A stretch of 64,000 nt of DNA, taken from NCBI RefSeq assembly GCF_029633965.1, contig NZ_CP091277.1, positions 558,001 through 622,000 on the forward strand, given 5' to 3'. This stretch comes from Methanogenium sp. S4BF (GTDB taxonomy: Archaea > Halobacteriota > Methanomicrobia > Methanomicrobiales > Methanomicrobiaceae). Positions 1 to 64,000 of the stretch are shown in pieces (position 1 is the stretch's first letter; the number at the start of each line of letters is the position of its first letter). The position numbers and the translations under genes are program-made. The notes beneath the pieces are model-generated. The model saw only the letters and a list, made by a program, of their open reading frames with translations, did no database searches and was not told the origin of the DNA.

Positions 1-328
1 CGGCAAAGAGCGCCGCTACGTCATCCCGGAATGCGGGAGGGACTTCCTGCGGATCAAAAAAAGAGCCGGATGTGAATATTTTCACGATGGCATATGAGTC
101 CCGGGAGTAATTCTCCGCCACCCAGCGCAGCTGGCTTCTGAGGTCTGCGAGGAGTTCATCCGGGTTTTTCATGTGGGAGCGTTCAAACCGGTAGCCGCAC
201 ATCAGGCACTGGTTCCAGCTGCACCCACCACTGCGGAATATTACGGTAAGACATGGAATCTCCTCATCCTGATACCTGTCCATACCTGTCCAGGATGCGA
301 GAGGTTTTTGTATTGCGTCTGATATCAT
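1..328 (-). CDS. Archaeosine-type radical SAM protein (RaSEA-like), N-terminal part
   Basis: This reading frame is open to the left edge, so only about the first 109 residues are present. The start is the ATG whose complement ends at 328 (MISDAIQKPLASW...). Residues 37-51 read FRSGGCSWNQCLMCGY, a CX4CX2C radical SAM cluster with the trailing MCGY typical of the RaSEA family, which works with ArcS to make archaeosine at position 15 of archaeal tRNA. A tryptophan-containing leader before the first strand also fits that family. The rest of the protein lies outside the window, so the substrate assignment rests on the N-terminal signature. It diverges from the surface-protein gene to its right with under 30 bp between the starts, so each promoter must lie inside the other gene's 5' end. 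Confidence 0.72.
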   Translation of the reverse strand, partial: MISDAIQKPLASWTGMDRYQDEEIPCLTVIFRSGGCSWNQCLMCGYRFERSHMKNPDELLADLRSQLRWVAENYSRDSYAIVKIFTSGSFFDPQEVPPAFRDDVAALFA

Positions 329-355
329 AAGTGTACAATGATTTGGCATCTGAAT

Positions 356-1465
356 ATGAAAAAGGTGGCATGCCTGCTCGGCCTCTGTCTGCTCTGTACG
401 GGGGTGGTATCTGCCTATGAAATAAAATGTTTGTGTCCGAATGAGGTGTACCGTGGTGATATTGTCACCATTGAAGGTACAAGCACTCTGCCTCCCGGAT
501 ACAGCACCTGGATGCAGCTGTATGAAGTTCAGCCAACGTCGCGGGAACTTACCTCGCAGGCTCTTGTGATACAACAGGGAGGTAACTGGTCGATTCAGCT
601 GCAGACCCTCGCACTGGAGGAGGGGACATACAAGTTTGAAATTGTTGAGGATATCATGGATTATCCTCTCAGTTCAGGATCTGACCGGACAATGATATTC
701 AAAGTCATAGACCGGTCCGGTGAAATCACTATCCAGTCTCCCTCTACCCAGCGTTCAGGAGATATGCTCGACATTTACGGTCGCGCCCCTGAAGTCGGGT
801 CCGCCGGGCTGCAGATCGAGGTGACGGACAGCCGTGGCACGGTCGTATACGGTCCACTCTACATCCGGACCGATGCAGACGGTTCCTTCTCTGAGAAAGT
901 GCGGGTTGACGGGCCAGGCCGCTACTATGTCAAGTTCTCTGACTTCAGGAATAATGAGGCCCGGTTTATCACCCGCGTAAGTTTCACGCTTGAAGGGCAG
1001 GGCACATCGGTATCATCAACAGCTACACCAACCGGCACAGTCTCCGGTCGGACGGTTTCTGCCTCTGCTGTGGCGTCCCGCGATGCGCCGGCCTACTTTA
1101 TTGCAGACACCCTGCCGGGCACGGTAACCGTTACCACGTCCACCGGTACTGACTGGCGCGTCTATCACACGGACGGGACAGGATCGCCGGTACGGGTCGA
1201 TGCGAGCGGCAGCAGTGCGCCGGAGGAGTTCTCTGTCTCCTCAACCGGGGGGCTGCTCTACCTGAAGGCTGAACCCGTGCGTGCCGGTGATGAAGGGACG
1301 GTTACCATCACGGTTGAAAATGCGGAGTCGGTCACGGCAAACCCGGCTGCCGCAACACATTTTGGAGACGTAATACCTGAATCTGAGCCCACAGAATCGC
1401 CTTTTCCCGTTGTGATGCTGATTTTTGCATTGTGTCTTATTGGATGTGCAGGAATTCGCAAATAA
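356..1465 (+). CDS. Secreted or membrane-anchored surface protein, unknown function
   Basis: The product has about 369 residues and begins with a signal peptide (MKKVACLLGLCLLCTGVVSA). An ATG 18 nt earlier (338) would add a non-signal-like extension, so 356 is preferred. The mature part looks like two beta-sandwich modules (YRGDIVTIEGTSTLPPG... and GDMLDIYGRAPEVG...), followed by a Ser/Thr-rich segment around residues 220-250 and a third beta-rich module. A C-terminal hydrophobic helix (FPVVMLIFALCLIGCAG) ends in a basic residue, as in cell-surface proteins anchored by their C-terminus. There is no PEF or PGF sorting motif. Similar mosaic surface proteins are common in Methanomicrobiales. No specific role can be assigned. 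Confidence 0.7.
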   Translation: MKKVACLLGLCLLCTGVVSAYEIKCLCPNEVYRGDIVTIEGTSTLPPGYSTWMQLYEVQPTSRELTSQALVIQQGGNWSIQLQTLALEEGTYKFEIVEDIMDYPLSSGSDRTMIFKVIDRSGEITIQSPSTQRSGDMLDIYGRAPEVGSAGLQIEVTDSRGTVVYGPLYIRTDADGSFSEKVRVDGPGRYYVKFSDFRNNEARFITRVSFTLEGQGTSVSSTATPTGTVSGRTVSASAVASRDAPAYFIADTLPGTVTVTTSTGTDWRVYHTDGTGSPVRVDASGSSAPEEFSVSSTGGLLYLKAEPVRAGDEGTVTITVENAESVTANPAAATHFGDVIPESEPTESPFPVVMLIFALCLIGCAGIRK

Positions 1466-1502
1466 CACCATTTTTTAACCCTGAACACTGACTACTATAT
1501 GG

Positions 1503-1586
1503 GCCGGGATAGTCTAGCCCGGAAAGGCGGTGGCCTTGAAAGCCACTGGTGTTCGCACCTCAGGAGTTCAAATCTCCTTCCCGGCG
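1503..1586 (+). tRNA. tRNA-Ser (anticodon TGA)
   Basis: The acceptor arms GCCGGGA (1503-1509) and TCCCGGC (1579-1585) pair perfectly, and a G discriminator follows. The anticodon stem GTGGC/GCCAC holds the loop CTTGAAA, giving anticodon TGA. A long variable arm (GGTGTTCGCACC) and a TTCAAAT T-loop complete a class II serine tRNA. CCA is not encoded. A TTTTTAA promoter-like element lies about 25 nt upstream (near 1473-1480). hypC starts 50 bp downstream. Confidence 0.95.
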
Positions 1587-1636
1587 CTCATGAATCATTT
1601 TTCCTATCACTACCGGTTTGTTCAGGAGGAGAACAT

Positions 1637-1861
1637 ATGTGCATAGCAGTACCGGCTGAAGTGCTCGAAATCAAAGACGGCAACATTGGCGTTGTTGACT
1701 ATGGCGACCTGAAACAGGAAGTGCGCCTCGACCTTGTTGATGTTGAAGTCGGTGAGTATGTCCTTGTTCATGTTGGATTTGCAATCCAGAAACTGAGCAG
1801 GGAAGAGGCACTGAAGACGCTCAAAGTTTTTGAAGAAGTATATGCGGCAATGGAGGAATAA
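1637..1861 (+). CDS. hypC: Hydrogenase maturation chaperone HypC
   Basis: This 74-residue protein begins MCIAVPAEV, the HypC signature in which Cys2 holds the Fe(CN)2CO precursor with HypD and hands it to the NiFe-hydrogenase large subunit. The start is fixed by that motif and by a strong ribosome binding site (AGGAGGA, 1624-1630) 6 nt upstream. The stop codon shares one base with the hypA start, so the two are translationally coupled. In a hydrogenotrophic methanogen the clients would be the F420-reducing, F420-non-reducing and energy-converting NiFe hydrogenases, none of which is in this window. Confidence 0.95.
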   Translation: MCIAVPAEVLEIKDGNIGVVDYGDLKQEVRLDLVDVEVGEYVLVHVGFAIQKLSREEALKTLKVFEEVYAAMEE

Positions 1862-2202
1862 TGCACGAGTACACGGTTGCATATGACATCTATGCAACGG
1901 CACGCCGTGCCGCACTCGAGAATGCCGCAACCCGGATTAAGAAGATCTCAGCTGATTTTGGCGAGATGAGTATGATCAACCCCGAACAGGTCGAATTTCT
2001 GTTTTCTGCCCTCTGTGAAGAGGATGAACTGTTTCAGGGTGCAGTGCTTGAATACCGGGAAATCGCGGTGAAGACCGTATGTCCATGCGGATATGAAGGC
2101 GATGAACGGTATGTCTGCCCGGAATGCGGAAAACTTCCGGAGATCGTTGCAGGACGTGAAATATGCGTCACAAATATTGAGATAGAAGTTGATGACGAAT
2201 GA
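1861..2202 (+). CDS. hypA: Hydrogenase maturation nickel-insertion protein HypA
   Basis: The 113-residue product starts MHEYTVAYDI; His2 and Glu3 are the conserved N-terminal nickel ligands of HypA. A zinc-binding knuckle with CPCGY and CPECG sits near residues 74-93, here with closely spaced cysteines as in archaeal forms. HypA delivers nickel to hydrogenase large subunits with HypB, which is not in this window. It overlaps hypC by one base and hypE by four (ATGA), so the three form one operon. Confidence 0.95.
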   Translation: MHEYTVAYDIYATARRAALENAATRIKKISADFGEMSMINPEQVEFLFSALCEEDELFQGAVLEYREIAVKTVCPCGYEGDERYVCPECGKLPEIVAGREICVTNIEIEVDDE

Positions 2203-3197
2203 AAGTCAATATGATGCATGGCGCCGGTGGCGCAGTCTTTTCTGAACTTCTGGGTGAAACGTTAACGAAATATACCCATAATAACGCAGGTGGTATCGGG
2301 CTGGAGTCACTCGATGACGGCGCGGTGATTCCTCTCGGAGATATGAATCTGGTATTTACCACAGACAGCCATGTCGTAAAGCCGCTCTTCTTTCCCGGTG
2401 GTGATATCGGAAGAATCGCCGTGTCAGGCACAGTAAATGATCTGGCAATGATGGGTGCACGGCCGGTGGCCCTCTCCTGTGCAATGATCATCGAAGAGGG
2501 GTTTGACATTGAAACTCTCGAAAAAATAGTCGCATCAATGGACGAAGCCCTCGGTGAGTGCGGTGCGGCCATTGTGACCGGAGATACCAAAGTGCTTGAA
2601 CGGGGTGCAATTGACGGCATTGCTATCAATACCGCAGGCATTGGTGTGGCAGAGAAACCGGTGCGCGACTGCGGCCTGCAGCCGGGTGACGTTATCATTG
2701 TCAGCGGCACCATCGGCGACCACGGGATGGCAATTATGGCCCACCGTGAGGGTTTTGACCTTGGCGAGCAGATCCGGTCAGACGTTGCCCCTCTCTGGCC
2801 GCTTGTAGAGGCTGCCCTCGCCGCAGGTGACATTCACGCGATGAAAGATCCGACCCGCGGCGGTTTCTCCAATGCCATCAATGAGATGGCAGAGAAGTCC
2901 GGCGTGCAGGTGCGAATCAAAGAAGCATCCCTCCCCATCCGGCGCAGTGTGAAGAGTGCCTCTGAACTGCTTGGCATCAACCCTCTTGATGTGGCAAACG
3001 AAGGCAAGGTAGTGATGGGTGTCGCACCGGACGATGCAGAGACCATCCTCGCTGCCATCCGGTCACACCCGCAGGGCAGAGATGCGGCCATCATCGGCGT
3101 TGTGAAAGAAGGCACTTCGGTAATTCTTGAGACCTCGATTGGCGGGGAACGCTTCATTGAGGCACCCATCGGCGATCCCGTACCGCGGGTCTGCTGA
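2199..3197 (+). CDS. hypE: Hydrogenase maturation carbamoyl dehydratase HypE
   Basis: At 332 residues it has standard HypE length. The PurM/AIRS-like fold is visible in VFTTDSHVVKPLFFPGGDIGRIAVSGTVNDLAM-type motifs, and it ends in PRVC. The terminal cysteine is the residue thiocarbamoylated by HypF and then dehydrated to the cyanide ligand of the NiFe centre. The ATG overlaps the hypA stop. A T-rich run follows the stop at 3204-3212 and may end the transcript. hypD is 43 kb away on the other strand; hypB and hypF are not seen. Confidence 0.96.
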   Translation: MKVNMMHGAGGAVFSELLGETLTKYTHNNAGGIGLESLDDGAVIPLGDMNLVFTTDSHVVKPLFFPGGDIGRIAVSGTVNDLAMMGARPVALSCAMIIEEGFDIETLEKIVASMDEALGECGAAIVTGDTKVLERGAIDGIAINTAGIGVAEKPVRDCGLQPGDVIIVSGTIGDHGMAIMAHREGFDLGEQIRSDVAPLWPLVEAALAAGDIHAMKDPTRGGFSNAINEMAEKSGVQVRIKEASLPIRRSVKSASELLGINPLDVANEGKVVMGVAPDDAETILAAIRSHPQGRDAAIIGVVKEGTSVILETSIGGERFIEAPIGDPVPRVC

Positions 3198-3261
3198 TCC
3201 ATCCCTTTTTTTACCCGTCTGCTGAACGTGTACCCGTCAGCAGGAGAGGGAGGAGCCCCGT

Positions 3262-3720
3262 ATGAATACCGAAGAGATAGTAGTGTCAGTCGTGACTGCA
3301 TGGGATGCAGAACAAATAGCCGCATTATACCGCAGTGCAGGGTGGTGGGAAACTGAACTGGATCCCGCCTCCGTAATTCCTGCATTGTTCACCGGCAGTT
3401 TTGCTGTTGCCGTTGCACACGACGGGAATAACCGGGCTGTTGGTATGGGGCGTGTCCTCTCAGACGGTGTTTCCGATGGATATATTCAGGATGTCGTTGT
3501 CGACCCGGACTGTCGGGGACAGGGCATCGGAAAGCGCATCGTACAACTCCTCACAGAGACGTGCCTGCAGGCGGGTGTTGCCTGGATTGCCCTCATCGCC
3601 GAACCCGACACCCATGCCTTTTATGAACCTCTCGGGTTTACGGTGATGAAGGACTATCTCCCCATGAAATATGAAAAGCTGCCAATAAAAAATGGAGACA
3701 AAACCAATGATCACACTTGA
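3262..3720 (+). CDS. GNAT-family N-acetyltransferase
   Basis: This 152-residue protein has the acetyl-CoA binding motif A of GNAT enzymes at about residues 77-95 (VVDPDCRGQGIGKRIV, with the Q-x-x-G-x-G loop) and the typical C-terminal HAFYEPLGF motif. The substrate cannot be read from the sequence. A strong ribosome binding site (GGGAGGAG, about 3248-3255) precedes the ATG. A 7-bp inverted repeat (CTGCTGA 3219-3225 / TCAGCAG 3237-3243) lies between the hypE stop and this site. The 3' end overlaps the DUF2156 gene by 14 nt, so the two are probably cotranscribed. Confidence 0.85.
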   Translation: MNTEEIVVSVVTAWDAEQIAALYRSAGWWETELDPASVIPALFTGSFAVAVAHDGNNRAVGMGRVLSDGVSDGYIQDVVVDPDCRGQGIGKRIVQLLTETCLQAGVAWIALIAEPDTHAFYEPLGFTVMKDYLPMKYEKLPIKNGDKTNDHT

Positions 3721-4633
3721 TGCATTCCGTCCGGTCGAAATGAAAGACGGAACATTTTTTCGCGAAATATTCACAAAATTTCCCCAGATACACAGTGAGA
3801 ACAATTTTACCACGATGATCGCATGGCAGGCATACTCGGATTACTCCTATGCCTATCTGGACGGTACATTACTGATATCGGCAGTCATTAACGAAAAACG
3901 CCTTTTTCACGCACCCATAGGGCCCCGGAACCCCGCTCTCCTGCGTGACCTCCTGCGCCTTGCGGCTGAGACGGGGGGGGATCGGCCGTTCTATGTCTTT
4001 GATCGTCCCACCCGCGACTGGATACTCCATGAACTCCCCCGTCTGCGCCTGCACACCGATCGGGACTTCTTTGATTATATCTATCTCACCGGCGATCTCG
4101 CCCATCTTCCTGGCAAACGCTATGTGGGGATTCGCCAGCATATCAATAAATTCAACCGGAAATGTTCGTTTACCGTTGAGACGTTCACCCGTGAAAATAT
4201 GCCTGAAGTCATCGATTTTCTCGATAAGTGGTGCGAATGGAAACATTGTGAGGAGAATGAAATCCTCGCCCATGAGAAGACCGCAGTCCTCTTCTGTATA
4301 GAGCATCTGGCAGAACTTGGTCTGGAAGGGCTTTTTATCCGTGTGGACGGGAAGATTTCTGCGCTCTCCGTCTATGAGGGGATGAATGATGACATGGCAC
4401 TTATCCACTTTGAGAAAGGGCTTCCTGACTGTGAGGGCAATTATAAGGTAATAAATCAGGAGACTGCACGGTATCTTGAGGAGCACCGGGGATATGCCTT
4501 CATCAACCGTGAATCAGACCTCGGTGTGCCCGGCCTCAGGGAGGCAAAACTCCGGTATTACCCACACCATTTTGCAGAAGTATGGTATGCAGAGAAGGCG
4601 GATATTCTGCATGCCCTTGAAGAGAACCCCTAA
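3707..4633 (+). CDS. DUF2156 protein (phosphatidylglycerol lysyltransferase C-terminal-like)
   Basis: About 308 residues starting MITLDAFRPVEMKDG. The ATG at 3707 is preferred over the in-frame ATG at 3692 because GGAG (3694-3697) is correctly spaced before it. The protein looks like the duplicated GNAT fold of DUF2156/MprF-C proteins, for example KRYVGIRQHINKFNRKCSF in the middle and the closing FINRESDLGVPGLREAKLRYYPHHF. Bacterial MprF C-terminal domains transfer aminoacyl groups from tRNA to lipids. The free-standing archaeal versions have no proven substrate. It overlaps the upstream GNAT gene. Confidence 0.8.
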   Translation: MITLDAFRPVEMKDGTFFREIFTKFPQIHSENNFTTMIAWQAYSDYSYAYLDGTLLISAVINEKRLFHAPIGPRNPALLRDLLRLAAETGGDRPFYVFDRPTRDWILHELPRLRLHTDRDFFDYIYLTGDLAHLPGKRYVGIRQHINKFNRKCSFTVETFTRENMPEVIDFLDKWCEWKHCEENEILAHEKTAVLFCIEHLAELGLEGLFIRVDGKISALSVYEGMNDDMALIHFEKGLPDCEGNYKVINQETARYLEEHRGYAFINRESDLGVPGLREAKLRYYPHHFAEVWYAEKADILHALEENP

Positions 4634-4971
4634 CTTCAGAGGGATATCATTCACCGCCTCTCTTCTGATTCAAACAGGTGACGGGCCTTTCGGATCATCC
4701 GTTCGTGATACTCTGTTTTTCCGGTCGCTGCTATGAGCAGGGGAGGAGGTACTTCCTCCATACAGCACTTCGACAGGTGATGATGACAGGAGAAGTGTCA
4801 GGGCATCCCTCCAGTTATGTCCGGTGAGTTTTGTATTGTGTTTGGTTTTTTTATTGTGTTTTTTGTTTGTTTTTGTTGTCAGCGGAAACATCGAAGACCC
4901 TCAGAACAAGGGCAATGAACGGGGCCGGGAATAAAGAAGAATCATTATGCAATACATCAGATGGTATACCA
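4634..4971. other. Intergenic region before dihydroorotase gene
   Basis: This stretch of about 340 bp has no convincing gene. Its right part (about 4826-4882) is a strongly T-rich tract that could end the DUF2156 transcript. An in-frame ATG at 4915 preceded by AAGGG is an alternative start for the downstream gene. Confidence 0.5.
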
Positions 4972-6261
4972 ATGTCTTCTGATGCTGAGTGTGTGCTGAA
5001 AGGGGCGCTTCTGCCGGACGGGAGAGTCGCAGATATTTCTATAGGGGGTGGCAGGATTGTCCATGTGGGGGCTGCCCGCAGGGCCGACCGGACGATTGAC
5101 TGCACCGGCCTGCTCTGCCTTCCCGGTGCGGTGGATATGCACGTGCATATGCGGGGCGGTGATAAACAAGGGTACAAGGAGGACTGGGTCTCCGGGTCAC
5201 AGAGTGCCCTTGCCGGGGGAGTGACAACGGTTGTCGATCAGCCGAATACTATTCCCCCCCTGACAGGGGCAGAAGCCTTTACCGGGCGTGTGGCAGAGGC
5301 CACGCGGGATGCCTGCTGCCGGTTTGGGATCAACGGGTATGTTTCGGGAGATTCGGATATCACCGGCCTCTGGGAGGCAGGTGCCCTCGCCTTTGGGGAG
5401 ACCTTCGCTGCCGCCTCCAGCTATGGCAGTGCCATCACCACTGAAGAGCTTGAGCAGGCATTCTCTGTGATTGCCGGCCTGGGTGCGCTTGTCACCCTTC
5501 ATTGTGAGGATGTCCTTCCCGGGGATGACACCTCCCTTGCGGCGCATGCAGCGCTCCGGCCGGAGGCGGGTGAAACGGCGTGTATGGAGATGGTGGCAGC
5601 ACGGTTCCCGCCGGGTTTATCTGCCCATTTCTGCCATCTCTCATCGCCCCTCAGTGCAGAGTCGGCTATGGGTACTCTGCCGGCAACCTATGAAGTGATG
5701 CCGCATCACCTCTTCCTCTCCATAGAAGAGCACGGCACGGCTCCGGAGGGGTGCTGCAAGGTAAATCCGCCTGTCCGGCATGAGGCAACCCGCAAAGCGC
5801 TCTGGGAGATGTGGGATGCTATCCCTGTCATTGCATCTGACCATGCACCCCACACTGCAGAGGAGAAGTCACAGCCGTTTTCTGAAGTCCCGTCCGGGAT
5901 TCCGGGTGTGGAGACGATGGTGCCTCTCCTGTTGGCAGAGGTCTACCGGGGCAGAATTGCCCTCTCCTCGCTTCTCGAGAAGGTGGTCTACACACCCGCA
6001 CATCTGCTGGGCATCCCGATATCAACACTGCTGCCTGGTACTCCCGCTGACCTCGCCCTCTATCCCCGGCAGGAGACGGTGAAAATCACCTCGGATCTGC
6101 TCCATTCCCGCGCCGGGTGGACCCCCTATGAAGGAATGCAGGGAGTATTTCCCTATATAACCTGTGTAGGCGGCCACCTCTCCTACCTGCGCAATGAGTT
6201 CAGTCAGACGGACGGATTATGGGTACCTGGCAGAGGATATAAGTGCACTGGGGCAGAATAG
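4972..6261 (+). CDS. pyrC: Dihydroorotase (amidohydrolase)
   Basis: The product (about 429 residues) carries the amidohydrolase metal motif DMHVHMR, a GVTTVVDQPNT motif, KVNPPVR and IASDHAPH, the set expected for type I dihydroorotases, which close N-carbamoyl-aspartate to dihydroorotate in pyrimidine synthesis. The reading frame runs upstream to 4831, but the family N-terminus corresponds to ECVLKGALLPDG, so the ATG at 4972 is chosen; 4915 is possible. The lysine usually carbamylated between the two metals is not evident at its normal place, as in some archaeal members. pyrE lies at 12.2 kb and argF at 14 kb, so carbamoyl-phosphate-using pathways cluster loosely here. Confidence 0.88.
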   Translation: MSSDAECVLKGALLPDGRVADISIGGGRIVHVGAARRADRTIDCTGLLCLPGAVDMHVHMRGGDKQGYKEDWVSGSQSALAGGVTTVVDQPNTIPPLTGAEAFTGRVAEATRDACCRFGINGYVSGDSDITGLWEAGALAFGETFAAASSYGSAITTEELEQAFSVIAGLGALVTLHCEDVLPGDDTSLAAHAALRPEAGETACMEMVAARFPPGLSAHFCHLSSPLSAESAMGTLPATYEVMPHHLFLSIEEHGTAPEGCCKVNPPVRHEATRKALWEMWDAIPVIASDHAPHTAEEKSQPFSEVPSGIPGVETMVPLLLAEVYRGRIALSSLLEKVVYTPAHLLGIPISTLLPGTPADLALYPRQETVKITSDLLHSRAGWTPYEGMQGVFPYITCVGGHLSYLRNEFSQTDGLWVPGRGYKCTGAE

Positions 6262-6354
6262 TACATGCCGATACCGCACATCAATAGGTCCCCGGGTGAT
6301 CGATTGGCAAAGTTCTGGATATGATCCATGGGACAACCCAGGTGTGCAACAGGC

Positions 6355-6428
6355 GGCCCGACAATGGGTTTAGAACAGGTGATGAACGGCGCATGCCACA
6401 GATGATCCATGTTTGTTACTGTCGGGCC
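6355..6428. repeat. Inverted repeat GGCCCGACA / TGTCGGGCC
   Basis: A perfect 9-bp inverted repeat has its arms at 6355-6363 and 6420-6428 with a 56-nt spacer. A second short inverted pair (AACCCA/TGGGTT) lies around the left arm, and ATGATCCATG occurs on both sides. It sits between dihydroorotase and the DUF167 gene and could be an RNA structure or operator. Confidence 0.5.
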
Positions 6429-6453
6429 ATATTATACTATATATGAGATTTTT

Positions 6454-6768
6454 ATGACCTCAGCAGCGTGCGCCGTAGAGAATGGGGATGGCTGTGTATA
6501 CTGCATGCTTGATGTTCATGCCGGTGCCAGGCGAGAGGAATTCCCTGCAGGAGTAAATGTATGGCGTTCTGCTGTTGGTTGCAGCATCCGTGCGCCGCCT
6601 GTCGAAGGAAAGGCAAATAAAGCGATTGTGGCGCTGGTCTCATCTGTTCTTGACGTTCCGAAGTCGTCTGTAATCATCGTCAGCGGACAGACCTCGTCGG
6701 TGAAACGGGTCTGTATAACAGGCATTGACAAAGATGCGCTGGTTAAGACTCTTGACAGTCTGCTGTAA
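6454..6768 (+). CDS. DUF167 (YggU-like) protein
   Basis: About 104 residues starting MTSAACAVENGDG. The core YCMLDVHAGARREEFPAGVNVWRSAVGCSIRAPPVEGKANKAIVALVSSVLDVPKSSVIIVSGQTSSVKRV has the DUF167 hallmarks: the A/PPxxGKAN motif and the SG..SxxK motif. The molecular function of the family is unknown. A longer open frame begins at 6409, but residues before 6454 do not resemble the family, and a TATA-like stretch (ATACTATATATG, about 6434-6445) overlaps that extension. Confidence 0.85.
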   Translation: MTSAACAVENGDGCVYCMLDVHAGARREEFPAGVNVWRSAVGCSIRAPPVEGKANKAIVALVSSVLDVPKSSVIIVSGQTSSVKRVCITGIDKDALVKTLDSLL

Positions 6769-7363
6769 CTGATACGTAACTGATGCCTGTGAGCCCCCAC
6801 ATGCGGGAAACAATGGTAGCCTAATGATGGGCATCCCGTTTAATGGATAATGCTGTTTTCGTGAGTGCGTAATACCGGAGTTGCATCATTCTTCAGGACA
6901 CCATTTTTGGAAAACGTACCTGCATTTCCCGGTTCTTTATCTGATGCAGAACAAGGAGGAAGGGAAAGCCCACCATCCCGTTGCAGCGGACGTGTACCCG
7001 GCGGTTTTTCAGAAAGAATATGCTTGCGGATGGAAGGGTATAAACGGGGACTGACTGATTTGAAAATTACTGGTGCGATACTCGCACAATTGAGCAAGGA
7101 TTGAGCAGAGAGCACTTTGAAAAGTCGTGATCACACCATGTGATAACCCTGTGGAAAAATGACAGCCCCCCTCTCCGGTGTGAAGTCCTTCTCATCTGTA
7201 AAAATCAGCCGGAAATACCGTTTTTTCCGAACAAGGGTCGAATACGCTGCACCTGATTTCAATTCATTTATATAGCGGCGGGCAGTAATTACAGATATGC
7301 TGTGGCAGTCAGTACCGCCAGAGTACAGCGGCATGGCATCATTATTATTTGGAGGATTATTCA
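6769..7363. other. Intergenic region upstream of dnaG
   Basis: About 595 bp with only short, mutually overlapping open frames on both strands, none with recognisable protein character. The right end holds the dnaG promoter (TTTATATA at 7267-7274) and a leader of roughly 65 nt. Confidence 0.5.
7267..7274 (+). promoter_or_regulatory. TATA box for dnaG
   Basis: TTTATATA is the archaeal TATA consensus. Transcription would start near 7297, leaving a leader of about 65 nt that contains a GGAGG ribosome binding site (7351-7355). Confidence 0.6.
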
Positions 7364-8569
7364 ATGCATTCACAGGATACCACAAAGTATCTCATACACC
7401 TGAAAATAGAAGCAGAGGGGGTGGTACAAAAGTCTGATGTCGTCGGTGCCATTTTTGGCCAGACAGAAGGGCTGTTGGGGGAGGAGCTTGATCTCCGTGA
7501 ACTTCAGCGTACCGGCAGGATGGGGCGGATAGACGTCCAGATAGCGAGTGTCAAAGGCGAAACGAAAGGCGATGTACATATGGCCTCATCTCTTGACAAG
7601 GCAGAGACTGCTATTCTCGCAGCATCCCTGGAGACCATTGACCGGGTGGGGCCCTGTATTGCACGGGTAAAGGTCGACCGTATCGAAGATATCAGGGTCA
7701 CAAAACGCCAGCAGATCATCAGCCGTGCGCGGGAACTCCTGATTGAATCGTTTGATGAAGGGTCGATTGATACGAATGCCATCATGGACTCCGTCCGGGA
7801 ATCATCGCGGATAGAGAAGATTGTGGAACTCGGGGAGGAGAAACTGCCTGCCGGTCCCAATGTGCAGGATTCCGATGCCATTATTGTAGTTGAGGGGCGG
7901 GCTGATGTCATTAATCTCCTGAAATATGGGATAAAGAATGCGATTGCAGTTGAAGGCACCAATATTCCGGAAACCATTATCCGTCTCTGCAACCGGAAGA
8001 CGGCAACGGCATTTGTTGATGGTGACCGGGGCGGTGATCTGATTCTCAGTGAGCTGGTGCAGGTGGCTGAGATAGATTTCGTTGCCATCAGTCCGCGGGG
8101 CCGGTCAGTGGAGGATATGACCAGAAAAGAGATCATCAAACCCCTGCGCAACAAGATTCCGGTTGAATATATCATCAATAAAGAGGGGGAGGTAGATATC
8201 CCTGAACTGCACCACAGGATGGACCTTATTGATACAAGCACACAGGAGCGGGCACGCAAACACCGGGAAGGGGTACGAATCCAGAAGCAGCCCGGATCCC
8301 TTGAATGGCATATGGCAGAGGTGAAAGAGAAACACACTGCCCGGATTCTCTCGGAAAAAAGGGATATTCTGAAAGAGTCTGATGCAGATCTCGTTGATGA
8401 CCTTCTGACGCACATGCCTCCTGACGGGCACGGCCTGATTATTGACCGGATGGTGGATCAGAGAATGGTTGACTATGCGTTTTCTGCGGATCTGGAATAT
8501 ATTGCAGCACCTGATTTTTTCGGGATTGTTAAAAAGCCGGTGTCCATGAAACTGATAAAAATCTCATAA
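7364..8569 (+). CDS. dnaG: Archaeal DnaG primase
   Basis: The 401-residue product has the archaeal DnaG layout: an N-terminal region (MHSQDTTKYLIHLKIEAEGVVQKSDVVGAIFGQTEGLLG), a central TOPRIM domain with IIVVEGRADVINLLKYG (catalytic Glu) and FVDGDRGGD (Asp pair), and a conserved C-terminal part. Archaeal DnaG has been linked to RNA priming and to the exosome as a poly(A)-binding subunit. ATG 7364 has GGAGG 8 nt upstream. The alternative TTG at 7349 is not supported. The lone TATA box upstream suggests a monocistronic unit. Confidence 0.95.
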   Translation: MHSQDTTKYLIHLKIEAEGVVQKSDVVGAIFGQTEGLLGEELDLRELQRTGRMGRIDVQIASVKGETKGDVHMASSLDKAETAILAASLETIDRVGPCIARVKVDRIEDIRVTKRQQIISRARELLIESFDEGSIDTNAIMDSVRESSRIEKIVELGEEKLPAGPNVQDSDAIIVVEGRADVINLLKYGIKNAIAVEGTNIPETIIRLCNRKTATAFVDGDRGGDLILSELVQVAEIDFVAISPRGRSVEDMTRKEIIKPLRNKIPVEYIINKEGEVDIPELHHRMDLIDTSTQERARKHREGVRIQKQPGSLEWHMAEVKEKHTARILSEKRDILKESDADLVDDLLTHMPPDGHGLIIDRMVDQRMVDYAFSADLEYIAAPDFFGIVKKPVSMKLIKIS

Positions 8570-8753
8570 TAATGGGTTTTTTGTTGTTTAATTTGGTTAT
8601 AATCCCTGTTTTCTTCTTATTTTTCCTGCTCCAATAGCTTAAATGCACGTGACGGAGATACACTATAGTACGTGATTGGTGGCAGAATCCATCTGAATTC
8701 AGATGGTTTCTTTGTGAGGGAACAGTAACAAGCGGACGGGTGAGTGAGAAACA

Positions 8754-9038
8754 GTGCACAAGGAAGAGTTAATCAGGCTTCACAAGATAATGGCAGAAAT
8801 TAAGGACAGTTTTGAGGAAGAAAATCCTGAAAATGATTTTTCAGATTATTACGCCCTGAAGATTGATCCCAGCCAGGTTCACAAGAGCAAAATGGAGCAT
8901 AAACATGCAATCTTTATTCTTGGTCAGGAGATTGCTGAGATCATGAAAGACAATGAACATTCAGCTCCGAACCGTATCGCTGCACGCATGCGTGAACTTG
9001 CACAGCGGACGGAAAAAGAGATTGATTACCTATCTTAA
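8754..9038 (+). CDS. UPF0058 family protein
   Basis: This 94-residue, charged helical protein starts at GTG 8754 (MHKEELIRLHKIMAEIKDSFEEE). The family is restricted to archaea and has no known biochemical function. The core YYALKIDPSQVHKSKMEHKHAIFILGQEIAEIM matches what I recall of UPF0058. It reads alone between dnaG and the convergent ATP-grasp gene; only 4 bp separate its stop from that gene's stop. Confidence 0.85.
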   Translation: MHKEELIRLHKIMAEIKDSFEEENPENDFSDYYALKIDPSQVHKSKMEHKHAIFILGQEIAEIMKDNEHSAPNRIAARMRELAQRTEKEIDYLS

Positions 9039-9042
9039 CCGG

Positions 9043-9834
9043 TTATTTTTTTCGATCTTCTCCGATGAGATATTCTGCGAGAAGCTCGGGGATGGGCGCT
9101 TCCATGCAGTGCCAGTTTGGCGTGCCGTTGACTTCAAGCACAGTATAGCCGGTGCCCTGTTCTAACAGGTCAACACCGCAGTAGTCAATTCCGACTGCCC
9201 GGGCGGCAGCTCCTGCTACCTCTTTCATCGCATCCGGCAATTCTATGAGAGCAGTTCCCGTCCCTCCCTGGTGGATATTATGGGCAAAGGTATCCGAGAC
9301 ACGGACGATGGCACCGACAGCAACACCGCCGATGACAAATACCCGGTAATCGCGGTCATTTTGTACGTATTCCTGGAGATAATATGGCCCTTCCGGCAGT
9401 TCGCTGATATCAGTGAACGGAAAGATGCCATTCCCGTCATATCCGTAAAGAGGTTTATAGACTGCCTGTTTATGGCGGGCGAGAAACCGCTCTGCCTCGG
9501 TTATTGAACCGGTAAATATGGTCTCCGGTGTCGGGACACCTGCTGCCAGCAGGCGGGCGGTGGTCTGTGCCTTGCTTGCACAGACTGCAATCGCATGCGG
9601 GGCATTCACCATTCTGTTTGCGAGCGCAAGAGCGCTGATGACTTCAAACTGGACTCCGTCCTGTTTGATGCCGCAGACCCATACCGTCTCTCCCGAGATA
9701 TCCGGTGAGAAGGGGTCTATTGAGTCCAGATCAAGCAGTGCATACGGGTAATCGCGACTTTCCAGTGCGCGAATGACCATTCCGGTGGAGTTGTCATCCG
9801 GTGTGTCGGTTGGTTTTGGAACAATGTAGATCAT
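9043..9834 (-). CDS. RimK-like ATP-grasp ligase, candidate tetrahydromethanopterin glutamate ligase MptN
   Basis: The 263-residue protein has the ATP-grasp fold of the RimK group: a substrate domain (MIYIVPKPTDTPDD...), the ATP-binding lysines around YKPLYGYDGNGIF, YLQEYVQNDRDYRVFVIGG, and the Mg-binding DLLEQGTGYTVLEVNGTPNWHCME. In Methanocaldococcus the neighbours MJ0620 (MptN, which adds glutamate to tetrahydromethanopterin to make tetrahydrosarcinapterin) and MJ0619 (tetraether synthase) are adjacent. Here the same two families lie side by side on one strand 66 bp apart, which supports MptN over a ribosomal protein or CofF-type ligase. It is somewhat shorter than MJ0620. Confidence 0.72.
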   Translation of the reverse strand: MIYIVPKPTDTPDDNSTGMVIRALESRDYPYALLDLDSIDPFSPDISGETVWVCGIKQDGVQFEVISALALANRMVNAPHAIAVCASKAQTTARLLAAGVPTPETIFTGSITEAERFLARHKQAVYKPLYGYDGNGIFPFTDISELPEGPYYLQEYVQNDRDYRVFVIGGVAVGAIVRVSDTFAHNIHQGGTGTALIELPDAMKEVAGAAARAVGIDYCGVDLLEQGTGYTVLEVNGTPNWHCMEAPIPELLAEYLIGEDRKK

Positions 9835-9900
9835 GCGTGTCGTCCGTGTGTTTGAAAAAAGTGGTTATAAGTTCTGTTGTGATGACTGTTTTATATTTTT

Positions 9901-11403
9901 TCAGGTGATGGTGTCAGGATCAACAATTTCATCCTTTGTAACGATTGGCTTTGCATATTTCTGCCAGATCGCTTCCCTGTACACCGGGCCGCTGTTGTAG
10001 GTGCAGAAGGGTATCAGTGTCCCGTCCGGGGTGGCATAATGGATACAGCAGCGCTGGACACGGTCTGTGTCGTAATTGAAGCTGTCCATGAAGTGCATCG
10101 TGCCGATAAAGATTGCATTCCAGTGGAACTTTCGCAATGCCTCAAAATCATGCTTGACGAGCGTCTGGGCGATAATCTTCCAGAATACCGTGTTGCTGCT
10201 GACCTTATTGTTTTTGAGCGAGACTCTCATGTCATTGATGCCTTCGACGAGGGTCTTGTACTTGTTCAGCGACCCGTCACCATGGTTCAGCTTCTCACCC
10301 ATCTGTTTGACAGCCATGAAGAATTCGTCGACATCAATCATATCATTTATCGGGACAATTCCGTCTTCTGTGACAAATCCATAGGTTGCCGCCCCGCAGT
10401 GCTGGTGGGTGGTGAATCTTACCTGTGGTTCACCGGTATAGGTCTCAATCAGGTCAGAAAATGGCAGGACACAGGGCACCGGATAGAAATAATCCTTCTT
10501 GATTATTCCACCTGTCTGCTCCTCGATTCTTTCTGCGAGGTCAGGGATGGTCACCCGTTCTTTTGACACGTTGTCCGGCGATGCGGCACCGGTGAATGCC
10601 ACCGGCTGATAATTGACCCCCCGGACAACATCAACATTGTCTGCGGCAAACCGGATGATGTCTCCGACTTCATGATCATTTCTGCCGTTAATGATAGTCG
10701 GTACCAAAACAACGCCCAACTTTGCTTTCCTGCAGTTATCTATAGCTTTTTTGCTTATTTTTATCAGTGGATTCGTCTTTGTGGTGACGCCGTCAAAATG
10801 CAGATAGAGGGTGCAAACCCCTGCCTCCATCAGCCCTTTTGCATACTGTGCGTCCTGTGCTATCCTGATGCCGTTGGTGGCAATCTGCACCTGACTGAAT
10901 CCCATCTGTTTTGCTTTTTTAACAATTGCAAAGAGATCGTCCCGCATGGTGGGCTCACCCCCGGAGAACTGCACAGCCGGTGCAGGTACCGGTTTCTGGT
11001 CCCGTAAGAGCTGCATCATGCCGATCACCTCATCAAAGGATGGTTCATAGATGTAGCCGCATGCATGGGCGTTTGCAAAACAGAAATCACAGGCGAGGTT
11101 GCAGCGGTTTGTCAGATCGATATTTGCGAGCAGAGTCCCTGATTTATGGTTGGTGCAAAGTCCGCAGTCCAGCGGACATCCGTTCACCTCTTTTTTCTGT
11201 GGATTGTCGATACCCGGTCCTATCCCCTCAAAGATATCAAATTTTTTGTACATCTCTGCATCGGACCAGTAGAGATCTTTACTGACCCCATGTTCAGGGC
11301 ATTCCCGCGTGATGTAAATCTTTCCATCCTCTTCGATTACATCTGCCGCCAGGATTGCCCCACATGTTGGGCACAGGCTTGTTGTTTGTTTTAATGCCAC
11401 CAT
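9901..11403 (-). CDS. tes: Radical SAM tetraether lipid synthase (Tes, MJ0619 family)
   Basis: The 500-residue enzyme has the Tes layout. An N-terminal metal-binding segment has cysteines at 11, 14 and 35, an auxiliary cluster region CPLDCGLC spans 76-83, and the radical SAM triad CNLACDFC spans 101-108. FSGGEP follows, and C-terminal cysteines (RCCIHY, PFCTYN) come last. The MJ0619 homologue joins two archaeol chains into membrane-spanning tetraether (GDGT/macrocyclic) lipids. It was earlier proposed to methylate methanopterin, and that older label may appear in annotations. It lies upstream of the MptN-like gene and diverges from carS, another ether-lipid gene. A TATA element 25 nt from the ATG suggests a leaderless mRNA. 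Confidence 0.88.
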   Translation of the reverse strand: MVALKQTTSLCPTCGAILAADVIEEDGKIYITRECPEHGVSKDLYWSDAEMYKKFDIFEGIGPGIDNPQKKEVNGCPLDCGLCTNHKSGTLLANIDLTNRCNLACDFCFANAHACGYIYEPSFDEVIGMMQLLRDQKPVPAPAVQFSGGEPTMRDDLFAIVKKAKQMGFSQVQIATNGIRIAQDAQYAKGLMEAGVCTLYLHFDGVTTKTNPLIKISKKAIDNCRKAKLGVVLVPTIINGRNDHEVGDIIRFAADNVDVVRGVNYQPVAFTGAASPDNVSKERVTIPDLAERIEEQTGGIIKKDYFYPVPCVLPFSDLIETYTGEPQVRFTTHQHCGAATYGFVTEDGIVPINDMIDVDEFFMAVKQMGEKLNHGDGSLNKYKTLVEGINDMRVSLKNNKVSSNTVFWKIIAQTLVKHDFEALRKFHWNAIFIGTMHFMDSFNYDTDRVQRCCIHYATPDGTLIPFCTYNSGPVYREAIWQKYAKPIVTKDEIVDPDTIT

Positions 11404-11426
11404 TGAACATCACACGGAGTTATCAT

Positions 11427-11438
11427 CTATTTAAAATC
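11427..11438 (-). promoter_or_regulatory. TATA box for tes
   Basis: On the minus strand GATTTTAAATAG is centred about 28 bp from the ATG at 11403, giving a leader of no more than a few nucleotides. Confidence 0.55.
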
Positions 11439-11632
11439 AACCAATGTTCTCTACTATTCATCCCGTCAGTATTAAGGATTGTTTTTTCGACAATTTTCTC
11501 GGTTAAACTGGAATAAATCCGTTTGGTCTCGCATATTTCAGTAAGAACTGATACCGTTTTTTCTATGTTAAATAGAAATCCGATACCTTAATGATTTCTT
11601 TCGGTCTTATATTCTGTACTTCCGGGGAGGCA

Positions 11633-11640
11633 TTTATATA
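11633..11640 (+). promoter_or_regulatory. TATA box for carS
   Basis: TTTATATA is centred about 27 bp before the TTG at 11665, which supports a leaderless mRNA beginning at that codon. It shares the 260-bp divergent region with the tes promoter. Confidence 0.6.
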
Positions 11641-11664
11641 AGTATATACGACATTCTGTTCTCT

Positions 11665-12177
11665 TTGCTCTTCGCCTTCTGGATTATGATTCCTGCTTAT
11701 GTTCCGAATTCAGCGGCTGCTGTGTTCGGCGGGGGAAGACCAATCGACGGCGGGAGAAACTGGCGTGACGGAAGGCGTATGCTGGGGGACGGGAAGACCT
11801 GGCGGGGCCTTTTTGGCGGTGTATTGTCCGGAATATGCATCGGTATGCTGCAGGTGGTGGCTGAGCCGTATCTTGGCATCTCGGTTCTGACGCCAACAGT
11901 TGTTGTCTGCCTTGCAGCTGGTGCGCTTCTGGGAGATATGGTGAAGAGTTTTGCCAAACGGCGGCTCAATAAGACCCGTGGAGAGGAGTGGCTGATTGCC
12001 GACCAGTATGATCTCGTTTTTGGAGCGTTTGCCCTGCTTCTGCTCTTTAATTACGCATGGGTCATTGCCACCATCACCCCGGTCATCCTGATCTGGATTC
12101 TTATCCTGACCCCCCTCCTCCATCGCGGAGCAAATATTATTGGCTATCTCATAGGAGTGAAAGACGTACCATGGTAG
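11665..12177 (+). CDS. carS: CDP-archaeol synthase CarS
   Basis: The 170-residue membrane protein (DUF46/CarS) activates unsaturated archaetidic acid with CTP in ether-lipid synthesis. Family motifs are WIMIPAYVPNSAAAVFGGGRPIDGG, RRMLGDGKTWRG and KRRLNKTRGEEWLIADQYD, with hydrophobic helices at the N-terminus, near residues 50-95, and two near the C-terminus. The start is probably TTG 11665, because the PAYxxN motif needs the preceding helix and the TATA box predicts initiation there; ATG 11686 would cut the helix. Its last bases overlap pyrE. It faces tes across a shared promoter region, so two ether-lipid steps are neighbours. Confidence 0.9.
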   Translation: MLFAFWIMIPAYVPNSAAAVFGGGRPIDGGRNWRDGRRMLGDGKTWRGLFGGVLSGICIGMLQVVAEPYLGISVLTPTVVVCLAAGALLGDMVKSFAKRRLNKTRGEEWLIADQYDLVFGAFALLLLFNYAWVIATITPVILIWILILTPLLHRGANIIGYLIGVKDVPW

Positions 12178-12686
12178 ATAATGCAGTAAAAGAATGCCTG
12201 ATTGAATACGGGGCAATACAGTTTGGTGAGTTTACCCTCGCCTCCGGGCAGCAGAGTTCGTATTACATTAACATTAAAGATGCAGCGACCCAGCCGGCAC
12301 TCCTTGCGGCTATCGGCCGTGCCATCTCTGATGTGGGAACATTTGACTGCGTCGCCGGAGTTGCGGTCGGTGCGGTGCCCATTGCGGTGGCTGCATCCCT
12401 GGCGTCCGGAAAACCCTATGCAATCATCCGCAAAGGTGAGAAAGGATATGGCGTCGGCGGCACCGTTATCGGCGATGTGAACGGGAAGCATGTGCTTCTG
12501 GTGGAGGATGTGACAACATCCGGTGGAAGTGTTATCTATGGCATCAATGCACTGCGGGAAGCCGGTGCCGTGGTGGAGACGGTCGTGACCGTTGTGGACC
12601 GCGAACAGGGTGCATCCGACCGTCTGGCTGACGTTGGCGTGGCTCTGGTTCCGCTCGTCCGTGTCTCTGACCTTCTTGGTCAATAA
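12171..12686 (+). CDS. pyrE: Orotate phosphoribosyltransferase
   Basis: This 171-residue protein has the PRPP-binding motif [14 protein letters not shown] and the orotate-loop region [18 protein letters not shown] and [15 protein letters not shown]. It converts orotate and PRPP to OMP in pyrimidine synthesis. ATG 12171 overlaps the carS stop by 7 nt, which indicates a carS-pyrE operon. The longer open frame beginning at 12057 lies wholly within carS and is not used. Confidence 0.95.
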
Positions 12687-12714
12687 TAACCTTTTAGCAG
12701 TCTGCACTGCAATA

Positions 12715-14007
12715 ATGGATATGAAAATTCTTGTTGTGGGTGGAGGGGGCAGGGAGCATGCACTGGCTGATGCCCTTTCACGCAGCAGCAATGTTGAAAT
12801 CTATTCTGTAATGGGGAAGGAAAACCCTGGTATCGCTGCGCTTTCTGCAGATGTGTACATCTGCAAAGAGACGGAAATTCACCGTGTTGCCGACTATGCA
12901 GAGGCAAACGGTGTTGAATACGCGGTTGTAGGTCCTGAGGCGCCACTGGAGGCGGGCCTCGCTAATGAACTTGCGGCACGCGGCATCTCCTGCATCGGCC
13001 CCCGCAAGGAGGCCGCACGGCTTGAGACAGACAAGGAGTTCTGCCGGAATCTGATGCGCGACCATGGGATTGAGGGATGTCCGGGATATCAGGCATTCCA
13101 CAACCCGGAGGAGGCATGCAGGTACATTGATGAACATGATGTGGACCTTGCCATTAAGCCGATTGGCCTGACCGGTGGAAAAGGCGTCAAAATAATGGGT
13201 GAACATGTCGACTCCGTGGGTGCAAAGGACTACATCCGTGAGATTGGAGGGGATGTGGTACTCGAGGAGCGGCTCATCGGTGAAGAGTTCACCCTGATGG
13301 CATTCGTAGACGGCACGCATCTGGTGCCGATGCCTCTTGTTCAGGACCACAAACGGGCATATGAAGGAGATGTCGGTCCGAACACCGGCGGTATGGGGTC
13401 ATACTCCATGGAAGATCACTCATTCCCGTTCGTCACAGATGCAGACAGAACCCGTGCATTTGCCATTATGGAGAAGGTCATTGCTGCGCTGAATGCAGAA
13501 GGCCATCAGTATGTCGGTTTCCTGTATGGCCAGTTCATGAATACGGCGGACGGACCCAAGGTGATTGAGTTTAATGCGCGGTTTGGTGACCCGGAGGCGA
13601 TGAACCTCCTTTCGCTTCTGACCTCTGACTTTGCAGTCATTCTCGTCAAAATGGCGGCAGGGACGCTTACACCGGAGGACGTTACCTTCGCACACCAGGC
13701 ATCTGTCTGCAAATACCTGGTCCCGGAAGGGTATCCTGACGCACCGCAGGAAGGGCAGCCCCTTATCATTGGCAACTATGGGGGAGCGAAGCTCTTCTTT
13801 GCAAATATCACCTTCAAAGACGGTGAGTATTATACCCAGACATCCCGGACTCTTGCTTTTGTCGGCATTGGCGACACCCTCGCAGAGGCTGAGATGCAGG
13901 CAGAGCAGGCCGCGGCGTCGGTGAGCGGCGCAGTCCGCTACCGGCATGATATCGGCACGATGGGAGTCCTTGAGAAGAGGATTGCCCATATGAGGGACAT
14001 TCGATGA
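12715..14007 (+). CDS. purD: Phosphoribosylamine-glycine ligase
   Basis: The product is about 430 residues. It opens [21 protein letters not shown] (Rossmann-like preATP-grasp), followed by PEAPLEAGL, the ATP-grasp region [34 protein letters not shown] and the Mg-binding [15 protein letters not shown]. It catalyses the GAR synthetase step of purine synthesis. Either ATG 12715 or 12721 could be the start. It follows pyrE by 28 bp and overlaps argF by 4 nt (ATGA), so nucleotide and arginine genes appear to share a transcript. Confidence 0.96.
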
Positions 14008-14912
14008 AACGTGATCTCCTCTCCATCCGGGACCTCTCCCGTTCTGAACTCCACGGGATCGTGGATACAGGCATTCACCTCAAAGCCCTGCGCAATGCAG
14101 GGACAGATCATTCTCTGCCACGGAAGCACACGCTGGGCATGATCTTTGAGAAGGCGTCCACCCGTACCCGCATCTCCTTTGAAGTGGGGATGTTTGAACT
14201 GGGCGGGCATGCTCTTTTTCTGAACCCCAATGACATGCAGCTGGGCCGGGGGGAAGAGGTGCGGGATACTGCCCGTACCCTCTCGCGATACCTTTCTCTC
14301 ATCATGCTCCGTTCCTATCGGCATGAGACAGCAGTTGAACTGGCAGCCTATGCAGGCATTCCTGTCATAAACGGCCTCTCTGACCGGGAGCATCCCTGCC
14401 AGATCCTTGCAGACATCATGACGATACAGGAGGAGTTTGGAAGAACTGAAGGCCTCAGGGTGGCCTACATTGGTGACAGCAATAATGTCTGCAACTCTCT
14501 GCTTCTTGCAGCACCGATGGCAGGTTATGAGATGGCGGTTGCATCCCCGGAAGGGTTTGGGCCGAAAGAGGAGATCCAGGAACTGGCAGACCGCGCGGGA
14601 GCGAGGTATGAGCTGTGTATATCGCCTGAAGAGGCTGTTTCAGGAGCCGATGTCGTGTATACGGACACCTGGGTTTCAATGGGGACCGAGAGTGAACGTG
14701 AAACGAGGCTTCGGGCCTTTGCAGGGTTTACGGTAAATGAGCTACTGATGGAGAAAGCAGCGGACGGTGCGAAGGTGATGCACTGTCTTCCTGCACACCG
14801 GGGAGAGGAGATCTCAGGCGTTGTGATGGACGGGCCGTCCTCAGTTATCTGGAATCAGGCTGAGAACCGGTTGCATGCCCAGAAGGCGCTTATGAAAATG
14901 CTTCTGGGGTAA
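14004..14912 (+). CDS. argF: Ornithine carbamoyltransferase
   Basis: The 302-residue enzyme has the carbamoyl-phosphate motif STRTR ([13 protein letters not shown]), the ornithine-side motif HPCQ ([11 protein letters not shown]) and the family signature [10 protein letters not shown]. It makes citrulline from ornithine and carbamoyl phosphate. It is translationally coupled to purD. Argininosuccinate synthase (argG) lies 2.2 kb to the right on the other strand, so two consecutive arginine steps are near neighbours without sharing an operon. Confidence 0.97.
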
Positions 14913-14923
14913 CCGGATCGGGC

Positions 14924-15205
14924 TTAATAATTTAAAATTTTCATAAAATCAAGAATTGGCATCCCGCCACTTTTTTTCGCATCTTCAATCATCAGGATCA
15001 TCTCCTCCAGGATTTCATCGTCTTCCCTGGGTGATGTACCCTGCAAAAAACTTTCCAGTGCCTTATGCTGGTATATCTTGTGCTGAAGCCTGATGTCACG
15101 ATGTCCGACTACTGCCACAAATGCATTGCATTTTGAGTCAAAGGTGATTGAGATGATGCTGTCAACATTGACGTAATTATTTTCGATGGACTTTACCCAG
15201 ACCAT
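14924..15205 (-). CDS. Small conserved-looking protein of unknown function
   Basis: A 93-residue acidic protein starting MVWVKSIENNYVNVDSIISITFDSKCNAFVAVVGHRD. The first half reads as a small beta-sheet domain of the WxxxxxNxxVNxxxI type. The second half is helical and acidic (EDDEILEEMILMIEDAKKSGG). It ends 11 bp from the convergent argF stop. I do not recognise the family. It may belong to the same minus-strand transcript as the two genes upstream of it. Confidence 0.6.
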   Translation of the reverse strand: MVWVKSIENNYVNVDSIISITFDSKCNAFVAVVGHRDIRLQHKIYQHKALESFLQGTSPREDDEILEEMILMIEDAKKSGGMPILDFMKILNY

Positions 15206-15269
15206 TATAAGCAGTGTATTTGGGATACAAAATAATAGGGTTTTTGAATTGCCTTTTTAAAACCGGCCT

Positions 15270-15506
15270 TTATTCATCTCCGGAGATATAGGCCTCAAGC
15301 CTGTTGTAGAGGTCTTCCTGCACCTTCTCAAGGACTTCCCGTGTACCACGGAAGGCAAGCAGTTCCCGTGTATCGCCTTCCATGTTTGCAAAGTAGAGCT
15401 GTCGTTTTCTCATCACGACTTCAACGTCATACTGTTCATTAAGCTCGTAGATCATACTGCGGGGAACACCCGGGGGTATTATAAGGTCAAATTTATCGTC
15501 TGTCAT
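15270..15506 (-). CDS. Small protein coupled to methanogenesis marker 14, unknown function
   Basis: The 78-residue product begins MTDDKFDLIIPPGVPRSMIYELNEQYDVEVVMRKRQLYFANMEGDTRELLAFRGTREVLEKVQEDL. The ATG at 15506 is 11 nt beyond the marker 14 stop, so the two are probably cotranslated; an upstream extension to 15554 would overlap marker 14 and is rejected. The alternating beta and helix pattern suggests a small alpha/beta domain. The tight link to a methanogen-specific gene suggests a role in methyl-coenzyme M reductase biology, but this is inference only. Confidence 0.7.
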   Translation of the reverse strand: MTDDKFDLIIPPGVPRSMIYELNEQYDVEVVMRKRQLYFANMEGDTRELLAFRGTREVLEKVQEDLYNRLEAYISGDE

Positions 15507-15517
15507 GGTTGTTCCAT

Positions 15518-17011
15518 TTATTTTCCAATCTTCATACGCCTGTTCATGATACACGGGCCACCGCGTACTCCCCCGATTGGCTCGTTGGGTTTCCCGAGGG
15601 AGAGCATGCAGCGTCCCATGAGTGCCGCACCGCGTGCCAGTCCGTCATCAACAAAGACGATATGGTCATCAGGTTTTTCAAAGAGGCCGCGTGCAGTGAT
15701 TCCTTCCATGATGATCTCCGGTTTTCTGCCGGATATCGCTGCCCGGCCGGTAAATCCGATGGATGCATTCGGAGGAATCAGACTCTCTGCTGCTGCGACA
15801 TCCACGAGGCGCAGTGCCATTCGGGCACAGACATGGTCGATAACCTGTGTAAGGACATCTTTCCCATGATTTCTATATATATCTGCCCCGATTTCCTTAA
15901 GTATGTCTTCTCCGCTGTAATTTTTGCCGCAGTCGCATCCGATCATCGCGATGCCGGACTCCATCGCAATGTCTGCACAGACCGGCACTTTACCGAAGTG
16001 TTTGCGGTCAGGCGGAACGATACGGATGTCAATGTTTTCATGGATCTGCTCCTCAAATTCCAGAACTTTTGCCGTTTTTTTCCGGGAGAGCCCGCCTATG
16101 ATGCTTCGTTCTCCAAAGAGATCAAGGGCTGTGCCCTTTCCTTCCTGCACCAGTCCTGTGCCGCGGACGATGGCATCAGGAATTGCACCTGCAAGGCCAC
16201 AGAAATTGCCGATGGTCCGCGCAAAGGGATATTCCGCCTTCGGGTCGACGTCACTGGTGATTCTGCCGTCGAGGGTTGTACCGAAATCAATCGAGATGCA
16301 GGGATTTCTGAAGTCAACCGTCGTCCATTTTGCCCCCTCCTTCATTCCTGCCATTGCAAGCTCTCCTTCCATCTCATTTGCAACCAGCTCGACCCCCGAT
16401 GAACCGATAGGGGGAGTGACGCCTGCCACGGTGCCGCAGAAGGTTACTTTGTCTGCAAAACTGAATGCCTGCAGTTTTTTGGGGAGATTGTCTTTTGACA
16501 TGGGGGGAGTCATTTTCTTGGGCGGCACCCCTGCCATCAGGCATCCGTTTGCCAGTGACTTGACGAAATCGCCGACCTGATCAGGGGAGTCCATTGCGGC
16601 AACCACACCGGTTGAGCGCACCACAAAGTCCAGATCTTCCTGAATGGAGAGGCCTGCATCTTTATGGCATTTAATCAGGGTATCCCTGACAAGCTCGGCG
16701 ACAGACTCCTTGGTAATCGGTGTTCCGACAAGGGTCGTGCCAAAGATCTCTTCACCGGGTTTGGGCGGCCGCACGTCACGGCTCATTGATACCGTTTTAT
16801 GGATAATATACGAACGTCCGGTCTCCAGATTTGTGCCGGTCAGGATACATTTGGTGGTAGTATTGCCCATCTCCACGGACGCAACGATAAAATATGGCTT
16901 CACGCGGTATTCCGGTTTCTGGAGCCCTGCCCCCTGTCCCGATACCGGTGGAGGGGGACTATCAACAATATTCGGCGTTGGTTTTTTAAACCGGTCGAAA
17001 AAGGCACACAT
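15518..17011 (-). CDS. Methanogenesis marker protein 14
   Basis: The 497-residue protein is recognised from FIVASVEMGNTTTKCILTGTNLETGRSYIIHKTVSMSRDVRPPKPGEEIFG, which matches the marker 14 family found only in methanogens. The ASKHA-like phosphate motifs GNTTTK (about residues 49-54) and SIDFGTTLDGR (about 269-279) suggest an ATPase-like fold related to activators of radical or metal enzymes. The closing GPCIMNRRMKIGK may be part of the family signature. The true start is MCAFFDRFKKPTP at 17011; the open frame continues to 17239 without family character. A minus-strand TATA-like AAAATATAAC lies about 30 nt upstream. Confidence 0.9.
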   Translation of the reverse strand: MCAFFDRFKKPTPNIVDSPPPPVSGQGAGLQKPEYRVKPYFIVASVEMGNTTTKCILTGTNLETGRSYIIHKTVSMSRDVRPPKPGEEIFGTTLVGTPITKESVAELVRDTLIKCHKDAGLSIQEDLDFVVRSTGVVAAMDSPDQVGDFVKSLANGCLMAGVPPKKMTPPMSKDNLPKKLQAFSFADKVTFCGTVAGVTPPIGSSGVELVANEMEGELAMAGMKEGAKWTTVDFRNPCISIDFGTTLDGRITSDVDPKAEYPFARTIGNFCGLAGAIPDAIVRGTGLVQEGKGTALDLFGERSIIGGLSRKKTAKVLEFEEQIHENIDIRIVPPDRKHFGKVPVCADIAMESGIAMIGCDCGKNYSGEDILKEIGADIYRNHGKDVLTQVIDHVCARMALRLVDVAAAESLIPPNASIGFTGRAAISGRKPEIIMEGITARGLFEKPDDHIVFVDDGLARGAALMGRCMLSLGKPNEPIGGVRGGPCIMNRRMKIGK

Positions 17012-17096
17012 AATAGACCGTTTCCGGTTAACTGATGTTATATTTTTCGATACCGCAAGGCAGCAGGTGAAGCAGAGCAAAAAAAAGGAATTTGGA

Positions 17097-18281
17097 TTAT
17101 TTTCTGAGCTGTGCGAGTAATCTGGCCTGGAAACCATAGTATGCAGAGAAACCGACTGCATCATTCTGGTCGATTGTCGTACTCTCAAAGGATACAAGAT
17201 CATCAGAATAGATTGCTTCCTTTGCGCTTCGTCCCACAACCGTCACACTGCCCTTGAAAAGCACAAGATCAACGGTGCCGGTGACCCGCTCCTGTGTTTT
17301 GTCAACAAAGGCGGAGAGTGCTTTGAAGAGCGGCTCTTCCACAAGACCCATGTATCCCAGTTCTGACCATTTGTCATCCACTATCGATTTGAATGCCAGT
17401 TCCTGCCGGGTAAGCACCAGGCGTTCAAGGTCGGCGTGTGCCTTCAGGAGCACGGTTGCTGCGGGGTGTTCATAGACCTCACGGGCCTTGAGGCCTAAAA
17501 TCCGGTCTTCTATCATGTCATTCCTGCCGACACCGCATGCACCGGCAATCTCATTGAGTTTCCGGATGAGTGCATATCCGCCGAGCTGTTCGCCGTCCAG
17601 AGAGACGGGCACACCGTTCTCAAACCCAATTACGAGTTCACGTGGTTCGTCGGGTGCTGCAGCGGCCGACACTGTCCATGCGTAGATGTCTTCAGGGGGA
17701 TGGAATGCGGGGTCTTCCAGCTTTCCGCCTTCAATGGACCTGCTCCAGCAGTTTTCATCGACGGAGTATGGCTTATCCTTTACAACGGGTACCGGAATGC
17801 CGTGCTTTTCAGCGTATTCCATCTCCCACTCACGGGTCAGGTTCATCTCACGCATCGGTGCGATGATATCAAGGCCTTCCTTGCGGAAGACAAAGTCAAA
17901 CCGGAGCTGGTCATTTCCTTTCCCGGTACAGCCGTGGGAGACGGTGGTTGCTCCTTCGGCCTTGGCGATTTTTGCGATTTCCTCAGCGATAAGCGGGCGT
18001 GCAAGGGCTGTTCCCATTGGATACCCTTCATATGAACCGTTTGCCTTGATTGACGGGAAGAGCTGTTCTGTTACAAACCGCTCTTTGATATCGATGGTGT
18101 AGTGCTTATCCGCAATCAGTTCACCCTTCTCGGTTGCCATACGGATGTCCTTTTCCGGCTGACCAACATCGACTGCAACGGTGACAACGGTGTCAAATCC
18201 ATACTGCTCTTTGAGGAGGGGTACACAGATTGATGTGTCAAGGCCTCCGGAAAATGCAAGAATTACTGTTCCCTTTCCCAT
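17097..18281 (-). CDS. argG: Argininosuccinate synthase
   Basis: The 394-residue enzyme starts [20 protein letters not shown] with the PP-loop ATP pyrophosphatase motif, followed by [15 protein letters not shown] and [15 protein letters not shown], all diagnostic for ArgG. It joins citrulline and aspartate. GGAG sits about 7 nt before the ATG, and a TATA-like GCATAATATAG lies about 50 nt upstream on the minus strand. Confidence 0.97.
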
Positions 18282-18661
18282 GATTGTTCTCCAGTATATA
18301 TCTCTTGTACGAAATATTCTGCTTCTATATTATGCGACAGAGTAGCTATAAAGTCATATCATTCCTGCAGACAGATCAGTGTGCAGCTAAAGATGGAATC
18401 GACGGAGATGCAGAAGGACAGATATGCACCGGAAGATTGCGGGTGATTGTGCATTTGGATGAACTGTTATTTCGGAGAGCTTATTTTGAGATATTTTTAC
18501 CAAAATGATGCTGTTTTTGGTATGATACTGATCTTCCCTATATATGCAGGTATGCCCGGCCGGGATGAAGGGAGAGGAAAAGGGTTTTTCGGGACCATGG
18601 TCTGTCTGCATGGGGACACTGATGGAATATGTGCTACCAGCTCCGCGTCTGTGATGCCGGG
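18282..18661. other. Intergenic region between argG and flavin reductase gene
   Basis: This 380-bp stretch holds the argG promoter at its left end and an 8-bp inverted repeat (TACCAAAA 18498-18505 / TTTTGGTA 18515-18522). I see no convincing gene on either strand. Confidence 0.5.
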
Positions 18662-19249
18662 TCAGGGCTCATAGAGGTTTCTCCTGAACTTCATCCCGGA
18701 TGAGAAGGCTTTGCCGGACGGTTCTCCGACGGTATAGTATGTCTTCTTCTGTGAATCGTACAGAAGCGGACGGATTAAATCCATATCCGGCGTGCCGTCC
18801 TCCCCACAGGCCTCTTCATCTGCGAGTATCGAGAGTATTTCACCCACAATGAGCGTGTGTGAACCGATGTGCATCAGGTTGCGCACCCTGCAGGCAATTG
18901 CAATGGGGCATTCCTCAATGTACGGGGCCTCAATGATCTCGCTTTTCACCGGTGTCATACCGGTTTTAGAAAATTTATCCAGATTTTTCCCTGAAGCAAT
19001 GCCAAAAAAATCTGTCTCTTCGACAAGTGTCTCAGACGGAATGCAGACCATAAATTCCCCGCGGTCTTTGATGTTCTCCCATGTCTGCCGTGTCTTTCGT
19101 ATACCCAGTGAGATGCAGGGAGGTTCTGAACAGCATACACCGGCCCATGAGGCGGCCATTGCATCCGGACGTCCGTCGCTTCCATACGTGCAGATGAGAA
19201 GCACCGGGCTGGGGTAAAGGAGCGGAACCGGGCTGATGGATTTTTTCAT
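18662..19249 (-). CDS. Flavin reductase-like FMN-binding split-barrel protein
   Basis: A 195-residue protein with the split beta-barrel pattern of the flavin reductase-like family: YPSPVLLICTYGSDGRPDAMAASWAGVCCSEPPCISLGIRKTRQTWENIKDRGEFMVCIPSE. This covers the FMN phosphate and isoalloxazine-contacting segments. Archaeal members reduce FMN or act as ferric or iron-sulfur-linked flavoproteins; the substrate is not evident. It overlaps the open frame of the divergent HEAT gene by a few bases only if that gene starts at 19236; with the preferred start at 19305 there is a 55-bp divergent spacer. Confidence 0.85.
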   Translation of the reverse strand: MKKSISPVPLLYPSPVLLICTYGSDGRPDAMAASWAGVCCSEPPCISLGIRKTRQTWENIKDRGEFMVCIPSETLVEETDFFGIASGKNLDKFSKTGMTPVKSEIIEAPYIEECPIAIACRVRNLMHIGSHTLIVGEILSILADEEACGEDGTPDMDLIRPLLYDSQKKTYYTVGEPSGKAFSSGMKFRRNLYEP

Positions 19250-19304
19250 GCATCACATAATCGGCGGTATCCTGATAATCTTTATGCTATGTGAAGGTTA
19301 CAGG

Positions 19305-19886
19305 ATGTCGTATCTGAGCAGATGGGTGGCAGGCAGTATGACAGGGTGCGATGACCCGGTATATCGGGTGTATGCAGAACGGGAACGGCGGAGAGATGAG
19401 AATGCCCGTATCTTAATCCGGCAACTCACAGAGGACGGCATCTCATATCGTGTGCGGGCAGCTGAGGCCCTGGGCACCTGTGGTGGTGATGTGGTGGTGC
19501 CTCATCTTATCCGGGCAGCGGAAGATGATCCTGAACCGGATGTCCGTTTCATGGCAATACGGTCCCTTGGCAAACGAAGGGACCCTCTTGCAGCAGAGCC
19601 TCTTATCCGGATGCTTGCAATCGGCGATAAATGGATCCGCATGGAAGCGGTGAAGGCATTGGGAGATATTGGTCATCCGTCTGCCGCCCTTTCTCTGATG
19701 AATCTCTGTGACGATACTGCTGTGCCGGTAAGAAGAGCAGTCGCAGAGGCACTCGGAAAGATTGAGTGTGAAGCGTGCATGTCTGCTCTTGAGATGATGA
19801 CGAATGATGAAGATTCGGGGGTCAGGTCTGCGGCACGCCGGGCGCTCTCTTCTCACCGGCATGATGACAATCCTCAGGAAAAATGA
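19305..19886 (+). CDS. HEAT-repeat protein
   Basis: About 193 residues. After a short N-terminal region (MSYLSRWVAGSMTGCDD) come about four to five HEAT/PBS-lyase-like repeats with the recurring pattern VRxxAAExLGxxGxxxxxxxLxxxxxD (for example YRVRAAEALGTCGGDVVVPHL and IRMEAVKALGDIGHPSAALSL). Such proteins are scaffolds or phycobilisome-lyase-like; no specific partner is visible. ATG 19305 has AAGG about 8 nt upstream. A second HEAT protein with similar repeats lies at 39.3 kb. Confidence 0.8.
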   Translation: MSYLSRWVAGSMTGCDDPVYRVYAERERRRDENARILIRQLTEDGISYRVRAAEALGTCGGDVVVPHLIRAAEDDPEPDVRFMAIRSLGKRRDPLAAEPLIRMLAIGDKWIRMEAVKALGDIGHPSAALSLMNLCDDTAVPVRRAVAEALGKIECEACMSALEMMTNDEDSGVRSAARRALSSHRHDDNPQEK

Positions 19887-19922
19887 TTCCGACTGCTCGG
19901 TACGGGAAGAGTTCAGCGAACT

Positions 19923-19930
19923 TTTATATA
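19923..19930 (+). promoter_or_regulatory. TATA box for the DUF1508 gene
   Basis: TTTATATA is centred about 34 bp before the ATG at 19961, giving a short leader. The element lies just past the HEAT gene stop. Confidence 0.55.
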
Positions 19931-19960
19931 CTGGCGTTCCGTATTTGGGGTAGTGGTTAC

Positions 19961-20146
19961 ATGCCTCATGGGAAATTTGAAATTTACAAGGACCGTTCGG
20001 GGGAGTACCGGTTCCGCCTGAAGGCAGCAAATGGCCAGACCATTGCAATCGGGCAGGGGTATTCCTCCAAAGCGTCGTGCATGAAGGGTATTGCGAGTAT
20101 CCGGAAAAACGCTCCTGATGCTGAGATTATTGAACTTGAACTGTAA
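19961..20146 (+). CDS. DUF1508 (YegP-like) small protein
   Basis: The 61-residue protein reads MPHGKFEIYKDRSGEYRFRLKAANGQTIAIGQGYSSKASCMKGIASIRKNAPDAEIIELEL. It is the single DUF1508 unit: FEIYKD..GEYRFRLKA.NG..I..G.GY.SK..C..GI.S+.NAP. Its role is unknown; the bacterial relative YegP has two copies. It has its own TATA box and is probably expressed from a nearly leaderless mRNA. Confidence 0.9.
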   Translation: MPHGKFEIYKDRSGEYRFRLKAANGQTIAIGQGYSSKASCMKGIASIRKNAPDAEIIELEL

Positions 20147-20171
20147 CTTCTGAATTTATAACCGGGCATTT

Positions 20172-20218
20172 CTTTGCATAACCCCCCCATGAGTCCCGGA
20201 CATTTCTGTCATGCAAAG
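20172..20218. repeat. Inverted repeat CTTTGCAT / ATGCAAAG
   Basis: The arms lie at 20172-20179 and 20211-20218 with a 31-nt spacer containing a smaller hairpin (GACATTTCTGTC). They sit upstream of the beta-propeller gene and could be a regulatory site or the DUF1508 terminator structure. Confidence 0.4.
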
Positions 20219-20312
20219 ATATGTTCAAAATTATTCGAAGTCAAAGATACTTAATTAATCTCTATTCTCCAATAGAACCACATTCAAGCGTAATTGGAGT
20301 GTGGAGGATCAC

Positions 20313-22310
20313 ATGAAACAAAATATAATCCGGGGCATCTTGGGTGCCGGGATCGTCGTCATCTGTGTCATCATCGGCGCGGGGATTCTTGCCGAACAGC
20401 CTTCTGAAACAGAGAATGGAACCGGGATGCAGGTATTTACGTCTGCATCAGGACTGGCTGCATACCTGGACAGCATGCCGCAGGGGGAAAACGGGTATTC
20501 GACCGGTTTTATGGGCATCATGGATGGCAATACCCGTGTTGTTTATGAGGAGGCATCATTGGACAATGCAATGACGCCGGTGCCGGTACCGGCGCAGCTC
20601 CCGCAGGCTTTGAAAAGTGCGTCGTCCGGTTCAGGTGGGGCAGAGGTATATTCCTCCACGAATGTCCAGGTGGGAGGAGTAGATGAAGCCGATTTCATCA
20701 AAAATGACGGGAAATATATCTATCTGGTCACCGGCGGCAGACTGGTGATTGTGGATGCCTACCCGCCCCTTGGTGCAGGCATTATTTCTGAAACACCGCT
20801 TTCCGGGACTCCCTCAGCACTCTTTCTCTCGGGCGACCGGCTTGCGGTCTTTTCATCGGTCCGTGAAACCGATTTTATTCACCCCGATAAGAGTGTGGCA
20901 CCCGTCCCGTATGCCCGGGATGTGACGCATGTGTATGTGTATGATATCAGCGACCGGAAAGAGCCGAAAATCATCCGTGATCTGACGGTGGCCGGCACGT
21001 ATTATGACGGACGCATGAAAGGGGACGATGTCTTCCTTTTCACCCGTGAATCGCTCGTCCGGCATGGGGATGTGTTGCTGATGCCTGAGGTGCGTGACGG
21101 TGACACACTCATTGCACAACCGCCGGTATCTGTGCCGGATATGCCGGGGTATTCCTTCCAGTTTACCACGATAACCTCCTTTGATATTCGTGACGGGTCG
21201 GTCACCGATGCGGAGTCATTCCTGCTGGGATATGGGTCCACGCTCTACGCTTCTGTTGACAATATCTACATCGCGTATATCTGGCAGCAGCCATATTCCG
21301 GAGGAGTCTGGGACAGGTTCGGGCAGGCACCTGCAGAACCCCGTGAACAATCCGTGGTACACCGGTTCTCTGTAGAGAAGGGTGAAATATCCTATGCGGC
21401 CACCGGCACCTTCCCCGGCAGACTGCTGAACCAGTTTTCCCTGGATGAATACAAAGGCAACCTTAGGGTCGCCACGACGGTGAATGACTGGACACGGGAT
21501 ACCTGGGTGCAGTACAACAATGTCTATGTCCTTGATTCCGGCCTGACGATGAAGGGAAAACTGGAGTATCTTGCTCCGGATGAGCGAATCTATGCGGCCC
21601 GGTTTATCGGGGACCGGCTGTACCTGGTCACCTTCAAACAGATGGACCCGTTCTTTGTCATCGACCTTACCGACCCAACGACACCTGCGGTTCTGGGCGA
21701 ACTGAAGATCCCCGGCTACTCCGACTACCTGCATCCGTATGATGCCACCCATATCATCGGCATCGGCAAGGAGACCGTTGCAAATGAGTGGGGAGGGTTT
21801 ACCACCGGCGGGCTGAAGATGGCGCTCTTTGATGTCGCAGATGTGAACCACCCGAAGGAGGTTGGCAAAGTAGAAATTGGCCTTCCGGGCACGGACTCAG
21901 AGGCACTGCACGATCACAAGGCATTTCTCTTTGATGCATCGCGGAATATTCTCGTTCTTCCGGTGCATGAAATCGTGAAAGTGCCGGTCACCGGCAGCCC
22001 GTATGATGCGTATTCGACACGCTACTGGCAGGGGGCCTATGTCTATAGTCTGACACCGGAGACAGGCTTTGTTCTGAAGGGAACGGTGACCCACAATGCC
22101 GATCCACAGTCCGGGTATTACTGGGGTGCCCCTGACTCTGTCCTGCGGTCCCTGTATATGGATGATGTGCTCTACACGGTTTCCCGCACAAAGCTGGTGA
22201 TAAGCGGTCTGGAGCACCCGGAGACGGTCTATGGCGCGATCAGCCTTCCCTATGGCGGCGAACGGTATGGTGGCGGCTACTGGCCGGTTCCGGAGCCGCT
22301 GTTTGACTAA
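20313..22310 (+). CDS. Secreted beta-propeller domain protein
   Basis: This protein of about 665 residues starts MKQNIIRGILGAGIVVICVIIGAGILA, a signal or anchor helix. Residues 100-660 match the beta-propeller domain family that begins STNVQVGGVDEADFIKNDGKYIYLVTGGRLVIVDA and repeats blades such as DRLAVFSS, GDDVFLFTRESL, DNIYIAYIW and GDRLYLVTF. Members are extracellular in methanogens and bacteria; their ligands are not known. ATG 20313 is chosen because GGAGG (20303-20307) lies 5 nt upstream. It stands alone with a long untranscribed-looking region after it. Confidence 0.85.
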   Translation: MKQNIIRGILGAGIVVICVIIGAGILAEQPSETENGTGMQVFTSASGLAAYLDSMPQGENGYSTGFMGIMDGNTRVVYEEASLDNAMTPVPVPAQLPQALKSASSGSGGAEVYSSTNVQVGGVDEADFIKNDGKYIYLVTGGRLVIVDAYPPLGAGIISETPLSGTPSALFLSGDRLAVFSSVRETDFIHPDKSVAPVPYARDVTHVYVYDISDRKEPKIIRDLTVAGTYYDGRMKGDDVFLFTRESLVRHGDVLLMPEVRDGDTLIAQPPVSVPDMPGYSFQFTTITSFDIRDGSVTDAESFLLGYGSTLYASVDNIYIAYIWQQPYSGGVWDRFGQAPAEPREQSVVHRFSVEKGEISYAATGTFPGRLLNQFSLDEYKGNLRVATTVNDWTRDTWVQYNNVYVLDSGLTMKGKLEYLAPDERIYAARFIGDRLYLVTFKQMDPFFVIDLTDPTTPAVLGELKIPGYSDYLHPYDATHIIGIGKETVANEWGGFTTGGLKMALFDVADVNHPKEVGKVEIGLPGTDSEALHDHKAFLFDASRNILVLPVHEIVKVPVTGSPYDAYSTRYWQGAYVYSLTPETGFVLKGTVTHNADPQSGYYWGAPDSVLRSLYMDDVLYTVSRTKLVISGLEHPETVYGAISLPYGGERYGGGYWPVPEPLFD

Positions 22311-22998
22311 TGCGCTGGTATGAAAACCATTCTTTTTTCATGCGTATAGCTCCCTGGAGAGATGCTGCAGGAATGAATCTCATGGAGAAATGAAAGGATT
22401 GATCTGGAATTCAATGCGAATAAAGTGTGATAATAATCCCTCACCCGCACTTCTGGTTCATCGCAGAGTTTCATCAGTGCGTCCAGCCGTCGAAGATGCG
22501 GTGCTGTATTCTCACCACTGCAGTTATCGCTTCCGACTCACACTCTTTTGGGACAAATATCCGAATAAAGGTCTATTGGCTACTAAATTGAGATTATCCG
22601 GGACATTTAGCCCAGAAAATTGTAACCACACCGAAGCCCGGGTGGGCAGTTCTCAACCGGAGATGGTTTATAGATCCTTCAAACTATCTGTCAATAGCGA
22701 CCGTTCAGTACTTCGCACTCCGCCATATTTTCAGCAAATAAATGACATTGCGACCCTGTTTTTCAGGCAGTAAAAATGAGCGGAAAATACGTCCTTTCCC
22801 CTCCCGATTCCCCGAAACAGGGGGTCGGAGAGGGTAAGAAGGAGGGGTACAAAAACAGATATGGAGTATATAGTATAGTCCTCGTTTCTGATGTTCATCC
22901 GGCCCGGGTTTTATCACATCCAATTTTCACTATGCACATTTTCCACACGAAAACACGTTTTCTCTCGTTTTGCGGCATTTCTACAGAGCACTGTTATC
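22311..22998. other. Gene-poor region between the beta-propeller and PolB genes
   Basis: About 690 bp without a gene I can support. A 127-codon open frame (22390-22773) has no protein-like character. Two features stand out: a GC-rich hairpin near 22798-22836 (GATTCCCC / GGGGGTC plus flanking pyrimidine/purine pairing) and a TATA-rich element GGAGTATATAGTATAGTCC at 22863-22881. A noncoding RNA or the end of the PolB transcript are possibilities. Confidence 0.4.
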
Positions 22999-24960
22999 CT
23001 ACTGAAACGGAAACCTCACCTCTCTCCATGCCTTCTCCAGCAGAGTGGCATAGTAGGAGTAATCCGGGCTCTCTGCTCTCCACCCGGGTACAACCATCTT
23101 TTTACCGGCGTCCTGCACCAGATATTGTACATCCATCCCCGGTTCCGGAGTCACTCCTTCGGCGCGATACATCCGGACAACCGCAGCAGAGATGGAGTGG
23201 TTCTGGTATGCCGTCTTACTCAGCCGGCGGTGTATCACAAACGAGGAGGGCGGAGCGTCTGTCATGGTGTCACGGTACGAGCGGTAGAGTGCCGTCACCT
23301 TCTCTTCGCACTCCGCCAGTTCATCCGGTGAGGCGGCATCTGCCATCAGGGAGAAGCAGGCCTCCTGCATCGCACGGACATACGGAGGGGTATCCCGCCG
23401 CTGTGCCATGACACCCCGGATTTTCATGGTGCCGTCTGTGAGGCGCCCGAAGTAGTTGGTGTATGACCCGGTGCCGTCGTTTTGCGGGAGGAAGACCAGC
23501 CAGTCATAATCTTCCCGTTCTGTGGGAATGCCGGTCACCTCTTCGATGCGTTTTTTTAAGTCTGCGGCATCCCCGCCCTGCACCCAGAGGCAGTCAACGA
23601 TGCCGTGCAGGACCGTGTATCCCATCTCCTCTGCCATCCGTTTCACCGACCCGAGGATATCTGCAGAGATGGCAGTTATCATCTCATGCATTTCAATGCG
23701 TCCGAACCGGGCATTCTTGTACCCGGTGTACCCGAAACAGGTGACCAGCATCCATTTGAGGACGGCGTCCATGCCTGCATACCGGGGGTCTTCGTGCTTT
23801 TTCGCTTTCATTGCAATTCTGAAATCCAGCAGGGGTGCGATCACTGATGGCAGAAAACCCGGCCTTTTGGGATCTGCCAGTGTTTCGGGGGATATGTTGT
23901 AGTTCACGATGATGGACGGGTAAAATGATGTGAAGTCAATCTGGGTGGCTGGTCCGTACAGGCCGGGCACCGGCTGGAGAATCAGCCCGCCGCGGTCGTC
24001 CAGCCGCACGTCCCTGCAGCTGCGGGTGGCCTCTGCATCATTTTTGCGGAACGGCACGGCGATGCCCCGCTTGAGGGCCTCAGAGCATTCGTAGGAGGAG
24101 ATGATGGTGCCCGGCGTAAACCGGCTGGTCAGGTTGGGCGGAATGCCCGTGAGGCGTGATGCCAGAAGCACTCCTGCAAGCCCCCCGGTGCGGTACATAA
24201 AGCTCGCATCAGTATCGATGAGCACTCTTCCCTCCGGGATGAGCGCCGGCGGGCGGTGCCGCATCTGGCCGTAACTGGTGTAGGACATTTCCCGCAGTCT
24301 CCGGTACCGGCCGGTTCTGCTCAAAGCACAGGGAATGCCTGCCTTCTCTGCTGCCACAAGTATTCGTTCAGCCCACCGGTCAATGCCGTGGAAGAGCAGC
24401 AGGTCAGGGTCTTCATCGGTGATGACCGTGAAGAGATCATGGACGACAGCCGTTTCACTGCCGCGAAGCAGATGGCTGCGGCGGCCGGTTACCTGCACAT
24501 CGGTAAGGGTGCGTGCGGTCTCCGGTCGCCCGGCAGGGCATATGGTGATGGTGGTGAGGGGATGGGCGGTATCTGCGGTAAACGGGCTTTCTCTTCCGGT
24601 ACTGCACGGCATACATCCTTTGGCTGCACAGTAGAGCTGTTCTTTTCGCAGATCGACATTATAGAGGGCGGCACGGAACTGTGTCTGGCGTTCGATGGCC
24701 TCTGCGACATCCCGCGGAGCATAGATGCGGTAGCCCTCCTCGTTCCCGTAGATGGTCCGGAATGTGCACGGGGATGCACCATACTCCTCGGTGAGGGCGT
24801 CCACCATCTCCCAGTGGGCTGTCTCATCGGGAAGTGCACAGTAGAACGGCGGCCGGAACTCGCGGGTGAGGGACTCTCTGCACCCGCCGGTCTTTGTCCA
24901 GAGGGTGATTCTCCCGGGAGAGGGTACGATGTCAAAGATCCACGGTTCTGTGGGTGTCAC
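22999..24960 (-). CDS. Divergent family B DNA polymerase, PolB2 type
   Basis: The 653-residue protein keeps family B polymerase motif A (IDFTSFYPSI, Asp342) and a modified motif B (KWMLVTCFGYTGYKNARFG, 402-420, with TC-FG instead of NS-YG). Motif C is HGIVDCLWV (452-460): Ile replaces the first Asp of the usual DTD, while the second, metal-binding Asp (456) is kept. No intact DIE exonuclease motif is seen, so proofreading is probably lost. This matches archaeal PolB2, once considered inactive and later connected in Sulfolobus to damage tolerance. It overlaps the upstream RecA-like gene by 4 nt. It is far shorter and more degenerate than a replicative PolB. Confidence 0.85.
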   Translation of the reverse strand: MTPTEPWIFDIVPSPGRITLWTKTGGCRESLTREFRPPFYCALPDETAHWEMVDALTEEYGASPCTFRTIYGNEEGYRIYAPRDVAEAIERQTQFRAALYNVDLRKEQLYCAAKGCMPCSTGRESPFTADTAHPLTTITICPAGRPETARTLTDVQVTGRRSHLLRGSETAVVHDLFTVITDEDPDLLLFHGIDRWAERILVAAEKAGIPCALSRTGRYRRLREMSYTSYGQMRHRPPALIPEGRVLIDTDASFMYRTGGLAGVLLASRLTGIPPNLTSRFTPGTIISSYECSEALKRGIAVPFRKNDAEATRSCRDVRLDDRGGLILQPVPGLYGPATQIDFTSFYPSIIVNYNISPETLADPKRPGFLPSVIAPLLDFRIAMKAKKHEDPRYAGMDAVLKWMLVTCFGYTGYKNARFGRIEMHEMITAISADILGSVKRMAEEMGYTVLHGIVDCLWVQGGDAADLKKRIEEVTGIPTEREDYDWLVFLPQNDGTGSYTNYFGRLTDGTMKIRGVMAQRRDTPPYVRAMQEACFSLMADAASPDELAECEEKVTALYRSYRDTMTDAPPSSFVIHRRLSKTAYQNHSISAAVVRMYRAEGVTPEPGMDVQYLVQDAGKKMVVPGWRAESPDYSYYATLLEKAWREVRFPFQ

Positions 24961-25493
24961 TGCCAGTCCCCGTCCCAGAGGTGCCGCTGTGCACTGCGCC
25001 TGCCGGTATCAGCTGTTTCCTTTTTTTTACTGCGTTCGTGCACTGCTGCAGGCCATGTCTCTTTCTCCGGCACATGCACAACAGAGTGTGCCGCAGGCGC
25101 CATCGCGGCAATATATGCATCCCACTTCCGGGCGATCAGAAGGACGGCTGCATCCTCTGCCTTCTCCCTGCAGAGCCGGCCAACAGGTTCGGCCGTCTCC
25201 GGTGCGTCGGTATAGACCGAGCGGTCATGCTCGATGATGATGCATGATTCATAGGCCTCTGAGAGGATGGTGAGGTACTGGTAGGCGGTGAGCGCCCTCC
25301 GGACACTGAACCGTGCATGTTTCCGGTCGACTGCGGTCAGGACGGGAGGGTAGTTCCCGCTGACATACAGGGTCTTTCGCCGCTCTTCCTGCAGAATTTG
25401 TATGACTGCGGGCACCAGATCGGTGTATGGTGCAACGGCGATGCAGAAGCAGCCTTCCGGCAGTGAGCGCGCCTGTGCAAGGTCATGATGCAT
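24957..25493 (-). CDS. RecA-like protein without Walker A motif, coupled to PolB2
   Basis: The 178-residue product shows a RecA/RadA-like strand order. A first strand (GCFCIAVAP, residues 14-22) should lead into a P-loop but is followed by YTDLVPAV instead of GxxxxGKT. A second strand follows (KTLYVSGN), then a Walker B-like strand ending in acidic residues (CIIIEHD, 84-90), then AAVLLIARKW. The C-terminal tail from about residue 150 is basic and probably disordered, ending in QRHLWDGDWQ. Inactivated RecA-like proteins are known neighbours of archaeal PolB2. The gene starts about 30 bp after a TATA element nested in an inverted repeat. I infer an accessory subunit that recruits or positions the polymerase. 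Confidence 0.62.
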   Translation of the reverse strand: MHHDLAQARSLPEGCFCIAVAPYTDLVPAVIQILQEERRKTLYVSGNYPPVLTAVDRKHARFSVRRALTAYQYLTILSEAYESCIIIEHDRSVYTDAPETAEPVGRLCREKAEDAAVLLIARKWDAYIAAMAPAAHSVVHVPEKETWPAAVHERSKKKETADTGRRSAQRHLWDGDWQ

Positions 25494-25514
25494 TGTGCTA
25501 CCGGTTGGGCGCCT

Positions 25515-25534
25515 GCAGGATATTACTCTCCTGC
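25515..25534 (-). promoter_or_regulatory. Promoter/operator candidate of the PolB2 module
   Basis: GCAGGA (25515-25520) and TCCTGC (25529-25534) form a perfect inverted repeat around the minus-strand TATA-like GAGTAATAT. The element is about 30 bp from the ATG of the RecA-like gene, so the mRNA would be almost leaderless and a protein bound to the repeat would block TBP. Confidence 0.45.
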
Positions 25535-25641
25535 GGGGGCGGTGTGAAAATGAATGTGCGGGATGTGGTGCTGTACCCGTTGTCAGGGGGTGGAGAAGAA
25601 ATGATTTTTTATTTCGCTCTTTCTTGTTGATCAGATTTGGA

Positions 25642-25670
25642 GCAAGGGAGGGGGGGAAACCCTCCCTTGC
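25642..25670. repeat. Perfect 11-bp hairpin
   Basis: Arms GCAAGGGAGGG (25642-25652) and CCCTCCCTTGC (25660-25670) with a 7-nt purine loop. It lies about 150 nt past the M42 peptidase stop. No T-run follows on either strand, so it does not look like a classical terminator. Confidence 0.7.
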
Positions 25671-25820
25671 CTTTCAATTCCCGAGAAATAATTACCTCAT
25701 CGGAACAGAGATGAGCTATATTTTTTAACCCATACAGAATGGCGAAGACCCAAAAAAGGTGAATACCGGAGATCAGGTCAATGGGGATGCGCCAAAAAAA
25801 GAAGAAATAATATGCTGATT

Positions 25821-26861
25821 TCAGGCAAACGGGCTGTCCTGTTTCAGTGCTGCAAGGAGGAGGCTGACCCCTGCCTCCACGTCACCAATGTCAACGACCT
25901 CTACCGGGGAATGGATGTAGCGGGCGGGAATCGAGAGGGGAATGCTTGGAATGCCGCCTCTCACGAGGTGGATGATGGTGGCGTCCGTATTGCCGCCGGT
26001 GCCGACTTCCAGCTGGTAGGGAATCTCTGCCTCTTCTGCTGCATCACGCAGCCAGCCGGCGAGTTTCCAGTCGGCCATCAGGCCACGGCCCTGTGCACTG
26101 ACAAGAACCAGCACCGGCCCTTTTCCCATCACCGGGCTTGCTTCTTTCTTGGTGACGCCGGGGTGGTCGCCGGGGATGGTCACGTCAGTGGCAATCGCAC
26201 AGTCGGGGTCAAGAGTGAATGCACTGACCTTTGCCCCTTTCAGGCCGAGTTCTTCCTGCACGGTGAAGACGCCGTAGATAGTGTGGGGACTGGTGGTCTC
26301 TTTGAGTGCCTTGATGAGGAGTGCGACACCGACACGGTTGTCGAGCGCCTTGCCGGTGACCCGGTTGTTGGCAAGTTCGGTGAACTCCCGGTCAATGGTG
26401 ACCGGTGTGCCTATTTCAATGCCCAGGTTTGCGACGTCTTCAGCGGATGTGGCCCCGATATCGATGAAGAAATCTTCGATCTTCACTTCTTTCTTCCGGT
26501 CCTCAGGAGAGAGCAGGTGGGGTGGCTTTGCCCCGATGACTCCGGCGACAGGCCCCTTCTTTCCGTGGAGGATGACGCGCTGGGTATAGAGTACCGGTCC
26601 AAACCATCCGCCGATGGGGACAAACCGGATGAATCCTTCATCGTCAATATACTGCACCATCAGGCCGATCTCGTCCATGTGGGACGCCACCATGACCTTA
26701 AAGTCACCCCCGCGCCGGATGGCAACGAGGTTGCCCATGGCGTCTTCGGTAAATTCGTCCACATGACCTGCCAGTTCGGTCCGGATAATTTCACGGACGG
26801 AACCTTCATAGCTGGAGAGTCCGTGGGCATCTGAGAGTTGTTTGAGGAGTTCTTTTACCAT
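25821..26861 (-). CDS. M42 family metallopeptidase (endoglucanase M-like aminopeptidase)
   Basis: The 346-residue enzyme has the M42 signatures VASHMDEIGLMV (metal His and Asp), NNRVTGKALDNRVGVALL, VFTVQEELGLKGA with the catalytic Glu pair, AIATDVTIPGDHPGV and the late metal His in ARYIHSPVEVVD. These are dinuclear metal aminopeptidases (TET-like dodecamers in archaea) that trim short peptides. It follows the aminotransferase gene by 18 bp and is the last gene of an hxlB-aminotransferase-peptidase unit. Confidence 0.93.
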   Translation of the reverse strand: MVKELLKQLSDAHGLSSYEGSVREIIRTELAGHVDEFTEDAMGNLVAIRRGGDFKVMVASHMDEIGLMVQYIDDEGFIRFVPIGGWFGPVLYTQRVILHGKKGPVAGVIGAKPPHLLSPEDRKKEVKIEDFFIDIGATSAEDVANLGIEIGTPVTIDREFTELANNRVTGKALDNRVGVALLIKALKETTSPHTIYGVFTVQEELGLKGAKVSAFTLDPDCAIATDVTIPGDHPGVTKKEASPVMGKGPVLVLVSAQGRGLMADWKLAGWLRDAAEEAEIPYQLEVGTGGNTDATIIHLVRGGIPSIPLSIPARYIHSPVEVVDIGDVEAGVSLLLAALKQDSPFA

Positions 26862-26879
26862 AGTATCTTCACTGTCCTT

Positions 26880-27986
26880 CTAAATTGTCTGAATGCGTTC
26901 GAGTGCTGATTTGATATCGTTTCGTGAGGCCGCATAGCTGAACCTCGCGTATCCGGCAGACCGTTCGCCGAATGCGTCCCCCGGGATGATGACGACGCCT
27001 GCATCGATGATGGCGCGGAAGGTCTCAGGCTCCATCGGAACGAACATATAGAATGCGCCGTCCGGTTTGGGGAACACAAATCCGCAGTCTGAGAGGCCGT
27101 TGTAAAGCATATCCCGGCGTACCCGGTATTCATCCCGCATCGCAGTGACACAGGCATTGTCACCGGTGTATGCTGCAAGTGCTGCATACTGGGAGATGGA
27201 GGTGGCGCAGGTCTGGCAGTTCTGGTGCACCTTGATGGCCTCTTCTATGACCTCTCCGGGGCCTGCCATAAATCCAAGGCGCCATCCGGTCATGGAATAG
27301 GTTTTGCTGGTGGCATTGATGGTGATGACGTCATCTCCATACCGGGCAGCGCTGTAATGTGTTTTGTCATAGACAAAGTGTTCATAGACCTCATCCGAGA
27401 TGATGGTGACACCATGGTCGTTGCCGTACTCAACGATGGCACGGATGGTCTCTTCATCCTCCACGGTGCCGGTCGGATTGCCCGGTGAGTTGAGCACAAA
27501 GACACGGGCACCGTCCATCTGCTCCTTGCACGCCTCTACGTCAAGGCGAAGGTCCGGTGTCAGGGGGACCCCTTCCGGCCGGCCGCCGGCAAGCACGGTG
27601 CATGCTTCATAGGAGACAAATCCGGGGTCCTGGAAGAGCACCCGTTCTCCCTCCCTGACCAGTGTGGTGATTGCCACAAAGAGTGCCTCACCGGCACCGG
27701 CAGTGACGATAACCTCGCCGGGGGTGTGGGATATGCCGTTTTCCCGTGCAAGTTTGCTGCATATTGCCTCGCGCAGTTCGGGCAGGCCGTAGTTAAAGGT
27801 ATAGCCGGTATGGTTGTTTCGTATTGCCGCTATTCCTGCCTCTTTGATATGCTCCGGTGTCGGGAGATCCGGCTGGCCGATGCCGAGATTGATGGCATCG
27901 GGTGATGCAGACTGGAAAAATTTCCGTATTCCTGACATCTCGACATCCCGTACGCGCTGTGAAATCCGCCCTGTATATGTGGCCAT
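26880..27986 (-). CDS. PLP-dependent aminotransferase class I/II
   Basis: About 368 residues starting MATYTGRISQRVRDVEMSGIRKF. The PLP lysine is in NATSKTYSMTGWRLGF, and NSPGNPTGTVEDEE and IISDEVYEHFVYD are classic fold type I motifs. It probably acts on aspartate or aromatic amino acids; the exact substrate is not visible. The start at 27986 has GGTGAAGAG upstream and lies 8 nt after the hxlB stop; the longer frame to 28040 overlaps hxlB and is rejected. Confidence 0.92.
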   Translation of the reverse strand: MATYTGRISQRVRDVEMSGIRKFFQSASPDAINLGIGQPDLPTPEHIKEAGIAAIRNNHTGYTFNYGLPELREAICSKLARENGISHTPGEVIVTAGAGEALFVAITTLVREGERVLFQDPGFVSYEACTVLAGGRPEGVPLTPDLRLDVEACKEQMDGARVFVLNSPGNPTGTVEDEETIRAIVEYGNDHGVTIISDEVYEHFVYDKTHYSAARYGDDVITINATSKTYSMTGWRLGFMAGPGEVIEEAIKVHQNCQTCATSISQYAALAAYTGDNACVTAMRDEYRVRRDMLYNGLSDCGFVFPKPDGAFYMFVPMEPETFRAIIDAGVVIIPGDAFGERSAGYARFSYAASRNDIKSALERIQTI

Positions 27987-27994
27987 CTCTTCAC

Positions 27995-28603
27995 CTATTC
28001 GATGTTTGCATGCCTGCCTTTGAGGTCTTTTTCTTCGCACTGGGTAATCTCCATGATAGACGAAACGATGGCATCGGAGAATACCATGGCTGTCGTCTCA
28101 AAGATGGTGCCCAGTGGTGCAAAGGAGCGGTGTTCTCCACGCATCTGCCTCACTTCATACTCAGCCGATTCGTCTTTGACATTATCACGGTGGCTTTCTA
28201 TCACTGCAACACAGTCGGCAATCCGTCCGATGCGTGAGTCCTTATTTGATGTCACCAGGCAGAGCCGTCCGCCGATGGATTTGGCGGTCTCACAGAGTTC
28301 AGCGATGGATTTGGTTTCCCCTGACCCTGAGTAGGCCACAATGGTGTCCCCCTCTTTCATGGCGGGGGTGATCGTCTCACCGACGACATAGGAATGCATC
28401 CCGAGATGCATTAACCGCATGGCAAATGCCTTTGCGACGAGGCCTGATCTGCCCGCCCCCATCACATAAATCCGTTTGGCACCGAGCAGTTCATCGATGA
28501 ACTGGCCGACACCCTCATTTGAGAGTGAGTCGGCAGTTGATGAAATGGTGGCCGCCATCAGTTTCATCATGTCCTGTACATTGCCTGCATAGCACTCATT
28601 CAT
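27995..28603 (-). CDS. hxlB: 6-phospho-3-hexuloisomerase (SIS domain)
   Basis: The 202-residue SIS protein has RIYVMGAGRSGLVAKAFAMRLMHLG, IVAYSGSGETKS and the closing APLGTIFETTAMVFSDAIV typical of phosphohexuloisomerase. In archaea it works in the reverse ribulose monophosphate pathway to make ribulose 5-phosphate from fructose 6-phosphate. The partner hexulose-6-phosphate synthase is not adjacent. It heads a three-gene minus-strand unit; a TATA-like TAGTTTATCGG lies about 25 bp upstream. Confidence 0.9.
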   Translation of the reverse strand: MNECYAGNVQDMMKLMAATISSTADSLSNEGVGQFIDELLGAKRIYVMGAGRSGLVAKAFAMRLMHLGMHSYVVGETITPAMKEGDTIVAYSGSGETKSIAELCETAKSIGGRLCLVTSNKDSRIGRIADCVAVIESHRDNVKDESAEYEVRQMRGEHRSFAPLGTIFETTAMVFSDAIVSSIMEITQCEEKDLKGRHANIE

Positions 28604-28755
28604 AGCACCGTAAGTATTCCCGATAAACTACATCAGCGTTGCGAAACCGGTGGAGAAGGAAGAAGGTTTCCGGGTGGACCTCCTGTATGGTTTCCTCAGG
28701 GGAGTCTCTCCTGTTCGTGCACGTTTTTATGGCAGTATACAGAACATAAATATAT

Positions 28756-29559
28756 ATGGATCTCACGTCGCTCACCCCGTATTACCAGCGGGAGGGGGCT
28801 GCACTGTACTGCGCTGACTGCAGGGATCTGCTGCGGAGTATGCCGGCATCATCCGTGGATATGATCTTTGCTGACCCCCCGTACAATCTCTCCAACGGCG
28901 GGTTTACCTGCCAGGCCGGGAGGCAGGTATCGGTGGACAAGGGTGAATGGGATGCCTCCAACGGGTTTGCAGACGATTTTTCCTTTCATCAGGACTGGAT
29001 TGCTGCCTGCCGGCGTGTATTGAAAGATGAAGGGACCCTGTGGGTCTCAGGGACCTACCATTCTATATATGCATGCGGCTATGCCCTGCAGAGCGCGGGA
29101 TTTCATATTTTAAATGACATCTGCTGGTTCAAGCCGAATGCACCACCAAACCTCTCGGGGCGGTATTTCACGGCAAGCCACGAGACGATCATATGGGCAC
29201 GGAAATCACCTGACGCCCGCCATACATTCAATTATCAGGATATGAAAGGGGGGGAGTGGCATGAGGCAGATACGCTCAAAAAAGACGGGAAACAGATGCG
29301 TTCCGTCTGGTCGCTGCCGGCGCCGCGCAAGCGGGAGAAGGCCCACGGGAAACATCCGACTCAAAAACCGCTCTCCCTTTTGAACCGTATTGTCCTTGCG
29401 GCAACAAACCCCGGAGATCTGGTGGTGGACCCCTTTAGCGGCAGCTCGACCACTGGCATTGCTGCCGTTTCCCACGGGCGGCGCTTCATCGGCTCTGATA
29501 TCAGCCGTGAATATCTTGACATCTCTGTCTGCCGGTTTGAAGAACTGCCCGAACGGTAA
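28756..29559 (+). CDS. Site-specific DNA methyltransferase, probable adenine-N6
   Basis: The 267-residue protein has catalytic motif IV DPPY (40-43) before the AdoMet motif I DPFSGSSTTG (225-234), the order of beta-class amino-methyltransferases, plus HPTQKP (200-205). DPPY favours adenine-N6 over cytosine-N4. A target recognition region would be the stretch around 130-195, rich in Lys and His. No restriction endonuclease is next to it, since hxlB and a ferritin-like gene flank it, so it appears solitary. A TTTTTATGG element (28724-28732) about 27 bp upstream suggests a leaderless mRNA. Confidence 0.88.
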   Translation: MDLTSLTPYYQREGAALYCADCRDLLRSMPASSVDMIFADPPYNLSNGGFTCQAGRQVSVDKGEWDASNGFADDFSFHQDWIAACRRVLKDEGTLWVSGTYHSIYACGYALQSAGFHILNDICWFKPNAPPNLSGRYFTASHETIIWARKSPDARHTFNYQDMKGGEWHEADTLKKDGKQMRSVWSLPAPRKREKAHGKHPTQKPLSLLNRIVLAATNPGDLVVDPFSGSSTTGIAAVSHGRRFIGSDISREYLDISVCRFEELPER

Positions 29560-29573
29560 AAAGGAAAAATGGA

Positions 29574-29876
29574 TTATTTCTGTTTTTCAATCTCTTCTTC
29601 GACTTCGTCGTATCCTTCTTTGTAGAAGCCCTCTTCATCGGGTGCGAGGTGATGGAGCAGGCGGAGGAATTCACCGGCATGCACTTTCTCTTCGTCTGCG
29701 ATGTCGCGGAGCACTTCCTGTGCAAGTTTGTTGTCTGTTGACTCTGCAAGCTGGACATAAAGCTGGATGGCCTCATACTCTGCTGCCACCATGAAGCGGA
29801 TTGCACGGATGAGTTCTTCGTCGGTCAGTTTCCTGTCAGCTTTCATTCCTGAGAATGGTGATCCAAATTCCGGCAT
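29574..29876 (-). CDS. Ferritin-like diiron protein
   Basis: The product is 100 residues and starts MPEFGSPFSGMKADRKLTDEELIRAIRFMVAAEYEAIQLYVQLAES. The single four-helix half carries EYEAIQLY and one DEEKVHAGEF (ExxH). This is the pattern of small ferritin-like proteins that assemble their diiron site at a dimer interface and resemble the cargo of encapsulin shells. No encapsulin is in the window. The C-terminal tail is acidic (EEGFYKEGYDEVEEEIEKQK). The frame extends to 29960, but the family starts at MPEFG with AAGGA upstream. The likely role is iron and oxidative stress handling. Confidence 0.82.
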   Translation of the reverse strand: MPEFGSPFSGMKADRKLTDEELIRAIRFMVAAEYEAIQLYVQLAESTDNKLAQEVLRDIADEEKVHAGEFLRLLHHLAPDEEGFYKEGYDEVEEEIEKQK

Positions 29877-30002
29877 TTTTTTCACGTCCTTATAGTATTC
29901 CCAATCTGTGTCCGGGCACTTAACCTTTTTGAATGGAAAAAACCGAAGAGGTATATTCATGTATCCATCCCGTTTAACCTGTTCATACGGAGACGATATG
30001 CA

Positions 30003-30437
30003 ATGAAGAAGCAGTCATGGAACGATATTGCCGGGGACAGTATAACAGAAAAGATGCAGAGTCTTGGAATAACCGTCGGAAGCAAGGCGGATATCCGGAA
30101 GCTTGCGGAGATTGCAGATGCGGTTGGGGGTGAAGCGGTGGTCTACTTTGAGAAAGACCTTGCAGAAACCTCAACCTATGAAGCTGATCTGAGGGATTTT
30201 GCGGGAGAAGAGGAATTTAATCGTCCGTTTATCCAGGCACATTCCTTTATAAAATTCGGGTCAGAGAATGATCCGACGTTTCCCGCCCGTTTACAGGAGT
30301 TTCCCCTGATGATCACCGTCATTGAGGTGGCTGAACGCCGGGAAGGTTCACGTGTTATTCCGTATATCAAAGGCCTGATGCCGTTTCTGGATGAGTTTGA
30401 CGTGGACGCCGAACCCGAAGGGACGTTTATCGATTAA
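30003..30437 (+). CDS. Conserved-looking protein of unknown function
   Basis: A 144-residue cytoplasmic protein: an N-terminal helical segment (MKKQSWNDIAGDSITEKMQSLGITVGSKADIRKLAEIADAVGG), then alternating beta strands (EAVVYFEKDLAE, MITVIEVAERREG) and an acidic C-terminus (DEFDVDAEPEGTFID). No cysteines and no catalytic motif are visible. GGAG precedes the start at a fair distance. It diverges from the ferritin-like gene with about 125 bp between starts. I do not recognise the family. Confidence 0.7.
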   Translation: MKKQSWNDIAGDSITEKMQSLGITVGSKADIRKLAEIADAVGGEAVVYFEKDLAETSTYEADLRDFAGEEEFNRPFIQAHSFIKFGSENDPTFPARLQEFPLMITVIEVAERREGSRVIPYIKGLMPFLDEFDVDAEPEGTFID

Positions 30438-30515
30438 TGGCATTTTCCCTGTTTTTGGGAATTTTTTATTGTAGAGCAGTGGCAATAGCAGGCAGTAATA
30501 CAGGACGGGGTAACG

Positions 30516-31940
30516 ATGAGAGAGGATGATATTCGCAGCATTACCACTTCAGGTGAACAGATCCGGGTGGTAAATCCGGCTACCGGAGGCGTGGTTGGTG
30601 AGGTGCCTGCGGGAGGGAAAGCGGCCGTGGCTGCTGCTGTTGACGCAGCTGAGGCTGCTCAGGCCGGATGGGCGAAGCGGGACCCCCGTGAACGGGGGAA
30701 GATTCTTGGGGAGGGTGCCCGAATCATCCGGGCGCAGACGGATGCACTTGCTGCCCTGCTGACCGCAGAACAGGGCAAACCGCTGCATGAGGCACGAAAT
30801 GAGATACAGGGATGTGCAAATGTCCTTGAGTATTATCATTCGGTTTCCGGGTCTATCCGGGGGGAGTGCCTGCCACTCTCGTCGTACGGTCTTGCCTATG
30901 TCCTCAAAGAACCGGTCGGTGTCTGCGGTGCAATCATCCCGTGGAATATGCCGGTGCTTATATTTGCGTGGAAATTGTGCCCGCCACTTGTAGCAGGCAA
31001 TGCTGTTGTGGTGAAACCGGCAAGCTCCACGCCGCTTACAACGATGCGGATTGCAGATATTCTGGAGGCAGCAGGCCTTCCCGCAGGAGTGCTTCAGGTG
31101 GTGACCGGTACCGGAGCTTCGGCGGGGGCTGCTCTTGCGGCCACCCCTTCCCTCGGTCATCTTTCGTTTACCGGCGACACAAAGACGGGAGAAGAGGTGT
31201 CTCAGGCTGCGGGGAGAAACGGGGTGCCGGTCACTCTGGAGCTGGGCGGCAGTGACGCGATGATTGTCTGCCGTGATGCCGATCTCCATGCGGCAGCGGC
31301 CGGTGCTGTTGCCGGCCGGTTCTACAACTGCGGCCAGACCTGCACGGCAGTAAAACGCGTGATCGTTGATGCATCCGTCAAAGAGCAGTTTACCCGTATG
31401 CTCTGTGAGAAGGCAGCAGGTATTGCGGTGGGAGACGGCAGCCGGCCGGGTGTGGGCATGGGGCCGCTGAACAATGCACCGGCACGGGACGGCATCCGCC
31501 GGATGGTGGACGCCTGCCTCTCTGCCGGTGAAGGCACCCTTCTCTGCGGCGGCGGCATCCCGGATGGTGCGCATTACGAAAAAGGTCTCTTCTATGAACC
31601 AACCATCGTGTCCGATCTCCCGGATGACTCTGTGCTTCTGAACACCGAAGTGTTCGGGCCGGTGTTGCCGGTCATCTCCGCTGAAAGTCTGGATGATGCC
31701 ATCCGAATCGCAAACAGTACTCGCTATGGTCTGGGTGCCTCGGTCTGGACCCATGATATTAAAACCGCTATGCTGGCCTCCTCACAGCTTGATGCAGGGA
31801 TAGTGTGGGTGAACCAGCACCTGAGAATTCCTCCGGATGTGCCGTTTGGGGGCATGAAAGCAAGCGGGACGGGAAGAGAGAACGGATCGGGTGCCTTTGA
31901 CCCCTACCTGCGGTCAAAGACCGTGCTTGTCAGGTCATGA
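30516..31940 (+). CDS. NAD(P)-dependent aldehyde dehydrogenase
   Basis: The 474-residue enzyme has the ALDH fold signatures IPWNMPVLIFAWKLCPPLVAGN and VVKPAS, the catalytic general base in LELGGSD (Glu242) and the nucleophile in NCGQTCTAVKR (Cys276). Possible roles in a methanogen include succinate-semialdehyde or lactaldehyde oxidation; the latter (CofA) feeds coenzyme F420 synthesis. The sequence does not decide between them. It is monocistronic between the unknown gene and exoIII. Confidence 0.92.
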   Translation: MREDDIRSITTSGEQIRVVNPATGGVVGEVPAGGKAAVAAAVDAAEAAQAGWAKRDPRERGKILGEGARIIRAQTDALAALLTAEQGKPLHEARNEIQGCANVLEYYHSVSGSIRGECLPLSSYGLAYVLKEPVGVCGAIIPWNMPVLIFAWKLCPPLVAGNAVVVKPASSTPLTTMRIADILEAAGLPAGVLQVVTGTGASAGAALAATPSLGHLSFTGDTKTGEEVSQAAGRNGVPVTLELGGSDAMIVCRDADLHAAAAGAVAGRFYNCGQTCTAVKRVIVDASVKEQFTRMLCEKAAGIAVGDGSRPGVGMGPLNNAPARDGIRRMVDACLSAGEGTLLCGGGIPDGAHYEKGLFYEPTIVSDLPDDSVLLNTEVFGPVLPVISAESLDDAIRIANSTRYGLGASVWTHDIKTAMLASSQLDAGIVWVNQHLRIPPDVPFGGMKASGTGRENGSGAFDPYLRSKTVLVRS

Positions 31941-32015
31941 TTGGTCTGTCCTGAGCCGTTTTTCATGGCAGATCTGCTGAGATATACTATCAGATATAAG
32001 TGAGAGAACCAGAGA

Positions 32016-32783
32016 ATGAAGATCATTTCGTGGAATGTAAACGGCATCCGGGCAGTAGCACGGAAAGGAACCCTGCAGGAGGTATTCACTGGTGAACAGC
32101 CGGATGTGCTCTGCCTGCAGGAGACAAAGGCTCATCCGGATCAGCTGACCGGAAATATGCGTCATCCGAAAGGATATTTCTCGTATTTCTCCTGGGCAGA
32201 AAAGAAGGGATATAGCGGGGTCGCGACATTTTCCCGCGATGAGGTGCTGTCTGTGCGGACAGACTTTGCTGAGCCGGGGTTCGGGGGTGAGGGGCGGATT
32301 CTTGTCACCGAACACCCGGATTTTTTGTTGTACAACATTTATTTCCCGAATGGCAAGGCATCAGCTGAGCGCCTCAGCTACAAGATGGACTTCTATGAAG
32401 CCTGCCTCCGGGATGCGGTGGCAGAGGTGGATGGCGGCAGCAATGTCATTATCTGCGGTGATGTGAATACTGCCCATACCGAGCTTGATCTGGCACGCCC
32501 AAAGGAGAATGCAAAGATATCCGGTTTTTTGCCGGAGGAGCGTGCCTGGATTGACCGGCTTATTGACGCCGGGTTTACGGATACTTTTCGCCTCTTTGAG
32601 AAGAATGGCGGGCATTACTCGTGGTGGGACCTGAAATCACGGGCACGGGAGCGGAATGTCGGATGGCGGATTGATTATTTCTTTGTCAATGAGGCACTGG
32701 TGGGCAGGGTTGCTGTTTCATCGCATCTGACAGAGATATATGGGTCTGATCACTGTCCTGTCTGTCTGGAAGTGGATGAATGA
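32016..32783 (+). CDS. xth: Exodeoxyribonuclease III (AP endonuclease)
   Basis: The 255-residue protein has the ExoIII landmarks: MKIISWNVNGIRA, LCLQETKA (Mg Glu), YSGVATFSR, GDVNTAHTELDLARPK, and the closing WRIDYFFVNEAL and GSDHCPVCLEV (His-Asp). It cuts DNA at abasic sites in base excision repair. Length and motif spacing are normal. It follows the aldehyde dehydrogenase by 75 bp. Confidence 0.96.
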   Translation: MKIISWNVNGIRAVARKGTLQEVFTGEQPDVLCLQETKAHPDQLTGNMRHPKGYFSYFSWAEKKGYSGVATFSRDEVLSVRTDFAEPGFGGEGRILVTEHPDFLLYNIYFPNGKASAERLSYKMDFYEACLRDAVAEVDGGSNVIICGDVNTAHTELDLARPKENAKISGFLPEERAWIDRLIDAGFTDTFRLFEKNGGHYSWWDLKSRARERNVGWRIDYFFVNEALVGRVAVSSHLTEIYGSDHCPVCLEVDE

Positions 32784-32937
32784 GTTTCTTCCTGTTTTTT
32801 CGTGAAGGTGGAAGCAGAAAGTTTTGTGACGTCATCTCTGGTGTCAGAATGCCTCTCACATCTTCCTGCACCTCTTTTTGCAGGGACAATATGTGCGAAA
32901 TGTCCTCCCGATGGAGGATCTAAAAAAAGGTAGTTGA

Positions 32938-33861
32938 TTATTCCTGTGTTCCGGTATAGATTGCCAGTGCGTCATCAACGGAGGCACCATCAATCGTGAG
33001 TGCAGAGACAGCATTGCACATCCGCACTGCTTCATCCAGGGGCTTCTGGTGGATGTTTCGCCCGGTTGCATTCCCTGCACATCCGCCGGTGTGGAGTTGG
33101 TCATAGAGCTGTTTGAGGAATGCTTCTCCGGAGACACTGGATCCGCCTGCACAGACAACCTTTGTCCTGCCGGCAGCCATTGTTGCCTCTCTGAGCATCT
33201 CTGCTGAAGAAACACCGTCTTTTTTGGGTGCATTGACCTTCACAAAGTCACTGCCCAGCGTTGCTGCGACTCCGGTTGCTCCTGCAATGAGGTGGGGATC
33301 TTTCTCGTCACCGACAGCAGCGCCCCGGGGATAGATCCAGAGAACGGTCAAAAGGCCATGAGCGTGCGCCTCTGCAATGAGCTGTGCTGCTTCACGCAGC
33401 ATCCGTGCCTCTTTCTCACTGCCCAGATAAATGGTATACCCGATGCCGACAATGTCGAGTCCTGTGCGGTTTCTCAGGTCGACAACCTGCTGAACAGTAA
33501 AAATCTGCGGACTAAAGGGGTCTTTTTGGGAGGTCTTGACAAGATGGGTCTTGGAGTTCATCTTGACGAGATACGGGATGTCCGGATAGTCCATTGCATA
33601 CCGGTTAATCAGGCCCAGCTGGGTTGCAAAGACACCGATTCTGCTCTCCTGTGCAATCCGGAAGAGATGTTCAGGATCAGCGTCATCTGCTGCGATGCCT
33701 TCGCCATAGAAATCATCGTTCAGGTGCTCCACCTTCTGGTCACCGGCAAAGAGCATCAGGTTGCCTGAGCCCTGGGTGACTAACAGGTAGTTATCAATAT
33801 AGGTGGCTTTGGCTGACTCCGGCACATCGAGCGGAACCAGAACCGTACATTCATCGGTCAT
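32938..33861 (-). CDS. Class I fructose-bisphosphate aldolase-like protein (DeoC/LacD family)
   Basis: The 307-residue TIM-barrel enzyme shows the Schiff-base region ATLGSDFVKVNAPKKDGV (Lys) and CAGGSSVSGEAFLKQL, with LMLFAGDQKVEHLNDDFYGEGI at the N-terminus. The archaeal class I aldolase family also includes enzymes of aromatic amino acid synthesis. The longer form (about 300 residues), as here, is common in Methanomicrobia and is usually taken as the gluconeogenic aldolase. The C-terminal end TGRNIHQKPLDEAVRMCNAVSALTIDG fits the phosphate-binding part. Confidence 0.85.
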   Translation of the reverse strand: MTDECTVLVPLDVPESAKATYIDNYLLVTQGSGNLMLFAGDQKVEHLNDDFYGEGIAADDADPEHLFRIAQESRIGVFATQLGLINRYAMDYPDIPYLVKMNSKTHLVKTSQKDPFSPQIFTVQQVVDLRNRTGLDIVGIGYTIYLGSEKEARMLREAAQLIAEAHAHGLLTVLWIYPRGAAVGDEKDPHLIAGATGVAATLGSDFVKVNAPKKDGVSSAEMLREATMAAGRTKVVCAGGSSVSGEAFLKQLYDQLHTGGCAGNATGRNIHQKPLDEAVRMCNAVSALTIDGASVDDALAIYTGTQE

Positions 33862-33944
33862 ACCTCATCCTATCATTTGGGAAATACTTATTGTTTGCCA
33901 GACGCACCGGTGTCCCGGTGCCGGAAAATGGGGATTTTCATGGA

Positions 33945-36782
33945 TTATGTGTACGTATCCGGGAGTTTCTTCCCTGTTTTCCTCTCCCATACGGCAGTGG
34001 CCGCAGGGGATGCGGCAACAATTCTTCGGGCAGTGTTATAGACACTGGGTGTTGTCTGTGGGTTGGTTGCATCCAGCAGATGCAGCAGAATTTCTATGAG
34101 CGGGGCCTGATGTTCTTCTTTCATCCGGTCCAGATTGCCGAATACGGCAAGCATCGTGGCGGTGCTGTACTCGTTGACCGGTGCAAGGGTAAGGAGAATT
34201 TCTTCGAACAGGGTTCTCCCTTCCGGTGTCTCGAGGGAGATCTTTTTGTTCTGGGCAAATCTGCCGAAGAGTGCCCGCTGGTCGTTGGCCATCTCAAGGC
34301 TGAAACTCTCAGAGGCGGCTGCATCGCGTATGAATCCGATATCTGCAGCGGATGCAATGCCGGCAAGGGAGCCCAGATATGTCTCCCAGGCAACAGGATT
34401 CTTCCGTGACGTTTCGTAAAAGTCGCGGATGATTGCTGAACGTTTAGCATAGCTACTGTTTATTATATGACTAAATGCCGTGACCCTGTCTGTTGCCGTC
34501 GTCCCTTCCCGGTACTGGCGGATGAGGATGTCGTGCACGTCCGGCGTGTCCATGGCTGCGAGGAAAAGGAGTGCGGTGTTTTTAACCTGCCGCCGCTTTA
34601 GGCGGGTGACATCCCCTGCGATTCCGTCCGGACAGTTGACCTCTGCTGCATAAGCGGAGTACACATCCGCTATAAGGGTCCCGTGCCGTTCTGCAGTGGC
34701 CTGTATCAGCCGTCTGCGTGCCTGATAGAGGTCAGCGTAGCGGTGGGCATAGCGCTCGTCCCCGACAGCGTCAAAGATGGTCAGAAAGAGTCCGCCTGCC
34801 TCTGAAAGAAGCGTTTCATCAGAGAAGAGGTCTGCAATAAGGTCGGTGAGAGCACTATTAACCGGTGCCCCGGTGTCTTCCATCAGGCGGATGATCTCTG
34901 TTTCACAAAGACGCGTGAATGCCATAAAGCGGCCGGTGATGTCATCATCCAGTGTCGCCTGCAGGCAGAGTGCCTCCGTGCCGGGTTCATACTCAAGCCT
35001 GCCGTAGAAGGCAGCCTCGCGGTTCAGGGAGACGAATGCCGGTGCATCCGTTTCCGGAATGACAATGGTATGGTTCGGCGTATTCATCCGGAAACAGCCG
35101 GATGCGTTTTTTTCTCCTGAATGACTGAAGATGGCATATGTGACCGGCACCTCCCATTCTTTTTTATCGGACCGCTCTTTCCGGTGAAATGAGAGTGTCA
35201 GCTCCTGGTTAGCGGCATCATATTGGTGTGCGGCAGTGATGACGGGGTAGCCGGTCTGCGTCAGCCAGCTCTCTGCGAAATCAGCAAAATGTTGTCCGGA
35301 TGTCTCTTCGATTGCATGAATCCAGTCATCCCGTGACGCGTTTTTGTGCCGGTATCTGGCATGATAGCGGGCAAGCCCTTCTGCAAATGCCTCTTTTCCC
35401 GTCATTATCTCGATCATCCTGACAAACTCCGGCGCCTTGACATAGGTGACACCGGTAATAAGCTCATTCGGGTCATTGAATCCTTCGGGTTCAATGGGCA
35501 GGGCTCCCGCTCCGCCGTCAAAGAAGAGCGTGCCTCCCGCAGGTGAGAGGAGGGTGAGAACGGTCTCGAGCCGGGTATAGTCTTCGCCAAAATGAAAGGC
35601 ATGGTAGGCATTTTCGATATGCACGGTCACTGCCTCATTCAGCCAGATCTCGAATGGATTTATCCCGGTCACTTCCGAACCGTTCAGGTTGTGGTAGAAC
35701 TCATGCACCTTGACCCGCATCAGGTACTCAAATGCGCCGTCGGTCGCATCCGGAAACGGCAGGAGGCGGTTGGTCGTGATGGTGGTATTGCCCACATTCT
35801 CCATGCCCCCGAAGTCCGAGTTCTGCATCCCGATTTCGCGGTAGACCGTACCCGTATACCGGTATCCGGGGGTGATCATGCCATTCATCTCTAAGAGGAG
35901 GGAGCGGATGGCCCACACCTCATCCTCGGGTGCCCCGGTCTCTATCAGGCGGTCACGCTCTCCTGACAGGCGGTACATCTCCCTGCGTATTTCCGGAGTT
36001 GCATACCATTCTGGTCCGGTAAAGAGATAGATCCACAGGACACCGTCTGCAAGAATTTCAAGTGCTTTATTGGCGAGTGCAGCGTCTGTTCCGGGCGGGC
36101 CAAGCAGTTCAAGGGTGAAGGCTGTACCGTCCGGGTATTCAAACGGCCGGGAAAATGTTTCGTACGTACCGACACCGAGGAAGAAGAGATAGGGCGCCAT
36201 CGGCGTTACACTGTTGTCATAGGTGATGCTGTCGCGTCCGTCTGCAACCGGATGACGGGGAACCGAAATGTCACCATTGCTGATGAGATTGGTGTATCGG
36301 CTGTCCGCGATGATGGTGGTGGTATAGGTGCATTTTGCCGTCATATCATCGATGCAGGGCACAAGACGCTGGAATCCCCATTGCTGGCACTGGGTTATCT
36401 GCTGAGGCGGTGCACCATCCGGGGTCGTGTCATAATAGAGCCCCTCCAGCACATTCGATGTAGGATGGCAGACAGTGTATGTCTGGACAACAAATGTCTC
36501 GCCTGGTGGTATCGGTTGTGCGAAGTGAATCTGCAGCAGGCTTTTTTCTCTGTCATAGGTGTATGATATCTCCCGCCCCGGGCCTGATACCGCCTGTATC
36601 TCCAGGTTTTTTGCATTCAGTGTCAGGGTCTCAATCGGTGTGTCATGTGCCCTGAGTTTTATCTCTGACTGAACCTCGGTCCGGGTATCAAAAATATCAA
36701 ATATCAGGTCCATATGGCAGACTTCAGCAGGAATAATTCCGAAATCTGATGGATAATAGGTAAATTGGCGCTGTCCGGTCAT
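33945..36782 (-). CDS. M1 family aminopeptidase
   Basis: A 945-residue zinc peptidase with GGMEN (325-329) for N-terminal substrate binding and HEFYH (360-364) followed 18 residues later by Glu383 (LNEA), the complete M1 zinc site. The C-terminal half (450-945) is the helical repeat domain of PepN/tricorn-interacting-factor type enzymes. It trims peptides from the proteasome. HEFYHN differs from the common HELAHQ but keeps both His and the catalytic Glu. It is a stand-alone gene with no signal peptide. Confidence 0.93.
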   Translation of the reverse strand: MTGQRQFTYYPSDFGIIPAEVCHMDLIFDIFDTRTEVQSEIKLRAHDTPIETLTLNAKNLEIQAVSGPGREISYTYDREKSLLQIHFAQPIPPGETFVVQTYTVCHPTSNVLEGLYYDTTPDGAPPQQITQCQQWGFQRLVPCIDDMTAKCTYTTTIIADSRYTNLISNGDISVPRHPVADGRDSITYDNSVTPMAPYLFFLGVGTYETFSRPFEYPDGTAFTLELLGPPGTDAALANKALEILADGVLWIYLFTGPEWYATPEIRREMYRLSGERDRLIETGAPEDEVWAIRSLLLEMNGMITPGYRYTGTVYREIGMQNSDFGGMENVGNTTITTNRLLPFPDATDGAFEYLMRVKVHEFYHNLNGSEVTGINPFEIWLNEAVTVHIENAYHAFHFGEDYTRLETVLTLLSPAGGTLFFDGGAGALPIEPEGFNDPNELITGVTYVKAPEFVRMIEIMTGKEAFAEGLARYHARYRHKNASRDDWIHAIEETSGQHFADFAESWLTQTGYPVITAAHQYDAANQELTLSFHRKERSDKKEWEVPVTYAIFSHSGEKNASGCFRMNTPNHTIVIPETDAPAFVSLNREAAFYGRLEYEPGTEALCLQATLDDDITGRFMAFTRLCETEIIRLMEDTGAPVNSALTDLIADLFSDETLLSEAGGLFLTIFDAVGDERYAHRYADLYQARRRLIQATAERHGTLIADVYSAYAAEVNCPDGIAGDVTRLKRRQVKNTALLFLAAMDTPDVHDILIRQYREGTTATDRVTAFSHIINSSYAKRSAIIRDFYETSRKNPVAWETYLGSLAGIASAADIGFIRDAAASESFSLEMANDQRALFGRFAQNKKISLETPEGRTLFEEILLTLAPVNEYSTATMLAVFGNLDRMKEEHQAPLIEILLHLLDATNPQTTPSVYNTARRIVAASPAATAVWERKTGKKLPDTYT

Positions 36783-36883
36783 GGATTCAGGTATGCGGGG
36801 GTACTACAAAAAAGATGCGTGGTTCTGGTGACAGATAGAATAATTACCCAGTATTGCATATTTTTGTTTGTTCCGCAAGGAGT

Positions 36884-37504
36884 GTGAGTATTCTGAGAGA
36901 TATTCGGATTGTATGGAAACCGGCAGCGTGTATTATGGTGCTCCTGTTGGTATGTTGTGTGTGTGGATGTACGGATGACTCTTCAGCAGGTGGTGAAACA
37001 GCAACACCTGTACAGACGGCTGTACCAACGGCGCAGTCATCTCCTCAGGGTTCAACGGGGGGTGAAGTGGTTCATTATACGGCCATGATGGAATATCTTC
37101 CGACCATGACCAGCAACTGGATTACGGGGGAGAAAGATGGGGCGACGATGGACTACGATGGAGAATCCTGGAGCATGGTGACTGCTGATTATACCCTGAA
37201 GTCTGATGAAACCGTCACGGGCCAGGTTGTAATTCAGGACACAAGGGGTATTGAGGGTGCCGGGTATTACCAGATGTGGACCTCGCAGATGACCTTTGAG
37301 ACCCCTGAGATGAAGATGTACACCGGGACCGCAGGCGGATATCCTGCCTATTTTGTTGAAAATCGCGAGGATAATGAGTATTCTGAGATTGTCAGCATCG
37401 ATGACCGGTTCTTTGTCTATGTTCTGATAGAAAACGGCAAACCTGAATACCTGACTGTCTTCAACAACCAGATTGACTTTGATGGTATTGCAGGCCTTGC
37501 CTGA
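36884..37504 (+). CDS. Putative lipoprotein
   Basis: The protein has a hydrophobic N-terminal segment (CIMVLLLVCCVCGC) ending in a lipobox-like Cys, then a Ser/Thr/Pro linker rich in T and Q (residues about 40-60) and a globular beta-rich domain (WITGEKDGATMDYDGESWSMVTADYTLKSDETVTGQVVIQDTRG...). The start is uncertain: GTG 36884 follows an AGGAG directly, and the longer frame from TTG 36854 would also work. The function is unknown; it is probably tethered to the outer face of the membrane. Confidence 0.6.
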   Translation: MSILRDIRIVWKPAACIMVLLLVCCVCGCTDDSSAGGETATPVQTAVPTAQSSPQGSTGGEVVHYTAMMEYLPTMTSNWITGEKDGATMDYDGESWSMVTADYTLKSDETVTGQVVIQDTRGIEGAGYYQMWTSQMTFETPEMKMYTGTAGGYPAYFVENREDNEYSEIVSIDDRFFVYVLIENGKPEYLTVFNNQIDFDGIAGLA

Positions 37505-37819
37505 TTTCTCCTCTTTTACCCATTTTTATGACTCCGCGCTTTTCATGTTGCGTCGGGATACTATGGTTACTCTTCTTCGGGATGAATCGTTGTCGTGAAG
37601 CTCCCTGTATTTCAATACCTGTTCATGCCCGTATGAGTACGGCAGAGGAGCATCCTGTCTCTTCTCCCCGCTGTTCTGCAACCATCACGTGATGAATGAC
37701 AGGCATCCGTTCTGTTCCACGGTATGTGCATATACTGCCACAAAATGGTGAGATTGGAGAGGAGAAAAAATGAATAATAGTGGATATGTGTACCTATACG
37801 AATAACTGAAGAACCTATT
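37505..37819. other. Intergenic region between lipoprotein and PaaK-like genes
   Basis: This 315-bp convergent region contains a 12-bp palindrome CATCACGTGATG (37684-37695) and a very short open frame with a strong ribosome binding site (37770-37805). No larger gene is seen. Confidence 0.5.
37770..37805 (+). CDS. Possible 11-residue microprotein
   Basis: ATG 37770 is preceded 5-6 nt upstream by GGAGAGGAG, stronger than most ribosome binding sites in this window, and opens MNNSGYVYLYE before a TAA. Nothing else supports translation. It could equally be chance in the convergent spacer. Confidence 0.2.
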   Translation: MNNSGYVYLYE

Positions 37820-39169
37820 TTAGTTCCTTCTGTCTACAAGGCGTTTCGGGCGTCCTTTCAGACGATAGTGTTCAAGATCACCGTTTGGTGAATAATTAAA
37901 GATGATCTCCAGTGTTCCGTCGGTATAGATGTGGCTGAGCGATGGGTTTTTTTCAAAGAGTGCTGAGAGAAAGTTCTCTTCAACCAGATGTCTGTCACAG
38001 GCGTCTGGATTGTCGCATTCCAGGCTAACCCGCATCGCAACGGTGCCGCTGTCCTCATCGCTGTAGACAAATGCCTCATATTCGCCGGAGAGATACTCCA
38101 TATTCTCACGCTGGAATACCCCTTCTTCAATATCCACCCGGTTTATGGGGATGTCTTTTATATGGATGGTTTCTGCCTCACGAACCGGGTTTTTGACCCG
38201 CATATGGGTCCGTCCGCAGGGACATGGTTCCCGTGTGATTACCTCGGTTACATCCTCGGTGTCGTAGTTGATGAGCAGATTCCCACTCTTTGCTCCTTCC
38301 GGAAGGAGGGTTGTCAGCACGATTCTCCCGCTCTTCCCATCGGGCACAAAGTCACTGAGTTTTGGATCATAGATGTCCATGTGCACCAGATCTTCGGGCA
38401 CATGGAGACCGTTTCTGACCGTACACTCGCCGCACATCGTACCTTCTGTACTTCCATAGGTATTGTATGATGGGATGCCCCAGACTTCGTCCAGGTATCT
38501 CCGTGCCTCCTCTGCAAAACTCTCCCCGCCCACGATGAGTTTCTGTATTCCTGAATCTTTGGGATCAATTCCCTCTGCCTCCATCCGGTGCGCGAGGCGA
38601 AGAAGCTTGAAGACACTCCCGACGATTGCGGTCGGGTGATAGCTCTGAATGACCCGGACGGGGAATGTGCATTTTCCCTCGGGAATGACCGTAAACCCGA
38701 CCTTGTGGGCCGCAAGTGTCATCGTATTTGCACCCACGTTCATCCCGTAACTGGCGCAGACGGCAACCCGGTCACCCGGGCCAAACCCTTGTGACACAAA
38801 GGCGCGTGCATATTTCTCCGCATACCGCTGCCAGTCGTCCCACATTAAAAAGAAGGCCTTGGGTGTCCCGGACGTGCCGCTGGTTTCGTGAATGGTGTAA
38901 ATATCGTCCCATGGTGCACTTTTAAAACAGAATTGATCGGTGACCGGCGGCTGGTGGGTACGGATGGTTTTGCCGCTGATTACCGGCAGTTCAAGCAGAT
39001 CCTCATGTTCGCGTATCGCATTCGGGTCGATATGATTATTTACGAACCATTTCTGATAAAATGGTGAATTGTCTGCAGCATAACGGACCGTGTACCTGAC
39101 CCGTTCATCAATGAGGGCGTCAAGTCCGTCCCTCTTCATTGTCTCGGTCTCAGGATTGTAATACTTCAT
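37820..39169 (-). CDS. PaaK-like AMP-forming ligase, candidate coenzyme F390 synthetase
   Basis: The 449-residue adenylate-forming enzyme has the AMP motif IHETSGTSGTPKAFFL, YGSTEGTMCGECTVRNGLH and a CPCGR motif near residue 320 (EPCPCGRTHMRV), as in phenylacetate-CoA ligase-like proteins. In methanogens close relatives are coenzyme F390 synthetases, which add AMP or GMP to F420 on exposure to oxygen. The start at 39169 (MKYYNPETETMKRDGLDAL) has GAGAGGGA 8 nt upstream; the extension to 39184 is not needed. Several acids could be substrates, so F390 is one option. Confidence 0.78.
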   Translation of the reverse strand: MKYYNPETETMKRDGLDALIDERVRYTVRYAADNSPFYQKWFVNNHIDPNAIREHEDLLELPVISGKTIRTHQPPVTDQFCFKSAPWDDIYTIHETSGTSGTPKAFFLMWDDWQRYAEKYARAFVSQGFGPGDRVAVCASYGMNVGANTMTLAAHKVGFTVIPEGKCTFPVRVIQSYHPTAIVGSVFKLLRLAHRMEAEGIDPKDSGIQKLIVGGESFAEEARRYLDEVWGIPSYNTYGSTEGTMCGECTVRNGLHVPEDLVHMDIYDPKLSDFVPDGKSGRIVLTTLLPEGAKSGNLLINYDTEDVTEVITREPCPCGRTHMRVKNPVREAETIHIKDIPINRVDIEEGVFQRENMEYLSGEYEAFVYSDEDSGTVAMRVSLECDNPDACDRHLVEENFLSALFEKNPSLSHIYTDGTLEIIFNYSPNGDLEHYRLKGRPKRLVDRRN

Positions 39170-39270
39170 ACTGCTCCCTCTCATCTCCTTATCGGTTGAA
39201 CCTCTTTATATGGTTTGGTCTCAGGTCTTTGCCGGAGGTTTGAAGCAACAGGGCATGCATTCAGGATTGT

Positions 39271-39597
39271 ATGAAGAGCAGGGATGAGAAGAGAGAAGAG
39301 ATGTTTGCCTATTTCGTCGGAAACCTGACTTCTGACAACCCGTCCCTGCGATGGGGGGCCGCCCATTCTCTCGGACGGATGAATGACAGCCGGGCCATTG
39401 AACCCCTGATTGCACTGCTGGACGATGAAGACTGGCGGGTCAGGTTCAAGGCAGTCTGGGCACTTGGCCGGCTGGGTGATGTGCGTATCCTCCCGTTCCT
39501 GCGCCGTCTCTCCCGTGATGAATCAGAGACGGTGAGAGACAGTGTTGCGCAGGCAAAGGATGAGATACTTCGCAGGGAATCCATGAAAAAACGGTAA
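39271..39597 (+). CDS. Small HEAT-repeat protein
   Basis: The 108-residue protein contains two to three HEAT units (LRWGAAHSLGRMNDSRAIEPLIALLDDEDWRVRFKAVWALGRLGDVRILPFLRRLSRDE), the same kind as in the protein at 19.3 kb. It diverges from the PaaK-like gene by about 100 bp and is followed by LemA 64 bp later. The function is unknown. Confidence 0.78.
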   Translation: MKSRDEKREEMFAYFVGNLTSDNPSLRWGAAHSLGRMNDSRAIEPLIALLDDEDWRVRFKAVWALGRLGDVRILPFLRRLSRDESETVRDSVAQAKDEILRRESMKKR

Positions 39598-39647
39598 TAT
39601 ATTTTAACAGAGGCAGAGTTTAAATTGCCTGCCCGCACATCTTTCCC

Positions 39648-39659
39648 TATCACGTGATA
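39648..39659. promoter_or_regulatory. Palindrome TATCACGTGATA before lemA
   Basis: A perfect 12-bp palindrome ends 2 nt before the lemA ATG and overlaps GTGAT, which could serve as its ribosome binding site. The core ATCACGTGAT recurs at 37685-37694. Confidence 0.4.
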
Positions 39660-39661
39660 AT

Positions 39662-40219
39662 ATGACTGGATGGATAATTGGCGGAATACTGGTTGTTGTT
39701 CTCATTGCACTGGTTCTCTGGTTTGTCGGCATCTATAACCGGTTCCAGAGCCTGAAGAACTCGTCAGAAGCAACACTGGGGCAAATTCGTGTTGCGATGA
39801 AGAAACGGCTGGATATGATAAACCAGCTCCTTGGTGCAGTGCAGAGTTATGCATCATTTGAGAAAGAGACCCTTGAGAAAGTGACGCAGATGCGCTCCGG
39901 TGTCGGGAATGCAGGTCCCGGTGACCTCAATGAAATTGAGGCGCAGTCCCGCTCGATACTTGGCCGCCTCTTTGCGGTGGTTGAGAACTATCCTGATCTG
40001 AAGACCGCCTCGGTAGTCTCTGAACTGACGGCCTCAATCAGGAGTATCGAAGATGAGATTGGCCGCCAGCGCTATACCTACAATAATATCTCTGAACAGT
40101 ACAACACGATGTGCGACACGATTCCGTCAAACATTATTGCATCTGTGGCCCACTTCTCAAAACTTGAGTACCTCAAATTTGAAGAAGAGATTGAACAGGC
40201 CCCGAAGATCGCATTCTAG
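39662..40219 (+). CDS. LemA family protein
   Basis: A 185-residue protein with one N-terminal transmembrane helix (WIIGGILVVVLIALVLWFVGIYNRF) and a helical body with the LemA core YNRFQSLKNSSEATLGQIRVAMKKRLDMINQLLGAV and SRFSKLEYLKFEEE-like C-terminus. The body is exposed outside the helix. LemA proteins are widespread with no defined chemistry. It sits 6 bp before the DUF2207 gene, a pairing common in bacteria and archaea. Confidence 0.92.
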   Translation: MTGWIIGGILVVVLIALVLWFVGIYNRFQSLKNSSEATLGQIRVAMKKRLDMINQLLGAVQSYASFEKETLEKVTQMRSGVGNAGPGDLNEIEAQSRSILGRLFAVVENYPDLKTASVVSELTASIRSIEDEIGRQRYTYNNISEQYNTMCDTIPSNIIASVAHFSKLEYLKFEEEIEQAPKIAF

Positions 40220-40225
40220 AAAGGA

Positions 40226-42016
40226 ATGAGATTTGTGAAAGAGACAAATCAGCTCGGGGTTATTGTCGTTGTCTGCCTGCTTCTTGCAGGTATCTCCATA
40301 TTTTTTTCGTTTGGAACAGGCCTCTCCTTTGAGCCTGACCTTGTTGCAGATACCTATACCGCAGTGCTGGAAAATGACGGCACCCTGACCGAGACCTATG
40401 TCTATGATGTGGCATCTTCGGGTACCTACCGGATGCTCTTTCGGACATGGGATGATACCCTTGCATTCGAACAGAAGCAGTCACCGTATATTGAATTTGT
40501 TGATGTGGAGGGACCTGCAGACATGGTCGGGTATGCCATTGACTGGAGGGGCAATTCCATTGTCACCGGTACAGGGGCGGAGGCAGAGCGTTCTCTGATT
40601 GAATCACTCGCAGAATACAACGAGGTCGGGATATTCCGTGAAACACGGTTGCCTGCAGGGCAATATCAGGCTCAGTACACCGTCCGGCTTCATCCTCCTC
40701 TGCAGTATGATGACGAGGATGCCCACTTTAACCTGAAACTTGCATCCGCGCATATTCCCTACCGCTCGGTCGATATCACGATTCCTGGTGAGTATGTCAA
40801 AGATATCTGGGTCCGTCCCGCCTCATTTGAGACGGTGATGGTGGATCGGCAGTATCATATCACCGGAACCGCAGGCGAGGACGCGCTGATTGAAGTCGAG
40901 ATGCTTCTTGACCCTGCATATCTGGATGTCATTGACGGGTTTCCGGTGAAGACCGATGGTGTTCGTCAGCAGACGGAGGCTGCCGCACTCTTCTACAGTA
41001 TTCCCGTACTGCTTTCATCACTGATGCTTCTTCTGGGAAGAATTGGTGTGGTGGCAGCCCCGGTATTTCTCATTGCAGTCTTTCTGCGGCACGGGCAGGA
41101 GAAGCAGGCGGTTGTTCCGGAACACATCAGTTTTGTTCCCGACCCCTCTCTTTTACCCTGGCAGGTAAACCTGATCTTCAAAGGAGATGCAGTGGACTTT
41201 GATGAGAACGGATATTATGCGACGATTCTGGATCTTCACCGCCGGGGCATACTCCGTGTGACCGAGCATGATGATGCTTCCGGAGTGAATATCGAGGTCC
41301 TGAAGACTGTCTCAGATGACGTCTATGAACAGCGGGTGATAAACTTCGTGTCAAATGCAGGGACAGGGGGAGTGCTTGACACCCGTTCCTTTGCTGTAGC
41401 AGCAGAGTCCGGAGGGGCAAATATCGCTGCCCTGAATGCTTCACTGTCTGCACTGACCTCGGAGGTGGACACTTCTCTTGCTGAACGGTATCTGGAAGAG
41501 GGACGCGGGCGGATAGTACCGCTCTTTGCTGCTGGTCTTGGGATCTGCCTCTTCTCGTTCTTCCTCTTCTTTATATCGCCTGCTACATCTTCACTTTCCG
41601 TACCCGCTGCAATACTGGGGATTGTGATGGTAGTGCAGGGAGGTATTGCGGCCGCATTCCCGACGACACTCTTTGGGCGGTGGAAGGAGGACTATTATGC
41701 AGAGAAACTGAAGTGGGATGGTTTCCGTGCATTCCTTTCAGATTCTGCTATGATACAGCGGTATTCGCCAGCAGATATCTCCATGTGGGGGGAGTGGCTG
41801 GTCTATGGCACTGCCCTTGGGGTGGGTGACAAAGTGGAAGCAGCAATGGAATCTCTCTCTATTGATATCCGGGAGACCGGCATGCCGCATTTCCATATGA
41901 TGTATATCGGATTTATTCCGGTCGCCCGCTATACCCCTCCCTCGTCCTCCGGCGGTGGCGGTGGTGGATTTGGGGGCGGCGGCGGATTCGGTGGCGGCGG
42001 TGCCGGCGGCCGATGA
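40226..42016 (+). CDS. DUF2207 membrane protein
   Basis: The 596-residue protein has an N-terminal hydrophobic segment (LGVIVVVCLLLAGISIFFSFG), a large extracellular beta-rich domain (to about residue 250), a helix near 257-285, a cytoplasmic part, and further helices around 435-475. It ends in a Gly-rich tail (FGGGGGFGGGGAGGR). This is the DUF2207 layout, found with LemA in operons thought to act at the envelope. AAGGA precedes the ATG, and the gene starts 6 bp after lemA. Confidence 0.88.
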   Translation: MRFVKETNQLGVIVVVCLLLAGISIFFSFGTGLSFEPDLVADTYTAVLENDGTLTETYVYDVASSGTYRMLFRTWDDTLAFEQKQSPYIEFVDVEGPADMVGYAIDWRGNSIVTGTGAEAERSLIESLAEYNEVGIFRETRLPAGQYQAQYTVRLHPPLQYDDEDAHFNLKLASAHIPYRSVDITIPGEYVKDIWVRPASFETVMVDRQYHITGTAGEDALIEVEMLLDPAYLDVIDGFPVKTDGVRQQTEAAALFYSIPVLLSSLMLLLGRIGVVAAPVFLIAVFLRHGQEKQAVVPEHISFVPDPSLLPWQVNLIFKGDAVDFDENGYYATILDLHRRGILRVTEHDDASGVNIEVLKTVSDDVYEQRVINFVSNAGTGGVLDTRSFAVAAESGGANIAALNASLSALTSEVDTSLAERYLEEGRGRIVPLFAAGLGICLFSFFLFFISPATSSLSVPAAILGIVMVVQGGIAAAFPTTLFGRWKEDYYAEKLKWDGFRAFLSDSAMIQRYSPADISMWGEWLVYGTALGVGDKVEAAMESLSIDIRETGMPHFHMMYIGFIPVARYTPPSSSGGGGGGFGGGGGFGGGGAGGR

Positions 42017-42052
42017 TTCTCCGTTCTTTTTTTAATCTTCCATACAAGGGTA

Positions 42053-42060
42053 TTTATATA
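42053..42060 (+). promoter_or_regulatory. TATA box for the glutaredoxin-FTR operon
   Basis: TTTATATA is about 37 bp before the ATG at 42097, so a leader of roughly 12-15 nt is predicted. Confidence 0.55.
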
Positions 42061-42096
42061 TAGCATCAGCTTCAAGTGAGGATTTGGTGCCTTTTA

Positions 42097-42387
42097 ATGG
42101 AATTCACTCATGTCGATGGTGATGGCTCCATCCCTGTCACACTCTTTTCTCTCAGTACATGCGGACACTGCAGGAGAACAAAGTCCTTTCTCGAAGAGAA
42201 AGGGATTGCGTATGACTTTGTTGATGTGGATCTTCTCAGTGGGGAGACGTTTACCGCGGTGTATGATCGTGTGAAGACCTATAACCCACGGGGTTCGTTC
42301 CCGACGATCGTCATCGGAGAAAAAGAAACGGTCATTGTCGGAGACCGGCTGGATGAGATTGCCGCTGCACTGGGGCTGAATGCATGA
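42097..42387 (+). CDS. Glutaredoxin-like protein
   Basis: A 96-residue thioredoxin-fold protein with a CGHC active site (TLFSLSTCGHCRRTKSFLEEKGIAYDFVDVDLLSG) and the cis-Pro region SFPTIVIGEKETVIVGDR. It overlaps the FTR/rubredoxin gene by 4 nt (ATGA), so the two form an operon. In methanogens such glutaredoxins are reduced by FTR-type reductases rather than glutathione. The start at 42097 is preferred over 42076 because the family N-terminus is short. Confidence 0.88.
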   Translation: MEFTHVDGDGSIPVTLFSLSTCGHCRRTKSFLEEKGIAYDFVDVDLLSGETFTAVYDRVKTYNPRGSFPTIVIGEKETVIVGDRLDEIAAALGLNA

Positions 42388-42896
42388 TCACGCGATTTGA
42401 TATTGAACGGAAGTATCTCGGGATAAAACAGCAGGCTGAACCGTCAGGGTATCACCTGAATCCTGATGAGGACTTTGCCAAGGAGCTGGTGCATGGCATT
42501 TTAATCAATGAAGACCGCTATGGGTTTGCTGCCTGTCCCTGCCGTCTCTGTATAGGGCCACGTGAAGACAACCTCGATATTATCTGTCCGTGTGATTACC
42601 GGGACCAGGATCTCATCGATTATGGCACCTGTTACTGTGCCCTGTATGTATCAAAGGATGTGGCTGCGGGAACAACACCTGTTCCCTCTATCCCCGACCG
42701 GCGGCCACCTTCCGGAAAATGTGAACCTGAAGATGCTGAGACTTCAAAACCATCTCTCCTGACAGGAGGGAGTGCTCTCCCGTTTCCGGTATACCGGTGC
42801 CGGGTATGTGGCTATCTCTGTGCACGTACGAGCCCCCCGGAGGCCTGCCCGATATGTGGTGCTTCATCAGATCGGTTTGAGAAGTATCTTGAATAA
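42384..42896 (+). CDS. Ferredoxin-thioredoxin reductase catalytic domain fused to rubredoxin
   Basis: The 170-residue protein joins an FTR catalytic domain with cysteines at 51, 53, 56, 68, 70, 83 and 85 (CPCRLC...CPC...CYC) to a C-terminal rubredoxin-type domain with YRCRVCGYLC and CPICGA (Cys139/142 and 155/158), linked by a Pro-rich spacer. The same fusion in Methanosarcina is a ferredoxin:disulfide reductase. Electrons would pass from ferredoxin through the rubredoxin and 4Fe-4S sites to the glutaredoxin encoded just upstream. The extra Cys56 next to CPC is notable. Confidence 0.88.
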   Translation: MITRFDIERKYLGIKQQAEPSGYHLNPDEDFAKELVHGILINEDRYGFAACPCRLCIGPREDNLDIICPCDYRDQDLIDYGTCYCALYVSKDVAAGTTPVPSIPDRRPPSGKCEPEDAETSKPSLLTGGSALPFPVYRCRVCGYLCARTSPPEACPICGASSDRFEKYLE

Positions 42897-42916
42897 CTCA
42901 GTACATATACTCTGTC

Positions 42917-43570
42917 ATGGCTGCAGGTGGACTGTTTCGGAATTATGCTGTAGATATTGTGCTCCTCCCCCCTCCTGAGGTGATGGAAGCTGCTATACAG
43001 ATCAACCGAATGCTCATTGAAAAGACCGGGGATGATGCAATACGGCTGGATATTGCCGAACAGATTCCCCATGTATCCCTTGCAATGGGATGCATCCCGG
43101 GGCGTAGTCTGTCACAACTGAATGTCCCTCTGGAACAGCTGGCAAACAGGCTTTTACCCATGGAGATTGGAATTGAAGGGCCGGTAACGGTTGTCACTGA
43201 ATCCGGTGACGCTGTGTCCGGCATTAATCTTGCAAAAGAGGACCCTCTCTTCGTCCTTCACCGCAGTGTTATGGCGCAGCTTGCTGCCTTATCAAAAGAA
43301 AAATGCACTCCTGCATCATTTGTCCGCGAGGAGAATGAGGAGCTGACTTCGTTTACGCTTGGCTATGTGCCGGATTTTGCGGAAAAAGCAGGATTCGAGC
43401 GTTACTCTCCGCATATTACTCTGGGAAATGGTGACGCAGCAGGGATAGAAAACCTTCCCGTGCTGCCGGAGAAAGCCACCTTTTCCACCCTTGCGATATG
43501 CCATCTGGGAAATCACTGTACCTGCCGGTCAGTGCTCTGGAGCAGCCCTGCAGGGGGAAAACGGGTCTGA
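42917..43570 (+). CDS. 2H phosphoesterase superfamily protein (2'-5' RNA ligase-like)
   Basis: The 217-residue protein has the two HxT/S tetrads of the 2H superfamily: PHVSLAMG near residue 52 and SPHITLGNG near residue 172. These enzymes hydrolyse or ligate 2',3'-cyclic phosphate RNA ends or cyclic nucleotides. Its last 42 bp overlap, in the convergent direction, the end of the DUF255 gene. It starts 20 bp after the FTR gene and may be the third gene of that transcript. Confidence 0.82.
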
Positions 43571-45613
43571 GAGCGGATAATCCTCAATATCATCAACATC
43601 GGTGAACGGCACAGAACAGGTTCCTTCCCTGCAGATGTAGAGGGTTGTTTTATTTTCTCTCTGCTTCATGGTCCGGGTGAAGGGTGCGGTTGCGGTAATA
43701 GCAGAGCTTTTGTCTGCTATGGTAATGGTCCTGAACGGCTGATATCCGTGGGTAAGCGCCTGCAGAAGGGATGCTGTTCCCTCCTGTCCGGGGACAATGA
43801 CGCATTCCTCACCGGAGTTCATATGCAGGTAGGCAGAGAGGAGGTGGCAGTACCCTGACGGTGCACGCATAATTTCAGGTGTAAAAGCACCCAGAATCCC
43901 GATTGCGTCCTCCTCATTTGCTGTCTCTGCTGTTATGCGGGCAAAAAGGACCAGTGATACGGCCAGCATGGAATTGCCGGACGGCATCGCACCGTCATAT
44001 GCAGTCTTCTGCCTTATGAGCGGCGTCTCTGCCCCGGTTGCTGTCATGTAATATCCTCCGTGTGTATTTTTGAATTGTCCGGACAGCACCCCGGTCAGAT
44101 TTTGTGCACACTCCAGCCAGACTGCATCGAAGGTTGCCTCGTAGAGCATGAGATAGCCCCAGAGCACAAATGCATAATCATCCAGTAGTGCTGCACCGGA
44201 TGAAACCCCCTGAAACCTGCTGTGGAGCAGTTCTTTTGGTTTCCCTGCCTCCGTGTACGGCAATGTCCCAGCAGCCTTTTCTGCTGCCCGGATGTACTCC
44301 GGATGGCCCAGTGATGTACCTGCATAGGCCAGCGCACCGATGCACAGCCCATTCCAGTCGGTGAGTATCTTGTCATCGCGGAACGGGAGTGGACGGCGGC
44401 TCCGCACCTTCAGAAGGTTGTTTCTGATACCCGTCCGGTTTTCAGAGGTGTACCAAAGGTTGGCTGCATCCCGTGATGCAAATGCCAGTGTCTGCCTGCC
44501 GCGGGGGAAGGTGTGTATATCTTCTATTGGATTCTCTTTTTCACTGATGTCAAATACCGAGAGGACTTCTTCTGTATACTCCTCTGCCGCTTCCCGGAGT
44601 TCTTCATATGTCCAGAGATAGGTACCTCCTTCTACGGTGTCACTGTCTGCATCTTCAGCAGAAAAAAATCCTCCCTCTTCAGCCTGCATTCTGGTGATGA
44701 GATACTCTGCGGTGTCTTCTGCGACCCGTTTATAGACGTTATTCTCCGTGGCACGCCACCCCTCAGTATAGGCATACAGCATCATCGCCTGGTCATAGAG
44801 CATCTTTTCAAAGTGAGGCGTTCGCCAGTCACGGGTGACTGAGTAGCGGTGGAACCCACCGCCGATATGGTCACAGATGCCTCCTGTGATCATGGCATCG
44901 AGGGTCTTCTCTGCCATTCTGCGTGCATCCGTGTTTCCACTGAATTTCCAGTATTTCAGCAGGAATACAATGGTATGGGGAGACGGGAATTTTGGTGTGG
45001 TCCCAAACCCGCCGTATTCTTCATCAAATGAACCGGAAAGCTCCCTGAATGCGGTATGCACTGCATCCCCTCCGAATGTTCCTTCAGGTGGATGGGCTGC
45101 CTGTTTTTCCATCGCAGCCCTGAGCTTTCCGGCTGAATCGCGTACTCCGGTATTATTCTTCTGCCAGAGGGTTACGATCTCCCCGAGGATGTCGATAAGG
45201 CCCTTTCGTCCGAACCTTCCGGTTTTCGGGATATAGGTGGCTGCAAAAAAGGGTTCCCTGTCTGGTGTCATGACAATCGAAAGCGGCCAGCCACCCGTTC
45301 CGGTCAGTGCCCGGGCAAATGCCATATAGACTGCGTCGATATCCGGCCGTTCTTCCCGATCAACCTTGATGCTGATAAATGAACGGTTCAGTATGGCAGC
45401 AACATCGGTGTCTTCAAAGGATTCATGGGCCATGACATGGCACCAGTGGCAGGACGAATAGCCAATGGAGAGAAAAATTGGTTTATTCTCCGTGTGTGCA
45501 CGGGAAAATGCCTCTTCGCACCAGGGATACCATACAACCGGGTTTTCGGCGTGCTGGAGGAGATAGGGGCTGTGAGTATCTTTGAGGTGATTTTGTGCAG
45601 GAGGGTTTGCCAT
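43529..45613 (-). CDS. DUF255 thioredoxin-domain protein (YyaL/SSP411 family)
   Basis: A 694-residue protein with the N-terminal thioredoxin-like part [41 protein letters not shown] (CHWC active site), then an alpha/alpha-barrel region ([31 protein letters not shown]) typical of the N-acylglucosamine 2-epimerase-like fold. The family has no settled activity. The last 42 bp overlap the 2H phosphoesterase gene on the opposite strand. No signal peptide is present. Confidence 0.9.
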
Positions 45614-45803
45614 ATACCTTCAGGGCGGTATTCGGTATGGGGATTGAAATAATTATTGGGTGGGCAGATGGTCCGGGATTTTTGCCCGGTAAACAATCTG
45701 AAATCCGGCATCGAAAATCAGGCACCTGCCATGACCTGAATGTCTCGGTATCAACAAAACAGCACTGACAATAATAAAGAATTTCTCCGGGATGAAAATG
45801 ATA

Positions 45804-45833
45804 GAAAACAAAAAGGGAATTCAACATTCCCTT
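45804..45833 (-). terminator. Intrinsic-type terminator after tRNA-Arg
   Basis: On the minus strand AAGGGAAT-GTTGA-ATTCCCTT (45833-45813) forms a perfect 8-bp hairpin followed directly by TTTGTTTTC. It starts 4 nt after the tRNA 3' end. Confidence 0.7.
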
Positions 45834-45837
45834 ATTA

Positions 45838-45909
45838 CGCCCCGGCCGGGACTTGAACCCGGGTCGAAAGCTCCGGAGGCTTCCAGGATATCCACTACCC
45901 TACCGGGAC
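45838..45909 (-). tRNA. tRNA-Arg (anticodon CCG)
   Basis: Read on the minus strand, acceptor GTCCCGG pairs with CCGGGGC (one G-U pair), the anticodon stem GAAGC/GCTTT(C) holds loop CTCCGGA (anticodon CCG), and the T-loop is TTCAAGT. It is 72 nt with a G discriminator and has no intron. A TAATATCATT element (45931-45940) about 25 bp upstream and a terminator hairpin downstream define a single-tRNA transcription unit. Confidence 0.95.
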
Positions 45910-45930
45910 CTGCCTCATAATATTCATCTC

Positions 45931-45940
45931 AATGATATTA
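45931..45940 (-). promoter_or_regulatory. TATA box for tRNA-Arg
   Basis: TAATATCATT on the minus strand is centred about 26 bp before the mature 5' end at 45909. Confidence 0.5.
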
Positions 45941-45975
45941 AGGGATTTCCCTCTGTGAGGGGAAAAACAGTGGTT

Positions 45976-47004
45976 TTAGTATTTTTTCTGGTTATAGAGC
46001 GCCCAGATCTTGCAGGCGCCTTCATGGCTGACCATGCACGGTCCGACGGGTTTGCGGGGTGTGCAGGCTTTTCCGAAGAGTTTGCAGTCGGTAGGGTCTG
46101 CCACACCGCGCAGCACCCGGTCACAGATGCATGCCGAATGTTTCTCAACATGTTTGATCTCGATGCCGAATTTCTTCTGGGCATCATAAATGGCATATTT
46201 ATCCTTCAGCCTGAGACCGGAACCCGGAATAACCGGGAATCCCCGCCACTCCACATCGCAGGGCTCAAAGACTTCATACATCATTCTCATCGCTTTTGGG
46301 TTGCCTTCGCGGGAGACTGCACGCGGGTATGCATTTTCAACCTCTGCCCTGCCCTCTTTGACCTGTTTGACAAGCATCAGAAGACCGAGCAGAATATCCT
46401 CCGGTTCAAATCCGGCGACAACCTGCGGCACCGGAAACTGTTCATACTCCTCGTATCCGGCAACCACACAGACATGGCCGGGCAGCATGAAGCCGTGCAG
46501 GTTTGCCTCACCCTGTTCGAGGAGGTACTTCATTGCAGGCGGAACGAACCGGTGACAGCTGAGAATGCTGAAATTTTCCGGTGGCTCCTGCAGAATCGTG
46601 GCAGCGACAGTGGGTGCAGTCGTCTCAAATCCGACAGAGATAAAAACAACCTCCCGGTCAGTCTTCTCTGCTATTTCAACAGCCTTATGGACACCCTGCA
46701 CAACACGGACATCTTTCCCGTATTCTTCAAGGGCGCCTTTTGTGCCGGGCACCCGTATCAGGTCCCCATAGGTTGCAATGATACAGTCTTTTTCCGCCAG
46801 TTCAATAGCGGCATCAATCTCACCCTGAGGGGTGATGCACACCGGGCATCCGGGCCCCATGACAATCTTCAGTCCAGCCGGCAGAATACTTCGCAGTCCT
46901 GCATGCGCAATTGCCGCCTCATGCGTACCGCAGATGTGCATGAATGTATAGGGTTTGTCGATCTCTTCTTTGAGAGCCTTGAGAATATCTGATCCATCTG
47001 CCAT
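45976..47004 (-). CDS. hypD: Hydrogenase maturation protein HypD
   Basis: The 342-residue iron-sulfur protein has FMHICGTHE, VMGPGCPVCITP, FETTAPTVA and the C-terminal cysteine-rich part (ACICDRVLRG, CKLFGKACTP, GPCMVSHEGAC) that holds the 4Fe-4S cluster. HypD with HypC assembles the Fe(CN)2CO unit from cyanide delivered by HypE. It is separated by 43 kb from hypCAE, and no other hyp gene is beside it. ATG 47004 is preferred; ATG 47013 is possible. Confidence 0.95.
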   Translation of the reverse strand: MADGSDILKALKEEIDKPYTFMHICGTHEAAIAHAGLRSILPAGLKIVMGPGCPVCITPQGEIDAAIELAEKDCIIATYGDLIRVPGTKGALEEYGKDVRVVQGVHKAVEIAEKTDREVVFISVGFETTAPTVAATILQEPPENFSILSCHRFVPPAMKYLLEQGEANLHGFMLPGHVCVVAGYEEYEQFPVPQVVAGFEPEDILLGLLMLVKQVKEGRAEVENAYPRAVSREGNPKAMRMMYEVFEPCDVEWRGFPVIPGSGLRLKDKYAIYDAQKKFGIEIKHVEKHSACICDRVLRGVADPTDCKLFGKACTPRKPVGPCMVSHEGACKIWALYNQKKY

Positions 47005-47049
47005 ATTAATCATTATTTTTATAGTTGCCTGCAAAAAAGACTATCTCAT

Positions 47050-48075
47050 ATGTCTGAGATATGGATTGCGGCGGGAATCATTTTTATTGGGATAATTGCA
47101 GCCTATACCATTGCCCGGGTGTTTAAATGGCTCCGGCAGAGGGCTGATCTAACCGAATCCCGGTTTGATGATATCCTTGTCATGTCGTTTGGAAAACCAA
47201 TTATTGCGGGAATACTCTTTTTTTCATTTTTCCTTGCGATGGGATATATCACCATCCCTGAGGGGTATACATGGATTGTCGAAGGCAAATTTCTGAATTC
47301 GGTGTACATACTTCTGGGTGCCTGGGTTGTCTCGATATTTGTTGAGAACTTCATAAAATTATATGGTCAGTGGCTTTCTGCCAAAACAGAGAGTGAACTT
47401 GACGATAAAATTATGGACATTCTTGAAATTGCTGCCCGGTACATCATCTGGTTTATCGCGATTCTCATCGTCCTTTCATATCTGAATATTGATATTACTC
47501 CGCTCATTGCCGCAGGAGGGGTCTTCGGACTGGCCGTTGCTCTTGCGGCACAGGATCTGATATCCAATTTCTTCGGCGGTGCACTCATTGTCGTTGACAA
47601 ACCCTTTGCCATCGGTGACCGGATAAAGATTGACGGGTACCTTGGGGATGTGGAGAGTGTAGGGCCGAGAAGCACGAGAATCAAGACCCTTGATTACCAG
47701 TTGCTGACCATTCCGAATTCAAAAATCGCGAACAGTGTTGTCACCAATTATGCAATGCCGGATGTCAAACTGAAGGTGAAGATTCCTGTTTCTGTTGCGT
47801 ACGGGAGTGATATACACCGGGTAAAAGAGATCCTCCTTGAAATCTGCCATGATGCGGCAGTGAGTACCCCGTATATCCTGATGGATCCTGTTCCCACGGT
47901 ATATTTCCTGGAATTCGGGGCGTCAAGTCTGGATTTTATGATGGTTCTCTGGGCAAAAAAGTTCAATATGTCATGGGAAATTAAAGATCACATTAATTTT
48001 GAGATTGAACGCAGGTTTGCTGAGGAGGGAATCGAAATACCGTTCCCGCAGATGGATGTGCATATGCGGGAGTAA
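47050..48075 (+). CDS. MscS-family mechanosensitive channel
   Basis: The 341-residue protein has four or so helices (IWIAAGIIFIGIIAAYTIARVF, IIAGILFFSFFLAMGY, the helix near 80-105 and IIWFIAILIVLSYLNI), then the pore-lining helix and core VFGLAVALAAQDLISNFFGGALIVVDKPFAIGDRIKI with the beta-domain. It releases solutes at low osmolarity. TTTTTATAG (47016-47024) is well placed for a nearly leaderless mRNA. It diverges from hypD across 45 bp. Confidence 0.93.
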   Translation: MSEIWIAAGIIFIGIIAAYTIARVFKWLRQRADLTESRFDDILVMSFGKPIIAGILFFSFFLAMGYITIPEGYTWIVEGKFLNSVYILLGAWVVSIFVENFIKLYGQWLSAKTESELDDKIMDILEIAARYIIWFIAILIVLSYLNIDITPLIAAGGVFGLAVALAAQDLISNFFGGALIVVDKPFAIGDRIKIDGYLGDVESVGPRSTRIKTLDYQLLTIPNSKIANSVVTNYAMPDVKLKVKIPVSVAYGSDIHRVKEILLEICHDAAVSTPYILMDPVPTVYFLEFGASSLDFMMVLWAKKFNMSWEIKDHINFEIERRFAEEGIEIPFPQMDVHMRE

Positions 48076-48078
48076 TCC

Positions 48079-48621
48079 CTATTCTTCAATAATTTCATCC
48101 ACAAATGTGGTCAGCTGTATCATAAACCCCGGGTCAAGCCCGTTTTTTGCTGCAAAGAGTACACCATGGATATCAGACAGCCGGATTTTGTTTGTGAGAT
48201 AATGAAGAAATTTTGATATTTTCGCTGATGATACATAGATGAGCATGGTGCTGATTGAGTCAAGCACAATGCACACATCTTCATTCTCAAATTTGTTCAG
48301 CGCTTTTGTAAGTGCAATTCCAATTTCGGTGAGATCGCCCGGGTTACTGATAAAGAGTGTATCCTTTGTGTCCTGTTCGTCTTTCCCCAACGCATAATTC
48401 GTTATGGTGTCGATAAAATAGACCTTCTCAGGGTTAATATCAGCACGGGCATACATCTTTGAGAGAATCATGGATGGCTGGTTTGAGGTGATCATAATCA
48501 CATGGAATCCATCTGCGGTAATACGCTGTACAACATCTGTATTCACTTTTTTAAGGAGATGGGCCTCGGACTGAACAAGTATTATCTGCTCTGATGTCAG
48601 ATCCCCGGGATTAATCACCAA
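48079..48621 (-). CDS. Degenerate KaiC/RecA-like protein linked to a PAS sensor
   Basis: The 180-residue protein resembles a KaiC-type RecA fold without a P-loop: EQIILVQSEAHLLKKV instead of a Walker A, then FHVIMITSNQPSMILSKMY, KVYFIDTITNYAL and a Walker B-like DVCIVLDSISTMLIYV. ATP-less RecA-like sensory domains (MEDS/DUF835-type) are common in archaeal signalling. It starts 14 bp after the PAS gene stop and so is its operon partner. A sensor or adaptor role is inferred. Confidence 0.7.
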   Translation of the reverse strand: MVINPGDLTSEQIILVQSEAHLLKKVNTDVVQRITADGFHVIMITSNQPSMILSKMYARADINPEKVYFIDTITNYALGKDEQDTKDTLFISNPGDLTEIGIALTKALNKFENEDVCIVLDSISTMLIYVSSAKISKFLHYLTNKIRLSDIHGVLFAAKNGLDPGFMIQLTTFVDEIIEE

Positions 48622-48635
48622 CTATCTCTGCTCCT

Positions 48636-49676
48636 TTACTGAATGGTATCTGGTAATATCACTTCTTCTGTGTCTTTGAAGTGGCCGATTATCGCCTGTG
48701 AGAGTTCCCTGAGATTATGATTTATTTGTGAGAGTGCTTTCTGCTGCACCTGCAGTTCAATGAGAATATCTTCATCGTCAAAATCTCCCTCTCTGATGCG
48801 TTCAATCAGGGATGTGATATTCCCTTCTACCAGTTCTGCAGGATGGTTCAGGCGCATTGTTGCTTCAGATATATAGCCCCTCATTGTCTGTTGCATTGAC
48901 AGCTCCTGTGTCATATCCCTGATGATTGCAGAGATGCCCTCAACTGCGCCCTCCTCACCGGATATTGGTGAAAATGTAATAGAGGTGGTAATCATTTTTT
49001 GTGCCTTTGAAAGGCATGCGATATTCCCTCTGAAATCCTGCCCTGATGTAACATTCATGAGAATGGATGCAAAGAAATCCTTCTTCTCATCCGGGATATG
49101 ACGGGAAAACGGTTCTCCAATACTTTCTGTAGCCTCGTATCCGAATATCTCCTCTGCGGCACGGTTCCATGTCAGAATTGACCCATCCGGGCTTATACCA
49201 ACAATTGCATCGTGTGATGAATTGACGATTTCACTCAGAAGAAGTGCATCGCTTTCGCTTTGCCGGGCGTGGGTTACGTCTGTTCCGGTAGTTACATACA
49301 GTTGCGGGGACAGAACGGTTTCAGGAATTCGCTCAATTGTCCAGGAGATATAGCGGATCTGTTTATTTTTTGTTTTAATTTTTGTTTCATAATGAACGGA
49401 TTTAGTACTTTTTTTCCTGAATGTATCTCTGACAGAGGCAATTATTTCACGATACGTGCTGTCAGGATACGCTACCCTGAGCAGAGTAGCCATATCGGGG
49501 ACCTCAGCATGAGAATAACCGGTTAAAATCTCTGCTGCCCGGTTCCACAGGAATATTTCTCCGGTATCATCTGTACAGAAAATAATCAGGTGATCAGTGT
49601 TCTGTATTACCTGTGGGAGTATGGTGTGTAGAATTACAGCAGTGGTGGTCTGGGGTGTTCCTTCTTTGCCCGGCAT
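48636..49676 (-). CDS. Two-PAS-domain sensor protein without kinase domain
   Basis: A 346-residue cytoplasmic protein. PAS1 covers about 22-135 (LIIFCTDDTGEIFLWNRAAEILTGY) and PAS2 about 145-258 (HDAIVGISPDGSILTWNRAAEEIFGYE, ending IIRDMTQE). A helical C-terminal region (YISEATMRLNHPAELVEGNITSLIERIREGDFDDEDILIELQVQQKALSQINHNLRELSQAI) takes the place of a kinase core; no HATPase motif is present. The TATA box lies inside a 9-bp inverted repeat upstream. Confidence 0.83.
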   Translation of the reverse strand: MPGKEGTPQTTTAVILHTILPQVIQNTDHLIIFCTDDTGEIFLWNRAAEILTGYSHAEVPDMATLLRVAYPDSTYREIIASVRDTFRKKSTKSVHYETKIKTKNKQIRYISWTIERIPETVLSPQLYVTTGTDVTHARQSESDALLLSEIVNSSHDAIVGISPDGSILTWNRAAEEIFGYEATESIGEPFSRHIPDEKKDFFASILMNVTSGQDFRGNIACLSKAQKMITTSITFSPISGEEGAVEGISAIIRDMTQELSMQQTMRGYISEATMRLNHPAELVEGNITSLIERIREGDFDDEDILIELQVQQKALSQINHNLRELSQAIIGHFKDTEEVILPDTIQ

Positions 49677-49698
49677 TGTCCCTCTCCGAATCGGTGAT

Positions 49699-49723
49699 AT
49701 GCATATATATTCTTTATATGCAT
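49699..49723. promoter_or_regulatory. Inverted repeat around the PAS-gene TATA box
   Basis: ATGCATATA (49699-49707) and TATATGCAT (49715-49723) are perfect inverted arms with a 7-nt spacer. The minus-strand TATA AATATATATGC (49711-49701) for the PAS gene overlaps the left arm. Confidence 0.45.
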
Positions 49724-49826
49724 AAAGGCGTTATCTCTTACCTGAATACCCAGATTCCATTGAGCAATGTGTACTGGTGTAGTATAAAGAAGGTTTTTGT
49801 TTACCGCCGTTCTGAGGGAATGAGTT

Positions 49827-49836
49827 TAGTATAAAT
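49827..49836 (+). promoter_or_regulatory. TATA box for the TIM-barrel gene
   Basis: TAGTATAAAT is centred about 24-26 bp before ATG 49855, consistent with a leaderless mRNA. Confidence 0.55.
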
Positions 49837-49854
49837 GGTTCACAATACTCCACT

Positions 49855-50571
49855 ATGATGGGTATATCGACCTCATGTCTGCACGACCGGCCGCTTGAAG
49901 AGGCATTGGAAACTCTTTCGGGAATGACTGATTTTGTAGAGATTATGGATGATGGCCCTCATTACTGCCGGTCTGCAGAGGTTCCCGATCAGTTTTCCTT
50001 CCGGTATTCAATTCATGCTCCGTCACGGGGAGTGAATATTGCAAGTACCCTTGAACCGATTCGCCTCGCGAGTGTTGAGGTAATCTCAGAAGCCCTGACA
50101 ATCGCAGGTGAACTGAATGCAAATGTTGTCATCCATCCTGGGTATTCTGCATGGATTGGAGGCCGGGTATCATCACTTCAGGCCCTCCGTCTTTCACTTG
50201 ATGATGTCCTGACCAGGGCTGATGAGAACGGTGTCACAATCTTTATTGAAAATATGCCAAAATGGCCCTACTTTTTTTTCTGCACCCCTGATGACTACCC
50301 GTATTTTGATGACTGCAACATCTGTCTGGACGTCGGGCATGCATTTATGTCCGGGGCTCTTGATTCATTCCTTTGTCTCCCGTTTGCGCACTGCCATATC
50401 CATGATAACAATGCAGCAGAGGACAGCCATTCTCCGGTGGGAAGCGGGAGTATTGACTGGAAGAATGTACTGGGCATCCTGAAGCAGAGAAAGGTGGAGC
50501 CTGTCCTTGAAGTACGATCTCCGGAGGCCGCAAATGCCAGTCTTTCTACTCTTAAATCTTTTGGTTTTTAA
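49855..50571 (+). CDS. Sugar phosphate isomerase/epimerase-type TIM-barrel protein
   Basis: The 238-residue protein has the xylose-isomerase-like/AP endonuclease 2 barrel pattern: FRYSIHAPSRGVNIAS, NVVIHPGYSAW, VTIFIENMPKW, ICLDVGHAFMSG and CHIHDNN, carrying the His/Glu/Asp metal ligands. The substrate is unknown. A short GACCC/GGGTC hairpin (about 50619-50638) follows the stop. ATG 49855 and 49858 are adjacent alternatives. Confidence 0.82.
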   Translation: MMGISTSCLHDRPLEEALETLSGMTDFVEIMDDGPHYCRSAEVPDQFSFRYSIHAPSRGVNIASTLEPIRLASVEVISEALTIAGELNANVVIHPGYSAWIGGRVSSLQALRLSLDDVLTRADENGVTIFIENMPKWPYFFFCTPDDYPYFDDCNICLDVGHAFMSGALDSFLCLPFAHCHIHDNNAAEDSHSPVGSGSIDWKNVLGILKQRKVEPVLEVRSPEAANASLSTLKSFGF

Positions 50572-50719
50572 TGGTAATTTCGTGGCAGAATGGCAGGATG
50601 TCTGCGCACGCAGGGATTTTGACCCCTAAAGTAGGGTCATGAATACCCGTTTCTGAGAACAATTTCAATACTATTTTATACGTATGAAATCGACCTTGTA
50701 ATACACTCTTATGATGAGT

Positions 50720-50791
50720 GCCTCAGTGGCTTAGTGGCATAGCGCGTCCTTGGTAAGGACGAGGTCGCGAGTTCAACTCTCGCCTGAGGCT
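50720..50791 (+). tRNA. tRNA-Thr (anticodon GGT)
   Basis: Acceptor GCCTCAG (50720-50726) pairs with CTGAGGC (50784-50790). The anticodon stem CGTCC/GGACG carries loop TTGGTAA (anticodon GGT), and the T-arm is GCGAG-TTCAACT-CTCGC. It is 72 nt, with no intron and no encoded CCA. Confidence 0.95.
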
Positions 50792-51408
50792 TCATGGGTC
50801 GTTGTTTCGGCCCCGGTTCTTTTCTTTTGGTCGTTATTTCTGATAACTGTGAATATCTGAAATGAATATGCGGGATTGACCTGTTTATATTTGAGATTCA
50901 TTATCTGTAAAACGGGTAATCATTATACATCTGGAAAAGGTGTGATGCTCTGAACCCGGAGGGCAGTTTGCACCCCGAACGCGGTTGTTCATTTACATGT
51001 AATTCTTCATTAAGCCAATCTGTCACCGTTGACCTGCAGAGTGCATGGAAAATAACGCATACTTCCGAATTTTGTTTTGAAAGGACATTGTTGGTTCGCA
51101 TGAGGGGGTGAAATCATTCGGTTTTTCTCTTTAATCAGGGGGTGTCCGGTGGTGTCGATATGCTAAAGGGGCGCCTGAAGGGCGGGAGCTGTCTGATTCT
51201 GGTTTAGAAATATTTTTCCGCCCTTGCAGAAATGGAGATCTTATAAGACTGCATGAAAGTGACTGCATGAAAGTTTCTTTTCTGATTATCGGGGTGAAAA
51301 TCACGTTCATACATGGCAAAATATTTGTTCCGAAGAGTTTCTGTGCCCGTTTCAAAACCTCGTACTTAAATTATCAGAAATCGGAGCTGATAATAAAATT
51401 TCAACCGG
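50792..51408. other. Gene-poor region between tRNA-Thr and an MscS gene
   Basis: About 617 bp. Two small minus-strand open frames (50901-51101 and 51131-51355) show no protein-like features. A 14-bp unit GACTGCATGAAAGT is repeated in tandem at 51247-51260 and 51261-51274. Nothing else stands out. Confidence 0.45.
51247..51274. repeat. Tandem direct repeat of 14 bp
   Basis: GACTGCATGAAAGT occurs twice without a spacer. It looks like a simple duplication in noncoding DNA. Confidence 0.8.
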
Positions 51409-52353
51409 TTAACTCCTGAGAAGTTCAACCGTATGTCTCCCCTGAATCTCCATGCTTTCACTTGCAATAGAATACGTCTTTGCAGCCGCAACATCTTCTA
51501 GGATTTTTCTGTTCAATATATCACTTAGTATTCTTCTGGTCTTTGTGTTTGTTACATATCGTATGCCAAGTTCGACCCAGTTATCGGTCAGTTTTACATA
51601 TACTGCAGGTTCCGTGACTTTTTTCGGAAGATAATATTTTTCACCCAGCCTCTCCACTTCAATCTCTGCCTGTAGGGTGATCTCCCCTGTTTCTGCCTTT
51701 ACGATCTCCAGAAAATTGTTGATTGCTGCTTTCCAGTCGCTCTCATATGTCAGTGGTATTCTGATTTCATCCCAGATGAATTCGTGATCTTTTGTATAAT
51801 TGAATATCCTGCCTGAGATTACGATTGAGTTGGGAAGAATTATCAGGCGTCCTGTTGGCTGTTCGGCATCAATCCATCCCTTAATCTCCATCATTGTCGT
51901 GTTCAGAATACCAATGTCCATAATATCTCCAATGGAACCTTCAACCTCTATACGGTCTCCGATTTTGTAGATACTTGTCAGAGCAATGATGATGCCACCG
52001 ACAAAATTCCTGAACAGATCCTGGAGCGCAATTGCAATGCCGGCAGCGAGAATACCATATGATATCACAAGGGATTCGGTATTTTCAACCCAAATCTGGA
52101 TAATCAGAACCAAGAAGATTGCGGCGGATATTATGAGAATCCCTTTATTAAATGTAAACTGTGTTTTTCTGTCCTTTATTACTTTTTTTGCAATTATCTC
52201 GGTTATAATTTTATAGCCGCAAAATATTGTTCCCATGAGGAGTAATGACAAAAAAATTCTGAAGTATATCGGATCTTCTAAAAAATCGTTGAGAAACCAG
52301 AATATGGCAGAGCCGGAGAACAGAATTATGGGGATAATATAATTCCGCAGCAT
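51409..52353 (-). CDS. MscS-family mechanosensitive channel, second copy
   Basis: A 314-residue MscS protein with two or three N-terminal helices (IIPIILFSGSAIFWFLN, IFLSLLLMGTIFCGYKIIT, LIISAAIFLVLIIQIWV), then the pore and core AAGIAIALQDLFRNFVGGIIIALTSIYKIGDRIEVEGSIGDI. The C-terminal beta/alpha cage is shorter than in the 47 kb copy. The two differ enough to be distinct lineages rather than a recent duplication. A TATA ACATATATGTA (about 52375-52385) lies 27 bp upstream. Confidence 0.9.
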   Translation of the reverse strand: MLRNYIIPIILFSGSAIFWFLNDFLEDPIYFRIFLSLLLMGTIFCGYKIITEIIAKKVIKDRKTQFTFNKGILIISAAIFLVLIIQIWVENTESLVISYGILAAGIAIALQDLFRNFVGGIIIALTSIYKIGDRIEVEGSIGDIMDIGILNTTMMEIKGWIDAEQPTGRLIILPNSIVISGRIFNYTKDHEFIWDEIRIPLTYESDWKAAINNFLEIVKAETGEITLQAEIEVERLGEKYYLPKKVTEPAVYVKLTDNWVELGIRYVTNTKTRRILSDILNRKILEDVAAAKTYSIASESMEIQGRHTVELLRS

Positions 52354-52374
52354 AATCTGAATACATTAAGGAAA

Positions 52375-52385
52375 TACATATATGT
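52375..52385 (-). promoter_or_regulatory. TATA box for the second MscS gene
   Basis: ACATATATGTA on the minus strand is centred 27 bp before the ATG at 52353, consistent with a leaderless mRNA. The sequence is itself palindromic. Confidence 0.55.
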
Positions 52386-52749
52386 TGCCTTCACATTCGA
52401 AAAAAAATGGAAGAACTGTGATATTGTTAAATAAGGGGCAATTCATGAATTTTCTGAGTGGTTTCTTCGATCATATAAATCTGCACTATCTTGCAGCTGA
52501 AATCCGTGGGTGCACATTTATAGAATTGAATTGGAAGAAATTCTAATGAATGCCTTTGATCCACTTTAATTTCATACCCCATTTACATGCCTTCTTTAGG
52601 CAGCAGTATCCCGGGAAAATATCAATACATTGTTAAGGGTTCGGATAATCAAAATCAATCGTTGAAATAATAGCACATTATTTTTAGGTTTGGAAATCTC
52701 GTCACATGAAATATATAGTGGAAAAAGTAGGGTGATTTTACAATTTTTA
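52386..52749. other. AT-rich intergenic region
   Basis: About 360 bp of AT-rich DNA between two minus-strand genes. I see no gene, no clear repeat and no terminator. Confidence 0.4.
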
Positions 52750-53631
52750 TTAATTATTGATTTTTGTTTTCTGTTTATCAGTATCAGAAACTGCCTCATT
52801 ATCATTCGTCGCATCTGCATATTTCCTGAAGAAAGCCCTGATATTTTCTGCCTCGATATTTCCAATATTGAGTTGCCGGATTATCTTATCAATCTCATTT
52901 GCCTGTTCTTTGATTTGATCTGTCATCTCGACATTTTCAAGGTCGGTAATGCCGATGATTACCTGCAATGGATTCCTGATTTGGTCATTCAGTTCTGCAA
53001 TATGTTCTACCTTGACCAATAGCTCACTGATGTTTTTAAGAAGCTCCCGGAATTTTTGCTCACTTTCCTGAAGGGCTTTTATTGATCTACGGTATTCTGT
53101 AATATCTTCAAGGATAATGGTAATTCCGGGCGAACCGTCCGCAAAAACGGTTGGGATGACTTTCATCTTAAAAAACAGTTCATCCTCATCTTTTAGTATC
53201 CTGATTTCTTCTACGACTTCTTCTCCTTCCAGGGCCTGATCGATCTTTGGCTGGAGATCAATCCCTGTGTTGAGGGGGAGAAGAATCTCCTGAATCTTTT
53301 TATCGATAATATCTTCTTTCCTGCGATGAAGGAGGGAAATGGTATTGCTGTTTACCTGAACAATTTTCAGGGCATTATTCAGGACAATTACATAATCCGA
53401 AGAGAGATTCATCATCGCAGATATCGGCACACGCTGCGAGATGAAGTATACCTTGGACTGCCCATACGTCTCCATATCGACCTCCCCGGATGTCCGGAGG
53501 ATGTCCAGATAATGTCCAACGGTAATCCTGTTCATCCCGATTATTTCGGTAATCTGCGTAACTGACATGCCCCGTGGATTCTGCTTTAAAATTTCAAGAA
53601 TCTTTGTCAGTCCTTCATGATTTTCTTTCAT
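52750..53631 (-). CDS. HTH-PAS regulator with degenerate HisKA-like domain
   Basis: The 293-residue protein begins with a winged-helix DNA-binding domain (1-65: GMSVTQITEIIGMNRITVGHYLDILRTSGEVDM), followed by one PAS domain (about 72-185, ending ILEDITEY). A HisKA-like helical segment spans 205-255: AELNDQIRNPLQVI. There the phosphoacceptor His of HxxRNPL is Asp216, and no ATPase domain follows. It therefore looks like a one-component transcription regulator built from sensor-kinase parts. Its N-terminal 170 residues resemble those of the 1184-residue neighbour, so the two are paralogues. Confidence 0.83.
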   Translation of the reverse strand: MKENHEGLTKILEILKQNPRGMSVTQITEIIGMNRITVGHYLDILRTSGEVDMETYGQSKVYFISQRVPISAMMNLSSDYVIVLNNALKIVQVNSNTISLLHRRKEDIIDKKIQEILLPLNTGIDLQPKIDQALEGEEVVEEIRILKDEDELFFKMKVIPTVFADGSPGITIILEDITEYRRSIKALQESEQKFRELLKNISELLVKVEHIAELNDQIRNPLQVIIGITDLENVEMTDQIKEQANEIDKIIRQLNIGNIEAENIRAFFRKYADATNDNEAVSDTDKQKTKINN

Positions 53632-53868
53632 GGCTAGGTGATATACGGTTGTAATGGTATTTAATGATTTACTTTACTATCTATCATATATGTTTATCAT
53701 ACCTGTGTGGCTTTATTGGAAGGCATTATGTGGTGCAGATTCGATTTGAATGTCAGGTACGTTTTGGAGTTGTCACCCGTTCACTCTATTTTCAAACTAT
53801 CGTCATCAGCTGGATTGGTCAGATCCTGCCATTGTGGCCTCCTAAAATCCTGGTTTGACACTTGTACC

Positions 53869-56800
53869 TTACCTGTCATATTCACTGCCAATCCACAGAA
53901 TATTTGAAACATCACCTGTGTGATCAAAAATTTTTTCCAGATTCCATGTTACGTTAACGGGTGCACCACCCTGTGACATGAGGGGGACTGAAACCTCTAT
54001 GGGCTCTTCTTTTGGATTGTTTAGAATTATGTTCTGAATGTCCCTGATTTCGTGGTGTGAAGGGGTGGGGATGAATGTCAATATTTCTTTCCCGATAATT
54101 GAAGTGTCACCGCCAAGGATTTCAGTAATTTTTGGATTTGCACGGGTAATTGTCCCATTCCTGTCGACCGATAATACCGGGCGGTTCTGATTTTTATTGC
54201 ATATGGATGCAAATTCTTCATTTTGTTTCCGGATATCAATGATGTGATTGTTCCTGATAGTTTCAAGAATTGTTCTGAGATCTTTTTGTGACTCTTCAGG
54301 CTGCGTTTTGATCTCTTTTTCTACCGGATCTCCGGGGGCAGTATTTTTAGCCAGCTCTTCTTCATACCAGCATCTTTGAAGGGTAACTGATGCCTGATTA
54401 ACAAAAATTTCGATAATTGATGTGATTTCATCGTTAATCCGGTGTGGTACAGCAAATGAAATGCTCCCAAATAATGTATTGTCTCTTGATATGCCGATCA
54501 TATAGCATTCATAGAGGTCCAGGACGTCATTGATCGTTTTGCAGACATCTTCTGAGAAGTTCTTCATAAAAAGATCATACAGGCCGCCTGAGAGGTGGAT
54601 CAGCCTGTTGGAATTCAGATATTGGCGATAATCGTCAGGAATTCTGAATTGCTTATCCAAAACCTTCTGGTTGAGCATAGTGCTTAGCATATTTTCGTAT
54701 CCCTCAATTTCACCTTTAATTGATTTGATTTTTAATGTCTCGTGATTCTCTGTATGGGAGGTGACTACTGCCACACCGCCGGGAATAAGCGAAATAAGTT
54801 CGGATGAAATGTAATCAAATATTTTTTCATTGTTTGGGTGTTTGGCAAAGTTCATGGCAGATCTGGAAATGAATTCTAAATTTTTTATATATGTTTTCTC
54901 TTTTATTTCGCTTTTTTTTCGGGTAGTAATATCTGTACCTACTGCAGAGATCCCTGTGAGGTGACCTTTTGCGTCTATTATGGGACTGTTTGTCCAGGCT
55001 ATCCATTTGATTTCGCCATTTCTGTCGGTATATTTGTTTTCCGTAACTCTGAATTGTGCAGGGTTTTCAAGAAGGTTATCAATAATATCTTTAAATATCT
55101 GGTTATTTTCCATTGGTTCAGAGAAAATGGTATCAAATGCGTTTTTTTCTATTAGTTCTCCCTTTTGATATCCAAGCAGGTTTTCCCCGTATTCATTTAC
55201 AAACAAAATTTTGCCGGTTATATCAGTTTTCAGGAGAATTGCACATGTTTTCTCAATCAAATCACGATATTTTACTTCGCTTTGGAGCAATTCGTCTTCC
55301 ATCCTCTTTCTATGTGTCATATCCTGTATGGATTCAATTGCACCAATGACGTTTCCTTCCTTATCAAACAGTCCTGTTGCTTTCACCCAGAGGTGTGCCC
55401 CTTTTTTATTATTCATATGGGCCGACCAGATCTCCGCATTTAATGAATTCCCTTCTTTCCATATCGTATCGGGGGGGTTGTATTGCGTCATATCGCGGGA
55501 GATTACATAATCAATTAACATTGCCCGTTTTGCACCGTAAAAGGGAATTGAATACGAATTGTCGCCCCTGCCGATAATTTCCTCCTTGGGTACTCCCGTC
55601 AATTGTTCCATTGCCTTATTCCATGCAATTACTTCGGAATCACTGTTAATCACGAATGTCGCTTCAGGCAGAAAATCGATAATGTCTGTTAACCGGGAAA
55701 TGGTGCTCGTTAAGTTTGATTCATATTCCTGCCTCTCTGTGATGTCTCTTTTAACAACTGCAATTTTTTCGACCTCTCCGTCTGAATTCACAATGGGTGA
55801 GAGGGAAAAATCATATGTCCTCCCGCCAATTTCGTCTACAAACGAATCTGATATTTTTGACACAGTAATTTCAGAGGTAACATCTCTGATATTTCGGGCA
55901 ATCTCTTCGGGAATGAACTCAAAAATGCTTCTGCCCGTAATTGATTTGATATTGAGTGAATCATCTGAACAATAATTTCTGATGTATTCGCATGATGATT
56001 TGTTCAATGACAATATGCGTCCGTTTAAATTAATGAGGAGTGAATTATCATTCGTTGAATTCAGTAAAAATCGTGTATTTTCTTCATTGCGTTTTAGTGC
56101 TTTTTTTGCCAGTACTGCCTCGGTGATATCTCTTCCAACAAACTGGAATTCATGGATATTCCCTTCTGTATCAAGTATGGGTGAGATGCTGCTTTCGATC
56201 CATCTGGTTTTCCTGCCCTGCCCCTGAATGCGGAATTCAATAATTTTTGATTGCCTTTCAATATCGGCCAGATTCATGCATTTCTGAATCGCCTCTTTAT
56301 CGTCCTGGTGTATATCCAGTGATTCCAGCGATTTAATAATGTGCGGGTCTTTTTGTATGGTGAAATGTCTGCAGAATGCGTCGTTAACATAATTTATCTG
56401 GTGATCCGGAGATATGCGGCAGATCAACTCCTGCTGTCCTTCAACAATGTCTCTGTACCGGTTTTCACTTAATTTTAAATTATTCTCCGCATTTTTTCTT
56501 TCGGATACATCCCGGATAATATAGAGAACAACCAGTTTATCATGCAGAGAAAACACATGGGCACTGGCCTCAACCGGCAATCGTGTACCGTCTTTTCTGA
56601 CCTGTATTCCGCCATAAATTGAATGATATTTCTCTGCAAGGCCAGTTTCGATTGAACAGTCCGGCCCGTGGAATTCTGAATGAAAGATTTCCCCGAATTC
56701 CATCTGAAAGAATTCATCCCTTGTATATTGAAGTTTTTTGCAGGCAGTATCATTTACTTCAATTAATTTTCCGATGCGCTGGTCATCCGTAATGTCGTAG

Positions 56801-57423
56801 AGGAATATTGAGTCATTTGCATTGTGAAATAAATTCTTAAATTTTTCTTCATTTTCTGTGAGGGCGTCCCGTATCCTCTTTTCTTCTGTAAAATCTTTGA
56901 TGATTATGATAAGTCCGTGCTCTCCGTCCTCCAGTACCGATGGTATATATTTAATGAGGAAATAGTAGCTCGTATCCCTGTGGGTATACATAATTTCTCT
57001 GCAGGATTTCTCTCCGTTTTCAATTGAATTGTCGATAAGAGGGAGGAGATTTTCTTCACTGATTACCGGGATTGCAGGATTGGGTATCTCTTTGTTCAGT
57101 ACATTTTTTTCGTCAAGATCAAAGTATTTCAGGTATTTGTCATTAACCTGAATGATTTTTCGATCATGGTTCAGGAGAACGATTAAATCAGGTGAGCAAT
57201 GAAGCATCGAATTTATAGGCAATCGGCGAGATAGCGTGTAGACTTTTGCATTGCCGATGAGCTGTACATCAACTTTGCCTGATGCCAGGAGGACCTGGAG
57301 ATATTTTGCGATAGAATTTCGGTGAATGTTTGTAACATGGGATATCTCTGTTATCGTCATTCCCTTTGATTTGAACTTGAGTATGTTCAGAATTCTATCA
57401 AGCAATTCCTGCTCGCTGGGCAT
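53869..57423 (-). CDS. Giant HTH-multi-PAS-GAF regulatory protein
   Basis: The 1184-residue soluble protein has a winged HTH (1-65: GMTITEISHVTNIHRNSIAKYLQVLLASGKVDV) and six PAS domains at about 75-180, 192-312, 320-437, 447-563, 577-707 and 716-836, several ending in the DITE/DVSE connector. A GAF domain (about 845-1020) follows, then a final PAS (about 1075-1180). No histidine kinase, HATPase or receiver domain is present. It probably integrates many small-molecule or redox cues and acts directly on DNA. The start follows a TATA box 25 bp away, and an inverted repeat covers its start codon. Confidence 0.85.
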   Translation of the reverse strand: MPSEQELLDRILNILKFKSKGMTITEISHVTNIHRNSIAKYLQVLLASGKVDVQLIGNAKVYTLSRRLPINSMLHCSPDLIVLLNHDRKIIQVNDKYLKYFDLDEKNVLNKEIPNPAIPVISEENLLPLIDNSIENGEKSCREIMYTHRDTSYYFLIKYIPSVLEDGEHGLIIIIKDFTEEKRIRDALTENEEKFKNLFHNANDSIFLYDITDDQRIGKLIEVNDTACKKLQYTRDEFFQMEFGEIFHSEFHGPDCSIETGLAEKYHSIYGGIQVRKDGTRLPVEASAHVFSLHDKLVVLYIIRDVSERKNAENNLKLSENRYRDIVEGQQELICRISPDHQINYVNDAFCRHFTIQKDPHIIKSLESLDIHQDDKEAIQKCMNLADIERQSKIIEFRIQGQGRKTRWIESSISPILDTEGNIHEFQFVGRDITEAVLAKKALKRNEENTRFLLNSTNDNSLLINLNGRILSLNKSSCEYIRNYCSDDSLNIKSITGRSIFEFIPEEIARNIRDVTSEITVSKISDSFVDEIGGRTYDFSLSPIVNSDGEVEKIAVVKRDITERQEYESNLTSTISRLTDIIDFLPEATFVINSDSEVIAWNKAMEQLTGVPKEEIIGRGDNSYSIPFYGAKRAMLIDYVISRDMTQYNPPDTIWKEGNSLNAEIWSAHMNNKKGAHLWVKATGLFDKEGNVIGAIESIQDMTHRKRMEDELLQSEVKYRDLIEKTCAILLKTDITGKILFVNEYGENLLGYQKGELIEKNAFDTIFSEPMENNQIFKDIIDNLLENPAQFRVTENKYTDRNGEIKWIAWTNSPIIDAKGHLTGISAVGTDITTRKKSEIKEKTYIKNLEFISRSAMNFAKHPNNEKIFDYISSELISLIPGGVAVVTSHTENHETLKIKSIKGEIEGYENMLSTMLNQKVLDKQFRIPDDYRQYLNSNRLIHLSGGLYDLFMKNFSEDVCKTINDVLDLYECYMIGISRDNTLFGSISFAVPHRINDEITSIIEIFVNQASVTLQRCWYEEELAKNTAPGDPVEKEIKTQPEESQKDLRTILETIRNNHIIDIRKQNEEFASICNKNQNRPVLSVDRNGTITRANPKITEILGGDTSIIGKEILTFIPTPSHHEIRDIQNIILNNPKEEPIEVSVPLMSQGGAPVNVTWNLEKIFDHTGDVSNILWIGSEYDR

Positions 57424-57459
57424 AGGTGTTGGATATATGATATTATATTTAAACCTATG
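57421..57459. promoter_or_regulatory. Inverted repeat and TATA box of the giant HTH-PAS gene
   Basis: CATAGGT (57421-57427, which includes the start codon complement) and ACCTATG (57453-57459) are inverted half-sites 32 bp apart centre to centre. They flank the minus-strand TATA TTTAAATATA (57453-57444). Spacing near three helical turns suggests an operator, possibly for the encoded HTH protein. Confidence 0.4.
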
Positions 57460-58046
57460 TTGGGCACTTGGTTCTTCTCAGGTATTTTATTGGACTTACA
57501 AAAAATAATGCTGCCATTTGTGCCTATAATATTCAATTAAATGATTTTTGTGGCATGAATTGTATTTAAATTCATTTTATGTCCGTTGATGTGATTATAT
57601 ATATTTATTGTGTATTTGGTGCTGGGGGTCCGTTGGCTGAAAGAAACAAAAGGGGCATTTCTGATCATTTTCCAAGGGACGTCTCTTCAGATTTCATCGA
57701 AATATCTGGTTTCATATATCTGTATGAGACCGGATATTTTCAGTATGGAATGGATGACCATCTAACTGACATTCCGAAGTATTTTATGTATGTGTTGTGT
57801 TGGATGCGATATTTTCAGGTGTTTTGGCTCTTATAATGTTCATATCCCCGGCAACAAAATTTCTGCAGAAAGCCTTCACCCAGAAGGGAATGTTCATGCC
57901 CGGGGGATCGATTTTCTAATTATGCCTGCTATGTCAGGCATATTCCTATATATCCTAATTGGTTAACGGGGGGTGTATATGTAAGGCTGTGTTCGACGGT
58001 CCTGATGGTGGGATGCCGCCGGTTTTACATGTAATTTGAGTGAGGT
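57460..58046. other. Intergenic region upstream of the first PEF-CTERM gene
   Basis: About 590 bp. An 85-codon open frame (57579-57836) has no protein-like character. The right part contains an 8-bp inverted repeat (57921-57942) and TATA-like elements (CCTATATATCC, about 57945-57955; TGTATATG, 57974-57981) for the PEF-CTERM gene, plus a TTACATGTAA palindrome near 58024-58033. Confidence 0.45.
57921..57942. repeat. Inverted repeat TATGCCTG / CAGGCATA
   Basis: A perfect 8-bp inverted repeat with a 6-nt spacer lies just upstream of the TATA-like element of the first PEF-CTERM gene. Confidence 0.6.
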
Positions 58047-58700
58047 ATGAAAATGAAAAAAATTATTGTGGCATTGCTGGTTGCTGCTCTCTGTTTGGTA
58101 GCACCGGCTGTTGCACTTGATTGGGAGATGCTTCCATTCAGCACACAGGTGATGATTGACGGTACGTATCCTCCGGGTGCGGTATGTGGATCGTACTTTG
58201 ACGTGTACATTGGTGGAGACTCTGTAGGCCTTATTGCAGAGGAAAGCAATGGAATGGTCTATCCCGGATGGTGTGTCGACACAATGACCGATTCAATCAA
58301 GGATTATTGGTATTGTGCTGAACTTAGCAGCACCATCGGTGTAAGCGAAAAGTGGAACAAGATAAACTGGGTTATTAACAACAAGGGGGACGCAACATCC
58401 GGAGAGGTCCAGGCAGCTATCTGGATGATCCTTGGTCAGAAGGTCCCGGCCCGGTATGCCGATTGGGAGACCGCGGTTGCACTTCAATTAGTCAATGATG
58501 CAGACCCTTCGTTTATTCCTGAATGTGATATGATTGGGGCAGTTCTTGTTGTACCATGTCAAATGACCGGACAGGCGGCAGTCATTGAAGTTCCGATGCC
58601 ACCGTGCCCACCACCAGTCCCTGAATTCCCAACAATGATGATTCCGGTATTCCTTGTCGGGAGTGTAATGGTTGCAGCCAGTGTTCTGAAAAAGGAGTAA
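58047..58700 (+). CDS. PEF-CTERM surface protein with thioester-like Cys/Gln pair
   Basis: The 217-residue protein has a signal peptide (MKMKKIIVALLVAALCLVAPAVA) and a C-terminal PEF-CTERM signal: VPEFP (191-195), a hydrophobic helix (MMIPVFLVGSVMVAASVL) and KKE. An archaeosortase normally cuts such signals and attaches the protein to the surface. The middle has GWCVD (Cys76) and, 46 residues later, VQAAIW (Gln122). This is the spacing and context of Cys-Gln thioester domains (TQxAIW motif) of bacterial adhesins, so a covalent-binding adhesin is possible. A Pro-rich stretch precedes the sorting signal. GAGGT lies directly before the ATG. Confidence 0.85.
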   Translation: MKMKKIIVALLVAALCLVAPAVALDWEMLPFSTQVMIDGTYPPGAVCGSYFDVYIGGDSVGLIAEESNGMVYPGWCVDTMTDSIKDYWYCAELSSTIGVSEKWNKINWVINNKGDATSGEVQAAIWMILGQKVPARYADWETAVALQLVNDADPSFIPECDMIGAVLVVPCQMTGQAAVIEVPMPPCPPPVPEFPTMMIPVFLVGSVMVAASVLKKE

Positions 58701-59424
58701 TACCTGACGAACCCTATCCATTTTTTACCACAATTAATGAATGAATCATCTATGTTCACAGTTTTATCATAATTTTGGTCTCTCCGTTACAATGCCGGAG
58801 GATTGTATTATTATTGAATCGTTCCCGGGACGGTATATGGTGTGTCTGCCTTTCTTCCTGTGGATTCCCAAATGATATGGATGATGATCTGCTATCCTGG
58901 TGAAGTCATACCCCTTTAGCCGGGATGAAAAATCCCCGGAGATTCGGACTTTCTTTCTGTTCCGTTTGCATCCTTTGGGTCTGATATGATCTCATAATTA
59001 TTCTGGTTCCGGATGCTTGTTTTCAACGGGATCGTATCCACGGTCGTTTCACGTCCTCAATTAGTGCATTTCCTTCCCGCATCCCATTCCTGAAATGGAT
59101 TATTGATTTGGAGCTTTTCTAAAACCCTTCTAAATTCATGTCTCTCAGTTTGGAAAATCCAAATAATATGGTGGGAACTGTACATGGTTTTTTACAAAAC
59201 TGAATCCGGCTTACTCGAAAAAAAATGGCTATCCGGTCATGAAAATGCTGAACACAAGCGCCGGGCGTTTCATTTTATATCCAAAATGATACTTCTGTCA
59301 AGGGCTGGTTGGGGTTGGCATGTATGGTGCGTCCCTTGAGATAACGGGGTGTGTGTCCGGACCCTGTATGCAGAATTCATCAGATCAGTCCTGAATTGGA
59401 CTAATGTAGGGGTGAAAAAAGGGT
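58701..59424. other. Intergenic region between the two PEF-CTERM genes
   Basis: About 724 bp. The 78-codon open frame at 59103-59339 is Trp-rich and looks spurious. A short AGTCC/GGACT inverted repeat lies near 59384-59399. No gene is supported. Confidence 0.45.
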
Positions 59425-60039
59425 ATGAAACGAAGCCTGTGGATAATTCCCTTTATTTTGGCTATTGTGGGTGTAATGGCTGTATACGCCAGTGCAGGCC
59501 AGGGGTATACTATCACAGACATCCATTCTCAAATTGGTTCCGGGTGTGACCTGAATAAAATCCCTGATGACGGAATCTCAGTTATAAAATATCCGAGCGA
59601 CAAATCGACTGAAGCTCAGGTGGGGTTTTTTGTTCAGTGTTGCGGGGCAGATTGCCCTGCTATGTCTGTTTCCCATACTGGTCTGCAATGTTTAGGTGCA
59701 TCTGAAGATGCTTCGTGGAGCAGGCATGATGCAGATGTTGTATTTGAAAATGAATATGCAGCGCCATTCCAAGATGGTTTGGCAACAGGGGGAACTTCCG
59801 GGAGCATATATCATGGGGCCAATGTCAGTGCGCCGGGACGGGCAGTTCTTTTTGAAGATGACTCTATTCTCCCCTACTCTGCAATTCCTGCCCCGGAATT
59901 CCCAACTATTGCTGTGCCTGCAGGTCTTCTGGTTGGCATGATATACATTATATTCCTGCTGAAGGGCAAAGGACGAAAAGATCTCTCGTATCAGGAACGA
60001 GTGGATAAATCGCGAGTTAAGGAAGAGTTCACCCAATGA
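59425..60039 (+). CDS. PEF-CTERM surface protein with long cytoplasmic tail
   Basis: The 204-residue protein has a signal peptide (MKRSLWIIPFILAIVGVMAVYASA), a beta-rich Cys-containing body (CCGADC at about 72-77) and an APEFP motif (156-160) followed by a transmembrane helix (IAVPAGLLVGMIYIIFLL). Unlike usual PEF-CTERM proteins it continues for about 25 residues past the basic KGKGRK (DLSYQERVDKSRVKEEFTQ). No partner archaeosortase is visible in the window. GGGTGAAAAAAGGGT precedes the ATG and may serve as ribosome binding site. Confidence 0.83.
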   Translation: MKRSLWIIPFILAIVGVMAVYASAGQGYTITDIHSQIGSGCDLNKIPDDGISVIKYPSDKSTEAQVGFFVQCCGADCPAMSVSHTGLQCLGASEDASWSRHDADVVFENEYAAPFQDGLATGGTSGSIYHGANVSAPGRAVLFEDDSILPYSAIPAPEFPTIAVPAGLLVGMIYIIFLLKGKGRKDLSYQERVDKSRVKEEFTQ

Positions 60040-61161
60040 GGGAGTGGCCCATTTCGGCTTTTTTTGTATTTTTTTGGCTGAATATTATTCTGCATTTGAG
60101 TATACTCGTGGCTATTGTTTTCTGTAACGGTGAAACTGGGTGGGGAAGAGACATTTTGACTTCTAATCTGTGGCAGAATGGTGTGTGACGTGCAAAACGG
60201 TTGGCACCGTATATCCATCTGACGCAATGGCGGAATCACTGACGATTAACCAGTGATAAAAATAACTGCACACATAATCAGACTGAACATCTCCACCACC
60301 AAAGGTGCATAGAATAGGAATTTCCGGTAATGGTTATTGCTGGTGCCCGGGTTGGTTCAACTCCGTTTTATTCAGAATTGAATTCAATATGGAATATGCC
60401 AGGGAATGAACTATTCACTGGATTATGTGTGGGCTAAGGGAATGGTGCACATGTTGCCGGAGAGCCAGATGAGGGACCTGAGTCGTTACAGACATAGGGG
60501 CCGCTTCTCCTTTCCTGAATTACTGCATCCATGGCAACCCCTGGTGTTGTGAAGAGTATGGGGTGCTCATTTCTTATCTCGATTGCAAGCGAACCAATGA
60601 ATTCATTGGCATACGTATCGGACGGAGAGGGCATCGATTTTAAGGAATTCCCATCTCATCCGGGATTCCTGATTTGATGGGTAATCAACGTACATCATGG
60701 GACAAATCCACTGGCAGATGCCGGTATACTGAGGGGGCTGAAGGGATAGTCACCATTCACATCAATCACATTTTCGTCACAATATGTAAGCAAATATCCT
60801 ATCCAGAACCTTTCTTTCATTTTTTTGTCATTCTCTAGCTAATATGGAGGTTTTGGTGCAATTGGTTTATTACCTGGTATGTTCATTTCCTTTGGATGAC
60901 AATCAACGTCGTTATACCGAATCATGACTGATATGTCTGAAGATATATCTGAAGTCTGGTCTGCATTCTGATTTTGAGAAGGTGAGGTGGTGAAAGATAT
61001 CATTATTTTTTTACAGCCATATAATCCACTTTTGACTTGATGGATCTATGTTCGGAAAATATTTTAAAAAAAGGACAAGGGTTTTTCTCTCTCTAAAGGG
61101 GTGTGTGAATGTGCAATCACTCATTTATTCGGGTCTTGTTTCTGTCATGGGTGATTCTGTA
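60040..61161. other. Gene-poor 1.1-kb region
   Basis: No gene can be supported on either strand. The longest frame (60434-60634, minus, 66 codons, Ser/Pro/Gly-rich) lacks a start context and homology-like motifs. A 12-bp palindrome ATTGAATTCAAT lies at 60377-60388. The region may be a decayed gene or regulatory spacer. Confidence 0.45.
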
Positions 61162-62130
61162 TTACAGCGAACCTTCTGTTTCAATGCACTGGCGTGAATC
61201 CTGTTGTATTTCTGATTTTCTTGCACATTTTTGCTTAATCTCCTCGCAAATCTGAACATTCCGAATTGCCTGGGCCGGTGTTATGGGAAATTCCCTCCCT
61301 TCTTTTGCGCACTGAACAAAGGTGGAAAGTTCCATCTTCAGGGGTTCGATCTTATTGACCATGACCTTTTCAATCACATTCTCCTGAACATACCGTTCAC
61401 TCTCATGGGTATATCGCTCCGGTTTCCGGTGAACAAAGACTTCCTGGGTCATGAAGTCGCCTTCTATTGTGAAATCTTCTTCTTCGATATAGATCATCCG
61501 GATTTTCTTCGATGCCTTCCTGCTCGCAGAAAGATACACCGGGACCTTTTCAAAATCAAATAATGCACCGCAGATATCATTATTGCCAGAACATGAGAGA
61601 TTGTATGCTCCTCTGAAGCAACAGTTGTTAAATATTATATCGATATCATGAATCATCAGATCTTCAACAACAGATCCTCCGGTAATTCGCATGGATGCAG
61701 GATTATGGCGTTTAATCTCCACATATATCGGGTCTTTTACAATGCGCCTGATCTCCTCCACAATTGGGTTTAACCGCTCGATATGACCGACACCAACAAC
61801 GAGTTCATCGGGAATTTTCTCACAAAGGGCTGTTGCCTCTGCTGATGTCAGGCAGACCGGTTTTTCTATCAGCATGTGTACGCCGGCTGCTGCTGCTTTC
61901 AGTGCCGTTTCATAATGGTATTCCGTTGGAACACAAATGCTGACTGCATCGACCTGTCTGAATAGATCATCCAAAGAGCCAGCGACGTTCGTTCCCGTTT
62001 TTTTTGCAATATCTGATGCTGCCTCGGTGTTTATGTCATAGACAATCACATCTCCGACACTTTTCAGTTCGGAATACACACGGGCATGATTCTTCCCCAT
62101 TACTCCTGTTCCAATGACTCCAACATCCAT
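61162..62130 (-). CDS. Gfo/Idh/MocA-family oxidoreductase
   Basis: The 322-residue NAD(P)-binding enzyme starts MDVGVIGTGVMGKNHARVY (Rossmann GxGxxG) and has VSICVPTEYHYETALKAA and HMLIEKPVC (the EKP motif with catalytic Lys), then the C-terminal alpha/beta domain with GGSVVEDLMIHDIDI. Relatives oxidise UDP-sugars or inositol, and UDP-GlcNAc 3-dehydrogenase of glycan assembly in methanogens is a reasonable but unproven option. It has no sugar-gene neighbours here. Confidence 0.87.
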   Translation of the reverse strand: MDVGVIGTGVMGKNHARVYSELKSVGDVIVYDINTEAASDIAKKTGTNVAGSLDDLFRQVDAVSICVPTEYHYETALKAAAAGVHMLIEKPVCLTSAEATALCEKIPDELVVGVGHIERLNPIVEEIRRIVKDPIYVEIKRHNPASMRITGGSVVEDLMIHDIDIIFNNCCFRGAYNLSCSGNNDICGALFDFEKVPVYLSASRKASKKIRMIYIEEEDFTIEGDFMTQEVFVHRKPERYTHESERYVQENVIEKVMVNKIEPLKMELSTFVQCAKEGREFPITPAQAIRNVQICEEIKQKCARKSEIQQDSRQCIETEGSL

Positions 62131-62566
62131 TTAAATCACTCCGTTATTTTCATACAGAGATTCAGGCAGCATTCCGGAACCTCCCTGGTGCTGCCTTTCC
62201 GGTGATCTTTCATTTGAAAGACTCTTACTGGCGTGGGCACATATGCGGACATCAATTTATGAGAGATATCCGGATGTGCTGGCCATTGTTGTTCACCCAA
62301 TCTCCGTTTGCTAACAAGCCCTGAATGTTGTAAATCACTATTTAGATTTATGCCGGGCAGTGGCTGGATGATTCTTTGTTTATTCGAAATACAATTTAAT
62401 ATATTTAAAAATGCGGATTATATTTGGATTTAGTCCTTAAAATGTGCATATAATAAGGCAATCTAATCAAATTGCGAATTTTCTGGTAATTTCGAAAGCG
62501 GGTTGTATAAGCAATGCACCAGGACTGCCCGAGAGACTTGTTGTAATGAATATTCTGATTTCATTT
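62131..62566. other. Intergenic region between Gfo/Idh/MocA and UppP genes
   Basis: About 436 bp of AT-rich DNA holding the oxidoreductase promoter side. No gene, hairpin or repeat stands out. Confidence 0.4.
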
Positions 62567-63340
62567 CTACAGAAGTAAGACAAATAAGATCGTAACAGCA
62601 CCAAGGATGATACAGAATATCCAGAATGGTGTCCGTTTCGCTATCTTCAGGAGGACATTCATTGATATGTAACCAAAAAAAAGGGATGACACAGTTAAAA
62701 TGAATGCAGTCTGGAGTGGTATAAGTCGAATCGTCCCAAAATCAATGAGGAAAATTGATAATGCTGCAGGGACACTCATCAGAAAAGAGATCACCAGTGC
62801 TGTTTCCTGATTTATTTTTTGTGCAAGAAGCGCTGCCATGGTAATGCCGGACCGTGAAATCCCCGGAAGAATGGCAAACCCCTGAGCTAAACCTGTAATG
62901 ATGGTATCTTTGTCAGTCATTTGATCCATTTCCTTCTTTCCTGAGGTTCCCGAGGCTTTCATAATTATGCCGGTAAGGATCAGCATACCCCCAATTAAAA
63001 GCGTAAAGGTGGATGAATTTTGTCCGGGGGATATTGATTTTAATAAAAAATATAGGGGCAGGGCGGTTACAGCCGTTGAAAGAGATGCGATCAGGATGAT
63101 TCTTGTTGGTTTATAGTCCAGGCGAAGGTTTCTTAAAATCTGGATGAACTCCTCCCTGAAACGGATTATCACTGCTATCATTGTGCCGAAGTGAAGATAA
63201 AATGCATAGGAAAGAGCCGTTTGAGGATTCATGTGGAGGGAATTAAGCAAATAGAGCATGGTCTGTGCTTCACTGCTTATCGGGAGCCATTCAATGGTTC
63301 CCTGAATTGCACCTGCAATAACTGCTTCCATGCCGTTCAT
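62567..63340 (-). CDS. UppP/BacA-like undecaprenyl-diphosphatase
   Basis: The 257-residue polytopic membrane protein has the two family signatures: GAIQGTIEWLPISSEAQ (N-terminal, with the active-site Glu) and LPGISRSGITMAALL. About seven to eight helices cover the rest. In archaea it is thought to recycle polyprenyl diphosphate (dolichyl-type carriers) for glycan assembly. ATG 63340 matches the family start; the frame extends to 63442 without family character. It follows the surface-protein gene by about 74 bp. Confidence 0.9.
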   Translation of the reverse strand: MNGMEAVIAGAIQGTIEWLPISSEAQTMLYLLNSLHMNPQTALSYAFYLHFGTMIAVIIRFREEFIQILRNLRLDYKPTRIILIASLSTAVTALPLYFLLKSISPGQNSSTFTLLIGGMLILTGIIMKASGTSGKKEMDQMTDKDTIITGLAQGFAILPGISRSGITMAALLAQKINQETALVISFLMSVPAALSIFLIDFGTIRLIPLQTAFILTVSSLFFGYISMNVLLKIAKRTPFWIFCIILGAVTILFVLLL

Positions 63341-63414
63341 ACGATAGAATGGAGTGGGTTCGCTATGATTAATAGTTTGTGCAGAATTACGAAACCGAAC
63401 ATATCGGGGGGGTG

Positions 63415-64000
63415 TTATCGTTTGTTTCTCCTGGCGCACCAACCGATGCCCGTGAGAACGATAATCCCTGTCATAAGGCTGGTGGCTATACTTCCTGTTT
63501 TTTGCTCAGCTGGAAATATTTCCGTTGTTTTTTCTGGTATATCATCAGCGATGGAGAATGTCTGAGATGAATCGGGTGATGTGAATTCATTCAGGAGAAT
63601 GATGTGAGCTGTTTGTCCCTTTGACTGAATCTCAAATGCAGAATTATTTTTATCGGAAAAAATTTTGACTGCAGATCCGTTATTCGTCTCTTCAAATCCG
63701 GTATATGGCATTCCATCTCTGTTTATCTGCCGGATTGTATTCTGAGGAATATTAACGGTTGCTTCCATCCCGGGATCAGTTTGCGAAATGGCGATCTGTT
63801 CCCTCCCATTCATCCTGAGGTAGGTGCCTCCTGAGATCATACAGTAATAATCTGCTGAATTTGCTGGCTGGCGGTAAAACAGCATCGCTGCATCTGTTTC
63901 AAATACATCAAAAGATACATCTCCTTTTCCGGAGTAAATGGTGTCAGTATTGGATGCTGAATTAATTTGCAACGCATTTCCTGTTCCGGTGACAGGAAGT
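63415..64000 (-). CDS. C-terminally anchored surface protein, N-terminus outside window
   Basis: The open frame runs to the right edge, so the start is missing; about 194 residues are seen (...LPVTGTGNALQINSASNTDTIYSGKGDVSFDVF...). The visible part is beta-rich and polar, and ends with a hydrophobic helix (SIATSLMTGIIVLTGIGWCARRNKR) followed by basic residues, the pattern of a membrane-anchored exported protein. No PEF motif is present. The family is not recognised. Confidence 0.65.
   Translation of the reverse strand, partial: LPVTGTGNALQINSASNTDTIYSGKGDVSFDVFETDAAMLFYRQPANSADYYCMISGGTYLRMNGREQIAISQTDPGMEATVNIPQNTIRQINRDGMPYTGFEETNNGSAVKIFSDKNNSAFEIQSKGQTAHIILLNEFTSPDSSQTFSIADDIPEKTTEIFPAEQKTGSIATSLMTGIIVLTGIGWCARRNKR

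Follow-up and report, generated by a model that had tools for sequence, protein, structure and literature searches.

A predicted class I-type thioester domain in a stalkless, PEFP-tailed surface protein of Methanogenium

Thioester domains (TEDs) have been described as occurring exclusively in Gram-positive bacteria (Walden et al., PMC4450167). The residues that form their bond lie in a [YFL]CΦζ motif and in a weak C-terminal ΦQζΦΦ motif (Walden et al. 2015, PMC4450167; Miller et al. 2018, PMC6194298), and in solved TEDs the bonding glutamine is located on the last strand (PMC4450167, PMC6194298). The glutamine and tryptophan of a third motif, TQxxΦW, are found on helix 2, where they touch the backbone of the cysteine and are dispensable for the bond (PMC4450167, PMC6194298). 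In TIEpLS20, the C68S substitution abolished the protein's function in conjugation.

An ATG open reading frame of Methanogenium sp. S4BF, at 58047..58700 (+ strand, stop codon included) of the 64,000-nt stretch of DNA that we analysed (the window), encodes a secreted TED-like surface protein of 217 amino acids. The genome is a single contig of 2.51 Mb at 99.8% completeness in which a genome-wide search found the gene in single copy, and homologues at 55-67% identity are present in Methanogenium and its relatives. We computed the fold, motif order, residue conservation and secretion and anchoring anatomy of the protein, together with the sorting machinery in the genome. As read from the sequence by eye, the protein begins with a predicted Sec signal peptide, MKMKKIIVALLVAALCLVAPAVA (58047..58115, +), which has a hydrophobic core and an AVA cleavage site and lacks a lipobox; residues 25-184 (58119..58598, +) form a class I-like thioester domain, assigned from AlphaFold models and PDB fold matches; and the C-terminal tail is PVPEFPTMMIPVFLVGSVMVAASVLKKE. 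Six cysteines are present in the mature protein in all.

The original prediction had combined an archaeal PEF-CTERM tail with a thioester between Cys76 and Gln122, and the sequence does contain the elements on which it drew: the open reading frame, Cys76 within GWCVD, Gln122 within EVQAAIW and the tail, along with a signal peptide. A loose pattern of cysteine, hydrophobic and hydrophilic residues followed by QxxΦW arises in 1.2% of shuffles of the protein, and a three-motif TED pattern including a late glutamine in 0.025%; the latter was matched by 1 of the 156 window ORFs of at least 100 aa, namely the TED-like protein alone, indicating that the motif set is beyond chance. An Rfam search around the gene returned no match, and a search for phage relatives of the protein found none.

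Predicted fold and relationship to TED families

AlphaFold modelled the mature domain from 30 diverse sequences with a pLDDT of 88.2 and a pTM of 0.85. To test whether distant rows had brought in the fold, we built a second model from six close relatives alone, which reached a pLDDT of 82.6 with the same element order. In both models this order is E-E-E(Cys)-E-H-H(VQAAIW)-H-H-E-E(Gln176), with Cys76 ending the third strand (strand C) and VQAAIW on the second helix, and it is the order of strands and helices described for class I TEDs by Miller et al. (PMC6194298). Foldseek searches against the PDB returned TED chains at all of ranks 1-17 for the first model (5A0G, 5A0D, 4C0Z, 2XI9 and 2XID) and at all of ranks 1-19 for the second, including SfbI (5A0L), with probabilities up to 1.00 and a best E of 9.9e-5, whereas the first non-TED match in the two models had an E of 0.19 or 0.32 and a probability of 0.06 or 0.04. 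The TED matches have TM-scores of about 0.5 and rmsd of 5-7 A, so the fold is shared but the loops differ widely and the match is not a close one. The model thus consists of a beta-barrel and a three-helix bundle in class I order, and its significant PDB matches are all TEDs. Fold, motif order and conservation support the reading of this region as a thioester domain, and this reactive domain type probably occurs in archaea too.

By sequence, the relationship to Pfam TEDs (PF08341) is transitive, running via relatives, in addition to the link by fold. Searched alone, the TED-like protein found nothing in Pfam, NCBIfam or the PDB sequences, with no match to PF08341 at E up to 10. PDB profile searches with two family profiles, A2 and A3, gave no TED and chance matches only (for example, ribosomal S7), and a cyanobacterial TED likewise found no TED in the PDB by sequence. 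Sixteen of 30 relatives do match PF08341 (best 1.1e-7). Relatives above its cut-off include one from a Methanomicrobiaceae bin (L075/L046, 22.4-22.7 bits), which the A2 profile joins at 1.2e-13, and the cyanobacterial L072; a cyanobacterial protein with two TEDs scores 56 bits. The Pfam TED profile thus misses the protein itself but recognises, above its cut-off, relatives that the family profile joins to it. Across the 232 genomes of the class, the PF08341 model finds 1 and the family-only A2 profile finds 17, showing that the Pfam TED model is nearly blind to this branch. Profile comparison with seven plasmid (pLS20-type) class II TEDs aligned the cysteine motif alone at a non-significant probability of 0.2, which is consistent with a class I-like affinity.

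Scanning named genomes with sequence patterns produced 28 loci from Methanogenium, Thermoplasmata, Bathyarchaeota, a Hodarchaeum MAG, Planctomycetes, Bacteriovorax, Bacteroidetes, Proteobacteria and cyanobacteria, many of them in MAGs, where the taxon assignment of single contigs may be wrong. A contig titled Deltaproteobacteria (L058) probably comes from a methanogen and was mis-binned, since its TED gene is Methanogenium-like, encodes a PEFP tail and is accompanied by the same neighbour. In Methanogenium cariaci, two additional TED copies (the second copy of L053 at about 4030-4660, and L057:2989-3680) are broken by frameshifts beside intact ones, which may reflect decay of the genes, switching between on and off states or errors in the draft sequence.

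Residue conservation and the bonding glutamine

Invariant columns in the 30-sequence alignment were Cys76, Asn107, Gln122, Trp126 and Gln176, with Cys76 the only invariant cysteine. We also aligned 56 distinct rows from Halobacteriota, other archaea, Planctomycetes, cyanobacteria and Bacteriovorax to the profile. Among rows covering the respective position, Cys76 (the predicted thioester cysteine in GWCVD at the end of the third strand; 58272..58274, +) was present in 54/54 and Gln176 (the predicted thioester-forming glutamine in TGQAAVIEV; 58572..58574, +) in 50/50, the latter count being slightly generous because two glutamines vie for the last column in a few bacterial rows. Gln122 and Trp126 of VQAAIW, the helix 2 equivalent of TQxxΦW (58407..58424, +), were found in 52/54; their conservation and that of Asn107 is partly by construction because these three residues were in the scan patterns, whereas Cys76 and Gln176 were not. 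Bacterial relatives have YC[IL]D at the cysteine motif. Asn107, in INWVINN on helix 1 (58365..58367, +), is nearly invariant (49/53 covering relatives) without a described role in TEDs. Several relatives have a single cysteine within the domain, which rules out that Cys76 is half of a conserved disulfide.

These data bear on which glutamine would bond with Cys76. Gln176, which was already invariant among the first seven relatives, occupies the position of the strand-Q glutamine of TEDs, directly before or on the last strand of the AlphaFold model, and by homology to solved TEDs it should be the thioester partner of Cys76; by the same homology, Gln122 is predicted to assist from helix 2 without taking part in the bond. 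The original prediction had instead placed the bond between Cys76 and Gln122 of VQAAIW. Both residues are kept together in 52 of the 54 covering relatives, as that pairing would lead one to expect, and the side chain of the helix-2 glutamine of TEDs does contact the cysteine backbone (PMC4450167, PMC6194298). However, characterised TEDs need neither the helix-2 glutamine nor the tryptophan for the bond, their bonding glutamine being on the last strand, and the late glutamine is present in every covering relative. One of the two exceptions at Gln122 and Trp126 is a frameshifted copy (L019), but the other (L042, 267 aa) is intact, has alanine at both helper positions and keeps the cysteine and the late glutamine in GWCLD and GTQPVVICV. 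A Cys76-Gln122 thioester is consequently very improbable. The presence of Gln176, which had been overlooked, indicates that the helper motif was mistaken for the bonding one, and the glutamine to mutate is corrected to Gln176.

Sorting tail and neighbouring gene

The C-terminus has the layout of an archaeosortase substrate, with a PVPEFP...VLKKE tail (58614..58697, +; matched by the tail profile) in which the motif is followed by a hydrophobic stretch and a basic end, KKE, as it is in relatives and in the neighbouring protein. The tail scored 12.9 bits against TIGR03024 (cut-off 23) and 13.2 bits against TIGR04296 (cut-off 25). An archaeal sorting tail is real, as originally proposed, but the PEF-CTERM label is not upheld at the NCBIfam cut-offs, and we treat the tail as a PEFP variant. 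Over the genome, the tail profile detected the TED-like gene and about 3-5 further tails (that of the neighbour, two clear ones and a few weak ones). A gene of the exosortase/archaeosortase family encoding 299 aa lies on the contig at about 647834-648733, 26 kb past the end of the window and directly downstream of a protein ending APEFPGIALSQ...; it scores 42 bits against TIGR04178 (cut-off 23) and 47.6 of 100 bits against the artC model. This archaeosortase-family enzyme presumably processes the TED-like protein.

Downstream of the TED gene lies a gene for a small PEFP-tailed surface protein (59425..60039, +; tail at 59887-59970 by the tail profile), an arrangement seen in five loci with a gap of 673-836 bp. 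The ends of this neighbour are conserved and its middle is highly variable. Upstream of it, a near-perfect palindrome, TCATTTTATATCCAAAATGATAC (59270..59292, +), with TCATTTT-n6-AAAATGA over a TATA-like core, sits in a block that is 80-88% conserved, and its exact copy occurs once in the genome. Judged by its sequence, the block looks like a regulated promoter. As speculation, the neighbour may be considered a candidate partner of the TED-like protein.

Proposed function and comparison with known systems

The protein is probably an archaeal TED of class I type, compact and anchored to the membrane without a stalk, with a predicted Cys76-Gln176 thioester that likely serves covalent attachment. 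In the mechanism that we propose, Sec would export the protein, and the archaeosortase-type PEFP tail would hold it at the external side of the membrane. Cys76 ends strand C and Gln176 belongs to the last strand; their side chains would condense spontaneously with loss of ammonia, the cysteine backbone being positioned by Gln122 and Trp126 of helix 2, and the resulting thioester would be buried where the beta-barrel meets the helix bundle. A matching nucleophile docked at the cleft, probably the amine of a lysine on a partner protein or cell surface, would attack the thioester, whereupon the acyl group of Gln176 would pass to the nucleophile as an isopeptide bond and Cys76 would be freed. The domain likely serves to link the methanogen surface covalently to another cell, matrix or envelope protein, in which case the protein would act as a covalent adhesin. 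That the thioester forms and reacts, what it targets and that it serves adhesion are what we infer for the archaeal TED.

A first alternative concerns the target. The thioester might act within the cell's own envelope, cross-linking to the S-layer or the PEFP-tailed neighbour instead of to foreign cells. The absence of a stalk, which places the domain directly before the membrane-proximal tail, speaks for this, since the domain would then lie under the S-layer or inside it and could act near the membrane, either on a partner reaching the surface or on the envelope of the cell itself; so does the conservation of a small PEFP-tailed protein next door in five loci. However, stalks of SdrD_B, DUF7507 or PKD domains, like those of fibrillar adhesins, occur in relatives from cyanobacteria, from putatively Methanosarcina-type archaea and from other archaea, and the neighbour, which has a promoter-like block to itself, is not clearly part of the same transcript. 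We regard action within the envelope as unlikely, if a serious competitor to attachment to other cells. Less likely still is a TED fold in which no thioester is made or used, leaving a domain that simply binds non-covalently or has a structural role. The five other cysteines of the mature protein make other oxidation states possible, and TED bonds are provable solely by mass spectrometry or crystallography, but Cys76 and Gln176 are strictly conserved in every covering relative, including those from very distant taxa, which argues for continued selection on the pair. Membership of the complement/alpha2-macroglobulin type of thioester protein can be ruled out by fold and motif: proteins with the CxEQ motif are predicted in Haloferax and Methanomicrobia (PMC8416519), but the TED-like protein has no CGEQ motif and no alpha/alpha-barrel or macroglobulin domains, and its fold matches bacterial TEDs only.

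If the archaeal TED branch proposed here is real, its combination with archaeosortase anchoring would extend covalent surface attachment to a second domain of life, and it would give a concrete and readily testable way into the questions of how methanogens keep hold of partners or construct their envelope. Archaea and several Gram-negative phyla may hold a large, unrecognised branch of reactive TEDs, displayed by archaeosortase in methanogens and constituting the first archaeal covalent adhesins, a broader reading that we advance tentatively and in which methanogen TEDs would form covalent links from the cell to its partners or to its own envelope. In the literature searched, whose coverage is incomplete, we came across no description of archaeal TEDs of this type, and automatic annotations could already be using the TED name for some relatives.

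Among known systems, the class I TEDs of Gram-positive TIE adhesins (CpTIE 5A0G, Cpa 4C0Z/2XI9, SfbI 5A0L; PF08341) are alike in fold and element order, in having the cysteine on strand C, a last-strand glutamine and QxxΦW on helix 2, and in placing an N-terminal domain behind a signal peptide with a sorting signal at the C-terminus. That signal is LPXTG in the TIE adhesins and a PEFP/archaeosortase tail, with no LPXTG, in the archaeal protein, which also lacks their isopeptide or ester stalk, its domain running straight into the tail. The motifs agree with small substitutions: GWCVD has the CΦζ of [YFL]CΦζ with W replacing Y/F/L, TGQAAVIEV fits ΦQζΦΦ except for G instead of Φ before Q, and VQAAIW has V for the T of TQxxΦW. 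Cysteine and glutamine are spaced 100 residues apart, compared to 129-153 in solved class I TEDs (PMC4450167), and the Pfam TED model does not find the archaeal protein. Class II TEDs (BaTIE, TIEpLS20) share the head fold and the logic of a cysteine and a late glutamine; in contrast to them, the archaeal model has neither room nor strands for a seven-stranded beta-sandwich insert before the bonding glutamine. Archaeal alpha2-macroglobulin/TEP-like proteins share the thioester logic of cysteine and glutamine, but are large multidomain proteins of unrelated fold with a contiguous CxEQ, unlike the window protein.

Giant cyanobacterial proteins (L072, L077 and L079) contain a TED, or in one case two TEDs, with many SdrD_B repeats, and so place TEDs in Gram-negative-type bacteria. 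Surface proteins of this TED-SdrD_B kind from putatively Methanosarcina-type archaea, Thermoplasmata and cyanobacteria (L097, L060, L072 and L079) have the same domain by profile, with the invariant cysteine, QxxΦW and late glutamine. They bear it, as TIE adhesins do, at the head of stalks of SdrD_B, DUF7507 (reported among archaeal families with predicted isopeptide bonds) or PKD domains and are 580 to >1,000 aa long, whereas the window protein is a bare TED followed by its tail.
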